DNA from: Hygrocybe punicea
Lineage: Eukaryota > Basidiomycota > Agaricomycetes > Agaricales > Hygrophoraceae
Direction of reading: 5' to 3'
Assembly (NCBI GenBank): GCA_963556145.1
Contig: OY744465.1
Location: forward strand, 6,820,001 to 6,884,000
DNA length: 64,000 nt
Below are positions 1 through 64,000 of this stretch, piece by piece; the first letter of the stretch is position 1; every line of letters starts with the position of its first letter. A program made the position numbers and the translations under genes. The notes beneath the pieces are model-generated. The model worked only from the letters and a program-made list of their open reading frames with translations, was not told where the DNA came from and searched no databases.

Positions 1-463
1 GGAACAGTGGGAAAGGGAATGAGGACAACAAGTCCCCATCCCTCTCCCTGCTGCCCAGCCCTCTGTTGCCTCCCCCGCCTCCCCCGCCCACCACACCTCA
101 CGAATGGGTACGGCCACGTCAATTGACGTGTGTACGATATTCGTGAGGTGTTCAGGCCACCCGCCCTTTCACGGAAGGTGCATATAAGTAGGTATTTTTC
201 ATTTTTTTAAATATACGTAGAGATTTGCAAAAGAAAAGAAAAAACAGGTATACCTACTGAAAACCTTGTGAAACGTAGACGCACATGTTCGCGAGATGGA
301 GGCAGGGCTACAGGGAGAGGGGTGAGGCCTTGTTGTCCTCATTCCCCCCTCACTGTTGTTCTTGCCCCATCCAGCCTCGTTGTCGCTGTTTCCTTCGATG
401 TCGATGTCCTCTCGAAAGCCGTGCACACGTCAATTGACGCGGCCGTACCCATTCGTGAGGTGT
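1..463. repeat. Foldback-like repeat cut by the assembly gap
   Basis: A perfect 23-bp inverted repeat lies at 93-115 and 441-463, the second arm ending exactly at the run of Ns. Inside each arm is a CGTCAATTGACG palindrome. The segment 185-310 resembles 12935-13065 inside the hAT-like element, so this is dispersed repeat DNA. I see no gene in it. Confidence 0.6.
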
Positions 464-563
464 NNNNNNNNNNNNNNNNNNNNNNNNNNNNNNNNNNNNN
501 NNNNNNNNNNNNNNNNNNNNNNNNNNNNNNNNNNNNNNNNNNNNNNNNNNNNNNNNNNNNNNN
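464..563. other. Assembly gap of 100 Ns
   Basis: Exactly 100 undetermined bases, the usual placeholder for a scaffold gap of unknown size. It sits between an inverted-repeat arm on the left and the right arm of a foldback element on the right, so a strong hairpin probably broke the assembly. Confidence 0.98.
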
Positions 564-932
564 CAAGGAAAAAAGGACAGTGCGACAGTGCCAACAACAA
601 CGAGGATTGCCGCCCTCCCGACACCTCCCACACCCCGCAATCCACCTCGAAAATGCAGTAGCCATGTCTATTGACATGTGCCTGGCTTTGCGAGGTCATT
701 GAATGGGCAGTGGGAGAGCATCGGCAACATTGTGCAGGCCGAATCATTCTTACAGTTGGAGCCCTGTGTGCAAAACACCTTGCCTCGCAAACAAAAATGT
801 AATATTATGCGCCAGTAATGACATGGATATAGTTCATGTATATAGCTTCATCTACTCAAAATCTTTTAAGTCGCGGTCACTCCAAAATGCGGCCGCGGCC
901 GCGGCAAATAAATGTACAGTTTATACAGCATA
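564..932. mobile_element. Right arm of a second foldback element in the lodA-like gene
   Basis: This stretch matches the right arm (about 1911-2279) of the complete foldback element at 1112-2279 and ends in the same terminal ...CAGCATA. It is followed at 933 by GGAACC and then by lodA-like coding sequence on the minus strand. The left half of this copy is in or beyond the gap, so its target duplication cannot be confirmed. Confidence 0.75.
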
Positions 933-1111
933 GGAACCATCCTTGGTAATAACATCATCCAGACGGGTCGACGGCCACCTTTTGTGGAAGTAAAAATGAT
1001 TTGATCTGGATATCTACCATGATCGCTGCAGGGACTAACCAATGTACTTCACACAAGGAAAAATCGCTTTGCCACGGCAAACTCAGGTTCCCAGTCAGAT
1101 ACCCTGGCGCC

Positions 1112-2279
1112 TATGCTGCATAAATTGTACATTTATTTGCCGCGGCCGCGGCCGCATTTTGGAGTGACCGCGACTTGAAGATTTGAGTAGATGAACCTAT
1201 ATACATGAACCAATATATCCATGTCATTACTGGCGCATCTTCATATTACATTTTTTGTTTGCGAGGCGAGGCGAGGTGTTTTGCACACAGGCTCCAACTG
1301 TAAGAATCGGCCTGCACCTGGCAGGCTGCACCATGTTGCCGAGTGCCGACGTTCTCCCACTGCCCATTCAATGACCTCGCAAAGCCAGGCACATGTCAAT
1401 AGACATGGCTACTGCATTTTCGAGGTGGATTGTGGGGTGTGGGAGGTGTCGGTAGGGCGCCGAGGTTGTTGGCACTGTCGCACTGCTGCTGCCTCTGCCT
1501 ATGTCATGGTCCTTGCCATTCTCCACCTTATCGTTAATGCTGTTGTTCAGGCCGTCCTCGCCTTCGTTCTCATGTCCTCGTTTGTCGTACTTGTTGTCTT
1601 CGTTTGTCGTACTTGTTGTCCTCGTTTGTCGTACTTGTTGTCTTCGTTTGTCGCACTTGTTGTCCTCGTTTGTCGTACTTGTTGACAGTTGTTGTCCTCG
1701 CTTCGTTGTTGCAATTTGCAGCTGGCTTCTACCGTACCCATTTAGGAAAGTCGGAGTTTTACGTGAAACCAATGACACGATTAACGACAACATGGATAAC
1801 AGGGAGACGTGGACGGCTCACGAAGATGCGGACGGATGAAGATGTGGACGACTCACGAAGATGTGGGTCACACAGTTGAAGACAATATCGACAAGGAAAA
1901 AAGTACAGTGCGACAGTGCCAACAACATCGGATGGCCGCCCTACCGACACCTCCCACACCCCACAATCCACCTCGAAAATGCAGTAGCCATGTCTATTGA
2001 CATGTGCCTGGCTTTGCGAGGTCATTGAATGGGCAGTGGGAGAACGTCGGCACTCGGCAACATGGTGCAGCCTGCCAGGTGCAGGCTGATTCTTACAGTT
2101 GGAGCCTGTGTGCAAAACACCTCGCCTCGCAAACAAAAAATGTAATATGAAGATGCACCAGTAATGACATGGATATATAGTTCATGTATATAGGTTCATC
2201 TGCTCAAAATCTTCAAGTCATGGTCACTCCACAATGTGGCCGCGGCTGCGGCAAATAAATGTACAGTTTATGCAGCATA
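1112..2279. mobile_element. Foldback element with about 370-bp inverted arms, inserted in lodA-like exon
   Basis: The ends are TATGCTGCATAAA... and ...TTTATGCAGCATA. The arms, about 1112-1486 and 1911-2279, are inverted copies of each other, and the centre holds a minisatellite. GGCGCC occurs directly outside both ends (1106-1111 and 2280-2285). Removing the element plus one GGCGCC restores an uninterrupted lodA-like frame reading D-G-K-M-A-P-G-Y-L-T, which supports a 6-bp target duplication. No transposase is encoded, so it is a non-autonomous MITE or foldback type. Confidence 0.9.
1574..1683. repeat. 22-bp minisatellite, five copies
   Basis: Five head-to-tail 22-bp units beginning GTCCTCG or GTCTTCG and ending ACTTGTT. 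Alternate units differ by C/T at one position, suggesting amplification as a dimer. The array forms the core of the foldback element. Confidence 0.95.
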
Positions 2280-4202
2280 GGCGCCATCTTTCCATCGCCA
2301 TGATTAACCCTGAAAGGTGGCTTGGCGCAACGTTGACTCGAGTCCTCGGGTATGATGAAGGTGTTCGTCATTTTAATGATCCACCCAACTTCGATGCCAG
2401 GATATAACGCATCTCCGATTGTTGTTTCCAGAATGGCACAGGTAAGCATTTCAGGTTGCTCCTCTTTGCCGTAGTCCTCGATAGCCTTTTTCGGTGAATG
2501 ATCTGGTTCCACATAAAAGTTACTGGAACACCATTGCTCGAAACGGCTGTACTGCAGCTTTGTAAGTGCTGCAAACCGCTTGATAGCCAGTTGTGATTCG
2601 TGGCGGATTTCGCCAGGCTCAAGTTCGTCACCTACAATTATTGTCACCCCAACATAATCGCTACAACTAGGTGACATGTTGTACTCACCTCCATCCCCGG
2701 AAAGGCGAGGCATATACCTTGTAGATGCCTGATCCTTGTTCTGGCAATCAGGTTTCCTGAGCCTGTCGAATATGTGCTTTCGGAGAACATCATTCGATTT
2801 ACTAGTATCCTTGAGTTTAGACTCCATGCTAGGAAAGTACGCTAAGCCGTCGGGTCCTAAGCCCAGAAAACTAAATTGACTTCCGATCCTATAGGAGGAA
2901 ACAATAATACGACTCACCATGACCTTGACACGCCTTCTCGTTGGTCCAAGAAATAGCATGGACACAACTCAATACAGACCAAATATCTCTGTAAAATTTG
3001 GTGGTTTCGTTGGACTTGGTTTTCGATGCTCCATCGTATATGTCCTCAATAATATCATAGATTGTTGTAGGTGCACGGATACCCCAGCCGAATTTCGGTG
3101 GTCCAGAGCCAACTGTGGCTTTGTGCTTTGCAGCGATACATCTGTGTGGTGCTATTTAGTGCGATGAACAATAGTGTTTAACTTGAAAAAATACTGAACA
3201 GTCTATCATTGTACATGTTCCTGACAGTCAAGGCCACCCAGCCATCAGAGATGTCATCAATCCAATCATCGTTGTCAAATTCGGAGATAAGGTCAGGATG
3301 GGGTTCACGAATGTTTCGGATGGATTTCGAATACCCAAACCCTCCAAGGAAGATGAGACGGCCCACTTCATCAACACGAAGCTCGCCGAGATAAACATCG
3401 GTGGGTGTGAATGCTGAGCCTTGGAATTGTCCTATAAGTTTCTCAACCTGCTGTTCATCCCCAGCTTTCTTCTGGATCGTTTTTGGCCTGGGATCAATGA
3501 TGAGAAGGGAACGTTTCTCTATATCCATCTATTGAGGGCGCAATGAGTTCAAGTACTGCATATATCTACACTTACTATATTTCCTTGGATCTTTCGATTG
3601 CGTGGCTCAGTCGTGCACTTTTGGAACCTGCCTAGTCGAAAGTTGGGGCAAAAGCTAATGGATAATGTTTTGATGAACAATACCTTTGAATATAGTTGAA
3701 GCTGGTTTCTTGTTCGCAACATGGACTTCCCATTCCAATTTGTATCCATTGTCGTTGTTTATTTCGCCCAGATTGTTCCAATCTTTGTCGTATGCGTAAG
3801 CTCTGAACCGAGCTGCCTGATGAGCGATGTGAGTGAATAGACTTTGGAGAACGAGAAGCGCAAATTGTAACCTGTCGCCTTATTGCCTGAGTACTGGACC
3901 GAAATGTGAAACCGTCGTAAGGCAAATTTTCATCACCAGGAACCTCTGGACCGGAAAAGTACTCCTTCGGAGCATTCCCTACTCGTGCAAAAGCGATTGA
4001 AGGAAAAATCTCCACAAAGGCGATTTCGCCTTCAATGGAGCCGTAATGACGACCACGGCTGGGATCGTGTTCTGGTAAGTAATATTTATCGGGAAGGGTG
4101 GGAGCGGTCATGGTGATGCGAGATGTGGACTGTGGATGTGAGCAGCAGTCTAATATTGAATGGTGGATGTAGACAATCAAGCTAACCTATATTCTGATAG
4201 AA

Positions 4203-4790
4203 CAGGTCGAAAGATGGGCTCAGATAGGAATAGTTGTGGGAATGCAAGGAATGCGCCTTTCAGGAAGCTAGAGTCGATTGACAGGAAAAATGATTGACCT
4301 TTTGCGTACTAATGCAAGGGTCCAGAACCACCACGACGAATGATGGTATCGGATAGGAATGTGCAATAAGGGAAACTTTAAGGAAGGTAGATTCCATTGA
4401 CAGGAAGAATGTATGACCTCATGCGACATAACAATAAACGGGCAAGGAGCCATGATGGATGATGGGCTCGTATAGGAATAGTTGCGGGAATGCGATAGGA
4501 TGATAAGCGTCAACTGACAGGAAGAATATATAGTTTACGTGCGACACACCTATATGGGAAGGATTGACGACGGATGATGGGCTCAGATAGGAATAGTTGT
4601 GGGAATGCGATAGGATAAGCGTCAATTGACAGGAAGAATGTATAGTTTACGTGCGACATACCAATAAGCTGGAAGGATCCACGACGGATGATGAGCTCGG
4701 ATAGGAATAGCTGCGGGAATGCAAATGAGATGGGAGCTTTCTGGAAGCCGTATTGACGGGAAGAATGTATGAATACCTATGCAACGAGAA
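4203..4790. repeat. Tandem repeat of 114-129 bp in a divergent promoter
   Basis: Five diverged units each carry (G)ATAGGAATAG, at about 4223, 4352, 4472, 4586 and 4700, with TTGACAGGAAGAATG-type blocks between them. The array fills most of the ~980 bp between the lodA-like start (4111) and the VioB-like start (5093), so it lies in their shared upstream region. ORFs read across it are short and repetitive and are not genes. Confidence 0.85.
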
Positions 4791-5047
4791 GGGACCACGA
4801 CAATTGCGATCAACCTTCCTTATTTTCAGTGAGCGCGAAAGGGCAAACTGCTAGCGCGCCAAATAGATGGATAACTGGCAAATATGGTAAGAATGCATGG
4901 AACACTGGTTATGTTGACCCTTGGACCATTATTGGAATAGGCAGCTGGACTGGAAGAAATCGATTGATGGCACGCGAATACGGCAAGGACAAGAAACAAC
5001 CCATGAGAATGGCGACCCCAGAAATGACCGGAAAACGACGTTCAGTT

Positions 5048-5061
5048 TACATATATACTCC
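5048..5061 (+). promoter_or_regulatory. Candidate TATA box of the VioB-like gene
   Basis: CATATATACT lies about 36-42 bp upstream of the ATG at 5093. Its position suits a core promoter with a very short 5' leader. This is inference from sequence and spacing only. Confidence 0.35.
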
Positions 5062-6685
5062 CTGATGGGTGAGATCGCACCCTATCCCTGCCATGTCTCA
5101 TCCCATTTTCTCCGACCTAAAGCGTCCAAAGGTTTGGACATGGGGTGATTTGACAGAGCACTTGCGAACCGCCATCAAGGTCGAACTGGCCACCATTCCA
5201 CCCTACCTATATTCCTATTATAGCATCAACATCAAAGACACTACAGATGACGAGAAAAAAAGTGCTATCGAGGCTCGCCGAATGCTTCGTGGTTCGTAGT
5301 CTGATCTGCGCGTTGTATTCAAGTTTCTGCTAACAAGCTTTCATAGTCATTTTCCAGCAGGAAATGCTTCACCTATCCTTGGCTGGAAATATTTTTCAAG
5401 CCATCGGTGGATTCCCTCAGTTATATGGTAAAGGTGTCATTCAGGAATATCCTGGCAAAATGATAGTCCCAGATGTTCCTATAAGTTTGGCGCCTGCGAG
5501 TACCAGCAATCTTCAAACTTTCGTAGCGGTGCATAGACATCAATTCACTCCCATCATTATATTGATCTAGCCCGGGCCAATCTTACCAGATCGAACAGCC
5601 GCATGTCCATTCCATCCCTGAAGTGGAAGAAACTTATGGGAGCATCGGAGAATTTTATCAGGGTGTGGAAGAAGGTACGACATACGCCTGTCCCCGAATT
5701 GTCTTTACTCAGTGTCTGCCAGGTATCAAAGTACTTTGCAAAGAAGGGTCACTCGATTTCATGAATGAAGATCGACAGTTTGACAAAACCGATTTTTTTG
5801 ACGAAACGATGATCGTGATTCAAGACAAAGAAACCGCCTTGAAAGCTCTGGAGTTAATTGTCGAGCAAGGAGAAGGAGGCGTGGACGTGATAGATTCACA
5901 CTTTCAGATATTTCTTTATCTCGTCAAGCAATCCGAATCGAAGATGTGGAAGTGTTATGACATGGTTGACGATCCTGGAAAGGCGACGTACCCAAAACCA
6001 GTGGAGAACGTAAGGGAAACCAATCTACTCTCACATGTGCGGTCCATGCTAAAAGAATCTTGCCAGCTTGCCAATGCTTTCGATGCAGCGTTCTGCTACC
6101 TCCTGCTGACAATCGAGTCGTTTTGGTGCGAAGAAAATCTGGATAGTCAAGTCTTGATATGAAACATTCACTCCCTCATGACAAACGTTTTCACAAACCT
6201 CGCTGACATCAGCAAATCGGCAAAAGGTTCTGCGAGACTTTCTGGTCTGGAGAGGTCTGGCCCAGACCAATTTTGTTCTGACATGATTTTCACAACAATC
6301 CAGACACATCAGACCACGACAGCTAAGATACTATGGTGGTGGCAGACCCTCCAGACCATTCAAGACCACTTATATAAATTTCGAGAACCAGATAAAATTA
6401 TCGCTAAGTGTAAACCAGCTAACTTACGATATAAGTAGGAAGTACTAATAAGTTCTCACATTATATAGAAGTAAGTATGGTCCGTGCGGTTTTCAACCGT
6501 GTGAATATTTCAATGCATTCCATCACCCTCGTGCAACAAACGGCAACCAAATGCGCTCCCATGCTCCCAAAGCCAATGACAAGACAGGCTACACGAACGG
6601 TGATCAATGCACCCCAAGGCTGAATGTGCCGTGGAGTTGGTGTACCACCTAAATGTAAGCCTTTTCGCTTTTTCAATTACTAGTA

Positions 6686-7291
6686 AGGTAGGCCCAGTTC
6701 AGTCGCGGGGGCATCACATGACTAAAGCATGACAAGACGTTACATTTAATACTGAATCTCCACCATTATCTCAATTTTGCCTTGAAATGAAATTTCTCTC
6801 CTGATTGAGCACCTACATTTTATAGACAAATATATTTTGAATACAATGTAGGTTTCCGATCATTGAGTTTCAACCTTGATGAGGAGAAATTAAGTCACAA
6901 TAAAGCTGTGGCTGATTTGTGTTGACCCAAAAAAAATTCAATGGGAAGACAAAAACACAAGTCTCGGAATCTAGGACAATATGCAAAGAGGAAGTACTCA
7001 GAGACTGACCTGGACAAGGATGCATATCGAAAAGGGCTCAATGGGAAGCAAGCTGCCTGGGCTGCCAAAAAGTACCGAGGACATCATGTACTCCCAGATA
7101 CATATATGGAAACACTTCTCACACAGAATATTCAATACATTATTTTGAAAAGCTTTTTCAATTTACAACTTCTACATATTATTTAGCAGGATTTTTTGTG
7201 AGGTACACGTCGACGCGTTGACACTTTAAATCAGCAGGTCACAGTCTGTCACAAATCATGTGATGCCCCCACGACTGAACTGGGCCTACCT
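6686..7291. mobile_element. Pogo/Tc1-type MITE nested in the VioB element
   Basis: The terminal inverted repeats begin AGGTAGGCCCAGTTCAGTCG at 6686 and end with the complement at 7291. TA flanks both ends (6684-6685 and 7292-7293), the target of Tc1/mariner/pogo elements. The 606-bp element encloses one short ORF with a helix-turn-helix-like start, so it is probably a deleted pogo-like element. Confidence 0.85.
6941..7186 (+). pseudogene. N-terminal fragment of a pogo-like transposase (HTH)
   Basis: 81 codons inside the TA-flanked MITE. The basic start followed by YSETDLDKDAYRKGLNGKQA resembles the psq/CENP-B helix-turn-helix that begins pogo/Fot1 transposases. No DDE catalytic part remains. 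The placement in a TA-flanked element supports the reading, but similarity over such a short stretch is weak. Confidence 0.4.
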
Positions 7292-9151
7292 TACACTACT
7301 CTCAAATATAATGACACCAGCTTACATGCAACGGAGACACAACGGCGATGGCAGCAAACAACATGCGGCAAAAGACAACACCTCAAGGTGGACAACAGAG
7401 AATGGACCCGTTGCGCTCACCGCGGCAAAGTTAAGTTTTTCATTATTTTCACTAATTATCAACTGTAATGATGGCCACCACAGTGACATAGCCAATGATA
7501 GGCAACGAAGCCCAAGCAACATGGCCCTCCTCAAGGTATGTAAATTACATGCGAAAAATATTACCTCGTGCCCAACGCCCAGACCCACAACCGCAACGCC
7601 CAACGCCTCCACCACCAACCGAAGGCTATGGCCCTGAACACCCCAACGGCGACCAATGCAAGAGTGGAGATAAGATGAAAGCAGCAGGGGCTAGCATGCC
7701 ACCCACTGTAATTTGTTTTTATTTTTATTTTGCCCATTACTATGATACCCACGCCCAGCTCAGTGACATGCACCTCAACGTCTCCACGCACCACACGCAC
7801 CACGAACAAGAGCCAGTGCAGGGTACCAATGGCAACCAGGAGGAGACAATGACGAGTCTGGTGCAACAGAAGCAGCGGGGGCTGGTGCCCCACTGAGTCG
7901 GTACATTTTTCTCTTTTCTTGTCTTGTTTACTGACTGACTCTGGCCGTGCCCAGTTCACACCCATACCCGTATACACGCCCACCTCAATGTCTGTACCGA
8001 CAACGCCCACAAGACACAAGATGCCCAGCATCGGACGACGATGGCGGTGCGAGGGAATATGGGCAGACGGGCAGCGGACGCGGTGAGCGTGGTGTGCCCA
8101 CCCCAGCTGGCAAAGGTACGATTTTTTTCGCATCTGTTACTGACCAACTATGGTGGTGCATACCCACGCCCACACTCCTGAGCCCATGCCATCACGCCAC
8201 TCCCAGGAACAAAGTATGGTGACAAAGCCACTGCCAGCACTGAACGACCCTGCCCATAACGGTCCTGATGGACACATGGGCAACACCGAGCCCAGGGCCA
8301 TGTGCAACGGACAGGAAACCCAGCCGAACAATGCCCGACACCGAATGCGTCAACCAGCCAAGCCCACCCGTACGCTCCCAGTGCTCTCTCCCTGTGCACC
8401 TCTCTCTTCTCCCCCTTCTCCCTTTGTTTGCCCCCTCTTCCATTCTGCCCATATTGATGGATAATGATGACAGGTGGTGCATGATGAAGAGAATGGAGCA
8501 TGGATACACGTTGCGAGGATGGTTGCTGTATTGGCTCTGGATAATTTATCTTTTGAGTTTGTTATCAATGTATTATTTTTCTGTTATTCTATTGTTATAA
8601 TACATGGTCTGGAAATCTGTCTGAGCTGGTCTGGGAGTGGTCTGGTCCAGATGACGCCATCTGGAAGTGGTCGGGAGAAATTAGAATCTAACATCATGGT
8701 CCGGAAGGTTTTATGGTCTGGACTGGTCAGGCCCAGACCACCCCAGACCTGTCAGACAAATTGCTGATTTGCTGATGGACATTATTGTCCAACAGAAGGT
8801 TAAAGTCAACGACGTCGACAAATCCGCTGGACCACGTTTCAAATTCTTTTCTACCGAAACTCCCAGCGGGGGCCCGATTCAAGGTCAAGAAGCAACTCCG
8901 GGTCGCCTAGATAATCTCTCTACGTTGCATAAAGCAATCTTGACCGAACTTGATGCCGTGGGAAATGCTGGTGGTGATGAATTGAAAAAAAGGATTAGCA
9001 CCCATTATGGAGTCTGTCAAACTGATTGGGCCTCCGAGTCCTAAGGCCTAACCTGTAACGTAAAGTTTGCTCAAGTCAGGGTACATGTACGATATATATA
9101 AATGTAACATGGTTGTTTTTTGACCCTTGACTTTCCTTTCTTCCCGTTATC

Positions 9152-12100
9152 ATGCTGAGGGCATTCTATGATGGTACTCGATGCAATGGGGGTCAAGTCA
9201 TAATAATAATTATTGCTGTTTGCAGCTGAATTGGCGCCGCGTGACTTTTCATTCAAAAAAGGCATTATATCACCCGAACGATATATCGCCCATAACTCAA
9301 GAACCAGACCTCATGGGACATAAGTTATATAGGGTTTTTTTATTGCCTGAATGAGATCTTGTGCCCCCCAGCTTTAATTTTTAGATAAATTGAGTTTGAA
9401 GTGACATCAGTCCCTTGGCCCTTTAAGCAATGTTAGCTCCATAACACAACAACCATTGCTTGGAGAGACAACTTTTGGTGATGAGAAATGCTTGAATATA
9501 CTGTTAGGAGTGTGCCCAATAGCTATTTTGTGAAATGTTAGCATTTGAAAGGTGCCCTGGTGCTTATGCCCAATGTATCATCATATAGCACCTGGAACAC
9601 AGATCCATTTGCTTCAAAAACTATGGGAGGCACAAGTTCACATACATGGGAGAATAAATCATCACCTGAGTCTGTTAATCTGAACAACCTTTGTTGCACA
9701 AAATGAGTCACACTACATGTTTCAACCTATGAGTTCATTATTACCATAAGCATACATCAGAATGGCAGACTCGGGTGATGATTTATTCTCCCATGTATGT
9801 GAACTTGTGCCTCCCATAGTTTTTGAAGCAAATGGATCTGTGTTCCAGGTGCTATATGATGATTAGTGTTGCCACGGCTCGGTCCGGCTCGGCTCGGCTA
9901 CGGCTAACAACGGCTAACCCATATATGGGTTGTTAGCCGGACCGGACTGTTGTGGAACGGCTAAACCACGGTTAGCCGTCCAAAAAAGGAAATTAATAGC
10001 GGACAACCACCAAGGTCACCAATCTCACCACACAAACATGCGGAGCACACCAGTGACACCACGCCAACAGCCACAGCCACACCAGCTCGCGACAACGCAG
10101 GCCAACCCAAAACAAAGGCCAACGGCGACCAGCAGAGGGGCGAGGAATGAAGCGGCAACGTGCCCACTCCCGCTATGTCTTTTCTTGAATCTTTGTTTTT
10201 TTTTACTACCAACTTATTTCTGATTACAGCACAAATTATCTCGAGGCAACAGCTGCCCGGACAGCAGCAGCAATGACCAATGACCACGGCGACGGCAAAC
10301 AGCAGCAGTGGCAACGACGGCAACAGCACTACATCAAATGAGGTGACTGTCATTTTGTTGTGATTTACTTCCCCAGTTCATCGGGCGGCTTCTGTTGTCT
10401 CCACCCATCGCTTTCGACTGCCCACTGCATGCCGCACCTCATTTGGACTGATAACTTCTGGCTGGGGCTGCCCAATCGCGCGTCCCTTCACTTTGCACCC
10501 CCCCACCTCCTCCAAGCTTTGTTCGGCGGTTCCTGCTGCTGCCTCCCACTGATATCGAGCACACAAGGCATCTTTGAACCCCCCGCACCTCATTTCACAT
10601 CAAAATGATAGGCCGGTGCCAGCCAATCGCGCGTGCCATCACTTTGCCCCCCCCACCTCCTCCAAGTTTTTTTGGGCGGTTCCTGCTGCTTCCCCCTAGC
10701 AATTTCGACTGCCCATAGCACCTCTTAATCCCCCGCACCTCGTTTGGCTCGAAAACGACAGGCTGGGGCTGCCCAATCGCCCATGCCATCACATTGTCCC
10801 CCCCAGCACCCCCAAGTTGTTTTCGGCGGTTCCTGCACCTTCCACCCGACGATTTCTACCACCCACGAGATGGCACAATGCCCCGCACCTCGTTTGGCCG
10901 GAAATCGACTGGCTGGGGCTTCCAAATCGCCCATGTCATCACATTGTCCCCCACAGCAGCCCCCAGCTGTTTTCGGCGGTTCCTGCACCTTCCACCCGCC
11001 GATTTCGACCACCCACGACATGTTACAATCCCCTGCACCTCGTATGGGCCGAAAACGACAGTCTGGGGCTACCCAATAACCCACGCCATCATATTGTCCC
11101 CCTCACCCCCCCAAGTTTTTTTTGGTGATTCCTGCACCTTCCACCTGCCGATTTCAACCATCCATGGCATCTTTCAAGCCCCCGCACCTCGCTTGGCCCG
11201 AAAACGACAGGCTGGGGCCTCCCAATCGCCCACGCCATCAATGTGTCCCACACCCACCCCCCAATTTTTTTTCGGTGGTTCCTGCTCCTTCCACTGGCCG
11301 ATTTCGACCACCCACGACATGGCACAACCCCCCGCACCTCGTTCGGCCGGAAATCGACAGGCTGGGGCTACCCAATCGCCCACGCCATCACGTTGTCCAC
11401 CCCACCCACCCCCAAATTTCTTTCGGCGGTTCCTGCTGTTTCCACCCACCGATTTCGACCACCCACTGCATGGTACAACCCCCCACTCCTCCTTCGGCCT
11501 GAAAATGACAGCCCGGGGCTGCCCAATCACTCGCGCCGTCACTTTGCCCCCCAACCTCAACCACCTTTTTTGCATTCGTTCCTGCTGCTTCCACCCGCCA
11601 ATTTCGACCACCCATGGCATGGCACAGGCCTCTGCACCTCGTTCAGCGTGAAAACGACAGCCCGGGGCTGCCCAGCCACCCGCGCCATCACTTTGCCCAT
11701 CCACCCCTCCAAGTTTTCTTTGGCGGTTCCTGGTGCTTCCACCTGCCGATTTCGACCACCCACGACATGATCCAACCCCCCACACCTCGTTTGGCTCGAA
11801 AATGACAGGTTGGAGCTTCCCAATCGCCCACGCCATCAATTTGTCCCCCACCCCCCCCCCCCCAAGTTTTTTCAGTGGTTCCTGCACCTTCCACCCGCTG
11901 ATTTCGACCACCCATGACATGGTACAACCCTGCGCACCTCGTTTAGCCTGCAAACGACAGGTTGGGGCTTCCCAATCGCCTGCACCATTAATTTGTCCCC
12001 CACCCCCCTCCCAAGTTTTTTCGGCAGTTCCACCTGCCGATTTCGACCACCCACGGCATGGCACAATCCCCCGCACCTCGTTTAGCCCGCAAACGACAGG

Positions 12101-14954
12101 CTGGGGCTACCCAATCACCCACGCCATCATATTGTCCCCCTCACCCCCCCAAGTTTTTTTTGGGCGGTTCCTGCACCTTCCACCCGCCGATTTTGACCAG
12201 CCATGGCATGGTACAATCACCCGCACCTCATATGGCCCGAAAATGACAGGCTGGGGCTTCCCAATCGCGTGCACCATCAATTTGTCCCCCACCCCCCTGC
12301 TAAGTTTTTTCGGCAGTTCCTGCACCTTCCACCTGCCGATTTCGACCACCCATGGCATGGTACAACCCTGCGCACCTCGTTTAGCCCACAAACGACAGGC
12401 TGGCGCTTCCCAATCGCCTGTGCCATCAATTTGTCCCCCCACCCCCCCCCCAAGTTTTTTCGGTGGTTCCTGCACCTTCCAGCCGCTGATTTCGACCACC
12501 CACGACATGATCCAACCCCCCACACCTCGTATGACAACACCGACACCGACAACTGCTGTCATGACGACAACGACCATGACGACAATCGTTCTGCAAATTT
12601 ACTACCATGTCTCGCCTCCCTCGACGTCTGCGCATCCGACCCCGGCGCATGGCGGCTTCTCCCTCCTTTGCTCATCTTGGAGGCGAGGACTTTTACAACC
12701 GCGTTATCGACCATCTTGTCAAGGCGTACAAGAAGAAGACAGGTACTGATGTGTCGCTGAACTTGAGCGCAATGGGCAAGCTCAAGCGCGAGGTCGAGAA
12801 GGCTAAGCGGATGTTGTCAGCAGTCGACGAGGATCGAAATCGAGTCGTTCAAGGACAGCAATGACTTTTCGGAAATTCTTACACGGGCCAAGTTTGAGGC
12901 TTAATATGGATCTATTCAGGAAGACAATGAAATAGGTATTTTTCATATTTTTCATATACATGTACATGTACATAGGTAGGCTATGTGGAGATACGCAAAA
13001 AGAAAAAGAAACACCTGAAAACCTTGTGAACTGTGGCTGTACATGTTCGTGAGGTATGGGAGGCAGCAGAGGGTTATCCAAGTGAAGTTGAAGCCAGCAA
13101 AAAGGCTGGAAACCTAAATTTCCTAATTTGGATATTTGGTAACGGCTAATAACGGCTAGCCGTGGCTAAGCCGAGGTTTAACCGTTAGCTGAGTGAATGG
13201 CTCGGCTCGGCTAATTATCAGTCCGGCTCCAACGGCTAACGGTTCCGGACCGAGCCGTGGCAACACTAATGATGATACATTGGGCATAAGCACCAGGGCA
13301 CCTTTCAAATGCTAACATTTCACAAAATAGCTATTGGGCACACTCCTAACAGTATATTCAAGCATTTCTCATCACCAAAAGTTGTCTCTCCAAGCAATGG
13401 TTGTTGTGTTATGGAGCTAACATTGCTTAAAGGGCCAAGGGACTGATGTCACTTCAAACTCAATTTATCTAAAAATTAAAGCTGGGGGGCACAAGATCTC
13501 ATTCAGGCAATAAAAAAACCCTATATAACTTATGTCCCATGAGGTCTGGTTCTTGAGTTATGGGCGATATATCGTTCGGGTGATATAATGCCTTTTTTGA
13601 ATGAAAAGTCACGCGGCGCCAATTCAGCTGCAAACAGCAATAATTTTTTTCTTCTAGTTATCATTGTCGGAGGTGGTTCAGCTGGATGTGCGACTGCCTT
13701 GTCACTTGCTCACTCAAATCCTGAAGCCGTATTTCTCCTATTGGACGACGCGGATCCCAATGCCTTCAAGGCAAGTAAACACCACAACATTATAATCTTT
13801 CTTGACCCCCCGCCGTGTACATGTAGATCGGCGAGTCACTTCCAGCTGTTGCCACCCGTACGCTGACCTTCCTCGCACCTACGCTTTCCACGCGTTTGGC
13901 GCAGGACACTTCGATCGGAAAGCACAATCATTGCACTGGAAATGCCTCTGTCTGGACGTCGCAAGAAATAGAGGAGCGGCATGCCATCTTCAACCCTTGG
14001 GGTATGGGCTGGCATCTTGACCGCAGCCTTTTCGACGAGTCCTTGAGGGATGCTGTAAGAGATGCCTGTGACAATGAGAATGGTGTTTGTCCGATGTCTG
14101 CAATAGTACGAGCACGATTCACCGCTGTGGAGAAGGACGCACAGACGGGCACTTGGTCTGTGCACGCCAAAGATCTTGATTCTGACCAGACGAACTGTTT
14201 TAAGGCGAAGTGGATCGTTGATGCAACAGGAAGGAAGGCCTCTGTTGCGACCAAGGTGGGTCGTCTTGCTGCTTTTAACAAATTTTACTCTGCATTAACA
14301 TTGGTTTCACGAAAGCTTGGCGCAAAAACGTTGAAAAACGACTCCCTTCTTGCTTTCTACTCGCTTTTTGTATCACCATCCCCAGAGGAAGACATGGACC
14401 ACCAGACCTTTATTGAAGCGTCCGAATCTGGATGGTGGTACACCTCTCAAGTGCGACGTGGACGAATCGTCATTTACCACACCGACGATACTCACCCATC
14501 TTCCAAGCTAGCACGCAAGCAGAATGGGTTCCTGGAGCTCCTACACACATCCACCGTCCACATCTCTGAGCTCATTCTCAAGTTCGACTACGACTTCCTG
14601 CACAATAATCACGCTACCGCAGCTAAGTTTCCCCGCAGCACGGCTGCTGGGTCGTCGGTTCTACATCCCTTTTGCGACGAAGAAGCCCACTGGTGTGCGG
14701 TTGGTGACGCTGCCATGGCCTTTGACCCATTGTCCTCACAAGGTATCATAACCGCTCTCGACATGGGGTGTTTCGTTGGAGGCGAGCTGGGTAAACATAT
14801 TGGCGAAGAAACGAATGTGCCTGGAGATAAAGAGGTGTATCATATATCAAGGCGTTTTGAGTTGGTCCACGAAAAGTATGAAAGAGAAAAGAAGTATTTT
14901 TATCAACAGGTACAACGATTCGAGGATGAATTTTGGCGAAGAAGGCAATTGTAA
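9152..14954 (+). CDS. LodB-like FAD-dependent oxidoreductase, possibly inactive
   Basis: Resembles LodB, the flavoprotein that helps form the CTQ cofactor in LodA, in the tryptophan-halogenase-like flavoprotein group. Predicted exons are 9152-9191, 13658-13770, 13827-14255 and 14316-14954 (about 406 aa). The FAD-binding VIIVGGGSAG follows the first splice; IGESLPAVA, GWHLDRSLFD, WIVDATGRK, ESGWWYT, VGDAAMAFDPLSSQG and a C-terminal KYEREKKYFY follow. The intron at 13771-13826 is GC-AG with AAG|GCAAGT, the usual context of that rare class. The 60-bp intron at 14256-14315 keeps the frame open if retained. Intron 1 would be about 4.5 kb because a foldback/hAT composite sits in it, far beyond normal fungal size, so expression is doubtful. 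The first exon is the least certain part. Confidence 0.75.
10430..12535. repeat. About 15 tandem units of a ~150-bp satellite
   Basis: GCACCTCGTTTGG-type blocks recur about every 150 bp from 10436 to 12525, with GATTTCGACCACCCA, GGCTGGGGCT and CCCCCCAAGTTTTTT blocks at fixed spacing. Long ORFs in several frames here are products of the repeat and are not genes. Confidence 0.92.
12664..12945 (+). pseudogene. Captured Hsp70 gene fragment inside the hAT-like element
   Basis: Reads HLGGEDFYNRVIDHLVK then KKKTGTDVS, KLKREVEKAKR, then after a one-base frame change STRIEIESF and NDFSEILTRAKFE, and after another change NMDLFRKTM. This is the part of the Hsp70/DnaK ATPase domain following the D-T-H-L-G-G-E-D-F block (aspartate replaced by tyrosine in F-Y-N). 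It is intronless, about 90 codons, frame-shifted, and lies between the satellite and the right hAT end. It is non-functional as an Hsp70; whether cytosolic or ER type is not certain. Confidence 0.88.
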
Positions 14955-15455
14955 ATATCATTGCCGTTCCCGATTGGGGGAGCACAGGAGATGGATAGTC
15001 TGAGACTTTGCACGCTCTTATAATATACCTCGTCTATGAAGGGTCTCATTGGACAGTTCCGCCCAAAAGTATTTTCAGAATTGGCGAATTCCTTCCAAAA
15101 TCATTTATTTCTTCCCAGTCTTTTCTCTTTGCAAGCACGTGGCTGAACTTTGCAAGTGCGCAATTCAACTTTGCCGACGGTGCGGTTCAACTTTGCAAAG
15201 ACCCAATTGTTCTTTGAGAGCCAGGCTCGGGGGTGAGTAGTACAAACACTCTAAAGCACGCTCGCTTCCGTTTTATTAACGACCCGGGTGAAGGCACGCG
15301 CAATGGGAAAGGCGACGGTCCATACACAATAATGGAGGGTTGGTATTGCACTTGAGTGAGGAGATGAAGGTTGCGAGACAGTCTGGATATCTATTTCTGT
15401 AAGATTATGATGCAGCGTCCGAATTGTTGCTGCACTGGCACTAACAGATTCCATT
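14955..15455. other. Intergenic DNA downstream of lodB-like gene
   Basis: No convincing exon, repeat or RNA gene seen. Short ORFs lack any recognised motif. The direct repeat CAACTTTGC (about 15166-15195) is minor. Confidence 0.5.
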
Positions 15456-15884
15456 ATGGCAAACAGATGTACAGATGTAAGGAGTCACTTCCAAAGTCCT
15501 CACCATTCATTAACCCAGACCCCCTCCTTCCCCTATGCCTTTTGTTATATAATAGACACAGACTTCAAATTTGCAGACGTCATCTCTCACACAGACGATC
15601 GCGCTCACTTTGCTAAATGCCTGGAGACACGATCGAGCGGTGTCACAAATCTACCGCGAGAAAAGGGACATTTTCGAGCGTGCGATGAGGAAGTATCTAA
15701 CCGGTCTTGCGGAATGGAGTACGCACGGCGGGGATGTTTGGTAAGTGAACACGGGTCCCGTCCGATTTTTTTTTGTCTAATTGAAACCACGGGGTTGGGC
15801 TGGGCCCCTCCTTCCAATAGGTTTAAGCTGTTGCTAAGTCTGACGGCCGGTACTCTTGGTGATGACGGTAGTGATTCTGCTTGA
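15456..15884 (+). CDS. Possible small three-exon hypothetical gene
   Basis: A model with exons 15456-15476, 15577-15740 and 15821-15884 gives about 82 aa. Its introns have good borders (GATGTAAGG...TTTGCAG and TTTGGTAAGT...CCAATAG). The middle exon is helical and charged (LLNAWRHDRAVSQIYREKRD, then a short aromatic end). I do not recognise a family. It could be the remnant of a longer gene whose 5' part is lost; support rests on splice sites and composition only. Confidence 0.3.
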   Translation: MANRCTDVRSHFQSPHHSLTQTPSFPYAFCYIIDTDFKFADVISHTDDRAHFAKCLETRSSGVTNLPREKGHFRACDEEVSNRSCGMEYARRGCLVSEHGSRPIFFCLIETTGLGWAPPSNRFKLLLSLTAGTLGDDGSDSA

Positions 15885-15918
15885 GCTCGACGACGACGAC
15901 AACAGCAGCAGAACCAGA

Positions 15919-15948
15919 ACCACCACCACCACCACCACCACCACCACC
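15919..15948. repeat. (ACC)n microsatellite
   Basis: Ten uninterrupted ACC triplets. They create a proline run in one frame of an ORF at 15881-16273 that I do not accept as a gene. Confidence 0.97.
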
Positions 15949-16495
15949 GGTGACGTACCCCCAGAGTTTCTTCTGCAGCAGCAGAGCCCATGAGCGACAA
16001 CAGATCAACGACCACCCCAACGCCCCAATTGATCGATCTGCGCAACACCCCGAACAACCCAGGATGCGCCTCTCAGAATCAGATCAGGACTCCACTTTAT
16101 CAGTCCTTGACAAGCCCACCCCCGACCACCCTCAGTCGTCAAAACTCGCAGGCCCCTCAAAGGCACACACCGACAGTAACGGATTCACTGCCCCAGTTGC
16201 ATTCTCAGAGGACGACAAAGCGAACAATGGCGTAGGAGATGATGTGAAACTCCACTCCAGTCCTCGTTACTGACATCCTCGGTACCCGTCACTTCAATGC
16301 TCTCTTTGTCCGAATCTAAATGGGTGAACTTAGCGATCAAGGGATGTGAAACGACATGAATGAGGGAGGCTGAGAAAGTCGTTGGGAAGTGGAGGTTACT
16401 CGCCGATGTGAGGGAGGGTTGGCGTGGTGGTGGTGAGAGCGCATGTAAAAAACATTGATTAACAGATAAAGTCATGGACGATCCAACGGAGGGAA

Positions 16496-17857
16496 CTAGA
16501 TGTGCGGAATGAAACGTGTCCAGTCCGCAGTGCGATAGGCTCCAGGGGGGAGAGACCTTAGAGCGATGAAGGGGAGTACGAGCAACGTGAGGCGGGCAAA
16601 AATGTACAGAGCAATCGCTGAGATGGAAACAAACCCGACAAACACATTGACGAAGTTCAACTTGTCACCGAAGATCGACAACGACAACGTCATAAAAAGT
16701 GGCACGACGGTCACCGAAATGGCAGAGGCTCGCCAAAGAAGTTGTTCGGTGTGCGTTGGAAAGTAAAACGCCCAAGCAACACAGTGAATCCCACCAAAAA
16801 CTATTCCAACAACCGCAACCACGAGATTAGCCCTGAAATCGATCTTCTGCTCCGGACTGAATGTTCCCACTCGTCTTTTGTTCGGTTCGAAGCTTTTTCC
16901 ACGGAGAATGGGATCAAATACGAGGAATGGAAAGCCAACGACAGTGCCAAATACCCCATTCTCATCCACAGTTGCTGCAATGGGTCGATAAGCCTCTCTC
17001 AGGAAGTCGGCCAGTCCTCGCTTGAACGTATTCCACAGCGAACGTAAACATCCCTCTGTTCCCGCATCGTTTGCTCTGTTTCCCCTTCTGTCCTCTCCCT
17101 CATCCTGTCCCTTGTCCTTTCCCTTGTCTGCCCACACTCGTACAGGGCAACTCATGTTGAGAGGCTTATTCCACCAGACGACGTACGTGGCAAGGTTAAG
17201 GACAGCGAATGCGCCTGTAGCAACCTCCAACTCTGTCACAGGAAGGCCTTCAATTGCCCGCGCGATACACTGGAGAATGAACCACCCCGTTTGAAGCAAT
17301 GCGAATGATTTCGACAGAATGTCCCCTTTACTCCTGTCCTGGATCTCTTCCTCCAATAGATTCCTTTTGTGCTTCGCAGGGAGACTTTTGAGATTGTCGA
17401 TCGTGATTGTGCGGATCGGTACGCCATTTTCATCACACTGCATGTAACCGCCCATCACAACAAAGAACCCATGCGTCTTTGTCCATCCGTACGCTAAAAG
17501 ATATCCCCATCAATACCACATTTCCCTCCGAGACATGAGATAGTCCTCACCCTTGTTCTCCTTCGCAATCCTGCATGCGGCGATCAACTGTCGTGTCGCC
17601 CATCCCACAATTAATTCAGGTGCCAGCAATGCGAGCAACATCATCCACACACGACGTGCGGCTCTCCTGCCCCAACTATCTTCTGGCGCCGGGATATTCG
17701 GATGGATCGCGAGCCAGATACAGGCGAATAATGTCACAAGACAGCTCCAAATGATATTCCAGACGGTTCGGCATTTATCCAAATCGTGGCAAGAGGATGG
17801 CGCGAGGTTTATAATCGAAGAAGTGTTAGCTGACGCTTCAAAGACGGGGATGACCAT
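16496..17857 (-). CDS. Multi-pass membrane protein of an uncharacterised Agaricomycete family
   Basis: Two exons, 17857-17551 and 17493-16496, joined by a 57-bp GTGAGG...TTTTAG intron that turns AACAAGG + CG into K-A-Y-G-W-T-K-T-H-G-F; unspliced, a TGA blocks the frame. About 434 aa. The N-terminal region has C-R-T-V-W-N-I-I-W-S-C-L-V-T-L-F and a P-N-I-P motif, then tryptophan-rich and hydrophobic segments; the C-terminal third has four likely transmembrane helices (near VVAVVGIVFGGIHCVAWAF, SVTVVPLFMTL, FVNVFVGFVSISAIALYIF and LLVLPFIAL). The C-R-T-x-W plus Y-G-W-T-x-T-H-G-F pattern is frequent in mushroom genomes without assigned function. It looks intact. Confidence 0.85.
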
Positions 17858-19009
17858 GGTGTAATGTCAAGCACTCTGCCTTGACCCTCGAGTCATCAAC
17901 GCCACCATCTTGAAAGTCGGGGGCGCCTTTCAATATGTCCGATGTAGACGCCAAAGATCCATTTTTAGGAGACCATGTGAAACGTCACATTAACTTCCAA
18001 AAATACGAGATACTAGGACATGGAGTACATACGATAGCAGAGAAAACAAACGCAACGGTATGAACCCCTTCCACTTATCCTACCAAAATATTTATTTTGC
18101 TCGGTGTCGTCCCCTTGTGACCTTCTTCTGCAGGCCTGCCGCCGATGAACAATGTCCATAGCATGTACTCCATTCGTTCAATGATGGGTAAAGGACAGAA
18201 CGAACGCAAGGCACAAACGCGCTCACGATCTACATCCAGTTAATTGTCAGCATCAGCCTGACCTTCAGATACAGCGCCTTTCCCAAATCCTGCCTGTTCA
18301 TCTGCATCATCGTCACGTACTTGTACATGTTCGTTGGGAATAAGAGATGATATGGTACGGAAAATGACTGCGGGAGTTGCGGTTTTCAAGGTTTAGGTTT
18401 GGTGTCCGTTACCGCTGTATGCATGTACAAATCGTTCGCTCTGTGAGAGGTCTTCTTCCAAACATACCCAGTCAAAAAACAATGTCCAGTGTTTACTCCG
18501 CTGCTCACTTTTTACGAGACGCGGTGATGGGGCCCAGAATAGCCCACACCAGGGACGCATCTGGTGATTGCTAAAGTTTTTAAAGAAGGAAGGTGAGAGC
18601 ATGTGGGACGGGTGGAAAAGGAACCAACCGTACTTTACCAGCGATTGCGGGGGACGAGTTTGTGGGGGCCGGCGACGGTAGGGCTAAACAGATGTTGGGT
18701 TGGAGAGTGACGATCTGTTCGAGAGCGACGAGTCACCAGATGGATTGAAAACCTGTAGGATGCATAGGAATAGTTGGTCAGGATAGCGGTGACATTGCCC
18801 AAGCAGATGATCTGGGTCGTGTTGATGGGCTACGATGATATCATGATGGCCAGTGTGGGAATGTTGAAAATCTTGGTCGCCTCGAGTGATTTTGTACGTT
18901 TTGATCAAGTTCAAAGAAACGCGACAACAAACGGGGGATCCGCGATAACTATAAGCGCAGCCATAAAGTTATCTAAGGATACGCTAAGGAAGTTGCCGGT
19001 AAAAGTCCA
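17858..19009. other. Intergenic, no supported gene
   Basis: One short ATG reading (17935-18057) is followed by a possible intron and a second open stretch to about 18242, but the frames do not join. Nothing else stands out. Confidence 0.5.
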
Positions 19010-19049
19010 TTCTCCGATTTGCTTAACTGACCGAACTCAAATCGGAGAA
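19010..19049. repeat. Perfect 12-bp hairpin upstream of the Ngaro-like element
   Basis: TTCTCCGATTTG at 19010-19021 pairs with CAAATCGGAGAA at 19038-19049 around a 16-base loop. It lies about 370 bp before the Gag ORF and may mark or regulate the element's 5' region; this role is inference. Confidence 0.6.
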
Positions 19050-19421
19050 CCTTATCTCTTTTCCTCCGCCTCCGCATCATCACTGCGCGTCTCGACTCGC
19101 TCCCCCTTTTTCTCTTCTCTTTTGTGAATATTTTCACCAAACCTCCCTTTAGATACTTCCTAGTACTTCATCCCCATAATCCTCTCCCCTTTTCTTCTCC
19201 CGCTTGTCCTTTTTTCCACCCCAATGATGGCCTCCATTCCTTCCACCAGTAATGCAATTCCCCCTCGCAATGACACTCCCACCCCTCCTCCTCCTTCCAC
19301 CCCCGCTCATACTCCAAAAACTCACCTTAACTCCTTCATCTCAGCATGCCTAAAGAAACTCCCTTGCCTCTGAAAACTCGCCATCAACAAAGAGAAAACA
19401 GACCGTAATAATGAACGAGAT

Positions 19422-20612
19422 TTGAAACGCGCATATATCCTTGCCAACCCTGACTCCCCCTCCCTTCCCGTTTCCCAAAATTCTTCCCTTATTACCATCC
19501 CCGATACCGTAGAATCACCCACCCCTTCCTCCTCCCTTCACAACTCCCTTTCCCTTTTTTCCCCCGTTTCGAAAGAACTTTTTTCCGCTTTCCTGAAACG
19601 CCGTATGGACTCCGATCTCGACGACTCTCCCCCCAAAAAAACTAAGAAACAACACAGAGATACGGACGGCGAAGTAGAGATCATCCCTGGTATCCCCACC
19701 ACGCTGGGTTTCCATCAAATTCATTACGACCTTTCCACATACCATGTTTACTCACCTCTCTCCCTTTTTACCAACGCCTCCCTCCGCGCTATTAACCGCG
19801 ACTCCAGTACCTTAACCCTTAGGAAAATCAACCCCGTCAAACCTGGCGCCAAATCTCCACAAGTCCTCGACATCGAGGCCTTCAAGACAAAATACGGGAA
19901 AGAAACCGATCTATCCCACCAGGCATGGATCGAAGCCTCGCGCAATTACGTGCGCTTCGCCTCCCTAACTGGCAAAGATGGATCAGAAGGCACTTGGTAC
20001 GTGCGCTGGGACTCCCACTTCGGATTTTTCGAGAGCCGCGAAGACGCAGTTGAATACTTCCCTGCCATCCTCAAACTTGACATTCGTATGAGAAAAGACT
20101 ACAATTCCCTCCCCTTCGCATACTCAGCTAATTTATATGACAAAGAATACGAGAAACAAAAAATGCTCTTCGTCATCAACAAATCCGAACGCCCTGCCAC
20201 TCCCTTTATCCCGTCCTGGCGATCCTCCACCCCCTCGTTCACCCACAAACCTTCCCTCCCCGACCGCCCTTTGGCCTCTGGCTCCTCCCGCCCATCGCAG
20301 CCCTTTCGCAAAGGCAGCGGTGGCGACCCCTCGTCTGCCGTCTGCCTCATCTGCTGTTGTAGGGGGCACTTCTTCCCGAACTGTACCGCTACTTCCTTCG
20401 AAGACGGCTCCGCCCTCTACTCTTGCATTCGCGACAACGATATCATCGCCATCAGAGGCGCTTTCACCCTCTGTAGGATCTGGAACTTCAAAGGCGAAGC
20501 CGCAGGTTGCACCCACAGAGACAAACGCACACACCGTTGCACCTTCTGCGGAGAAAAATCTCATTCCTCCTTCTCCTGGACCTGCCGCAAAGAACCTGCC
20601 AAAAAGCTCTGA
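19422..20612 (+). CDS. Gag-like protein with zinc knuckles
   Basis: 396 codons. The N-terminus is rich in Pro/Ser, followed by a nuclear-localisation-like PPKKTKKQ and a central globular part (LGFHQIHYDLSTYHVY ... WYVRWDSHFGFFESREDAVE). The C-terminus has a CX2CX4HX4C knuckle (CLICCCRGHFFPNC) and a second Cys/His cluster (CTFCGEKSHSSFSWTC). No introns. It overlaps the open frame of the reverse transcriptase, which is in the +1 frame relative to it. Presumed nucleic-acid-binding structural protein. Confidence 0.8.
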   Translation: MKRAYILANPDSPSLPVSQNSSLITIPDTVESPTPSSSLHNSLSLFSPVSKELFSAFLKRRMDSDLDDSPPKKTKKQHRDTDGEVEIIPGIPTTLGFHQIHYDLSTYHVYSPLSLFTNASLRAINRDSSTLTLRKINPVKPGAKSPQVLDIEAFKTKYGKETDLSHQAWIEASRNYVRFASLTGKDGSEGTWYVRWDSHFGFFESREDAVEYFPAILKLDIRMRKDYNSLPFAYSANLYDKEYEKQKMLFVINKSERPATPFIPSWRSSTPSFTHKPSLPDRPLASGSSRPSQPFRKGSGGDPSSAVCLICCCRGHFFPNCTATSFEDGSALYSCIRDNDIIAIRGAFTLCRIWNFKGEAAGCTHRDKRTHRCTFCGEKSHSSFSWTCRKEPAKKL

Positions 20613-22551
20613 CATCACGTCCCTACGACTCCTCGACTTCCATGATCCCAAACACGACTTCCTCAAAGATATGATCCCACGCCCAACCCCATTTCCCCGC
20701 TCTAACGCCCACGAGGCCATCTTTTCACGCATTCTAACGCCATACTCCGCAGACGCTTTCGCGTTTTTCCTAGACAAACATGACCTCTCTCATAAATACC
20801 CTTTCTTAGTTCGCAACCTCAAACATGGCTTCCCGATGGCCGAATTCCCACCCCTCCTAAAAACCGTTATCTTCCCAAACCACCCTTCCGCCTCCCTGCA
20901 CAGCGACTACATCCAAGAATACCTTATAGACGAAGTCAAATCCCAACGCATGAGCGGCCCATTCTCACGCAAAGAAATGGAAGACATCCTCAAAGGACCG
21001 TTCCAATCATCCCCAATCATTGTCGACTCCCAACCCCAACCAGACGGCCTACCAGACAAACTCAGAATCTGCCGCCACCTATCCAAAGGCGACCGTCTGC
21101 ACCCCTCTACCAACCACTTCGTCGACAACGCCAAATTCCCCACCCGCTTTGCGTCCGTCTCCGAGATTTCAGAGATAGTAAGTCCCTTCTCCTTGATACC
21201 CATTAGGGTCCCACTCCCTACCCATGAGGGTACCTTTACACCCATTTTGGTGTACGTTGCCAACTTCTGGCACCCGTCATCGCCTATCCTGGCCACTTTT
21301 TTCCTTATTGCCCATTCTGGCACCCGTCACCCATTCCGGTGCTCACACCCCTACCCATAGATCGCAAACGCTCCACCTGGAACACAAGCGATGACCCTCG
21401 ACATCGCAAAATTCCACCATACTTGTCCCATCCACCCCGAACATAAACCATGGTTTGTAGTACAAAGCACTCTAGGCTTCTACCCAGACCACGTTTGCCC
21501 CTTCGGATGCTCATCCTCGAGCAGCAACGCCGGTATGATCTCCAATGCCGGCGTGGATATCTGGATCTCCGAAGGTGTCCGACCCATTAATAAATATGAA
21601 GATGACCTCTCCATTTTCCGCACCCCCATTACCGGCTCCACCCCCCCTTACACTTACCCCTATGACCGTGCTAGCACCCTACAGCGCATCGCCCCTCTCC
21701 AAATCCCCTGGCACCCCGATAAAGGCCAAGATTTCGATTCCTCGTTTACCTACCTCGGCTTCCTATGGAACATCGACTCCAAGCAAGTCTCCCTCCCCGA
21801 ACCAAAACGAAAAAAATTCCTCCTCTGTTCATGCTCCTTCATCACTTCCTTCTCAACCAACCGCTGCCAAATCCTAGACGTCATGAAAATACACGGCTCC
21901 CTATGTCACATCGCCTTCGTATACCCTGACGGCCGCTCCCGCCTTGCCTCCCTTTCAAACTTCATCGCCTCTTTCAAAGGCGACACATTCACCCGCCACT
22001 TCCCACCCAAATCCCTCATCTCCGACCTCAAATGGTGGACCGAAACTCTATCCCACCCCAACGCCTTTCGATCTCTCCGCCCCAGAGGCCCCACCACAGA
22101 CCTCCTTCTTTTCGTTGATGCATCCACCTCCTGGGGCATTGGGATCCTCTTCCAAGGCAAATGGGATGCCTGGAAACTCACCCCAGATTGGATCGGCCCC
22201 TCGAGAGATATTGGCTGGCTCGAAGGCGTCGCCCTCGAACTCCTCATTTACATTATTGAAGAACACAACCTATCGAACTGCAACCTACTCATCCATTCCG
22301 ACAACCAAGGTATCATTGCCGCCTTCGACAAGGGTCGCAGCCGCAACTTTGAAGTCAACCTGTTGATCCGCCGCTCTGCCTCCGTCCTCTCTGCCTCCAA
22401 CATCTCCCTATCCCTCCAATACATAGAATCCCCGCTAAACCCAGCTGACCCGATATCGCGTGGTATTGAAGGCCCCAAGGCTAACCGCCTCTTCTCGTCT
22501 TTCCAGCTCCCTGAAGAGCTCCGCCCCTTTTTCGTTCATGTACAGGTATGA
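20560..22551 (+). CDS. Reverse transcriptase-RNase H of the Ngaro-like element
   Basis: The frame is open from 20137, but recognisable protein starts near 20600, just before the Gag stop at 20612. RT blocks: KLRICRHLSKGDRLHPSTNH; then across an apparent intron (21178-21360, GTAAGT...CATAG, 183 bp) IANAPPGTQAMTLDIAKFHH; HKPWFVVQS; and the catalytic YEDDLSIF. RNase H: LLLFVDASTSWGIG, E in GVALELLIY, LIHSDNQGIIAAF and NPADPISRG, giving all expected acidic residues. Ends in FVHVQ before TGA at 22549-22551. The start codon or mode of translation is unresolved; the intron inside a retroelement is unusual. Confidence 0.8.
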
Positions 22552-22596
22552 CTACCCCCCCACTACCCCTCCTCCCCCATTAACCCATAACCCAGA

Positions 22597-23943
22597 TATA
22601 AATCTTGGAACGCTGCGGCAGCAAGTGCTGCCGCGACTGTAGAGGAGGTACCTCAGGTGGAGAAACCCAAACCCCGTCGGCCGCGCTCTCGGGCTCACTC
22701 TCTCCCAACTCCACCTAGCCTACCACCGCGCACCCCTACAGCTCGAACCATCAACCCCCGCAAACCGCAGGCCGGTCAAAACATCACTCCTAACCTCTCT
22801 AGACCCCACGTCGCCGCGGCCGACCGCCTGCGCTACTGGTCAACCCCACACTCCCTACGTTTCTAACACACTGTCAGAAATTCCCTCCCCGAAGATGTAG
22901 CAGACCTCACCTTCCACACCATCCATGCATCCTTTGCCCCCGCCACAAAAACCTCCTATGGCGCCGGCCTCCTTCGCTTTACCCAATTCTGCGACCAACA
23001 CGGCATCCCCGAATCTGACCGCATGCCCGCTTCCCACATCCTCCTCGCCGCCTTCATTAGTGTCCACTCCGCACAAGTCTCCGGCTGCACAATCAAATCG
23101 TGGCTCTCCAGCATCAGAGCCTGGCATGAAACCAACGACGCCCCCTGGAATGGCGACTCGCGTTGGGTCCAAATGGCCCGCACCACGGCAAACAAAGAAG
23201 GCTCTACCTTCCGCAAGAAAAAATGCTCCCCCGTCACCACGGAGCACCTAACTTGCCTGCTAAGCGCCCTCAACCTTTCCAACCCCCTCCATGCAGCCAT
23301 CTGGGCTGTCGCCACTATGAGTTTCTGGGGCTGTCGCCGCCTTGGAGAAACAACCATCCCTTCCATAGCGGCCTTCGACCCCAAATTCCATGCCCCCTGC
23401 TCCACCACCGTCACCTTCAAATCCAACCCGGACCAATCGTCCTTCGCCTCCTTCCACATCCCATGGACGAAATCCACCAAAGAAGACGGAGGAACCGTCG
23501 TCCTCACAGCACGAAATGACCCCCTATGCCCCGTAAAAGCTCTCCAGAACCACTTGCTCATCAATGCCAACGTACCTGCACATGCCCCCTTTTTCACATT
23601 TCTCAACAAGAACGGGCAATGGTCCCACCTTCTCAAGCACAACTTTCTTGCTTTCTGTACCAAGATATGGTCCTCAGCCTCCCTCTCTCTCGTTCTCGGA
23701 CACAGCTTCCGCATTGGCGGTGCCTCCGAACTACTCCTCGCCGGCACCCCCCCAGAAATCGTAGCAGCCGTCGGCGGTTGGACATCACTCGCATTCCTCT
23801 TGTACTGGCGCCGCATCGAAGAAATCCTGCCCATGAATATCACTAAAGCTTACAAAAAGCAACGAATCCAAGAACTTGCAGTCTCCTTAGAAGAATTCCG
23901 TACCAGAAATAACATACCAAAGTTGTTAGTAATAGATGAATAA
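22597..23943 (+). pseudogene. Tyrosine recombinase of the Ngaro-like element
   Basis: Same frame as the reverse transcriptase; probably reached through a ~50-bp intron (GTATGA...CCCAG, from 22546), although the splice leaves the frame one base off. A TAA at 22864-22866 interrupts it. The N-terminal core-binding part reads TSYGAGLLRFTQFCDQHGIP; the catalytic residues appear as R in WGCRRLGE, H-S-F-R in GHSFRIGGASEL, G-G-W and Y in LLYWRR, i.e. the R-H-R-W-Y set. Acts by cut-and-join integration of a circular cDNA in this class. One nonsense codon makes this copy probably defective. Confidence 0.85.
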
Positions 23944-25713
23944 TCATGCCATACATGCCCGTATACACATACTGCAAACCACCTGATGGATCTCAACCTC
24001 GTTTGGGGAAGCCGTATTACGATCGATCGCAATCCGCCTGTTGTGAGCTTGAGCTCCATTTGGTATACTCGGATTCGCGCCCGATCGCCATACGGCCCTC
24101 TTTTCTGATTCTGAGTCTTACCTTGTGCTCAAAATATTTTGTTTTCGCCACGCTGACCTTCTTCTCCATTTGGTCCTCCTTCGGCACCTCTTCCAAAATC
24201 GCCGATCTCGGACTTTTCTGCTTAGTCAGCACTTTCCCATCTGGCACCGTCAAGCCGAACCTCCGGGCCAACTTTCTCTTCAGCTTGCCGGTTTGTCAAA
24301 GTCGAAAACAAAACATTTTTCCCCAAACTCGCAAACCTCTCAATTCAAGATTTCGATAATAACATCCATCTCACCGTTCCCTAACCCCCCACCCTTTACC
24401 GCCATTCTGTAACCGCTTACGCCCCTTAGCCTATCTCGGAACCACCCAATTCGTGACACATACCGGCATCGCTGCATAATCTGCCTCACAAAGCTCGGCA
24501 ACCAAAGCAACCATCTGTTTAATTCGGCTAGTGAAGCAATAGTTCAGGCCAGTAAGCTCCCTCTGTTGGTGATACGGCTTAGGTGTTGAATGCTGCTGAG
24601 TTACGCATTTTATTGCCCAACCACGCCAGTTCAAGCCCATGCAGGGAACGGCATAACTCGTAAGTGTATTGTGCAAGTGATTGACCGACGACTCAGAATG
24701 CGCCGCTTGTCGCTACGGTTACTCTCTCTTGACCACGTTGCCCTATCCCTCAAGGCTACATACACCAGTTCTACAATACGCCGTGGACTATCCGAGGCAG
24801 ACACAGCCAGCTGACCCAGTGCCTTTACAGAAGGTATGTCTTTCCTCCCCTGGTACAGCTTGAGGTCCAGCTTAACTCCTTGGATGCGCAGGTTTTCGCA
24901 TTGCTGGTTCCCGCTGTTGATGGTCGACTCGCCCAGATAACACTTATTCGACGTTGCCTTGGCATTTACTCCCTGGTGCCTTTGAAACCGGAAGAGCTAC
25001 ACTCCCCTCCTCCTGCTCCCACCAACACATCACCCACTGCCCCTCGTGTGGCTCGGATCTTTGCTTTGCCATCGCTGATCTCACAGCAACATTGACCCCC
25101 GGCATCATGCTGCTGGCACCGTTTCGCCCTGATTTCGCTCAATGTCGTTACTGGCTGCTACCGGTAAACCCAGGTGTAGTCTTCGCAATGTTAACGCATC
25201 GAGTTGCACAATCTCGGAACCGACCTCATTGCAACTCACCCAATCATGTATTCTTCATCAGAGGTTACGTCACCGTCTAAGCTGGTGAGTGACTTGGACC
25301 AGGTAGGATCAGATAATTTTTTCCACTTGGGGTAGTATTGATCCTGATTGCGTTCTATTCCCACATTGCACTTCACCATGAATTCCAGAAAGCAACGATT
25401 TTCTAACAGTTGGGGGAAAACTAATCAATTTTATGTTTTCGATCCCCCGTTAATGGCACAAAATTGTCAAGTCCCAGCCAAAGGCACGGCATACATTTTT
25501 TTCGTTTGCTGTAATAAGACTGTATGGAAACCGAGAGTGATCAGGTCCAAATCGAGCATTGGCAGGTCCAAATCGAGGGGATGCCGAGCCATTATCCCTC
25601 AGCCACCAGCAATGACCCCGTACAGTGCTGAAGCAATATTGTTGTTCATAGTATACAAACTCCGAGTGTAGGAAGAAGAATCAAAATTTTAAGCTTTTCC
25701 TCAGCACGCAAAG
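23944..25713. other. Region between the Ngaro-like element and alpha-kinase, no supported gene
   Basis: Probably holds the 3' end of the retroelement and unrecognised sequence. An 81-codon minus-strand ORF (24431-24676) and plus-strand ORFs around 24880-25280 have no motif I recognise. Confidence 0.45.
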
Positions 25714-28392
25714 ATGTCAACCAACCAAGTGGCCAATTTCACCACTGGAGGTGATGAACTGGTTGTATGCCAGCGGTGCAAGCTTTCTTTTCCAGGAGGC
25801 ACACAACTATTCTACATGCATGACAAAATTCCCAGTAGGCCGGGTAAACACCTTTGTAGTGGTTGTCACCGCTACCATGTTCAGAAAACTGAGTCACTTC
25901 GACGTGCACAAGGTACATTACAAGCAACCTACATGTTCAGATTAATAATAACTGAAGGTACACTCAGATACCAGTGACAGTGCAAAACACAGTAAAATAC
26001 ATAAAGATGTCGCTGCAGCACAACGAGAAGGTTCTCAGTCCATATATCCAAGTGTGCAATTCTCAACTCTTATTTATAGGAACCTCCCATCCTACACGCA
26101 TTGGGCCGACCCCAGCAATTGGACAAAACCGTCAATTACCTAACCGTCAGATGCTTCCCCCACCAGTACCGGGCGCTTTTGCTGACCAGGAGCAAAATAA
26201 TACCATACTGCGACAGCCTTGGCCTAAACGGAACAATGGGCAACAGCCGACCAGTGGCCCAATAATATTCACGCCAGGTCAACTTGCACCAAGCATGAAT
26301 ATACCGGATTTTTTTGTCCAAGGTTCGGCATGCCCAGGATACCAAGAAGCCCACCAAAAGTATGACGAGATGCGGGACTATTTTGCAAAACGTGCCTATG
26401 CATCCAACAACCATGAGCTAGTAATTGTCAAAGCAACGATGATGTTACTGAAGCCTGGTTATAAAAATCCATCCATAGTATCTGCAAGTCTGTCCAGTTT
26501 TGTTTTGTCCTTATTCTGCTAACAGTTTGCATAGAACATTTCTGAAACTATCAACAATGTCCCCATTCATATTGGAGTTCACAACCTCAAGAATGTCACA
26601 TTCCTGATGCTTCGTCCTCTCTTCCTGAAGTGGTCAAAGGATGTTGTTATCTCCATAGATGATGTCCGACTTTGCAGCAAAGATTGGGTCGAGATGATAC
26701 CACTTCTGGGGGTCCCAGATGTTGATGCGATCGCGCAGAAGTTCTTCGTAGCAAAAGGAAAGGCGAGGCATGTTCAATTTCATGCTGGAAAAGGCGTCGA
26801 AGTATATCTTGAGCTGGAGCATGAGAAATACCAAGAAATTTTATTGCGTCTCGAGGAACTTGAGACAGTTGACCATGACGTGGCAACTCAGGTTTGTTCT
26901 GTAAATCTTATGTGACAATGGGCAATAACTAAATGCATCAACTGCCAGCATAGCATCACATTCCTTCCACCCCCCCGGGTAGCAACCATCAGTCAGCATT
27001 ATGCCCACACGACCAAGGACAGGATGATGGAAATCAACATTCTAAGCTGTCTGGCCTTCAAAAGCGACAACTTTCAGTGAGATATTTCAGCGCCAATAGA
27101 CTTAGAAGTCTCTAATGTCAAGTTTGCGATAGCCGAAGAGTCCCACTGGCACATCATTGACTGGTGTCAGTTGTAAGCGGCCAGCTATAGCACCAAACTC
27201 ACCAAGTGCCAGTGCAGTCCGACGAGCACTCCAAGCTCAAAAAGCTCCATCCAAAAAAGTCGTGAAATCACTCAGTATGTCTTCAAATATATGTTTCCTT
27301 TCCATGCTCTAAGTTACTGCAGTGAATACCATCTCCATTTCGTGCACAATGTACCCGACCTCGGCTATCTCATTCACCAATCTAGTCTCTGATGCACGGC
27401 CATTCCATGCCATTGAAGACTGCAAGAATCCTGTCCACGTTATGTTGATTTTCAACCCAAATGCATCAGCAAAATACGGTGGCTTCAAGAAAGCGACATT
27501 TGGCCATACCAACGGTTTCCGTTTGGGACCCTCAGCCCAGATATGCATCAAGCAGTGCTGGTATCGATGTAAAGCATCAGGAATCCATCTCACCTTTGAT
27601 AACACAATGCAAATAACCAAACTTAGCTCCGAGATCAACTGTCTGCACTGGGCTTCAGCATTGATGGATTTGGTGTATGATTTCATCGATGAACAGTGTC
27701 AATTGCTTGGCAAACCCCCATTCGAGATTCCGGACATGCGGTTCATCAAAACAGCCCTTGCTGTTGTTGATGCTGGCAACCGCGATATCTACATGATTGA
27801 GGAGATGATTGATGAAGCGGTTGATGGCAAATTTGTCAAATACATTGGAAATGGCTCGGCTGAACTGTTCTTCCATGGCGACAAGAATATTGCGCATAGA
27901 GCTGAGTTCATGGCATTTTGTCAACACGTACAGTACTCAAAAACGAAGAGCTTGGCATTTGTGGGAGATTTTCAGGGTACATGCGTGTATGCTCTTCGGA
28001 GATTTCCCCTCACAATTGCATGACCTTCAGGTGGAAAACATCTGCTCACTGATCCACAAATCATTACTGCAGCATAGGTGCTCGACAGCACTTCTTATTT
28101 GTACAACTTAATGACTGTTTTTCAACTGTACAGTGAGACCGGGCAGAACTTTGCTGACGGAAATCTTGCATCCACGCATGACAGGTTCACCATTGAACAT
28201 ACCTGCAATGTGTTCTGTGCATTTTTTTGCCTCTCCACTCTTTCAGCCTCATCTAGCAGAGCTCTTCCGTCAGCCGCCTCTCAAGCTAGTCACAGAACAC
28301 CACTCTTCCAGAATGTGACAGAAACTCATCAAATTGATGGTACAATTCCGATGCAATTCTCTACACAAAGCAGCAACATTGGCCGACAGTAA
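25714..28392 (+). CDS. Alpha-type (MHCK/eEF2K-like) protein kinase, basidiomycete family
   Basis: Multi-exon gene starting at ATG 25714; exon 1 ends at 25912 (CACAAG|GTACAT). The N-terminal Cys motif (CQRC, then GKHLCSGCHRYH) is a likely zinc site seen in basidiomycete alpha-kinases. A Pro-rich middle follows (about 26090-26480), then an exon around 26536-26890, then the kinase domain from about 27450: GGFKKATFGH, ICIKQCW (candidate ATP lysine), YMIEEMID, GKFVKYIGN, FCQHVQYSKTKSLAFVGDFQG, spliced to KHLLTDPQI, and near the end NFADGN and the zinc motif HTCNVFC. A TAG at about 28075 lies between DPQI and NFADGN; a 56-bp GT-AG intron there does not restore the frame cleanly, so this copy may be impaired. 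Phosphorylates Ser/Thr in helical substrates in characterised relatives; target unknown. Confidence 0.8.
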
Positions 28393-28576
28393 CAGGAGCC
28401 GGCCTATGATAGATTCCTTTTTTTGTGTTGTAATAATCAAATTGTCATCTTGTCGGTTTATTTTGAAATTTTGTGTGATGTCAAATTGTCATCTTGTCAG
28501 TTTAATTTTGAAATTTCCTCATTGTCTGCCATTGACGAGGCCACATGTTATCAAGATATATATCACATGAACCGAA
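28393..28576. other. Convergent 3' region with a direct repeat
   Basis: CAAATTGTCATCTTGTC followed by a TTTGAAATTT block occurs twice (about 28437 and 28484), between the 3' ends of two convergent genes. Confidence 0.6.
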
Positions 28577-30348
28577 CTATGTATCACCATCATCACCTTC
28601 GTCGTCGTCTTCATCAGTGGTAAAATGAGCATATTCGGGTTCAACTTCTCCATCCAATTCTGACTCCTCTTGTTCATCTGACAAGATCCGAGCACCATGA
28701 AGCCGAAGACCTTGAGTGGGCGGACTGACCAAGCCACCGATGTACTTATGTCTTTTTGGTCCAACTACATTGCCACCATTGCGGAATGGCTTCATGTTCA
28801 GTAAAAGCTCCATCTTTTCCTGCTCAAGACGACTCACGGTTTCGAGGTGAGCAGTTAGGACAGGACCAAGTTCGGCTGCTTCTCCATTCTCGTGGAAGGC
28901 TTGCAGTAGTTGGTGATACGTTGCCCAAAATGACTTCGAAGATACCACAGGATCACCAATCGCCGCATACAATTTACTGGCACGCTCATGAAACAGGGGA
29001 GGCACCAGCTCGAAAACTGGATGGTCAGGAGGTGCATAGAGGGATTTGGCCTCATTGAATAGCTCGGGCGGCACAGGTATCTATTTCGCTGTGTGAAAAC
29101 AGGTATCAATGGAATAATTGCGGTACAATACTTTGAAATCAAGCGCATCAAATTGATGTGGTTTGGCCCTGATAAGGGATGGAATGCCGTGGGGTAGGAT
29201 CTTGTTTTTGTCGGCACGAGGAGCCGTTCTATTCTTGAAGCTAACCCAATCGTTGATCTCAGCTTGAAGCCAAGGAATTGCAAGCCAACGGAAGACTAGG
29301 CTACATGACAGTAGAAATAGTCAGAATAGACAATATCTGAAGGCAATAATAGATTACTTTTCAAGAACATCATTCACGTCGTACCACCCATTGTGAACCC
29401 CTTCTTTGAGGATGTCTTCGAAGCCAGGAGAGAAATCACGGCGGAACACAGACCACTTGATTTCCGATAAAATGTTATTGTGACCCTTTGCATAGCGGTG
29501 CTGTAGTGTGTCAGCAAGACTGGGATCGAGCCAGTGGCGGATCATAGTGTGTGAATTGGCGGTACCAGTATTCTCAAGCCCAGGATCACTCTGCGTTATG
29601 ACAGGTACACCTTACAGGTAACCAGGAGTCAAATTGACTCAGAAACATAGAAAAGAATCACCCACCACCAATTCTCCGACAGGTCTCCAGGTAATAGCTT
29701 GTGATAAGTGTTGGATTCTTGTTGGTCCACCATATTTTGATCCAGTTTATCTCGCCTGAGAACGCTTCCAACCCTGCATGTAACCAGAGACCAAAACGTC
29801 CCCACTTATCGTGCTGATCTTGAGGCCATACATCATTGACCCCGGCGGCCCAAAATCGTCTTCGTTTCAGACAGCGATGAAGACGATTCTCAACCTCCTT
29901 AGGCTCCACTGCTTTTAGAAGTTCTCCGATCACCTCCCTGAGTTTCATTTTATTAACAGATAAAGTGTTCTGATAGGAATGACGACACACCTGGGAACAC
30001 GATCTCCGTGAAGTTCCCTCAAACTTTTGCGGATGGATTCGGCACCACGAAAAGGAAATCGCTGCCGGATATCTCTGACTTTTTCGAAAATCGTTTCGGC
30101 TGTGTGCTTTTGCTGGCATGTGGACTGGAGGCCCCACTGTTTTCTGAGTCGTCGAATAGTTATTACACTGTCAGAACAGAAAAGTGAATTAAATGCATCA
30201 TATTAGTTTGCAATCCGAGTCAAGGATTCAAACCTTAGCCCATATTGATTAATATCATAGTGGTCTTTGAGATGTTCTACAAGCTTCACATCCAATAAAC
30301 CGAGTTGAAAATATAGCTCCATTGGTGCTCGGATGTTCTCGTCAGGCG
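28577..30348 (-). CDS. Integrase-core (DDE, rve-like) transposase-like protein
   Basis: Five or more exons on the minus strand. The first recognisable exon (from 30348) reads NIRAPMELYFQLGLLD then LKDHYDINQYGL, a helix-turn-helix-like start. Next come IRRLRKQWGL, FPFRGAESIR, the core RRRFWAAGVNDVWPQDQHDKW (first Asp), LHAGLEAFSG, WWTNKNP, then, after an intron at the G-G-G end (29658), the second block QSDPGLEN. EIKWSVFRRDFSPGFED and WYDVNDV follow, and the last exon (about 29074-28577) ends in an acidic tail. These blocks recur in a basidiomycete family annotated as integrase core domain. The true start upstream of 30348 was not found. No terminal repeats were seen, so it may be a host-resident relative rather than a mobile copy. 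Confidence 0.75.
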
Positions 30349-31405
30349 CTGCAAAGATATGAAAGACTTCAGATTACTTTGGGTGGGATCTTTTGGGAGT
30401 AACTGACAACGAGGCTTGTGTTGATTTTTTTGTGCAGGCATCTTGCCAGGCTTCGTCATGCGTGACCTGCCGGTCTCGTTTCCTGCCAGTGCACCACCGA
30501 GTTCATGCTCCCCGTCATCTGCGCCGACCCTACACATCCCGTGCCATTCCGTGATCTCGCTGCACCTCTCGCACTGCCCTACACCCTTGCGCCCCAACCG
30601 CTACCCTTACCCGTGATACTGCGGGTTTCGCCAGGGGATGGAAGGAACTCAGGTAATTACAATTGATGCACTTACTGAAACGAACCCAGGACGGCTGATC
30701 TGTGATCGCGTGAACGTTCGGTCAGCATTGACAGCACAACCAACAAGGAGGAAGTCCGACATGAGCGGGTCGAGGAGCAGATGGCGGAGCAGATCCCCCT
30801 GCCTTTCCTCACACCCTGCTCTGACGATAATGCTGATGACACCTAACTGATTGGCCCATGTCTACGACGAAAACCATGGCCCGAAGGCACGAATATGGAA
30901 TGACAACCAGGTGCGTGCGCCCACACACCCTGTGGGTTTCGCTACTGACCGACAACCGACAAAGACGACGAAGACGACGGAGGCAGCGATGGGCGGTGGC
31001 AGCGAATGAAGAAGACAGCGGATGGTGGCTGTGGTGGTGGATGACAGTGGCAGCAGGTACAGCGGAGGCAGCAGCACATGAGGACATCAACATCGACAAC
31101 GACAATGACAACGACAACGACAATGACAATGACAATGACAACGACAACGACAACGATGGCCACGACAGCCGATGTGCGGTGGCGAGAGTGGAGTGGCTGG
31201 ATAGCGTCGGTGTTACTCTCCTTCTGCATTTGCTCACTGTTCCAGCTACCCTTTCTGCCTCATGCAAGCAGACGGGCGCCTCCCATGCTTCTAACCCCCT
31301 CCTACACTTGCCTATAGTCATTCCTGTACCTATGTATACTCGTCACTTAAATTAATCACACCATTTGCTTGTCTACGGATTGTAATAGACAATCACCTAA
31401 TGTCC
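30349..31405. other. Region upstream of the DDE gene, low-complexity
   Basis: May contain the 5' exon of the integrase-like gene (an ATG near 30447). Otherwise it is rich in GACGACGA/GACAAC repeats. No supported gene. Confidence 0.4.
31094..31155. repeat. (GACAAY)n microsatellite
   Basis: About ten GACAAC/GACAAT hexamers. All frames are open across it, producing spurious Asp/Asn or Thr/Met ORFs. Confidence 0.95.
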
Positions 31406-31753
31406 CAAAGGTCTGGTGGCCACCGGTTTACTGCCGTTTACCGATGACATAAGCATGTTCTCACGCTTGCGCAAATGGGCCGGTTACCTTGAGACTTCAA
31501 CTCTGTATATTGAGGATTTCACTGTAAATGCAAATGCAATCACCTGGGAGTGGGACACAAACAAGAATTGCTTTGGGTGGGCAAAGCTTTCTGTGACTTA
31601 AAAATGGAAGGAACAGCTTCCCCTAAGAAACAATTACAATAAATTCTTCAACACTCATCCTTCAGAAGCTTTAACTCTCGAATGCCATATGTATTCATTA
31701 TACGATACTTAAGAGGAAGAAATTTGCTAGTTAGGCATGTTTTTCTTAAGTGT
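31406..31753 (-). mobile_element. 3' end of Crypton copy 1, displaced by gypsy element G1
   Basis: Matches the 3' flank of Crypton copy 2 (53236-53410) in the same order: AGGTC, the near-palindrome CTGGTGGCCACCGG (31413-31426; CCGGTGGCCACCGG at 53241-53254), CATGTTCTC, GGTTACCTTG and a final TTAAGTGT-like block next to the Crypton stop. G1 separates this piece from the Crypton gene at 49053-52106. Confidence 0.8.
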
Positions 31754-31888
31754 TGTCATGATCCAAACAGGATTCGGATCAAAACATAGTAATATGCTGT
31801 CACTAGTCACCATCCCTACAGCACACATCACATTACAAGGACCATTCATACTGGAATGCCCCCATCTGCATATGGAGTAGAAAGGAAT

Positions 31889-32063
31889 ACCCTTATCTGC
31901 ATATAGGACACACAGGAAATCCTTATCTGCACATAGGACATACATGAAACCCTTATCTAAACAAGGGACATGCAAGGAAACCCTTATCTACAGAAGGGAC
32001 ATACAAGAAAACCCTTATCTATGCAGAGGAAATGAAGGAATACCCTTATCTTAACTGATAAGG
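31889..32063. repeat. 30-31 bp tandem array with GATA-type sites in the G1 LTR
   Basis: Five full units and a partial sixth, each beginning ACCCTTATCT or ATCCTTATCT. The complement AGATAAGG matches the HGATAR consensus of fungal GATA factors. Further TTATC/GATAA sites follow to about 32140. Binding is inferred from the motif only. Confidence 0.85.
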
Positions 32064-32362
32064 CCCCCAAAACATCTTATCAGAGGCCAAAGAAGCACAA
32101 GAAGCACAGCCACATCCTTATCTCCAGTCATAGAGATAACACATGCCACCCATCATTCCCTGATCAAGAAGCACATCACATTTCATATCAATTGATCAAA
32201 TACAGCCCAGCCCTGATCTTATCTTTTTCTTAACTGATAAGGATACCCACATGGCATGGCATCAATTGATCAAGAAGCACAGCCTCAGGAAGATGATTCT
32301 AGAAGCACACCCTGGCACAGCCCTTGCCTCTGATTCACACACCCAAGATTAGACCAGTGGCA

Positions 32363-32744
32363 TGACTCACTCCCATCAAATGTGACTCATTGGTCTATCC
32401 ATGACAAATTATGACCCTTATGACATACTCATGACCCCCCATGACTCATTATGACCACCCATGACTAATTATGACTATTTCTGACTCATTATGCCCCCTC
32501 CTTTGATTATAATACCTATGTGACTCATTAATTGACTCTGTATGAGTCACAAACCCATGCCTTCCTTTCTTATGACTCCTTATGAGTCATAACCCCCCAT
32601 GCCTTTCATCATTATGACTCCTTATGAGTCATAAACCTATGCCTCTCCTCTATATGACTCCCTATGAGTCATATCCTATGCTCTCCATTTGATATACCAT
32701 TCTATGACTCAGTATGACTCCTGCTGTAGAATAGGTATATATAG
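32363..32744 (+). promoter_or_regulatory. G1 LTR promoter: ten TGASTCA sites and a TATA box
   Basis: Exact TGACTCA or TGAGTCA heptamers start at 32363, 32383, 32442, 32482, 32521, 32543, 32583, 32625, 32665 and 32705, followed by TATATATAG at 32736. TGASTCA is the classic Gcn4/AP-1 bZIP site. The same array is in the 3' LTR at +15394. Confidence 0.75.
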
Positions 32745-33659
32745 AGCCCAGTTTCTGCTGGAGATGGCTCAGTCACCTAATCTGACAGGCCCAGTCACAG
32801 GACAGTCCCTCTCCCAGATTCTGATTCACCCCTCTGTATTTGTTTGTATTACCTACTTTGGTAGTAGCTAGTACCCAAATACCAATTGCAGTTCAAGTCA
32901 TCATTCATTTGTTTAAGGATATCAATCTCAGATTTATTGATACTCCCTTATTACTTGTTTGATATATATTCTTTGTGTTCTGTCACGTAGTACAGTCACA
33001 TTCATCTTCTTTCAAGTTCTATTGATCATCACCAAAGATATCCCAGTACTTTATTCTGCACTAGTAGCCAATGTGTGTTTGAAGCTTCGGAATAAAGTCT
33101 GATATCTTGATCATCAATCCTACTTGCCTATTGTTCAGTTCATTCATTCTGTACATAGTATTTTGTCACACCTCCCTTTTGTTTGACATCTACTGTTACA
33201 CTCACCCATCGCCCATCGTCTATCGCCCATCGTCCATCATCTATTGCTCATCTCTATTGTACCTCTGCTCATTGTATACTTGCTACTTGTATACTTGACT
33301 GTTGTACACTCGTTCATCTTACACTGTTCGTACTTGCTTGAGTTATTATCTGCTTATACTCTTGCATACCTCTTGTCACTCAAAGTCTTTACCTTCAGTA
33401 GGGAAGACCTCACTGTTCACTCATCCTCTATAAGTCATACATCTGACTTATATTATTGTCAAGTATTTGTTGTATCCCTCAAAGCTAACCTTTGATAGGA
33501 TTCACACCACAACCCAACCACCCAACAGGAATAACCCAGAGTTATTAAAGAGCTAAATCCTTGATCCCAAAGGACAACAAGGTAATTTCCCGATCAACGA
33601 CGCACTCCGGAAACCCTTGGTGTGGATTTGTTCAAACACTTCCCACGCAAAACAGAAAT

Positions 33660-33676
33660 TGGAGCCCACCGCGAGG
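33660..33676 (+). other. Primer binding site of G1
   Basis: TGGAGCCCACCGCGAGG begins 5 bases after the 5' LTR. The leading TGG complements a tRNA 3' CCA end. The identical 17-mer is the PBS of the nested TRIM-like element (38888-38904). The tRNA was not identified. Confidence 0.75.
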
Positions 33677-33751
33677 GCCAAGGTTCATCAATAACTCTCT
33701 CATATTCCCACTCATATCCATTATCAACTCTACAGTTAATAGTCCTTCCCA

Positions 33752-36476
33752 ATGACTCTTACATCCACTCTTACCCCAGATATGATGCCCCTTCTAGGCC
33801 AGAAGGGAGCACCATCAAAGTTCACAGGCAGCCATGAGGATATCAAAAGCTTCCTCAGGCACTACAACCAAGTTAGCAAAGCATATGGTCTCACAGATGC
33901 TGACAAATGTGATCGCATTGTGGACTATTGCTCTCGCAAGGTAGTCAAATTGATTGAAGCTCTGGATAGCTTCATGAGATCTGACTGGACCAAATTAGAA
34001 GCAGACTTCTTGAAGTACTATGATGCTGCTTATAAAGAAACACGTTACATCCTCAGAGATCTCTCAACTCTGACACGCCTTTGGAAACAAAAAGAGATCA
34101 AGACACTTACCAGATGGAAACGCTATGAACGTAAATTTGTTACCATCACAGGATGGCTTGAAGCCAAGAAGAAGATTTCCACAGATGAAAAAGCTGCATA
34201 CTTTTGGTCTGGAATCAACAAGCATTTACGTCATCACATTGAGCTCAGACTTAGCTCTGGCTCAACTCCTCTAGATGTAACCAAGCCATTCCCAATGGAC
34301 AAAGTCATCAAGGTTGCAGAAATCCTATTTGAACGCAATCGATTTGACATCAATCTGGCAGATTCTGATGATGAAATTCCTGATAGAGACAGGGATGATG
34401 ATTCAGATTCTTCCAGTGATGAATCATCAGATGATGAAAGTGATTCTGATTACAATGAAAGATACAAGAAGAAGAAGTTGGAAAAGAAGAAGAAGAGTCA
34501 CAGGTATAAAGTGGATTCTGAAGATGAAACCCCCAAGAAAGCTACCAAAAAGGATGTTGATAGGAAGGATACCTTCAAGAAAGGGGCAGAGAAGAAGACC
34601 AAATCTGTACAAGATGAGGTTGAAGCCCTAATCAAACAAATGGGAAACCTATCACTGGATGATCAGTGTTATGGACTAGCTTATTATAAGGCAATTAAGC
34701 TAGACCCAGATGTTGCCCATTGTGTCAAAGCACCCCTCCTACACCAACCAAGAACCCTTCCAAAGCCTCCTGGAATCCTTCAGAATCAAATACCTAGCAA
34801 AGCACCATTCACTGCAAACATTGGAGAACGTGAACCCATCACCTGTTTCGGTTGTGGTATAAAAGGACATGGACTCCAGATATGCCCCAAGATAAATGAA
34901 CTTATTCAGTCAGGAGCTCTCATTAGAGATCCCCTTGGGAAACTAGTCAAGAGTGATGGATCCAACATACGCCGCCGCATGGGTGAAACAATAATTCATG
35001 CTCTAGAATGGAACGCTTCAGAAGTATTACAGACCAACTTCTATGCTCTTCAAGACCCATTCTCTGACTACTATCAGTCAGATGCTGAAGAAGATATGGA
35101 TGCATTTTATACACCTGCCACTTATGTTGGACACAATGGTATAGAAGATGTTCAGATTATGGCTGCTGACAGAGGCCAGCACAAGATTACCTCTGTCAGA
35201 AAAGAAGCATTTGATGGAGTTTACCCACCTGCTAGACAGAGGAACAAGGACAAGGAAAACCTTAAACCAAGATCTACAGGCACTACTGCCAAACCTGCTT
35301 CAAAGCAGAATCTCAATCAGGAAAATGTTCCTGCACCAGCCAACATTCCTAAAGGAAATCCACCTACTCGCATTGAAGAAATTCGCCAAATGCAACCCAT
35401 TCCATTTGATATCAGAGTACCTAGGACTGTACAACCCCCAGTTGCCAATGGAGACATTGAAATGCAGGACATTACAAACAAGTCTCACACTTCTAAAGCA
35501 ACTCCTGACAAGTCAATTCCACATCCCAAGTTACCACTCAGGCAGTCAGAACTATCACCTAACATGGGAGATACTCAGGTTATCAACCAAATCCTTGATA
35601 CCCCAGTTACTCTTCAAGTTAGGGAAGTTCTAGCTTCATCCAGAGATTTATCAGATCAGCTTACAGAGATGCTGAAGAGAAAGAATCCCAAGGTCTCTGT
35701 AGTTGCAAGCACATATGCCCCAAGACAACATGGAATATTAATCAAGCTCAGAATGGAATGTGATAATTATCCTATCACTGCCATTATTGACACAGGATCT
35801 CAGCTCAATGTTGTTAACAAAGAAATTTGGAAAGCAAGAATACGCAGACCAGTTGATTTAGGAAAAGGTCTTACCATGAATGATGCTAATGGAGGAGTAG
35901 GAACCCTCAAAGGTCTGGTACCAAATGTCCCATTGACATGTGGAGGTGTTCTTACTTATGCAGATCTATTCATTGGTAAGTCTGTACCATTTGATTTACT
36001 TCTTGGAAGACCCTGGCAAAGGGGAAATTTTGTCACTATTGATGAACGGATTGAAGGAACATATCTAGTTTTTAAAGATGCCTCAGACTCTGGAGCCAAG
36101 TTTGAAATAATGGTCACGGCTGACCATTATCCTGCTCCTCAGAGACATGACCAGATTTTCACAATTACTGCATCTGAAAATAATTCTTCATGCAATAGTG
36201 CTACTCCTAGCACCAGTTCAGATTGCATACCACCCAGATTTAGGAGGTATCCCATTCCGGAACCCCTGGATTCAGCAGAATTATCTTCCAGTGAAGAAAG
36301 AATTTGTCAAAACCCAGAAGAGGATAACCTGGAATTTAATATGTCCTTGGAAGACATTCCAGATTTAATTAACTCTTATGGAGATATCATAGATTTGGAG
36401 ACACCCTGCAGAAGTGACCCTGAAATTGATAAACCCCCTAGGATATCTGATGGACAGGCTCATGAAGAAGCTCCAT
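33752..36476 (+). CDS. Gag-protease of G1 (frame resumes after the solo LTR)
   Basis: The frame opens at ATG 33752 and runs into the solo LTR at 36477, where a false end appears at 36571. The N-terminal Gag capsid-like part (FTGSHEDIKSFLRHYNQ, LTRWKRYERKF) is followed by an acidic Asp/Ser then Lys-rich linker, a zinc knuckle CFGCGIKGHGLQIC (CX2CX4HX4C), a long linker, and an aspartic protease with IIDTGSQLNVV (D-T-G) and FDLLLGRPW. Excising the solo LTR with one TCCAT copy joins EEAPL to SSEPESNSKGN and the frame continues at 38062. Confidence 0.9.
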
Positions 36477-38061
36477 TGTTACGGATCACTTCTGCAGCGG
36501 GCTCCGGCAACAATCAACTTAACAGGGGGGCGGTTTCCAGAGGGAAGAACAGCAGTTTCATTGGTAGATAACACTGCTACAAGGGGGGAGGTTCATGGTC
36601 TAAAGTCATTGCGAGCCGTGGGGGTTACCCAAGACAAGGGGGTCTGCCCCAAGAACCAGACTAAACGTAAAGAAAGGAAAAGAAGAAAAAGTCCGAACCA
36701 ACAACAAGAACAGTATATATAGTGACTGGTCTTGAGGGGAGGTAAATAGAAATACAACCATGAAGCCACAACATGTCCAACTCTACCATGTGTTCACCAT
36801 GAGGCGCACATGAGGCGCCCTCATGTCGATGTTCTCGCGATCCAACTGGAGGCCTGGGTGTCGTTGAGGATAGAAGAGGTCCGGATGACTCGGATGATTT
36901 GTCATCGGATCATGTGACATGCAGAATTGCCAATTCGGGGTCTACACTTGCTGTAACAGGCAAGTATGCAGTTTGGCCAGTGTGTTGCATGGTCGGGCCG
37001 AAGATGGGTATCGTCCAGTATAGGATTGGTGATGAGAGTGTTAGGATGGTGGGCTAGTCGAGGTCAGACATATGAACAGCATAAGCTGTACTGAATGACG
37101 ATGTCTGTGTCGATGACGTATCGAGGGGCGGTGTCTTGTCCTGTCTGTGGAACAATGCAGTCCACCTGATGTCGGTATTCGTCCAAGAAAGGGTATTGTT
37201 GTAAGCGAGTGTGGGAGGTATCAAGGTTATGGATGAAAAAGGATAAATGAATGTGGGTGAAGGTTTCGAGTCATGGCATGAGTGACAAGCTGTGGGAACA
37301 AGTCGTCGGGTACTGCATTGAAGCGGTGTCATGCGAACAATATATGATAGGGGTTGGTTCACTGTTTGGGAAGTCGTATGGTCTGTGGTCGAAATCCAAA
37401 AGAATGTGCTTCGGCGATGGTCGGATTAGAGAGAACAGTGAGATGTCTCGTGATCGGGGATTGATCAGAGTTCGCATGCAGGTGAGGAATGTCGTCGGAA
37501 CGTCAGGGAGGATAATGGTAGGCACAGGGTATGAATATGGAAACCAAATATCCGAGAATGGCAATTGTCAATTACATGTCGATATATTGTCGAGGTGGAA
37601 GTCGGAAGTATCGATGGCAGAAGGGTTTCGGTACCGATGCCAAAGATACATCATAACAAGGTAAAAACCAATCAGGAAGGTGATGGCGATGCTGCCAATG
37701 ATGATTACGGTAATTAGCTGTGTTGGGAGTACAGCCATTGTAAATCGGTTTGTCGTGGGATGAAGTCAACAATATGTCAGGGCGAGGGAAAAGACAATAG
37801 CAATGATGTCCGTCGGCAAGGAGACTATTCGGGTACAGCAAGGTCACGTGGGATATGTCCATGGTCGGTCTGGATTGTTCGAGAAGAAGGGAAAGAAGAG
37901 AACAAGAACAAGAAAATACAAGGATGTCCAAAAGAAGAAACAATGACATTGAAAAGAAGACAAAGGACAAAATGAAATGAAAAAGGAAGGTGTGATAAAG
38001 TGGAATCGTCATGGTGGGTAACGGAGTTGGAATCGGAGTTGCGGAGTTGAAAAACGTAACA
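36477..38061 (-). mobile_element. Solo LTR (1585 bp) of the G2/G3 family, nested in G1
   Basis: Ends TGTTACGGATC... and ...AAAACGTAACA match the LTRs of G2 and G3; orientation is minus. TCCAT flanks both sides (36472-36476 and 38062-38066), a perfect 5-bp target duplication. Its middle is longer than in G2 (564 bp) or G3 (914 bp). It splits the G1 polyprotein; removing it with one TCCAT restores the frame. A solo LTR arises by LTR-LTR recombination. Confidence 0.92.
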
Positions 38062-38701
38062 TCCATTGTCCTCAGAACCAGAATCAAATTCCAAAGGAAA
38101 TTATTCTTATAAGGATATAGTGGAATTAGTTTTGGAGAACAATGGACAACAAGCAGATAAAAGTGCAGGTCCAGAGGAGACTACCACAGAACCCTCTGGC
38201 ATGCAGAGGAACCCCCCCCAATTTTTAATCAATGAAATTCCACTTCCTCGTGCTGTAGATTGGATCCACACTGAGTGGAACCCAAATGCGGCCCAGATGA
38301 TCATTGCTGCACTCGGCGATCAAATAGAAGACCGACCCCAATCAGCCCGTTTCCTTTTCGCATCGCCTCTCGGATATCGACTCCCTCCCAAGCGGGATCG
38401 CTTTGGGACTCCATTCGAACATGGGGTCCTCTTAAATACGACGCTGGCCGCCATGGATTCGTCCGGTGCCCCTCCTTCGTTAAGGATGGGGCACCTCGTT
38501 TTTCAATTTTATCCTGTATCACCACCCCCTTCGTATTCCACGTCGGACGACTCTACATCGGAATCTACGCTACATCTATCACCTTTATCATCTATGTTTG
38601 ATCCACGTCCATTATTTCCACCGCTCTTTCCAGTCCACACGTCTGCCACGTCACCATCATCACCACCCCCTTGTCCCTCATCACGTACTCTTTCATCTCG
38701 C
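38062..38701 (+). pseudogene. G1 polyprotein segment between two nested insertions
   Basis: Open continuation of the Gag-protease frame: YKDIVELVLENNGQQ, then FLINEIPLPRAVDWIHTEWN and a Ser/Pro-rich tail. It runs into the TRIM-like LTR at 38702, which adds a short false C-terminus. No domain recognised; it belongs to the linker between protease and RT. Confidence 0.7.
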
Positions 38702-39062
38702 TGTAGAGACATCTATATCTCTGGGTACGTATTCACTCATTTTACTATATTCTCTATTTGTTCTATTATTTGTATGTAGTGGCTGTTGTAAATAGTCACA
38801 AACAAGTTGAGTTTTGGGTTTTGACCCCAGGGACAACGATCTCGCACACCCCGAATCCGCGCCTACCCAGGCCGCGTTCACCACATCTGGAGCCCACCGC
38901 GAGGACTGTCAAGCTCTTCTTCACTTATCTCTCTTTGACTTTGCCATTTTGGCACCTTTCCCTCTTTCTGGCAGCAACAGCGCCCCATAGTCAACAGCGC
39001 CCTGTATTCGGCAGCATTTCAAGCACCTCCAGTCTCCCACCAGCTCTTAAGGCCCATTTCTG

Positions 39063-40781
39063 ATGTTTTTGACACCTCCGTATGGTTATTTCGTACCAGT
39101 CGCGCCTCCAGGGCTGCAGCACTCGGCCTTTTGGCCTTTTTGTCACAGCGTCATGGCCACGTCACACGGTGTTCAACATGCCCACCCCTTCGCATTTCCA
39201 TTTATTTACACTAGTCCTGCCCCCCACATGCGTTTAAACACCACCAACGGACTCGGAAGACGACCCCCCACAGATCCCGCTCGAAAAACCGCACCCGGAA
39301 AGCCCCAGAACGGCCGCAACGAACCCGTCCAACATGGAGCGCGTCTCGCGCAGGAAACGAGTAACGGAGACCCGGTAGTCGAAGGAAAGCACGCGCATTG
39401 CAACGGCTGTTGCATGTGCAGTCCCAGGTACGCCCCTCCTCGCTGTTTCCGCGGTTCCCGTGCAGGAAAACGCGTCCGCGCGTGCCAACGCAACGTTAAC
39501 ACGCGTATCGACGCGTCCCCCCTCGTTTCCGGCTCAAATGGCCCCCCGTTTGCACCCACGGACACGCTGTCGTCCCCAGAGAGGAACCGTGATGCGCCGC
39601 CACCGTCTGCGCCCTCGCCAGCCTCAGGACGACCCGCCCACGCGCCCCAACGCGTCGAAAACACGCGTATCGACACAACCACCTCCGTTTCGCCCTCGTT
39701 TCGCCCGCCGTCACCGTCTACGCCCTCGCTGTCGTCCCAAGAGGCCAGCCGTGACATGCCCCCACCGTTTGAGCCCGCGTCGTCCCCAGGAATCCGCGCT
39801 AGCGCCCCGCAGACGCCGTTTTCAACATCGGCCCCCGTTTCTGCCCCCATTCCACTCCCATTTCGCCTGCCGTCAGCGTCTACGCCCTCTCCGTCGTCCC
39901 CGGATGCAAGCCACGACGTACACCCGTCGTTTGAACGCGCACCATCCCCAGGAAAACGCCTCCGCGCACGCCCAAGGCCGATTTCCACGCGTCCCGGCGC
40001 GTCTGCCTCCATTTCACCCCCGTTTCGCCCCGCGTTCGCGTCCACGGCCTCGACGTCGTCCCTAGAGGCGAACCGTTACACGCCCCCGCCGTCTGACCCC
40101 GTGCCGTCGCCAGAAAAATGCGTCCGCGCGCATATTGACACATCCGTCCCCGTTCCGCTCTCGTTTCGACCCCCGGCAGCCGCGTACCACCGACAGGACC
40201 CCCATATCGCCCTCCGTGACACCGTACAAGCCGCCCCCGCCGCGTTTGAGCCTCCAACGCCGTCCCACATCGCCCCACCATTGGCCCCTGCATTCCATCA
40301 TCCAGGACCAACAACGGACCCACGGACCAGCCCCTACGCCCACGTTCACGCCCCAGAGCCTCTGTATGGCCCCCTCCCATCCCAAACGAGTCCGCCCCCC
40401 TCCTTCTTTGATGCCCCCAACACACCATGTCACCTGCCACCCCAGTCAACCCCGCATGCACACGATCCACCCCATGGAGCCTCGCAGGCCCATTTGGTAG
40501 CCCATACCACGACCCCACGCTTGACCCCGTCTTGCTACGCCCATGCACTGCCGCTCCATGACTTTGTACCCACTACACCCTTGTCGTTATCCCCAGAAGC
40601 AGGCCAGGGCATGTTGCCAACATCCACGTTTGCCACTGACGACATACCTGCTTCGACTTTGCTTGCGCTCGAGTCAGCATTGTTATCCCTCAAGGCCCTC
40701 AAGGTTCTGGAGCAAAAGTTGGTAAAGTTGGTGGATTGGTTGGAGAAGTTGGAAGACTTTGTGTTGGAAGATTCCTGTTGA
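39063..40781 (+). CDS. 572-codon Pro/Ser-rich ORF of the TRIM-like element
   Basis: From ATG 39063 to TGA 40781, filling nearly all of the element's interior. The N-terminal ~145 residues include a Cys/His cluster (HAHCNGCCMCS). Residues 146-361 are four 54-residue repeats (N-T-R-I-D ... P-P-F ... S-P-G pattern). A long Pro/His-rich stretch follows, and the last ~40 residues form a probable coiled coil (LLALESALLSLKALKVLEQK onwards). No known family. Other frames are also partly open in this GC-rich DNA, so openness alone is weak proof; the length, clean start and stop inside the LTRs and the coiled-coil end favour a real product. Confidence 0.5.
   Translation: MFLTPPYGYFVPVAPPGLQHSAFWPFCHSVMATSHGVQHAHPFAFPFIYTSPAPHMRLNTTNGLGRRPPTDPARKTAPGKPQNGRNEPVQHGARLAQETSNGDPVVEGKHAHCNGCCMCSPRYAPPRCFRGSRAGKRVRACQRNVNTRIDASPLVSGSNGPPFAPTDTLSSPERNRDAPPPSAPSPASGRPAHAPQRVENTRIDTTTSVSPSFRPPSPSTPSLSSQEASRDMPPPFEPASSPGIRASAPQTPFSTSAPVSAPIPLPFRLPSASTPSPSSPDASHDVHPSFERAPSPGKRLRARPRPISTRPGASASISPPFRPAFASTASTSSLEANRYTPPPSDPVPSPEKCVRAHIDTSVPVPLSFRPPAAAYHRQDPHIALRDTVQAAPAAFEPPTPSHIAPPLAPAFHHPGPTTDPRTSPYAHVHAPEPLYGPLPSQTSPPPSFFDAPNTPCHLPPQSTPHAHDPPHGASQAHLVAHTTTPRLTPSCYAHALPLHDFVPTTPLSLSPEAGQGMLPTSTFATDDIPASTLLALESALLSLKALKVLEQKLVKLVDWLEKLEDFVLEDSC
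39498..40145. repeat. Four 162-bp tandem repeats in the TRIM-like ORF
   Basis: Diverged units of exactly 54 codons each, in frame with the ORF; the spacing is kept although the sequences differ, as expected if the reading frame constrained them or the repeat is simply young. Confidence 0.8.
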
Positions 40782-40889
40782 GTTGATTGGATTTCTGTTT
40801 TTGTTTTGTTTTGTTTGTTTTGTTTTCAGTATTGTCCCTTCCCTCCCTCCCTTTTTCTTTTTCCTATTTCTTCCTCCCTTGCCTTATGT

Positions 40890-40907
40890 GAGACTGGGGA
40901 CAGTCTC
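40890..40907 (+). other. GNRA-type hairpin before the 3' LTR of the TRIM-like element
   Basis: GAGACTG-GGGA-CAGTCTC forms a 7-bp stem with a GGGA loop 20 bases before the LTR. It corresponds to CAACTG-GGGA-CAGTTG in G1 (47111-47126) with two compensated base pairs. Confidence 0.75.
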
Positions 40908-41110
40908 TATTTGTGTCCCTACTGGATGTAGAGACATCTATATCTCTGGGTACGTATTCACTCATTTTACTATATTCTCTATTTGTTCTATTATTTGTAT
41001 GTAGTGGCTGTTGTAAATAGTCACAAACAAGAAGAGTTTTGGGTTTTGACCCCAGTGACAACGATCTCGCACACCCCGAATCCGCGCCTACCCAGGCCGC
41101 GTTCACCACA

Positions 41111-43346
41111 TCGCGCATCAACACCGGCCATCAACGACCGTATCGATGGCGACGACCAGAGCGAGTACACAGACGACGAATGGAACTGCGACAATTCCAT
41201 TGAAGGATGGGAGTGGGACGGAGACGCCGTGAGTAGCTATACCAATACTCTCAGAGAATGTTCACCACCCCCTCGCAAGATGAATCAATCAGACTCGGAT
41301 GACGAACGATTCGCCCCGGCGGCGAACGTCGCCATCGCTGAGGCCCCATTGGCCGCTTTATTCACCATTCAATCTGCTACAGGACCGTTTTTAAGCCCTC
41401 CCTCAAATAATCCCCCCAGTCACGAACAACCGGCATCATATGTCGGTACCCACCTCGAGCAACCCCCTGAAGCTGCCCTCGTGCATAACCTCGTCGCACA
41501 AATAGTGCCGTCCATCAACATGGACCTCCCCGACTTTGACAATGACTTACGCGATTACACCACGGCCGAATCGCGATCACACGCGATATCAGTACGTATG
41601 GTTCATGACCCATCTACAGCTCTCGTTAATAATGATATGGAGGCACAGGAGCTACCCGCCCCCTCGCGCTTCCTCGCGACATTGAATATCCGTATCACAC
41701 GTCACCCCATTTCCGCAGTACGCGATAATCCCTCCACGCCGCCTAGCCTCATCTATCCTGAACAGGAACCACCCCCGAAACCCCTCCTCAACGGACCTTG
41801 GTTCCCTCAAGACCTCCACTCCCCACTTCAATCACCCCCTCCTTCTCCTTCCCCATCTTTCTTTCGAAATCCCTATGCCACCCCTTCACCCATAGTGTCA
41901 CCCATGTATTCTCCAGTATTAAATCCTATTAGTCCAGATTGTGACCCCTTTGAAGAATCCCCTTCTACTGTTTATGAAGTCCACCCCAATGCTGATCCTA
42001 GTGATCCAGCCAATGTAAATTATCTGGAATACCTTGTACACCCATCTTCCTCTACCAATGATGACAGCTCTTCCTTGTACATGGATCAGGAAGACTCAGC
42101 TGAAGAAGACAGTGTCTCCTCAGACACACCCCTCATTCCCAAAATTCAGACTCTTAGGCCACCCATACCTTGTCCAAATTTAGAGGAGAGTGGAGACAGT
42201 GACAATAGAATTCAAGGACACCCACCCAGCAGGACCTGGATCAGTCCTGAATCTATTTTTGGATCTTCAGATGAAGAATTTTCAGATTCTTCAGACTCTT
42301 CAGATTGTTCAATGGACCTGGAGACAGACTCAGAAGATGAATTGGATATGTTTAGATGGGAGGATGAAGTGAAGGACCATCCAACAATCAGCCCTAATTC
42401 AGGATCAAGTTCTCATTGTGACCCACCTCTCCCAGTTGTATCCACAACTGATGTGGACATCCTCAAAGCTAGTTCATTAAATCCAATGGCCAAGCCATTC
42501 ATTCCATCATCATCTATTCACATTTCAGATGATCCCTGGCCCCCTCCAGAAGGACCAGAGATTACCTCATTGTCTGATGAAGATACACAGATTCCTTTTG
42601 ACAAGGCAAAGTCTTTACATGCCTTGGAGACCAATATTCCTCAAGAGAATAATCCCAGATTATTATCCCCTATCCCTCTGGAAACCATCCCTGCTCTTAG
42701 GTCTAATTTCCCAGAGACCAATCTTCTCTGTCAATTGGAAGCTGAAGTACCCCTTCAATCTTCATCCACCCCTATTCAAGTATTCACTATTACCACTTCA
42801 GATCAAGGCCACTCACAACCTCATGATCATCCACAACCTCGTGACTTAGCTGCAGCACAGATCCTTGCAGCTGAGCCAGACTTCCATACTACTCAGGATG
42901 TTCATTTGGGAATTCTTAGTGCAATTCGTGGTGCCATTGTAGAAGGAATTCGTCGTATTGGAGCAAGACTTGCTACTCAAGCTTGGAAGTTTCGCATTGA
43001 CCAGAGACCTGTCAATGATCCAGTTCATCTCTACTTCTATCGTCAATGCTATCTGTTTCGTTTTCTGGACAGAGAAAACAAACTACCTCCTCCATCCAAC
43101 CCTACTTCTCACAACAAGCCTATTCATTTTCTGGAATCCAATCCTCTTCTCACTCATGAAGAGATTGAATTTCTTCGAAATGCTTCCATGGTATTTCGTT
43201 CCAATCGCAGATTTCTACTTGCAGATGCAATTAATGCTGTCCTGGACATGCGCTTTTGTCGCTCTGATACCATCAATGCTCTCTTTGATGAAGGATACTT
43301 TGACCCACCGGATTTCAGCAAATCCCATCATAGGCCTTCTCAATAA
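41111..43346 (+). CDS. G1 polyprotein linker, acidic and Pro-rich
   Basis: Continues the frame interrupted by the TRIM-like element and stops at TAA 43344-43346. Mostly Pro/Ser/Asp-rich. A structured C-terminal part (LGILSAIRGAIVEGIRRIGA, then FYRQCYLFRFLDREN and FLLADAINAVLDMRFCRSD) is common to neither Gag nor RT as I know them. The following RT is in another frame, so either a stop/frameshift is bypassed or an intron ending TTCTTGCAG at about 43563 is used. Confidence 0.6.
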
Positions 43347-43563
43347 AGGACAGCATCCAATTTGGACAAGTCTGTTTTGTATAATTGAACCAATGATTTT
43401 ATTTTATATGCTGCTATTTCTATTGATGTACAGAATTTGCTTCTCCTTTACAGAATTGCTGTTATGCCTTTTTCTCACTATAGTTGAACACTTACCCCTA
43501 ATCTCCATAATCTCCAGAATTGTTGTGTTTTATTTATGCTTTCTTTTAAATTTTTTCTTGCAG

Positions 43564-44919
43564 GACAATACCTTGCAAAGTACCATTACTAGTCCAGAGG
43601 ATTCAAGTACTGTACAAGCCACTGCAGTCAATGAAGAACAACTCTTTGTTCTGTATGCCACTGTGCATCACCAAGAAGAATCAGATAATCCTACTCCTAA
43701 TCATTCAGTCAAGAACACCATGATCCACATAGAAGATAAATCAGACTCTGAAAATGAAAATTCTGAAGAGGCAGATGCTATGCCTTTTCTTCTAGAAATT
43801 TCAGATTCAGAGGATGATGAAGAAGAAGAAGCAGATTATTATTATACCATTGGAGGAAGAGAAGAGACCTTACCATACAGTGAGGATGACATCCTCATTG
43901 TCCCTTCTCAAGACTATAATGTTGAAGGATATCCAAATGTGCTATCAGCTTACAAGAGAGTTGATCAGAAAGTGCATCCAGTGCAAGGAACATTCCCAGA
44001 GACTGCTAGAGTCACAAGGCAGTTTCCCCATGACCCCCTTGCCAATCTCCCTCAATTGCCAACACACCCTCCAACATTCACCCCTACCCAGAAACTCTCA
44101 TTGGAACATTTAGAGTTTTTCAATATCAATCATACAGGATTTTTATGGCCAGAAGAAGAGAAATTATTCGCTCATGTGATGTTCCTCAATCAAGAATCTA
44201 TTGCATTTGAAGACAAAGAGAGAGGAACACTCAAGGATTCATATTTCTCCCCATATATCATGCCAGTAATCCCACATACCCCATGGGTATATCGGAACAT
44301 CCCTATCCCCCCAGGAATTAGAGAAAAAGTCATTGAAGTCCTCAAGCTCAAGGTTGAAGCCAATGTATATGAAGCCAGTCAATCTTCATATAGATCCAGG
44401 TGGTTTTGTGTGTTGAAGAAAGATGGAAAGCTTCGAATTGTCCATGACCTGCAGCCTCTGAACAAAGTCACTATCAGAGATGCTGGACTTTTACCCATTA
44501 TTGATGACTTTGTGGAGCCATTTGCTGGAAGGCAATGCTACACAGTGTTTGATTTAATGTGGGGATTTGATGCTAGGAAAGTCCATCCAGATTCACGCGA
44601 TATGACTGCATTTTGGTCACCCCTTGGATTACTTCGCCTTACATCACTGCCCACTGGATTCACCAATTCACCTGCTGAATTCCAGAGATGCATGACTTTT
44701 GTTCTTCAAGATGAAATGCCTGAGATAGCCAATATCTTTATTGATGATTGCTCTATCAAAGGACCAGTTTCAAATTACCTGGACACAGAAGGAAAACTAG
44801 AAGTGCTCACAGACAACCCAGGAATCAGGAGATTCATCTGGGAACATGCTTGTGATGTACATCGCATAATGCACAGAATTAAACGTGCTGGAGCTACTTT
44901 TTCAGCCAAGAAGACATAG
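43564..44919 (+). pseudogene. Reverse transcriptase of G1, truncated after the palm
   Basis: After an acidic leader the RT begins near PGIREKVIEVLKLKVEANVY; SRWFCVLKKDGKLRIVHDLQ, FDLMWGFDARKVHP, LPTGFTNSPAEFQR and the catalytic FIDD follow. It ends abruptly at A-T-F-S-A-K-K-T, where intact gypsy polyproteins continue into the connection domain, RNase H and integrase. Sequence directly after the TAG is integrase C-terminus in another frame, showing an internal deletion. Confidence 0.9.
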
Positions 44920-45461
44920 ACAAAGCAGCTACCACATTGGAACAAGCACGTTTCAGATCAAAATTGCAATTTGAACGCAGATTTCATAAACGCCTGCAGA
45001 AATGCAATTACGAATCAGGAGAATTAGTTTTAATTCGGAACAGTAGACTGGAGTCTACTGTAGGAAAATTCAAGACTGAACCACATTATCTTGGACCCTT
45101 TGAAGTTGTTCAGAGAACTCCCAAAGGGAACTACATATTGAAAGAACTAGATGGAACCAAACATGCTGAATGTTACGCTGCGTTCAGAATCTTACCATAT
45201 ATTTCTTGGAATCACCCATTCCTTCTAGACCCGATTGATCCAGAAGATTCAGATAATCCCATGGATTCAAGCTCAGACCATGATTCCCCTAGCGAACCCG
45301 ATTCCATTCATTCGGATAAAAAAAAATACATCACACCAGTATTAATGGAAGAAATAAAATACGATATCGCGCCATGCTTAGTCCAAGAAATAATGAAGAA
45401 ATGTGTATGGAAAGGAGATGTAAAAAGAGACAGACAAACAGTGACCCCACCCAGATCCTAG
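44920..45461 (+). pseudogene. Integrase C-terminal remnant of G1
   Basis: Reads ARFRSKLQFERRFHKRLQ, GELVLIRNSRLE, FKTEPHYLGPFEVV and GNYILKELDGT, the SH3-like C-terminal integrase domain of gypsy elements, then a Ser/Asp/Pro tail. The zinc and DDE domains are absent, so the deletion fuses the RT thumb region to the integrase tail. Confidence 0.85.
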
Positions 45462-46061
45462 AAGCCAATCCCAGATATTCCACCCCTGCTACACGCCCAG
45501 AGACCAGTGTACTGCTCTATGGAAGGACATCCCCCAATCCCACCTCCCATCGTTTGCCGGAAATGAACGTACAATCGTTGAAGCTCGGAATTAGAAAAAT
45601 AACGCAAGACTAGGCCAAGAAATAGTTAATGACAAGAAAAGCGTTTACAAAAGAACGACTCACCACCCTTTTTCGAAAAGGCCGTTGTTTTTTTTTAGAA
45701 GAATAAAGAATTGGGGCAAGCAGAATTCATAGCCGTGGATAGTTACAATTCCCTGGCAGCAGAATAGCAGGAGAAAAGGAGCTGGCGCTCGAACGCGCAG
45801 GACAAAGCTGAGGAAAAAGGGGAACGCAAACGTCAGTCTAATATACGCTCCTACCCATCAAACACATGGCACACATGTGCTCAGCAACCATATGACCAGA
45901 AGCCTGGACCGAAATGTGGCGCATCACACATCAGACCCTTAGAATTCCCAAACTGGAAATTTGTTACCAATTGACAAATCGGGACACATCAATCATTTAC
46001 TTAATGTAGACTATGTTGCCGCAGGCACGCAACTAGCCTAAATCAGAACCATTGGACCAAT
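45462..46061. other. G1 non-coding stretch
   Basis: Between the integrase remnant and the extra ORF. No motif recognised. Confidence 0.5.
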
Positions 46062-46700
46062 ATGCCGGTCATGCCAAATACATTCATTGCCGAACCTGTT
46101 TATTTTTTTTGGACACTACAAGTAGTGTTCTACACATTCCTTAATATCATGCCTTCCTCACTCAATTCATCAGATACTTCATTCACTATGCTCTCTCAAT
46201 TTTCGAACAAAGTCACCAGCGCTACCATCAGCCCCTTTCCTATTGCCATTACTAGACGTCATCATGTCCACTTGACACCCATAACCGTCCCTGATCGAAT
46301 CTACACACCCGTTCCCCATCCCCGCATTTATCCTACCCAGTATCACCTACGTCACACTTATCCCAATCAAGAAACCGTATATCTCAGCGTAGCGCTTCTC
46401 AACAAGATTCAGAAGCCCCTTCTTCAAGGAGTCAACGTTTGGCTTCTTCACTATACTCCGCCTAAGCAGATTACAATTGGAATGCACGTTACTGGATCTA
46501 TGGGAGCAGGAGATGTAGAAAGAATATGGACCATCAGGAATGGTTATGTTATTTTTCTTTGCAGCACGATCTTCGGAACTCGTTTTTTATTAGCCGTTCC
46601 TCAACATTGGACACAGGAAGGTCAGGCGGACAGGACTGTAGGAATCGCTGAAGCTGCAAGGAACTGGCTCGATTCTCTACAAGTGCTATTCTGCACTTGA
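46062..46700 (+). CDS. Extra ORF of G1 in the env position, unknown function
   Basis: 212 codons between integrase and 3' LTR. The first 35 residues contain a hydrophobic stretch (VYFFWTLQVVFYTFLNIM) that could be membrane-spanning. The rest looks globular (YLSVALLNKIQKPLLQGVNV, then LLHYTPPKQITIGMHVTGS, then IWTIRNGYVIFLC). The Y-T-P-P...I-G-M-H-V pattern recalls the strand order of PUA/ASCH-like folds but this is a weak impression. No family recognised. Confidence 0.5.
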   Translation: MPVMPNTFIAEPVYFFWTLQVVFYTFLNIMPSSLNSSDTSFTMLSQFSNKVTSATISPFPIAITRRHHVHLTPITVPDRIYTPVPHPRIYPTQYHLRHTYPNQETVYLSVALLNKIQKPLLQGVNVWLLHYTPPKQITIGMHVTGSMGAGDVERIWTIRNGYVIFLCSTIFGTRFLLAVPQHWTQEGQADRTVGIAEAARNWLDSLQVLFCT

Positions 46701-47110
46701 TATTTTTTTGAAGCACCCCACGTTCCTTAATTTTTTAAATTTGTATTATCATCAACCCAAATCAATGCTCCACACCCCTCACCGCTCTCTGACTAAGTCC
46801 AGAAAGTCAGTCAAGAAATGATGTTTATCCTCCCTGTAAACCCTCATCCTCAGAAGCCATCATCAGTATATGGAATTCGCCCCCACCATCGCTACTCCCA
46901 TGTTCATCACAGAATTCTTCCATCACAACAATTTCATTTCATATTCACCTTTCCATCGGATTTGGAGGACAAATTTATATTGCTCATTCTGGAGTCCAGA
47001 ATGGCCCAAGAACACATCCGAAACAATAATAAATGCACAAGATGCCTTGCATAGACAATTTCACAAGCATCTTGGTGATGGGAGGAATGATTTCATTGTT
47101 TGAAGAGTAG

Positions 47111-47126
47111 CAACTGGGGACAGTTG
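47111..47126 (+). other. GNRA-type hairpin before the 3' LTR of G1
   Basis: CAACTG-GGGA-CAGTTG, a 6-bp stem with a GGGA loop, 21 bases before the 3' LTR. See the matching hairpin of the TRIM-like element at 40890-40907. Confidence 0.75.
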
Positions 47127-47147
47127 ATTTTTCTTGTCTTGTGCGAA

Positions 47148-49048
47148 TGTCATGATCCAAACAGGATTCGGATCAAAACATAGTAATATGCTGTCACTAG
47201 TCACCATCCCTACAGCACACATCACATTACAAGGACCATTCATACTGGAATGCCCCCATCTGCATATGGAGTAGAAAGGAATACCCTTATCTGCATATAG
47301 GACACACAGGAAATCCTTATCTGCACATAGGACATACATGAAACCCTTATCTAAACAAGGGACATGCAAGGAAACCCTTATCTACAGAAGGGACATACAA
47401 GAAAACCCTTATCTATGCAGAGGAAATGAAGGAATACCCTTATCTTAACTGATAAGGCCCCCAAAACATCTTATCAGAGGCCAAAGAAGCACAAGAAGCA
47501 CAGCCACATCCTTATCTCCAGTCATAGAGATAACACATGCCACCCATCATTCCCTGATCAAGAAGCACATCACATTTCATATCAATTGATCAAATACAGC
47601 CCAGCCCTGATCTTATCTTTTTCTTAACTGATAAGGATACCCACATGGCATGGCATCAATTGATCAAGAAGCACAGCCTCAGGAAGATGATTCTAGAAGC
47701 ACACCCTGGCACAGCCCTTGCCTCTGATTCACACACCCAAGATTAGACCAGTGGCATGACTCACTCCCATCAAATGTGACTCATTGGTCTATCCATGACA
47801 AATTATGACCCTTATGACATACTCATGACCCCCCATGACTCATTATGACCACCCATGACTAATTATGACTATTTCTGACTCATTATGCCCCCTCCTTTGA
47901 TTATAATACCTATGTGACTCATTAATTGACTCTGTATGAGTCACAAACCCATGCCTTCCTTTCTTATGACTCCTTATGAGTCATAACCCCCCATGCCTTT
48001 CATCATTATGACTCCTTATGAGTCATAAACCTATGCCTCTCCTCTATATGACTCCCTATGAGTCATATCCTATGCTCTCCATTTGATATACCATTCTATG
48101 ACTCAGTATGACTCCTGCTGTAGAATAGGTATATATAGAGCCCAGTTTCTGCTGGAGATGGCTCAGTCACCTAATCTGACAGGCCCAGTCACAGGACAGT
48201 CCCTCTCCCAGATTCTGATTCACCCCTCTGTATTTGTTTGTATTACCTACTTTGGTAGTAGCTAGTACCCAAATACCAATTGCAGTTCAAGTCATCATTC
48301 ATTTGTTTAAGGATATCAATCTCAGATTTATTGATACTCCCTTATTACTTGTTTGATATATATTCTTTGTGTTCTGTCACGTAGTACAGTCACATTCATC
48401 TTCTTTCAAGTTCTATTGATCATCACCAAAGATATCCCAGTACTTTATTCTGCACTAGTAGCCAATGTGTGTTTGAAGCTTCGGAATAAAGTCTGATATC
48501 TTGATCATCAATCCTACTTGCCTATTGTTCAGTTCATTCATTCTGTACATAGTATTTTGTCACACCTCCCTTTTGTTTGACATCTACTGTTACACTCACC
48601 CATCGCCCATCGTCTATCGCCCATCGTCCATCATCTATTGCTCATCTCTATTGTACCTCTGCTCATTGTATACTTGCTACTTGTATACTTGACTGTTGTA
48701 CACTCGTTCATCTTACACTGTTCGTACTTGCTTGAGTTATTATCTGCTTATACTCTTGCATACCTCTTGTCACTCAAAGTCTTTACCTTCAGTAGGGAAG
48801 ACCTCACTGTTCACTCATCCTCTATAAGTCATACATCTGACTTATATTATTGTCAAGTATTTGTTGTATCCCTCAAAGCTAACCTTTGATAGGATTCACA
48901 CCACAACCCAACCACCCAACAGGAATAACCCAGAGTTATTAAAGAGCTAAATCCTTGATCCCAAAGGACAACAAGGTAATTTCCCGATCAACGACGCACT
49001 CCGGAAACCCTTGGTGTGGATTTGTTCAAACACTTCCCACGCAAAACA
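47148..49048 (+). repeat. 3' LTR of G1
   Basis: 1901 bp, same length as the 5' LTR and with no difference found by eye, including the GATA-type and TGASTCA arrays. Followed by GTGT and Crypton coding sequence. Confidence 0.95.
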
Positions 49049-49052
49049 GTGT

Positions 49053-52000
49053 ATGCTCCAGCGGCGGCCATTACATCCTGCCACCCTGTCCCATTTTTCT
49101 TTTGTAAGTATTCACAGAACTTCCAAGCCGAAAAGTTGGGCTCATACTTCTCACGCAGGAAGCGGAGAGCAAGCTTGGTGTCCCAGCGGTGTCGGCTTGA
49201 CAGCTCCTGGACCAGCTGTATCACCTTCTTGCGGCGGGCATGAGGTGTCTTCAGGTTGGGAAGATTCCGCCTCCATTTTGCTCCCCACCGCTCCTCGAGC
49301 TGGTGTGTCGAGAGATAGCCATCGACGCCATTGGTCCACTCCTCCCAGATGGTGGAAATGCTCGTGACCTCGTGATATATGTAGTGTGGTAGCCAGTCCT
49401 CTGCCCGCCACTCCCAGCTGTGTTTGCGCAGGGAGGACTCCGGGTAGGCTTTGACGAGATCATTCCACCTGGTACGTTGCAAATCAGCAATGTGGTCATT
49501 GGTGAAAGGTGGCATGGGTGAGAGAGGCATGGGGGGTGAGGAGCGGCCAGCTGGGGCCTGTTGAGGGGCGCTGAGGGGTGGAGCAGCTAGAGCTGACGGT
49601 AGCAGGGGAGAGATGTTGAGTCCATATGGTGAGTTTGTGATGTTGATTGTTAACGTAGGCAATTGGCCTGGAGGCAGCGGTGGAGGTGGTGGGTTGGTGA
49701 TGGCAGCCAGCAAGCTTTGTGGTGGTTCGGCTGAAGCCTGCAACACCGGAGGGGAGAGGACTGAAGCATTTGTTAATAAACCGCTGGCAGACGAGGCCCA
49801 AGTGAAGTGTCAGCTCACCGGTTTTTCCTGCACGATGCCGTGACTTCTTTGAACTCATTTGCATATCAAGCAATGCCTTGATTGCTTCAACAGACCGGGT
49901 CAAGGATTCCAGCTGCGTGGCACACTGGGCTGAAGCACGCTGTTGCTCCAGTGTGGCACCTTGGACAAGGCCTCGAAAGGTATGGGCATACTTGTCAGGC
50001 AGGTTCTCCAAAGCAACACGAGCACTTTCCTCAGCGCTTGTGATGACTGTGCTGGAGCTGTGCGTGAAGGAAATGAAGGTAGGGTTGTTGAACGGTGCAT
50101 ATTGTAAGATAGGTGCTGTTGGATATGACAACGACAGGATGGCCATGTCCTGCAAGATGACTCGACGGAACCACAGGAGTAAGCTGAGGAAATTTTTGAG
50201 AGCTTAGTCTCGGGCACTTGGGTTTGTGGCAGACTGAGCCTCCAGGGCAGCTTGCTCCTGCTCAACCCATGGAAAGATCTCCTTCGTGAGAGTTTCGGGG
50301 GGTTCTGGTTGGCAGCTGACATGTCAGTACCCAGAAGCTTAGCAAGCCAATGAAATAACTCACTGAGAGCATCACGAAGGAGGCAGAAGGACTCAGGCTT
50401 GCGTGCATTGAACATAGCCGCACCAAGCATCGCATCAACAGGTAGGGCTCGATCATAGCATGGGTGGAAGGACCCTGTGCTATCACTCCATCCACCAAGC
50501 GCTTTGGTGCCATCAATGCTGGCACCATGCACACGGGCAGTCTGTGCCGAAAAGGGACGGGTAGCATGTGTGGATTTTGAGATGGAGATACCAACGGCAG
50601 TGTGGATGGTGTTGACACGGTCACGATGGTCTGTGAAGGACAGTAAATCATGTGTCACTGCGTCATTTAAACAAGCACTCACTCTCATAGGTCAAGCGGG
50701 ACAATGGAGACTTTCGCGTGGGCCAAAAGACGTGGTACTGATACCACAAGCGCTCCCCATATTGCCCACACTGGGGCACATCAAATTTTGGGGCAAATTC
50801 GGGAACAGGTTTGCAAAGAACATGAAAATGTGTGAAGAAGAGGAGCGCCAATGCGCCAACCCCACAGAGCTCAGTTACACGGTGATGGAGGGCACCATGC
50901 TCATCTACTCGCCCGGTTTGGTTGTGCTTTGCATTATCAGCCAGTGCCTCCAAAGCCTGAGTGAACACGATGGGGTCATCTTCTCAGCTGGAAGAGAATA
51001 CAGGGGTGAGACTCACAAGGACACGGCAACCAGGTGCAATTTCATCAAACGGGATGCTGGTCTGGAAAAGGTCCGACCAGAGCAGCATCCGGGCACTCTC
51101 ACCCCGAAACGCTGTCTGACTTGATAGCAGCATCATCACACGGTCCCAGGCAGCAATGAATAGGCGCTCGGCGCTACTGGCTGTGCTGGTAAGGCACCAG
51201 ATTGAGCAGTTTTTGAGCTCATCTATAGTGTACGTGTCTGCAAGTGCACGCACGTCAGTGACCGAAATCCTTGTGAGTCCAAGAGCACGAACCAGATGAG
51301 CTCCCTGCTGCCTTGAGGATCTGAGCCTCATCAGCACGCTTGGGCTCATTGTGCTGCACAGCCTTCTCAAATGCTATGATGCGACTGTCTGTGCGCAAGC
51401 TGATCTGAGCCGATTCGTCACTCTTGTATTCATGCTGATGATGAAACCGATGGAATTCGAGTGCCGACATGACTCCCTTGATGTGCGATACACCAACTGA
51501 GGAACCGGCAATTGTCTCATTGCTGCCATGCTTTCTCTGGGTGGCAAAAAAAAATTCAGTCCTAGCATATCACAAGTGTGGTGGGTGCATGCCTACTTTT
51601 GCTCGTGTGGATTCATGTTGGAGGAAGAGTGTGACTTTTGTAGCTGTGACAGGAAAAGCGGGTATAGGGACTCGCATGGAGTCCTCAGCAGCAATCTCCA
51701 CTTGCGTATGCTCCCACCAATCCTGGTAGCTTTTGAGGTGTCTATCGTAGGTCTTCTTCATCTGTTTTCCATTCTGCTCCTGCTGAACCATCTCGAGGCG
51801 CAGGCGGTGAGAATCATTCTCAAGTATGTCCATTGACCGCTGTGTGCGCGGTGAGATGTTGGAAGTGAGACATGCCACCACTTCATGATGTGATTTGGCA
51901 GGTCTCGGTGTACTGGTCTCATGTGCCTCCATGGGGCTGTCATCCAAAATAGGCAGTAACGGGATTGGTGAAGGCGAGAACAGGTCAATGGTGTCTCTAA

Positions 52001-52106
52001 CACCATCTTGGCCTATCGGGGCATCAAGACGGCGCCGTTTATGCGCGAGGGGTGATGGTGGACGCCATACAGGGACTTGTGGTGGCTTAGAGGCATCAGC
52101 TAGCAT
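49053..52106 (-). CDS. Crypton tyrosine recombinase with Gcr1-like C-terminal domain, copy 1
   Basis: Multi-exon minus-strand gene, start near ATG 52106. The N-terminal part carries a bipartite basic motif (HKRRRLD) and the core-binding region TYDRHLKSYQDWWEHTQVE and IPAFPVTATKVTLFL. Catalytic residues: R in FRGESARMLLWSDL (about 51100), H-A-T-R (H at 50568), G-G-W and Y in CYDRALPVDAML (Y at 50457). The C-terminal part has a Pro-rich linker and a Gcr1-C-type DNA-binding domain: WEWRAEDWLPHYIY, IWEEWTNGVDGYLS, LEERWGAKWRRNL. Fungal Cryptons pair these two domains. G1 inserted in the final codons (...G-A-Y-T), replacing the stop; joined to the left flank of G1 the original stop is TAA. Confidence 0.8.
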
Positions 52107-53235
52107 CGAGATTCCCCGAATTGACACTGCGACTCAGTCAACGATGCGGCTGGGTGAGAAAGGTGAGATTTAAAAAAAGAAAAGAGGTGAATCAAATGAA
52201 TAAAACGAACAAATGATACGGGAGCCTCAACCAATGGCCGAACGTGAGCAGGGAGCAGTGAGCGTCGGCTGTGAAGTTGGCCGAGGTAATGTCGAGAGGG
52301 AGGGGGTGTAGTTCTGGGTGGAAAAACAAGTAGCGGCCAGAAAGTGCTGAAAAAGGGAGGAGTCAGCAACCACCGCAAGAAATGAAGGCAACGGCTTGCG
52401 AACTTTGATAATGGCAAGTCATAGCTTCACTGGAAGCGGGCGTGGGGCAGAGAGGCTGGGAGGGACGTGTGAGGGGGGCCACTGGCCATCTTTTAAAGGT
52501 GGGTGAACAATTTTTTACCATTGAAAAAGGGCCAGATGGCAGCTTGATGTCAAAACGGGACACTCACCAATTGAGTGATGCGTTCCGCAAAGGGCAGGTT
52601 CCCCGAATGGACACAATGAACTCGGTCAACGATGCGGCTGGGTGAAGAAAGGTGGCGAACAATTTTTTACCGTCAAAAAAGGGCCGGAATGTGGAAGGGG
52701 ACACTCACCAATTGAGAGGTGCGTTCCGCGTGGCCAAAAGTGGATCGATTTCGGCCAACGATGCTGCTCGGAAGGTGTTGGCGGATACAGAGACCTGGTT
52801 GGAGATGCGATCACTCAGATCCAAGGGGGTGCCGATGCGCTGCAAGGGTGAAAGGGGGGTGGGGGGGGGGCGAATGTTGAAACTTGAAAGATGTGAGAGA
52901 GGGGGCTCAGGCCGGTGTATTAGAGGGCTGTAGTGTACTGAAATGGCATGAACGCTGGCCAGCAGCTCACTGGCGCATCATGCTGTTTGTGTGTTGCATG
53001 AGCGAGGGGGAGACGTTGAGAGGCGACGGCAGGGGGGCAACGACACGAACACGAAGGTTTGCGCTGACAGGTTGAATGGCGGCGGAGTTTGAATATTTCC
53101 AATCTCCACGCGGCTGCCGTTGCTTACACCTGTGTATGGCATGTTTTGCACTGGTGACCCCCGGTTACCGCAACGAGGGGTTACCGGCAAGGTAACCGGG
53201 GCCTAGGCCGACCCCAGCGTATACTCTATGTATAA
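52107..53235. repeat. Crypton 5' region with ~160-bp direct repeats
   Basis: CAACGATGCGGCTGGGTGA occurs at about 52139 and 52628. ACAATTTTTTACC with AAAAGGGCC and GGACACTCACCAATTGAG occurs at about 52507-52577 and 52669-52720. An inverted pair CCCCGGTTACC/GGTAACCGGGG lies near 53158-53200. No gene recognised. Confidence 0.6.
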
Positions 53236-54287
53236 AAGGTCCGGTGGCCACCGGTTTACTGCCATTTACTCATCACATGAGCATGTTCTCATGCTTCCGT
53301 CTTTGGCCTGGTTACCTTGCGACTTTGGCTGCATGTATTGAGGGAACCAGTTTCAATATGGCTAGTATATTACAAAATAGTAAGTAGAATTAAGCATATT
53401 TATCAAGTGTACCCTCCTGCGGCAGACACAACATCTTCCCACCCAGTCCCTCCTTTCTTCTGGAGATACTCACAGAACTTCCGAGCCGAAAAGTGCGGTT
53501 CATATTTCTCATGCAGGAAGCGAAGGGCAAGCTTCGTGTCCCAGCGGTGCCGGTTTGACAGCTCCTGTACCAGCCGTACAACCTTCTTCCGACGTGCGTG
53601 GGGTGTCTTCAAGGTGGGCAGATTCCGTCTCCACTTTGCCCCCCACCGCTCCTCGAGTTGGCGTGTGGAGAGGTAGCCATCCAGGCCATTTGCCCACTCC
53701 TCCCAGATGGCGGTGATGCTTGTGACCTCTGGGTACAGGTAGTGGGGCAACCAGTCTTCGGCACGCCATTCCCAGCTGTGTTGACGCAGCCGAGACTCCG
53801 GATAGGCAAGGACAAGGTCCTTCCACTTTTCAAGCTGCAGGCCGGAGATGTGGTCATTAGTAAAAGGTGGCGTTGATGAGATTGATATGGGTGGAGATGA
53901 AGGGATGGCTGGGGCAGGCTCTGGGCTGAAACCAGCAGAGACAGAAGGGTTGGCTGTGGTGGGCAGTTGTGAGACATGAAGTCCAGATGGCGAGCTGGAG
54001 ATGTTAATCGTAATGGTGGGTGGAGGGGATGGTGAGGATGGCGGTAGAGAAACTGGCGTGAGTGGAGCACAACTCATGGTAGATACGGGAACGCTCAATG
54101 GTGGCAATGGGACTGATGTGGCAAATGTGAGATGAGCAACAGTTTGTGCAAAACAATCATGAAGACATACTCGATTTTTGCAGACGTCGACGGGGCTTCT
54201 TGGCATTCATTTGCATGTCGAGCAAAACCTTCACGGCCTCAACTGCTTTGGTTAGCGTCACCAACTGTGCAACGCACTGTGCTGATG
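53236..54287 (-). mobile_element. Truncated Crypton copy 2 (C-terminal Gcr1-like domain and 3' end)
   Basis: The ORF 54206-53403 is a close homologue of the C-terminal part of copy 1: WEWRAEDWLPHYLY, IWEEWANGLDGYLS, LEERWGAKWRRNLP, ending G-G-Y-T-stop at 53403. Upstream, a coiled segment (VEAVKVLLDMQMNAKKPRRR) runs into the G2 LTR at 54288, so the recombinase part is missing. The 3' flank matches 31406-31753. Confidence 0.85.
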
Positions 54288-54851
54288 TGTTACGGATCGC
54301 TGTTCTTATGACGGCGGACTCCGGCAACAATAAACCAAACGAGGATGTATAAGGAAGAAAGCGAGTACAAACGGATGAAAGAGGAGAGGTATCTGGGTTT
54401 CGTGATAGCGATCGGGGGAAGAGTAGCTATACTAAACTTAAAGTTATTGACTACGAATGTCAATGATTATATACTAGTGAACAACTTTAGGGCCAGCTTC
54501 TTCGTCATGCGTGGCTGCGTGGAGGATAAGCTCCGGGATGAACGGCGTCTTGCTTGGCTTCGTGGTCTGTACGTTTTGGGGTGCCAACGAGGTGGCCAAC
54601 GGCTGTGTTGTAGGTCCGGTGTCAGCAGACAGCTGATCCGATGATTATGTTGCGCGGTGTTATTGAGTGCTTGTATCAACGTGTATGATGTATCGGCGGT
54701 GATCGGTTGATGAGGGTAATCACGGGGATTGGGATACCGTCGTTGGTTGTCGTCGACGATGTTCCGGACCCAGGTTATGATGTTGTCTTGTGACGTTGAG
54801 TCAGGGACGTCGGGGTCGGAAGCGGGGGTTAAATCGGGGTAAAACGTAACA
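54288..54851 (-). repeat. 3' LTR of G2
   Basis: 564 bp; in sense orientation begins TGTTACGTTTTACC and ends GATCCGTAACA. Carries AAGTTTAGTAT (complement at 54429-54439) and a TATATAAT box upstream of it. Confidence 0.95.
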
Positions 54852-55310
54852 ACACCCCCGGAACAAGGGGAATCGTCCCGATTAACCGGCGGGAAGACGG
54901 AATCATACACGGCAGCGCAGTCAATGAATTCGCGGTAAGGATCGACGGGATCATCGGTGAACCAGACGGGGATGGTGGGAGGGACAGCAGGAGGGGGAGG
55001 CCCAATGGGACGCACGGAGTAGAAGGATCGCGGGGCGAAGAACGGGTCGACGCCAAGATGGGCGATAGCCGACGTGGGGTGAACGGAGCCAAAGGAAGAG
55101 GGACGCAAGAGGTCAACAGCGAAGCGAACACCACGATCGCAGAGGCGGCGTTTCGAACGAGGGACGCGAAAGCGAGGAGGAAGGAGACGGTAATAAGGGG
55201 AAGAAGGGAGGTAAACGTCTGAGGCAGACATGGGGGAAGAAGGTAAAGAGAGAAAGAAGGAAAGAAAAGAAAACAGACAATATATACGAAAGGGAAGATT
55301 AGGGTAGGTC

Positions 55311-58300
55311 TTAGTACACGAGGTGATCGGGGTTAACGGGATGATCGCGGGTGAAGGAAGAAGGGAGAAGAGAGAAACGATGCGGAGTGGAAATGTCATA
55401 ATCGTGAGAGAGGGCGGCGGAAGGGATTGGTGATGGGAGGCGATAGCAATGGACAATGGGAAAGGCGTAAGGACAGATCTTTTTGCGAGAGTTGAAATCG
55501 AGGTTGCCGAATCCGGCGGTGTCAGCAATCCGGGCGGGAGCGACGACAGGGGAAGAGATTTCAATGATGGAGGTAACGGCATCAATGGGAGCGGTTTCAT
55601 AGAGGTAAGCGTGTGTGATGCCGGGAGGAAAAAGGTATTTACGGAATTCGTGGTTCTTTGAACCGTCGAGGATGAGGGCAGCATTGTGGGGATAAATAGC
55701 GAGTAAAATAGAGGAAGAAGAGAAAGGAGGGATGACGGAAGGGGGGAGAGTGAAAAGGGAACGAAGTGATAATGAGGAAGGAGCACAGGGATGTAACTTA
55801 TGGAAATCGTCGACGAGATCTTGGCAGTAAGCGGTTTCGGATGCGGGGATCCAAGAATCTTCGTCGCGAGGGTAATCGAGCCAATGCACTAAATAATATA
55901 ACTTGTTACGGCGTATACAGGAATCAAGGATGTGTTCTATTTCGTAATGATCGTCATTGTCGATAATTTCAGGAGGGGGTCGAAGATGATATTTTTGTTG
56001 GATGGGAGAAGAAGGAGGTCGGAATGGAGAGAGGAGAGCGACGTTGAATATGGGGAATATTTTCCAGGTTTTCGGTAATTTCAGTTTGTACGAAGAAGAA
56101 CCGATTTTATCGAGAACGGTAAACGGACCGAATTGTTGATTATCGAGCTTCTTGCTGGGTCGATCTGTGGTTAAATTCTTTCCGTTTAGCCAGACTTTAT
56201 CACCAGGGGAAAAGACAATTTTCTTGACATGACTGTCATACTTATCCTTCATTGTTTGCTTTGTGACATCCGCTATTTCGCCGATCTTTTGTTGTATCGT
56301 TTTCATTCGTGTAATGAAATCATGAACGGCTTCGTTTGCGATGGGTGTGTGTATATCAGGCATGAGACCTGTCCATGGATGTTGTCCTTGTGTTGCAAAG
56401 AAGGGGGAAGTTTTGATGGCGGAAGATTCGCGATTGGCTAATGCGAATTCTGCGAGGGCAAGCCATTCATGCCAATCGTCTTGCCGATAATTGGTGAAAA
56501 ATCGAAGGAAAATTTCGAGTTCTTGGTTCATTCGTTCCGTTTGTCCATCAGCACGTGGATGATATGCTGTCGTTGGGCGTCCTTTGATACCGATCAGGGA
56601 ATATAATTCGGTGATAAATCGTGAGACGAAAACAGAACCGCGATCGGAGATGACAAAGTGTGGCATGCCGAAACGCTTGAAGACATGATCACGGAATAGT
56701 CGTGCCCATCCTTCCGAAGTCAATGTCGTATTTGTGGCAACAAATATAGGATGTTTCGACCGTTTATCGACAACAACTAGAATGGCGTCAAAGCCATGTG
56801 ACTCCGGTAGGGGACCAATCATGTCAACGGAAATTGTATGCCAGTTATAGGGTGGTACGTCATGTGGGAAAAGTTGTCCAAGTTGTTTTCCACGTCGTGG
56901 TTTATTCTGTTGACATCCTGTACAACCATTGATATAACGTTCTACATCTTCGCGTATAGTTGGCCATGTTGTTGTCCGTGAAATTAATTCGATTGTTTTG
57001 TCACGGCCGGGATGACCGGCGGTGGGATTGTCATGATGGAGGGCAATAATGTTGTCGTTTGTAGGAGAAGTATGCAATATTTGACGGATCGCTTGTTCTG
57101 GTGGGATGAACAATGAGTTAGTAAGACCAACCATACCTGCATTGTCTATTTCTTTTGGCTTGTGATCGACACGTCGGGAAAGGAGGTCGGCTTTTTTGTT
57201 TTGTGATCCTTTTCTATACAACAAGCGGAAATTGTAATCTTGTAGGAATGCAATCCATCGTGCTTGTCGTCTTGTGAGGTCCTGTGGCTTTCGGTAATAT
57301 TCAAGATTTCGATGATCGGTGAAAACATCAACCTGTTCTTTTGCTCCGAGTAGGAAATGACGCCATTCCTCAAAACTTCGTATAATCGCGAGCAATTCTT
57401 TGTCGAAGATTTGATAGTTACGTTCTGCTGGTGACATTGTTGTCGACATATACGCGACAGGTCGGAAAAGCCCATCGGATTGTTCTTGTGACAAAATAGC
57501 ACCTATGGCATAATCGGAGGCATCACATTCGATGATGAATTTCTTATCGGGTGTAGGTAGGACAAGGATAGGATCGGTTGTGATAATTGTCTTCAATCGA
57601 TCAAATGCGTTCTGTTGTTCTTCCGTCCAATCCCATTTTGCTTTTCCTGTTAACCTATGTAGAGGAGCAGCGATTTGGGAAAAGTTTTCGACGAAACGAC
57701 GATAGAAATTTAGAAAACCGATAAACCGTTGCAATTCGGTGAGATTGGTAGGAACTGGCCAATCCGTAATTGCGTTAGTTTTAACGGGATCCATTTGGAC
57801 TTGTCCTTCACCGACGATAAGGCCGAGATAATCGACTTTTGGTTTATCGAATGTACATTTCTTGGGTTTTAGGAACAAATTGTTTTCCCGGAAGATCTTC
57901 AGGACTTGTTTCGTGCGTCGTTGATTTTCTTCCAGTGATTTTGAGAAGATCAAGATGTCATCCATGTACACCAAAAGCCAGCCTTCGCGAATTTCATATC
58001 GAAAGACATGGTTCATCAACCGTTGGAACGTTGGTGGTGAATTCTTCAACCCGAAGAACATCACAGTTGGCTCAAAAAGACCTTTCGGGGTTAAGAAAGC
58101 AGCTTTGTGTTCATCGCCTTCTTTGATCCGGACATTATTGAAACCCCACCGAACATCGAGTTTTGTAAAGAATTTTGCTTCAGCAAGTTGATTGATGATG
58201 TCATTAATTAACGGTAACGGATACTTGTCATCGACCGTCCATGAATTTAACCAGCGGTAATCCTGTATTGGTCGTCGTTTGGCAGCGTCCTTCTTCGATA

Positions 58301-59597
58301 CAAAGAAGAAAGGGGATGCATAAGGTGATTTCGATGGTCGAATTCGTCCTGTTTTGAGATTATCATCGAGAAACTTGTCGAGGTCTTGTTTTTCGACGGG
58401 AGACAACGGATATAGCTTGCAGTCGTGGTGGTCTGGCGCATCCGGTTTCAGGGTAATTGCATGATCCCAAGGTTTCCGTGCAGGTAACTCATCAAAACCA
58501 GAGGGTTCAAAGACATCGCGATATTCATGATACGTTTCGGGGATTAGTTCTTCGAATGATTTCTCTTTTTGTTGTTTCTGTGCATTGATCGCGAGTTCTG
58601 TTGATTTGGTCATGAATGAACAAAAATGCGCTGGGCTCATTGTTTCTTCCATAACTTGATCGAACCAAAGTGGTCGTTCCCAGACTACGGTATTGAATTC
58701 GGTTGACCGTATCGTCGATGGTTTGCCACAACCCAAAAGACATCGCGAGAACTTGACCTCGTTTTCGCGCCAATCAATTTCTGGGTTATGTTTTTTGAGC
58801 CAGTCGTATCCGAGGAAGATGTCCATTTTCGCTAACGTTGTTACCGCGAAACGAAGTAATTCTTGATGATCCCCAAGTCGCATTTGCAACTCGCAATATT
58901 CAGTGATCTGTCCTGTTTTTGGTTGCGTCCCATCGCTCATATACGAGTTGAACGGGTTTACGTATGGCTTCATGGGAATGTTATGTGCTTTAACGTAACC
59001 GATATCGATTGCACAGATCGTACAACCGCAATCGATCAAACCGGTCATGGGATATTGACGACCATCTTGAGTGACCGAGACGAAACCATGGACGAGTAAT
59101 GCCATACGAAGTTCAGAATCTTTCTGTGTTACTGCTCGTATTGGTTCGAGAGTTCGTGGTTCATGTGACGATTCTTGTGGCATGTTTTGTACCAACCATC
59201 GAACTGCTTCGTCAATCGTACGACGATTGAGAGAAAGCACCAAACCTGGTGAAATCTTCTCGGTCCATTGACCGTATACATCATAATCAAGCAAGAGGTC
59301 GAGGGCAAAACCCATTGTGGTCGATCGGATAGCCACAATCGTTTCCATGGCATTGAATTCAGATTCGATCGTTGTTTTCTTCTTCGTTGTTTTGTCTTCA
59401 TCAGCTGTAACATGGGTATCTTGCCACGTGTTACTTTCCTGTTTCGGTTTCGTTTCTGGTTGTTCTTTTGGTTGTTGTCTTAGGTCATTGCGGAGGTCTT
59501 TGAGTTTCGAAAATACACCATTAAATTGTTTGCATATGTGTACATCTTTCTCGAGTTGTGCGATCGTGGCCTCCTGCGCTTCACGTCGCTTTCTCAA
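55311..59597 (-). CDS. Pol polyprotein of G2 with chromodomain and C-terminal ASCH-like domain
   Basis: About 1428 codons, -1 frame to Gag. Protease with I-D-C-G-C (Asp189; Cys replaces the usual Ser/Thr) and IFLGYDWL; RT with FFVSKKDAAKRRPIQDYRWL, FTKLDVRWGFNNV and YMDD (544-547); RNase H with IIECDASDYAIGA and DHRNLEYY; integrase with the zinc HHCC (HHDNPTAGHPG ... CTGC), D925, D985 and E1021 (D-35-E); a chromodomain (about 1217-1262, YEIEHILDS, YYLVHWLDYP, DSWIP); then, after a Ser/Pro linker, residues 1297-1390 resembling ASCH domains. Start TTG is only formal; expression probably needs frameshifting at 59597-59603. The frame is intact throughout. Confidence 0.95.
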   Translation of the reverse strand: MRKRREAQEATIAQLEKDVHICKQFNGVFSKLKDLRNDLRQQPKEQPETKPKQESNTWQDTHVTADEDKTTKKKTTIESEFNAMETIVAIRSTTMGFALDLLLDYDVYGQWTEKISPGLVLSLNRRTIDEAVRWLVQNMPQESSHEPRTLEPIRAVTQKDSELRMALLVHGFVSVTQDGRQYPMTGLIDCGCTICAIDIGYVKAHNIPMKPYVNPFNSYMSDGTQPKTGQITEYCELQMRLGDHQELLRFAVTTLAKMDIFLGYDWLKKHNPEIDWRENEVKFSRCLLGCGKPSTIRSTEFNTVVWERPLWFDQVMEETMSPAHFCSFMTKSTELAINAQKQQKEKSFEELIPETYHEYRDVFEPSGFDELPARKPWDHAITLKPDAPDHHDCKLYPLSPVEKQDLDKFLDDNLKTGRIRPSKSPYASPFFFVSKKDAAKRRPIQDYRWLNSWTVDDKYPLPLINDIINQLAEAKFFTKLDVRWGFNNVRIKEGDEHKAAFLTPKGLFEPTVMFFGLKNSPPTFQRLMNHVFRYEIREGWLLVYMDDILIFSKSLEENQRRTKQVLKIFRENNLFLKPKKCTFDKPKVDYLGLIVGEGQVQMDPVKTNAITDWPVPTNLTELQRFIGFLNFYRRFVENFSQIAAPLHRLTGKAKWDWTEEQQNAFDRLKTIITTDPILVLPTPDKKFIIECDASDYAIGAILSQEQSDGLFRPVAYMSTTMSPAERNYQIFDKELLAIIRSFEEWRHFLLGAKEQVDVFTDHRNLEYYRKPQDLTRRQARWIAFLQDYNFRLLYRKGSQNKKADLLSRRVDHKPKEIDNAGMVGLTNSLFIPPEQAIRQILHTSPTNDNIIALHHDNPTAGHPGRDKTIELISRTTTWPTIREDVERYINGCTGCQQNKPRRGKQLGQLFPHDVPPYNWHTISVDMIGPLPESHGFDAILVVVDKRSKHPIFVATNTTLTSEGWARLFRDHVFKRFGMPHFVISDRGSVFVSRFITELYSLIGIKGRPTTAYHPRADGQTERMNQELEIFLRFFTNYRQDDWHEWLALAEFALANRESSAIKTSPFFATQGQHPWTGLMPDIHTPIANEAVHDFITRMKTIQQKIGEIADVTKQTMKDKYDSHVKKIVFSPGDKVWLNGKNLTTDRPSKKLDNQQFGPFTVLDKIGSSSYKLKLPKTWKIFPIFNVALLSPFRPPSSPIQQKYHLRPPPEIIDNDDHYEIEHILDSCIRRNKLYYLVHWLDYPRDEDSWIPASETAYCQDLVDDFHKLHPCAPSSLSLRSLFTLPPSVIPPFSSSSILLAIYPHNAALILDGSKNHEFRKYLFPPGITHAYLYETAPIDAVTSIIEISSPVVAPARIADTAGFGNLDFNSRKKICPYAFPIVHCYRLPSPIPSAALSHDYDISTPHRFSLLPSSFTRDHPVNPDHLVY
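55428..55709 (-). other. ASCH-like domain at the C-terminus of G2 Pol
   Basis: Residues ~1297-1390: ILLAIYPHNAALILDGSKN then G-x-K-x-x-E-x-R (G-S-K-N-H-E-F-R, 1312-1319), K-Y-L-F-P, AYLYETAPIDAVTSIIEI and a late Y-A-F-P-I-V. ASCH (PUA-like fold) proteins share the GxKxxExR signature, a following Y-x-x-x-P strand and an I-x-x-x-I-E-I strand. They are thought to bind nucleic acids or modified nucleotides. Confidence 0.75.
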
Positions 59598-60607
59598 AAA
59601 CCCTCTTGCTTCAACTTCATCGCAGCCAATTCATCCATTAATGCGGCAATTCGAGCGTCTTTGCCATCGTCTTGTTGTTGTCTCGGCGTTTGTTGAACAG
59701 TGTCCATAGAACGAATCTGTTGCCGTCCTTGTTGTTCCGGACAATTGCGTGAGATGTGTCCGGGTTGTCGACATTTGAAACAGATTCCTTTCTTCATGAA
59801 ATCCAACCGTTGCTCGTCCGTTAAACGAGTAAACGTTTGTTGTCGGGGTGTCGTTTGTCGTGTATCGACGTCCATCGGGACAGATTCTGACTGTGGACGA
59901 GGTGTTGATGTTTGTTGTGGTCGGGGGGTTGTCGATGCGGTTGGTGTGTTTGGGTTATATCGTGTTTTTGTGGATGAACTCATAGTTCGTATCTGGTTCT
60001 GACGACGTCGCCATTGTTGGTCCAATTGAACCGTTTGCGTACGCCATTCGTCGACGGTGGTTGGGATCTTCATACCGGTGTAGATCTGGTCGATCAGTGG
60101 TTTGTTCATATGTAGTTCGACGAGTTGAATGAGATATTCGTCGTTCAAGAGTTCGCCAAGCCCAGCAATGCGTCGGAGAGTGTCAAACTCAATCCAGAAT
60201 TCATCGGCTGTCATTTTTCCTTGGCGCAGGTCGTTCAACTTTGTCAGTGCGTCCTTCTTCTGATCCGGTTTCTCAAAATGCCGCTTGAATTCCTTGGTGA
60301 AGTCCTCCAGGGATCCGAAGTTGATGGGGGAGTGCTGTAGGGCAATGTCGACGTACTCGTCTGCCCATCGTCCAGCGAGTCCGCCTTGCAGGTACGAGAG
60401 GATAAAAAGGATTTGTTTTTCTTCACTGTCGAATGCAGTCCTGTTTGCACGGATGTAAATGAAGGCACTGCGGAAGAATGTTTTGAATCCTTCTTTGTTC
60501 CCATCGTACTTAGTCGGCGGAGCAATATGAGATTTTGGAGGCGACGGGGCTGCGGGTGAAACAGTGGTGGTGTCTCGGGTTTTGTGGTTCTCTTCGGTGT
60601 CTGACAT
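59594..60607 (-). CDS. Gag of G2
   Basis: 337 codons, ATG 60607 to TGA 59594. Capsid-like region (KYDGNKEGFKTFFRSAFIYI, FILSYLQGGLAGRWADEYVD, FKRHFEKPDQKKDALTKL), Gln/Thr-rich linker, zinc knuckle CFKCRQPGHISRNC (CX2CX4HX4C), and a short coiled tail ending just after the slippery site. Forms the cytoplasmic virus-like particle in relatives. Confidence 0.93.
   Translation of the reverse strand: MSDTEENHKTRDTTTVSPAAPSPPKSHIAPPTKYDGNKEGFKTFFRSAFIYIRANRTAFDSEEKQILFILSYLQGGLAGRWADEYVDIALQHSPINFGSLEDFTKEFKRHFEKPDQKKDALTKLNDLRQGKMTADEFWIEFDTLRRIAGLGELLNDEYLIQLVELHMNKPLIDQIYTGMKIPTTVDEWRTQTVQLDQQWRRRQNQIRTMSSSTKTRYNPNTPTASTTPRPQQTSTPRPQSESVPMDVDTRQTTPRQQTFTRLTDEQRLDFMKKGICFKCRQPGHISRNCPEQQGRQQIRSMDTVQQTPRQQQDDGKDARIAALMDELAAMKLKQEGF
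59597..59603 (-). promoter_or_regulatory. -1 frameshift slippery heptamer at the Gag-Pol junction
   Basis: In sense orientation G-GGT-TTT-TGA: GGGTTTT fits X-XXY-YYZ in the Gag frame and is followed at once by the Gag stop. A -1 slip gives GGG-TTT-TTG-AGA and enters Pol. A downstream stimulatory structure was not assessed. Confidence 0.7.
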
Positions 60608-60846
60608 TCTGGTTTGGGTGTGGAATTGAGATTGATAGTGAGAAGTAGATGTTGGAGGAGGAAATGATGACGAGGGGAAAGGCGCGGTTCGGACACTTGT
60701 CTGTGTTGCGACGTATTGGTCGAAGTCGTCGTCAGAGGAATCTGACGTTTCGGGCGCGAGATGGTATTCGTCGTTGCGTTCTGAGTCTGGGGTTTGGTAT
60801 CGTCGGGGTTCCAGGTCGTCTTGGTTTATTGTCGAGGAAGTAGAGA
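60608..60846 (-). other. Leader of G2
   Basis: About 240 bp between the priming site and the Gag ATG. No further motif recognised. Confidence 0.5.
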
Positions 60847-60857
60847 AAGTTTAGTAT
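60847..60857 (-). other. Self-priming site of G2
   Basis: Sense ATACTAAACTT begins 2 bases inside the 5' LTR end and is the exact complement of AAGTTTAGTAT in the LTR (61001-61011), which lies ~30 bp after a TATATAAT box (61038-61045) and so near the expected transcript start. Confidence 0.75.
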
Positions 60858-60859
60858 TA

Positions 60860-61423
60860 TGTTACGGATCGCTGTTCTTATGACGGCGGACTCCGGCAAC
60901 AATAAACCAAACGAGGATGTATAAGGAAGAAAGCGAGTACAAACGGATGAAAGAGGAGAGGTATCTGGGTTTCGTGATAGCGATCGGGGGAAGAGTAGCT
61001 ATACTAAACTTAAAGTTATTGACTACGAATGTCAATGATTATATACTAGTGAACAACTTTAGGGCCGGCTTCTTCGTCATGCGTGGCTGCGTGGAGGATA
61101 AGCTCCGGGATGAACGGCGTCTTGCTTGGCTTCGTGGTCTGTACGTTTTGGGGTGCCAACGAGGTGGCCAACGGCTGTGTTGTAGGTCCGGTGTCAGCAG
61201 ACAGCTGATCCGATGATTATGTTGCGCGGTGTTATTGAGTGCTTGTATCAACATGTATGATGTATCGGCGGTGATCGGTTGATGAGGGTAATCACGGGGA
61301 TTGGGATACCGTCGTTGGTTGTCGTCGACGATGTTCCGGACCCAGGTTATGATGTTGTCTTGTGACGTTGAGTCAGGGACGTCGGGGTCGGAAGCGGGGG
61401 TTAAATCGGGGTAAAACGTAACA
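60860..61423 (-). repeat. 5' LTR of G2
   Basis: 564 bp, two differences from the 3' LTR by eye (in GGCCGGCTT versus GGCCAGCTT and in CAACATG versus CAACGTG). TATATAAT and the predicted transcript start are described under the self-priming site. Confidence 0.95.
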
Positions 61424-61427
61424 TGAT

Positions 61428-62341
61428 TGTTACATTTTTCAACTCCGCAACTCCGATTCCGACTCCACTACCCACGATGACGATTCCACTTTACCATACC
61501 TTCCTTTTTCGTTCCCCTTTACCTTTTGTCTTCTTTTGGACATTGTTGTTTATTCTTGTCCTTGTTCTCTTTTCTTCCTTTCTTCTTCTAGAACAATCCA
61601 GACCGACCATGGACACATCCCCACGTTACCTTGCTGTACCCGAATAGTCTCCTTGCCGACGGACATCATCGCTATTGTCTTTTCCCTTGCCCTGACATAT
61701 TGTTGACTTCATCCCACGACAAACCGATTTACAATGGCTGTACTCCCAACACAGCTAATTACCGTAATCATCATTGGCAGCATCGCCATCACCTTCCTGA
61801 TCGGTTTTTACCTTGTTATGTTCTATCTTTGGCATCGGTACCGAAACCCTTCTGCCATCAATACTTCCGATCATCGACGACAATCAACGACGATATCCAA
61901 ATCCACATGACTATCCTCATCATCCGATTGCCGCCGATACATCATACACGTTGGTACAAGCCCTTAATAATACCGCGCAGCACAATCACCGAATCAGCTG
62001 TCTGCTGACACCGGACATGCAACATAGCCGATGGCCACCACGTTGGCACCCTAAAACGCACAGACCACGAAGCACACGAAGACGCCGTTCATCTCGGAGC
62101 TTATCCTCGACGCAGCCACGCATGACGAAGAAGCCAACCCTGAAGTCGTTCGATAGTATTTAGTCGGACAATTGTAGTCAGTAACCTTAAGTTTAGTCTA
62201 GCTACTCTTCCCCCGATTGCTACCTGACACCTAGACTCCTCCTTCTTCATACATTTGTTTGTATCCGCTTCTCTCTTTATCAATCATCCTCGTTTGGTTC
62301 TTTGTTGCCGGAGTCCGCTATAAGAACAGCGATCCGTAACA
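61428..62341 (+). repeat. 5' LTR of gypsy element G3
   Basis: 914 bp, TGTTACATTTTTC...GATCCGTAACA. Its 3' half matches the G2 LTR, its 5' half matches the solo LTR at 36477-38061. AAGTTTAGTCT (62189-62199) lies ~30 bp after a weak TATTTAG. Only TGAT separates it from G2. Confidence 0.9.
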
Positions 62342-62343
62342 TA

Positions 62344-62354
62344 AGACTAAACTT
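62344..62354 (+). other. Self-priming site of G3
   Basis: AGACTAAACTT, 2 bases after the LTR, exactly complementary to AAGTTTAGTCT at 62189-62199. Differs from the G2 site by one compensated base pair. Confidence 0.75.
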
Positions 62355-62588
62355 TCTTTACTCCCTCGACAAACGAACCAAAACAACCTGGAACCTCGAC
62401 GATACCGAACCCCAAACTGGGAACACGACGACGAATATCACCTTGCACCCGAGACGTCAGAATCTTCTGACGACGATTTCGACCACTACGTCGCAGAACA
62501 GACTACCTTCCGACCCCCGTCTTTCCCCCCGCCATCATTTTCTGCTTCAACACTTACTCTTCACCATCAAACACACAGACACACCAGA

Positions 62589-64000
62589 ATGTCAGACACC
62601 GAAGAAAACCATGAAGTCCAAGACACCACCGCTGTTGCACCTGCAGCCCCGTCATCTCCCAAATCTCATATCGCTCCGCCGGCTAAATACGATGGAAACA
62701 AGGCGGGATTCAAAACGTTCCTCCGAAGTGCCCATATCTATATCCGAGCAAACAGAACCGCTTTCGATTCAGAGGAGAAGCAAATCCTTTTTATCCTCTC
62801 GTATTTGCAAGGCGGACTCGCCGGACGATGGGCGGACGAGTACGTCGACATTGCCTTGCAGCACGACCCCGTCAACTTCGGAAGTCTGGATGACTTCACG
62901 AAGGAATTTAGACGCCACTTTGAAAAACCGGATCAGAAGAAGGACGCATTGACAAAGTTGAACGACTACGTCAAGGAAAAATGACAGCAGACGAATTCTG
63001 GATCGAGTTTGATACTCTCCGACGTCTTGCTGGGCTGAGCGAAATGTTCAACGAGAGTTATCTCATCCAACTCGTCGAACTCCACATGAACAAACCATTG
63101 ATCGATCAAATCTATACTGGGATGATGATCCCAACTACCATCGAGGAATGGCGCGAACAAACGGTCAGACTTGATCAACAATGGCGACGTCGTCAGGAAC
63201 AAGTACGATCGATGAATCTACCCACAAAAACACGATACAATCCAAACGCGACAACCACATCGACTACTCCTCGAACACAACAAACATCAGTACCTCGCCC
63301 ACAGTCGGAATCTGTCCCGATGGACATTGACAAACAGCAAACGTTACCTCAACGGCAAACGTTTACCCGCTTGACGGATGAACAACGGTTGGATTTCATG
63401 AAGAAAGGAATTTGTTTTAAATGTCGACAACCCGGACACATCTCACGTAACTGTCCGGAACAACAAGGACGGCAACAGATTCGTTCTATGAATCCGTTCA
63501 ACTCCTACATGAGTGATGGAACGCAACCAAAAACAGGACAGATCACGGAATATTGTGAGTTACAAATGCGTGTTGGCGATCATCAAGAATTACTCCGTTT
63601 TGCGGTAACAACATTGGCCAAGATGGATATTTTCCTCGGATACGATTGGTTGAAGAAGCACAACCCAGAAATTGATTGGCGAGAAAACGAGATCAAGTTT
63701 TCTCGATGTCTTTCTGGTTGCGGAACGTCATCAATAATACGTTCAACTGAATTTGACACGGTAGTTTGGGAACGACCCCTTTGGTTCGATCAAGTTATGG
63801 AGGAAACAATGGATCCCATACACTTTCGCTCCTTTATGACGAAGTCAACAGAACTTGCCATCAAAGCACAAGAACAACAAAAAGAAAAGACCTTCGAGGA
63901 ATTGGTACCCGAAACATATCATGAATATCGAGATGTTTTCGAACCGTCTGGCTTTGATGAATTACCCGCACGAAAACCATGGGATCACGCTATAACGTTG
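62589..64000 (+). pseudogene. Gag-Pol of gypsy element G3, frameshifted and deleted, cut by window end
   Basis: Gag starts at ATG 62589 and closely matches G2 Gag, but the frame breaks near 62970 (where G2 reads NDLRQGKMTADEF). After that the frame is open through the zinc knuckle CFKCRQPGHISRNC to Q-I-R-S-M at about 63489, where it jumps directly to NPFNSYMSDGT of Pol (residue ~214 in G2). The deletion removes the Gag tail, the frameshift site and the protease active-site Asp, and leaves Gag and Pol in one frame. The remaining sequence runs to L-P-A-R-K-P-W-D-H at the end of the window, before the RT core. Confidence 0.92.

Follow-up and report, generated by a model that had tools for sequence, protein, structure and literature searches.

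The window analysed here (64,000 nucleotides of Hygrocybe punicea contig OY744465.1, positions 6,820,001 to 6,884,000) contains a Ty3/Gypsy chromovirus element with the following features:

54288-61423, minus strand: whole element, 7136 bp
60860..61423, minus strand: 5' LTR, 564 bp
59594..60607, minus strand: Gag ORF (Ty3 capsid, zinc knuckle), with Pfam matches
55311..59597, minus strand: Pol ORF (protease-like region, RT, RNase H, integrase, SH3, chromodomain, ASCH)
56022..56204, minus strand: SH3_Tf2-1 domain, Pol residues 1132-1192, Pfam E = 2.5e-16
55797..55946, minus strand: chromodomain, Pol residues 1218-1267, Pfam E = 1.6e-11
55716..55796, minus strand: linker between chromodomain and ASCH domain
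55329..55715, minus strand: ASCH domain as modelled, Pol residues 1295-1423, 129 residues
54467..55231, minus strand: third ORF, 254 residues, starting 79 nt beyond the pol stop and extending into the 3' LTR
54288..54851, minus strand: 3' LTR (TG...CA), 564 bp, identical to the 5' LTR at 562 of 564 bases

Gag, RT, RNase H, integrase, a chromodomain and flanking LTRs, by which a chromovirus is recognised, are all present. Gag was matched by Ty3_capsid (E = 3.5e-9), Retrotrans_gag (4.6e-9) and zf-CCHC (1.4e-6). The Pol frame is uninterrupted over 1428 residues, counted from the first TTG; its protease-like region gave a sub-threshold Pfam match, and no dUTPase was matched in the Pfam scan. The 564-bp LTRs differ at two positions, suggesting that the insertion is recent, and a check for a target-site duplication found TGATG and TGATT at the flanks (4 of 5 bases equal).

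The third ORF matched neither Pfam nor PDB entries. Its dN/dS was 0.155 before the LTR and 0.224 inside it, with off-frame controls at 1.0-1.8, as estimated from 21 of 30 fetched copies picked for a full frame. In a nearby copy (L054, G000:C7:6885000-6887500) the Pol frame continues through the ASCH domain into the third ORF, giving an open frame of 1661 residues. Elsewhere in the window, a second related element (61424-64000, plus strand) lies head-to-head with the first, with long inverted arms that are 82-86% alike, and its Gag is split into two ORFs (62589-62984 and from 62981 onward). A pair of similar minus-strand ORFs (48991-49746 and 53406-54206) carries GCR1_C domains (E = 3.1e-13 and 1.3e-13); domains of this type are known from Crypton-type transposons.

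The C-terminal domain of Pol

Pol continues for 161 residues past the Pfam chromodomain, close to the ~160 given in a first-pass annotation of this DNA, and the motifs which that annotation had read as ASCH-like are all present: GSKNHEFR (GxKxxExR), YLYETAP and IIEI. The span it had assigned, 55428-55709, lies within the domain and covers only about the first three quarters of it as modelled. In the alignment, the KxxExR residues are nearly invariant (Lys in 29/29 rows with a residue there, Glu in 29/30, Arg in 30/30).

Two profiles, A1 and A3, matched the ASCH protein of Zymomonas mobilis (ZmASCH; PDB 5GUQ, 5GUS, 5Y6B and 5Y6C) with E-values of 2e-5 and 4.4e-6, respectively; the single window tail reached only 0.19, ranking behind an unrelated enzyme at 0.17. 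The structure predicted from 24 alignment rows (pLDDT 82; an 18-row model with pLDDT 48 was discarded) has a PUA-like beta-barrel fold, for which ZmASCH was the top match. The profile and fold comparison proposed in the first-pass annotation thus returned an ASCH/PUA-like match, so the lack of a fold match, which it had named as contrary evidence, did not occur. A bacterial relative has the PPQSF end, and PHROG 3136 (function unknown) matched the window tail with an E-value of 4.5e-7. Two structures in BFVD matched at E ≤ 0.001, both unnamed there, and the lower ranks included phage proteins named ASCH.

Pfam weighs against the assignment, since the matches to PF04266 were weak and none was shown at or above its curated cut-off (21.2 bits). 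The best E-value was 0.047 in one set, where 7 of 18 rows matched, and 0.0031 in another, where 2 of 8 rows did; the window tail alone had no Pfam or NCBIfam match, and a genome search with PF04266 gave 0 candidates. The window Pol tail drew 153 candidates from the protein database, 0 of them at E ≤ 1e-3, and scans of IMG/VR with profiles A1 and A3 found no relative. Taken together, the profiles, the predicted structure and the bacterial relative with its PPQSF end support the tail as a genuine ASCH domain by homology and fold.

The window domain resembles ZmASCH in predicted fold and in the KxxExR / Y-x-T signature, and retains the equivalents of ZmASCH K27, E30, R32, Y47 and T49. It differs in that ZmASCH is a stand-alone bacterial RNase, with 15-19% identity (Foldseek), whose K53 and S128 are not kept here: the window copy has Asp for K53, His for Q127 and Arg for S128. 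The ribonuclease set Tyr47/Lys53/Ser128 is therefore read as Tyr, Asp and Arg and is not matched. On a presumed alignment to YqfB, the position of Thr24 has Glu in 29 of 30 rows, including the window, and Ala in one, so the nucleophile of a YqfB-type amidohydrolase is not kept either. Thr24 is the nucleophile of YqfB, and its change to Ala inactivates the enzyme (PMC6972931, excerpts). In ZmASCH, Y47, K53 and S128 take part in binding or cleavage, and changing K53 or S128 weakens nucleic-acid binding (PMC5615036, excerpts). Because ZmASCH K53 and S128 and YqfB Thr24 are replaced, we favour a non-catalytic domain that would bind while joined to integrase, in either of the H. punicea families described below. 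The window domain is neutral in charge, which speaks against a strong unspecific affinity for RNA. At the Q127 position, Gln is found in the stand-alone proteins (4/4 fungal proteins examined, P0006 and 8/8 bacterial rows with a residue there) versus His in 12 retroelement rows, several of them near-duplicates, and Leu in 2; P0004 has Glu and P0007 Thr, both proteins being of unproven origin. The Gln/His difference hints at a changed ligand.

Copies, selection and origin

In the H. punicea genome (92.2 Mb, 42 contigs), at least 152 matches to the tail were found. Among the matches listed, open frames of 1435-1451 residues (family 1) account for 32 and open frames of 1491 residues (family 2) for 21, the remaining ones lying in other, mostly shorter frames. 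For dN/dS, the best 30 of the at least 152 by score were taken, and hence close relatives, with pairs pooled and treated as independent. In the 16 of these 30 with stop-free, ungapped frames from integrase to tail, the ASCH segment had a dN/dS of 0.100 (codon bootstrap 0.066-0.147), with integrase at 0.100, SH3/chromodomain at 0.034 and the first 45 tail residues at 0.101; read off-frame, the ASCH segment gave 2.1 and 2.9. The value was 0.094 in 28 of the 30 copies, and 0.114 in the 12 of these that are ungapped but have a frame broken further upstream, as expected if most of the change is older than insertion. Selection on the ASCH domain is as strong as on integrase in the window family. Absence of the tail from all related copies with neutral substitution, the other outcome that the first-pass annotation had named as contrary evidence, did not occur either.

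Three other explanations were rejected: a chance reading frame by dN/dS and its off-frame controls, a single mutant copy by the genome-wide matches, and read-through into a neighbouring host gene by the location of the domain between the LTRs and its recurrence in many copies.

Family 2 (for example L047) has a Ty3-type Pol whose RT-RNase H part is 28% identical to that of the window Pol over 480 columns, and whose final ~130 residues share 40% identity with the window ASCH domain; the scanned member had no chromodomain and no dUTPase match. Its tail retrieved P0013 and P0014 among 176 candidates in the protein database, both of them JGI metagenome Pol sequences. P0013 is 78% identical to family 2, with the same C-terminal ASCH ending. 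P0014 (33 member sequences) has two long segments that match family 2 at 67% and 50% identity, and its domains stand in the order RNase H, dUTPase (residues 631-759, E = 2.8e-39), ASCH (residues 768-900, 52% identical) and integrase. In P0008, ASCH follows a partial chromodomain (E = 7.9e-4, below Pfam's cut-off). At least two types of Pol therefore carry the ASCH module, which stands in three positions. The tail had been noted on a chromovirus Pol, which holds here; its range is wider, for metagenomic proteins and another Ty3-type family carry it as well.

The window element shares Gag, Pol domains, SH3, chromodomain and LTRs with other chromoviruses, but six sampled divergent chromovirus loci of the H. 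punicea genome (32-40% identity, three frames each) had no match to the ASCH profile, with a best E-value of 0.85 versus 1.9e-58 for the window copy. In L075, L077, L078 and L079, the frame ends 23-41 residues beyond the aligned integrase-chromodomain region (28 in L078, near the start of the window linker); L076 extends 96 residues beyond it, and L080 stopped inside the chromodomain region. The ASCH domain thus appears to be a lineage-specific gain among chromoviruses.

Stand-alone proteins of the same ASCH family were found in Ganoderma, Hymenopellis and Polytolypa, and the H. punicea genome itself contains such a gene (L048, G000:C3:300098-300730, minus), with two exons encoding 178 residues as spliced here. 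The N-termini of this protein and of those from Ganoderma and Hymenopellis contain stretches vaguely like PCNA-binding boxes, which we take to be putative. The retroelement tails lack the 99-bp intron of the host gene (GTATGT...TAG), as expected under capture through RNA, other routes being possible.

In a tree of 25 of the 30 sequences (three distant bacterial proteins and two near-duplicates were left out), the bacterial proteins were split from all others with support of 100/100; most branches among the fungal stand-alone proteins were unsupported, and the node uniting all retroelement domains had 38.5/61. P0014 clustered with P0005 and P0008 (98.9/98), apart from family 2. Placing the window family and P0008 together was rejected (p-AU 0.002, a test weakened by the truncation of P0008), as was placing family 2, P0013 and P0014 together (p-AU 0.0026); a single clade of all retroelement ASCH domains was not rejected (p-AU 0.53). 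The tree fits a single capture with later exchange as well as multiple captures. We infer capture from a fungal gene and exchange of the module between elements.

Possible roles of the ASCH domain

We consider it probable that Ty3-type retrotransposons acquired in their Pol an ASCH domain of the fungal stand-alone family and that selection kept it there, most likely as a nucleic-acid reader alongside integrase. Lying at the end of the integrase region, behind SH3 and the chromodomain, it would travel with integrase as a putative second reader and grip nucleic acid, be it RNA or cDNA of the element or target DNA, perhaps at a modified base; such a grip could improve genome handling in the particle or target choice. 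Bell et al. 2020 (PMC7641849, excerpts) state that binding to modified bases is predicted for some ASCH domains. The ASCH domain of TRIP4/ASC-1, likewise eukaryotic and at a protein C-terminus, was solved with dsDNA, according to PDB titles, and raises the DNA affinity of its helicase complex (PMC10076317, excerpts); it differs in having 10-14% identity and in belonging to that complex, not to a retroelement. A bolder version, which we regard as speculative, has a mobile ASCH module shared by fungal Ty3-type elements reading modified or special nucleic acid, forming with the chromodomain a dual reader of histone tail and nucleic acid; the module would probably come from a fungal gene, with the Gln-to-His change marking a retroelement-specific ligand.

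Alternatively, though we are doubtful of this, ASCH might be particle-borne cargo for nucleic-acid or nucleotide quality, placed anywhere in Pol and acting in reverse transcription, not targeting. The position of ASCH right behind dUTPase and ahead of integrase in P0014 fits such a role, as do the Ty3 elements of Postia, Phanerochaete and Tuber, which likewise have an extra Pol domain (dUTPase, not ASCH; P0014 has both), apparently gained independently and variable in position in Postia (PMC2864245, excerpts). However, in both H. punicea families ASCH follows integrase at the C-terminal end of Pol, and the scanned Pol of each lacks a dUTPase match. The domain is unlikely to be a decoy that competes with the host stand-alone ASCH protein for a partner or ligand as counter-defence: the host gene is present in the same genome, and Gln in the four fungal stand-alone proteins and P0006 versus His in the 12 retroelement rows could mark a change of function, but there is no evidence that this host protein has a part in defence. 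Hydrolysis of acylated cytidine as by Escherichia coli YqfB is hardly credible: the superfamily is the same, and the Lys and Arg of KxxxxR are retained in the presumed alignment, but the nucleophile (Thr24 in PMC6972931, excerpts) is replaced. We think it very improbable that the domain is a ribonuclease cutting host or element RNA; its nearest solved relative is an Mg-dependent ssRNA nuclease and Tyr47 is retained, but Asp and Arg stand at the two positions where changes lowered ZmASCH binding (PMC5615036, excerpts).

That LTR retrotransposons gain a new protein domain for good is regarded as rare (PMC9289625, excerpts). Phalaenopsis Gypsy elements with an AlkB m6A demethylase are likewise a case of a Ty3/Gypsy gain of a host-kind protein, concerned with RNA modification, but there the protein is a separate ORF of another fold and an enzyme shown to be active (PMC9289625, excerpts); the extra domains listed in section 12 of that paper do not include ASCH. 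Among the matches listed from the PMC open literature, no title or abstract opening describes ASCH in a retrotransposon; in excerpts of PMC papers with both 'ASCH domain' and 'retrotransposon', ASCH refers to unrelated genes, and the main text of a fungal TE co-option screen does not contain 'ASCH'. With one small domain recurring across Pol types and positions, and a cellular relative encoded in the H. punicea genome, these elements offer a natural experiment on what Ty3-type elements gain from such a module, and a way to learn what an uncharacterised family of fungal ASCH genes does.
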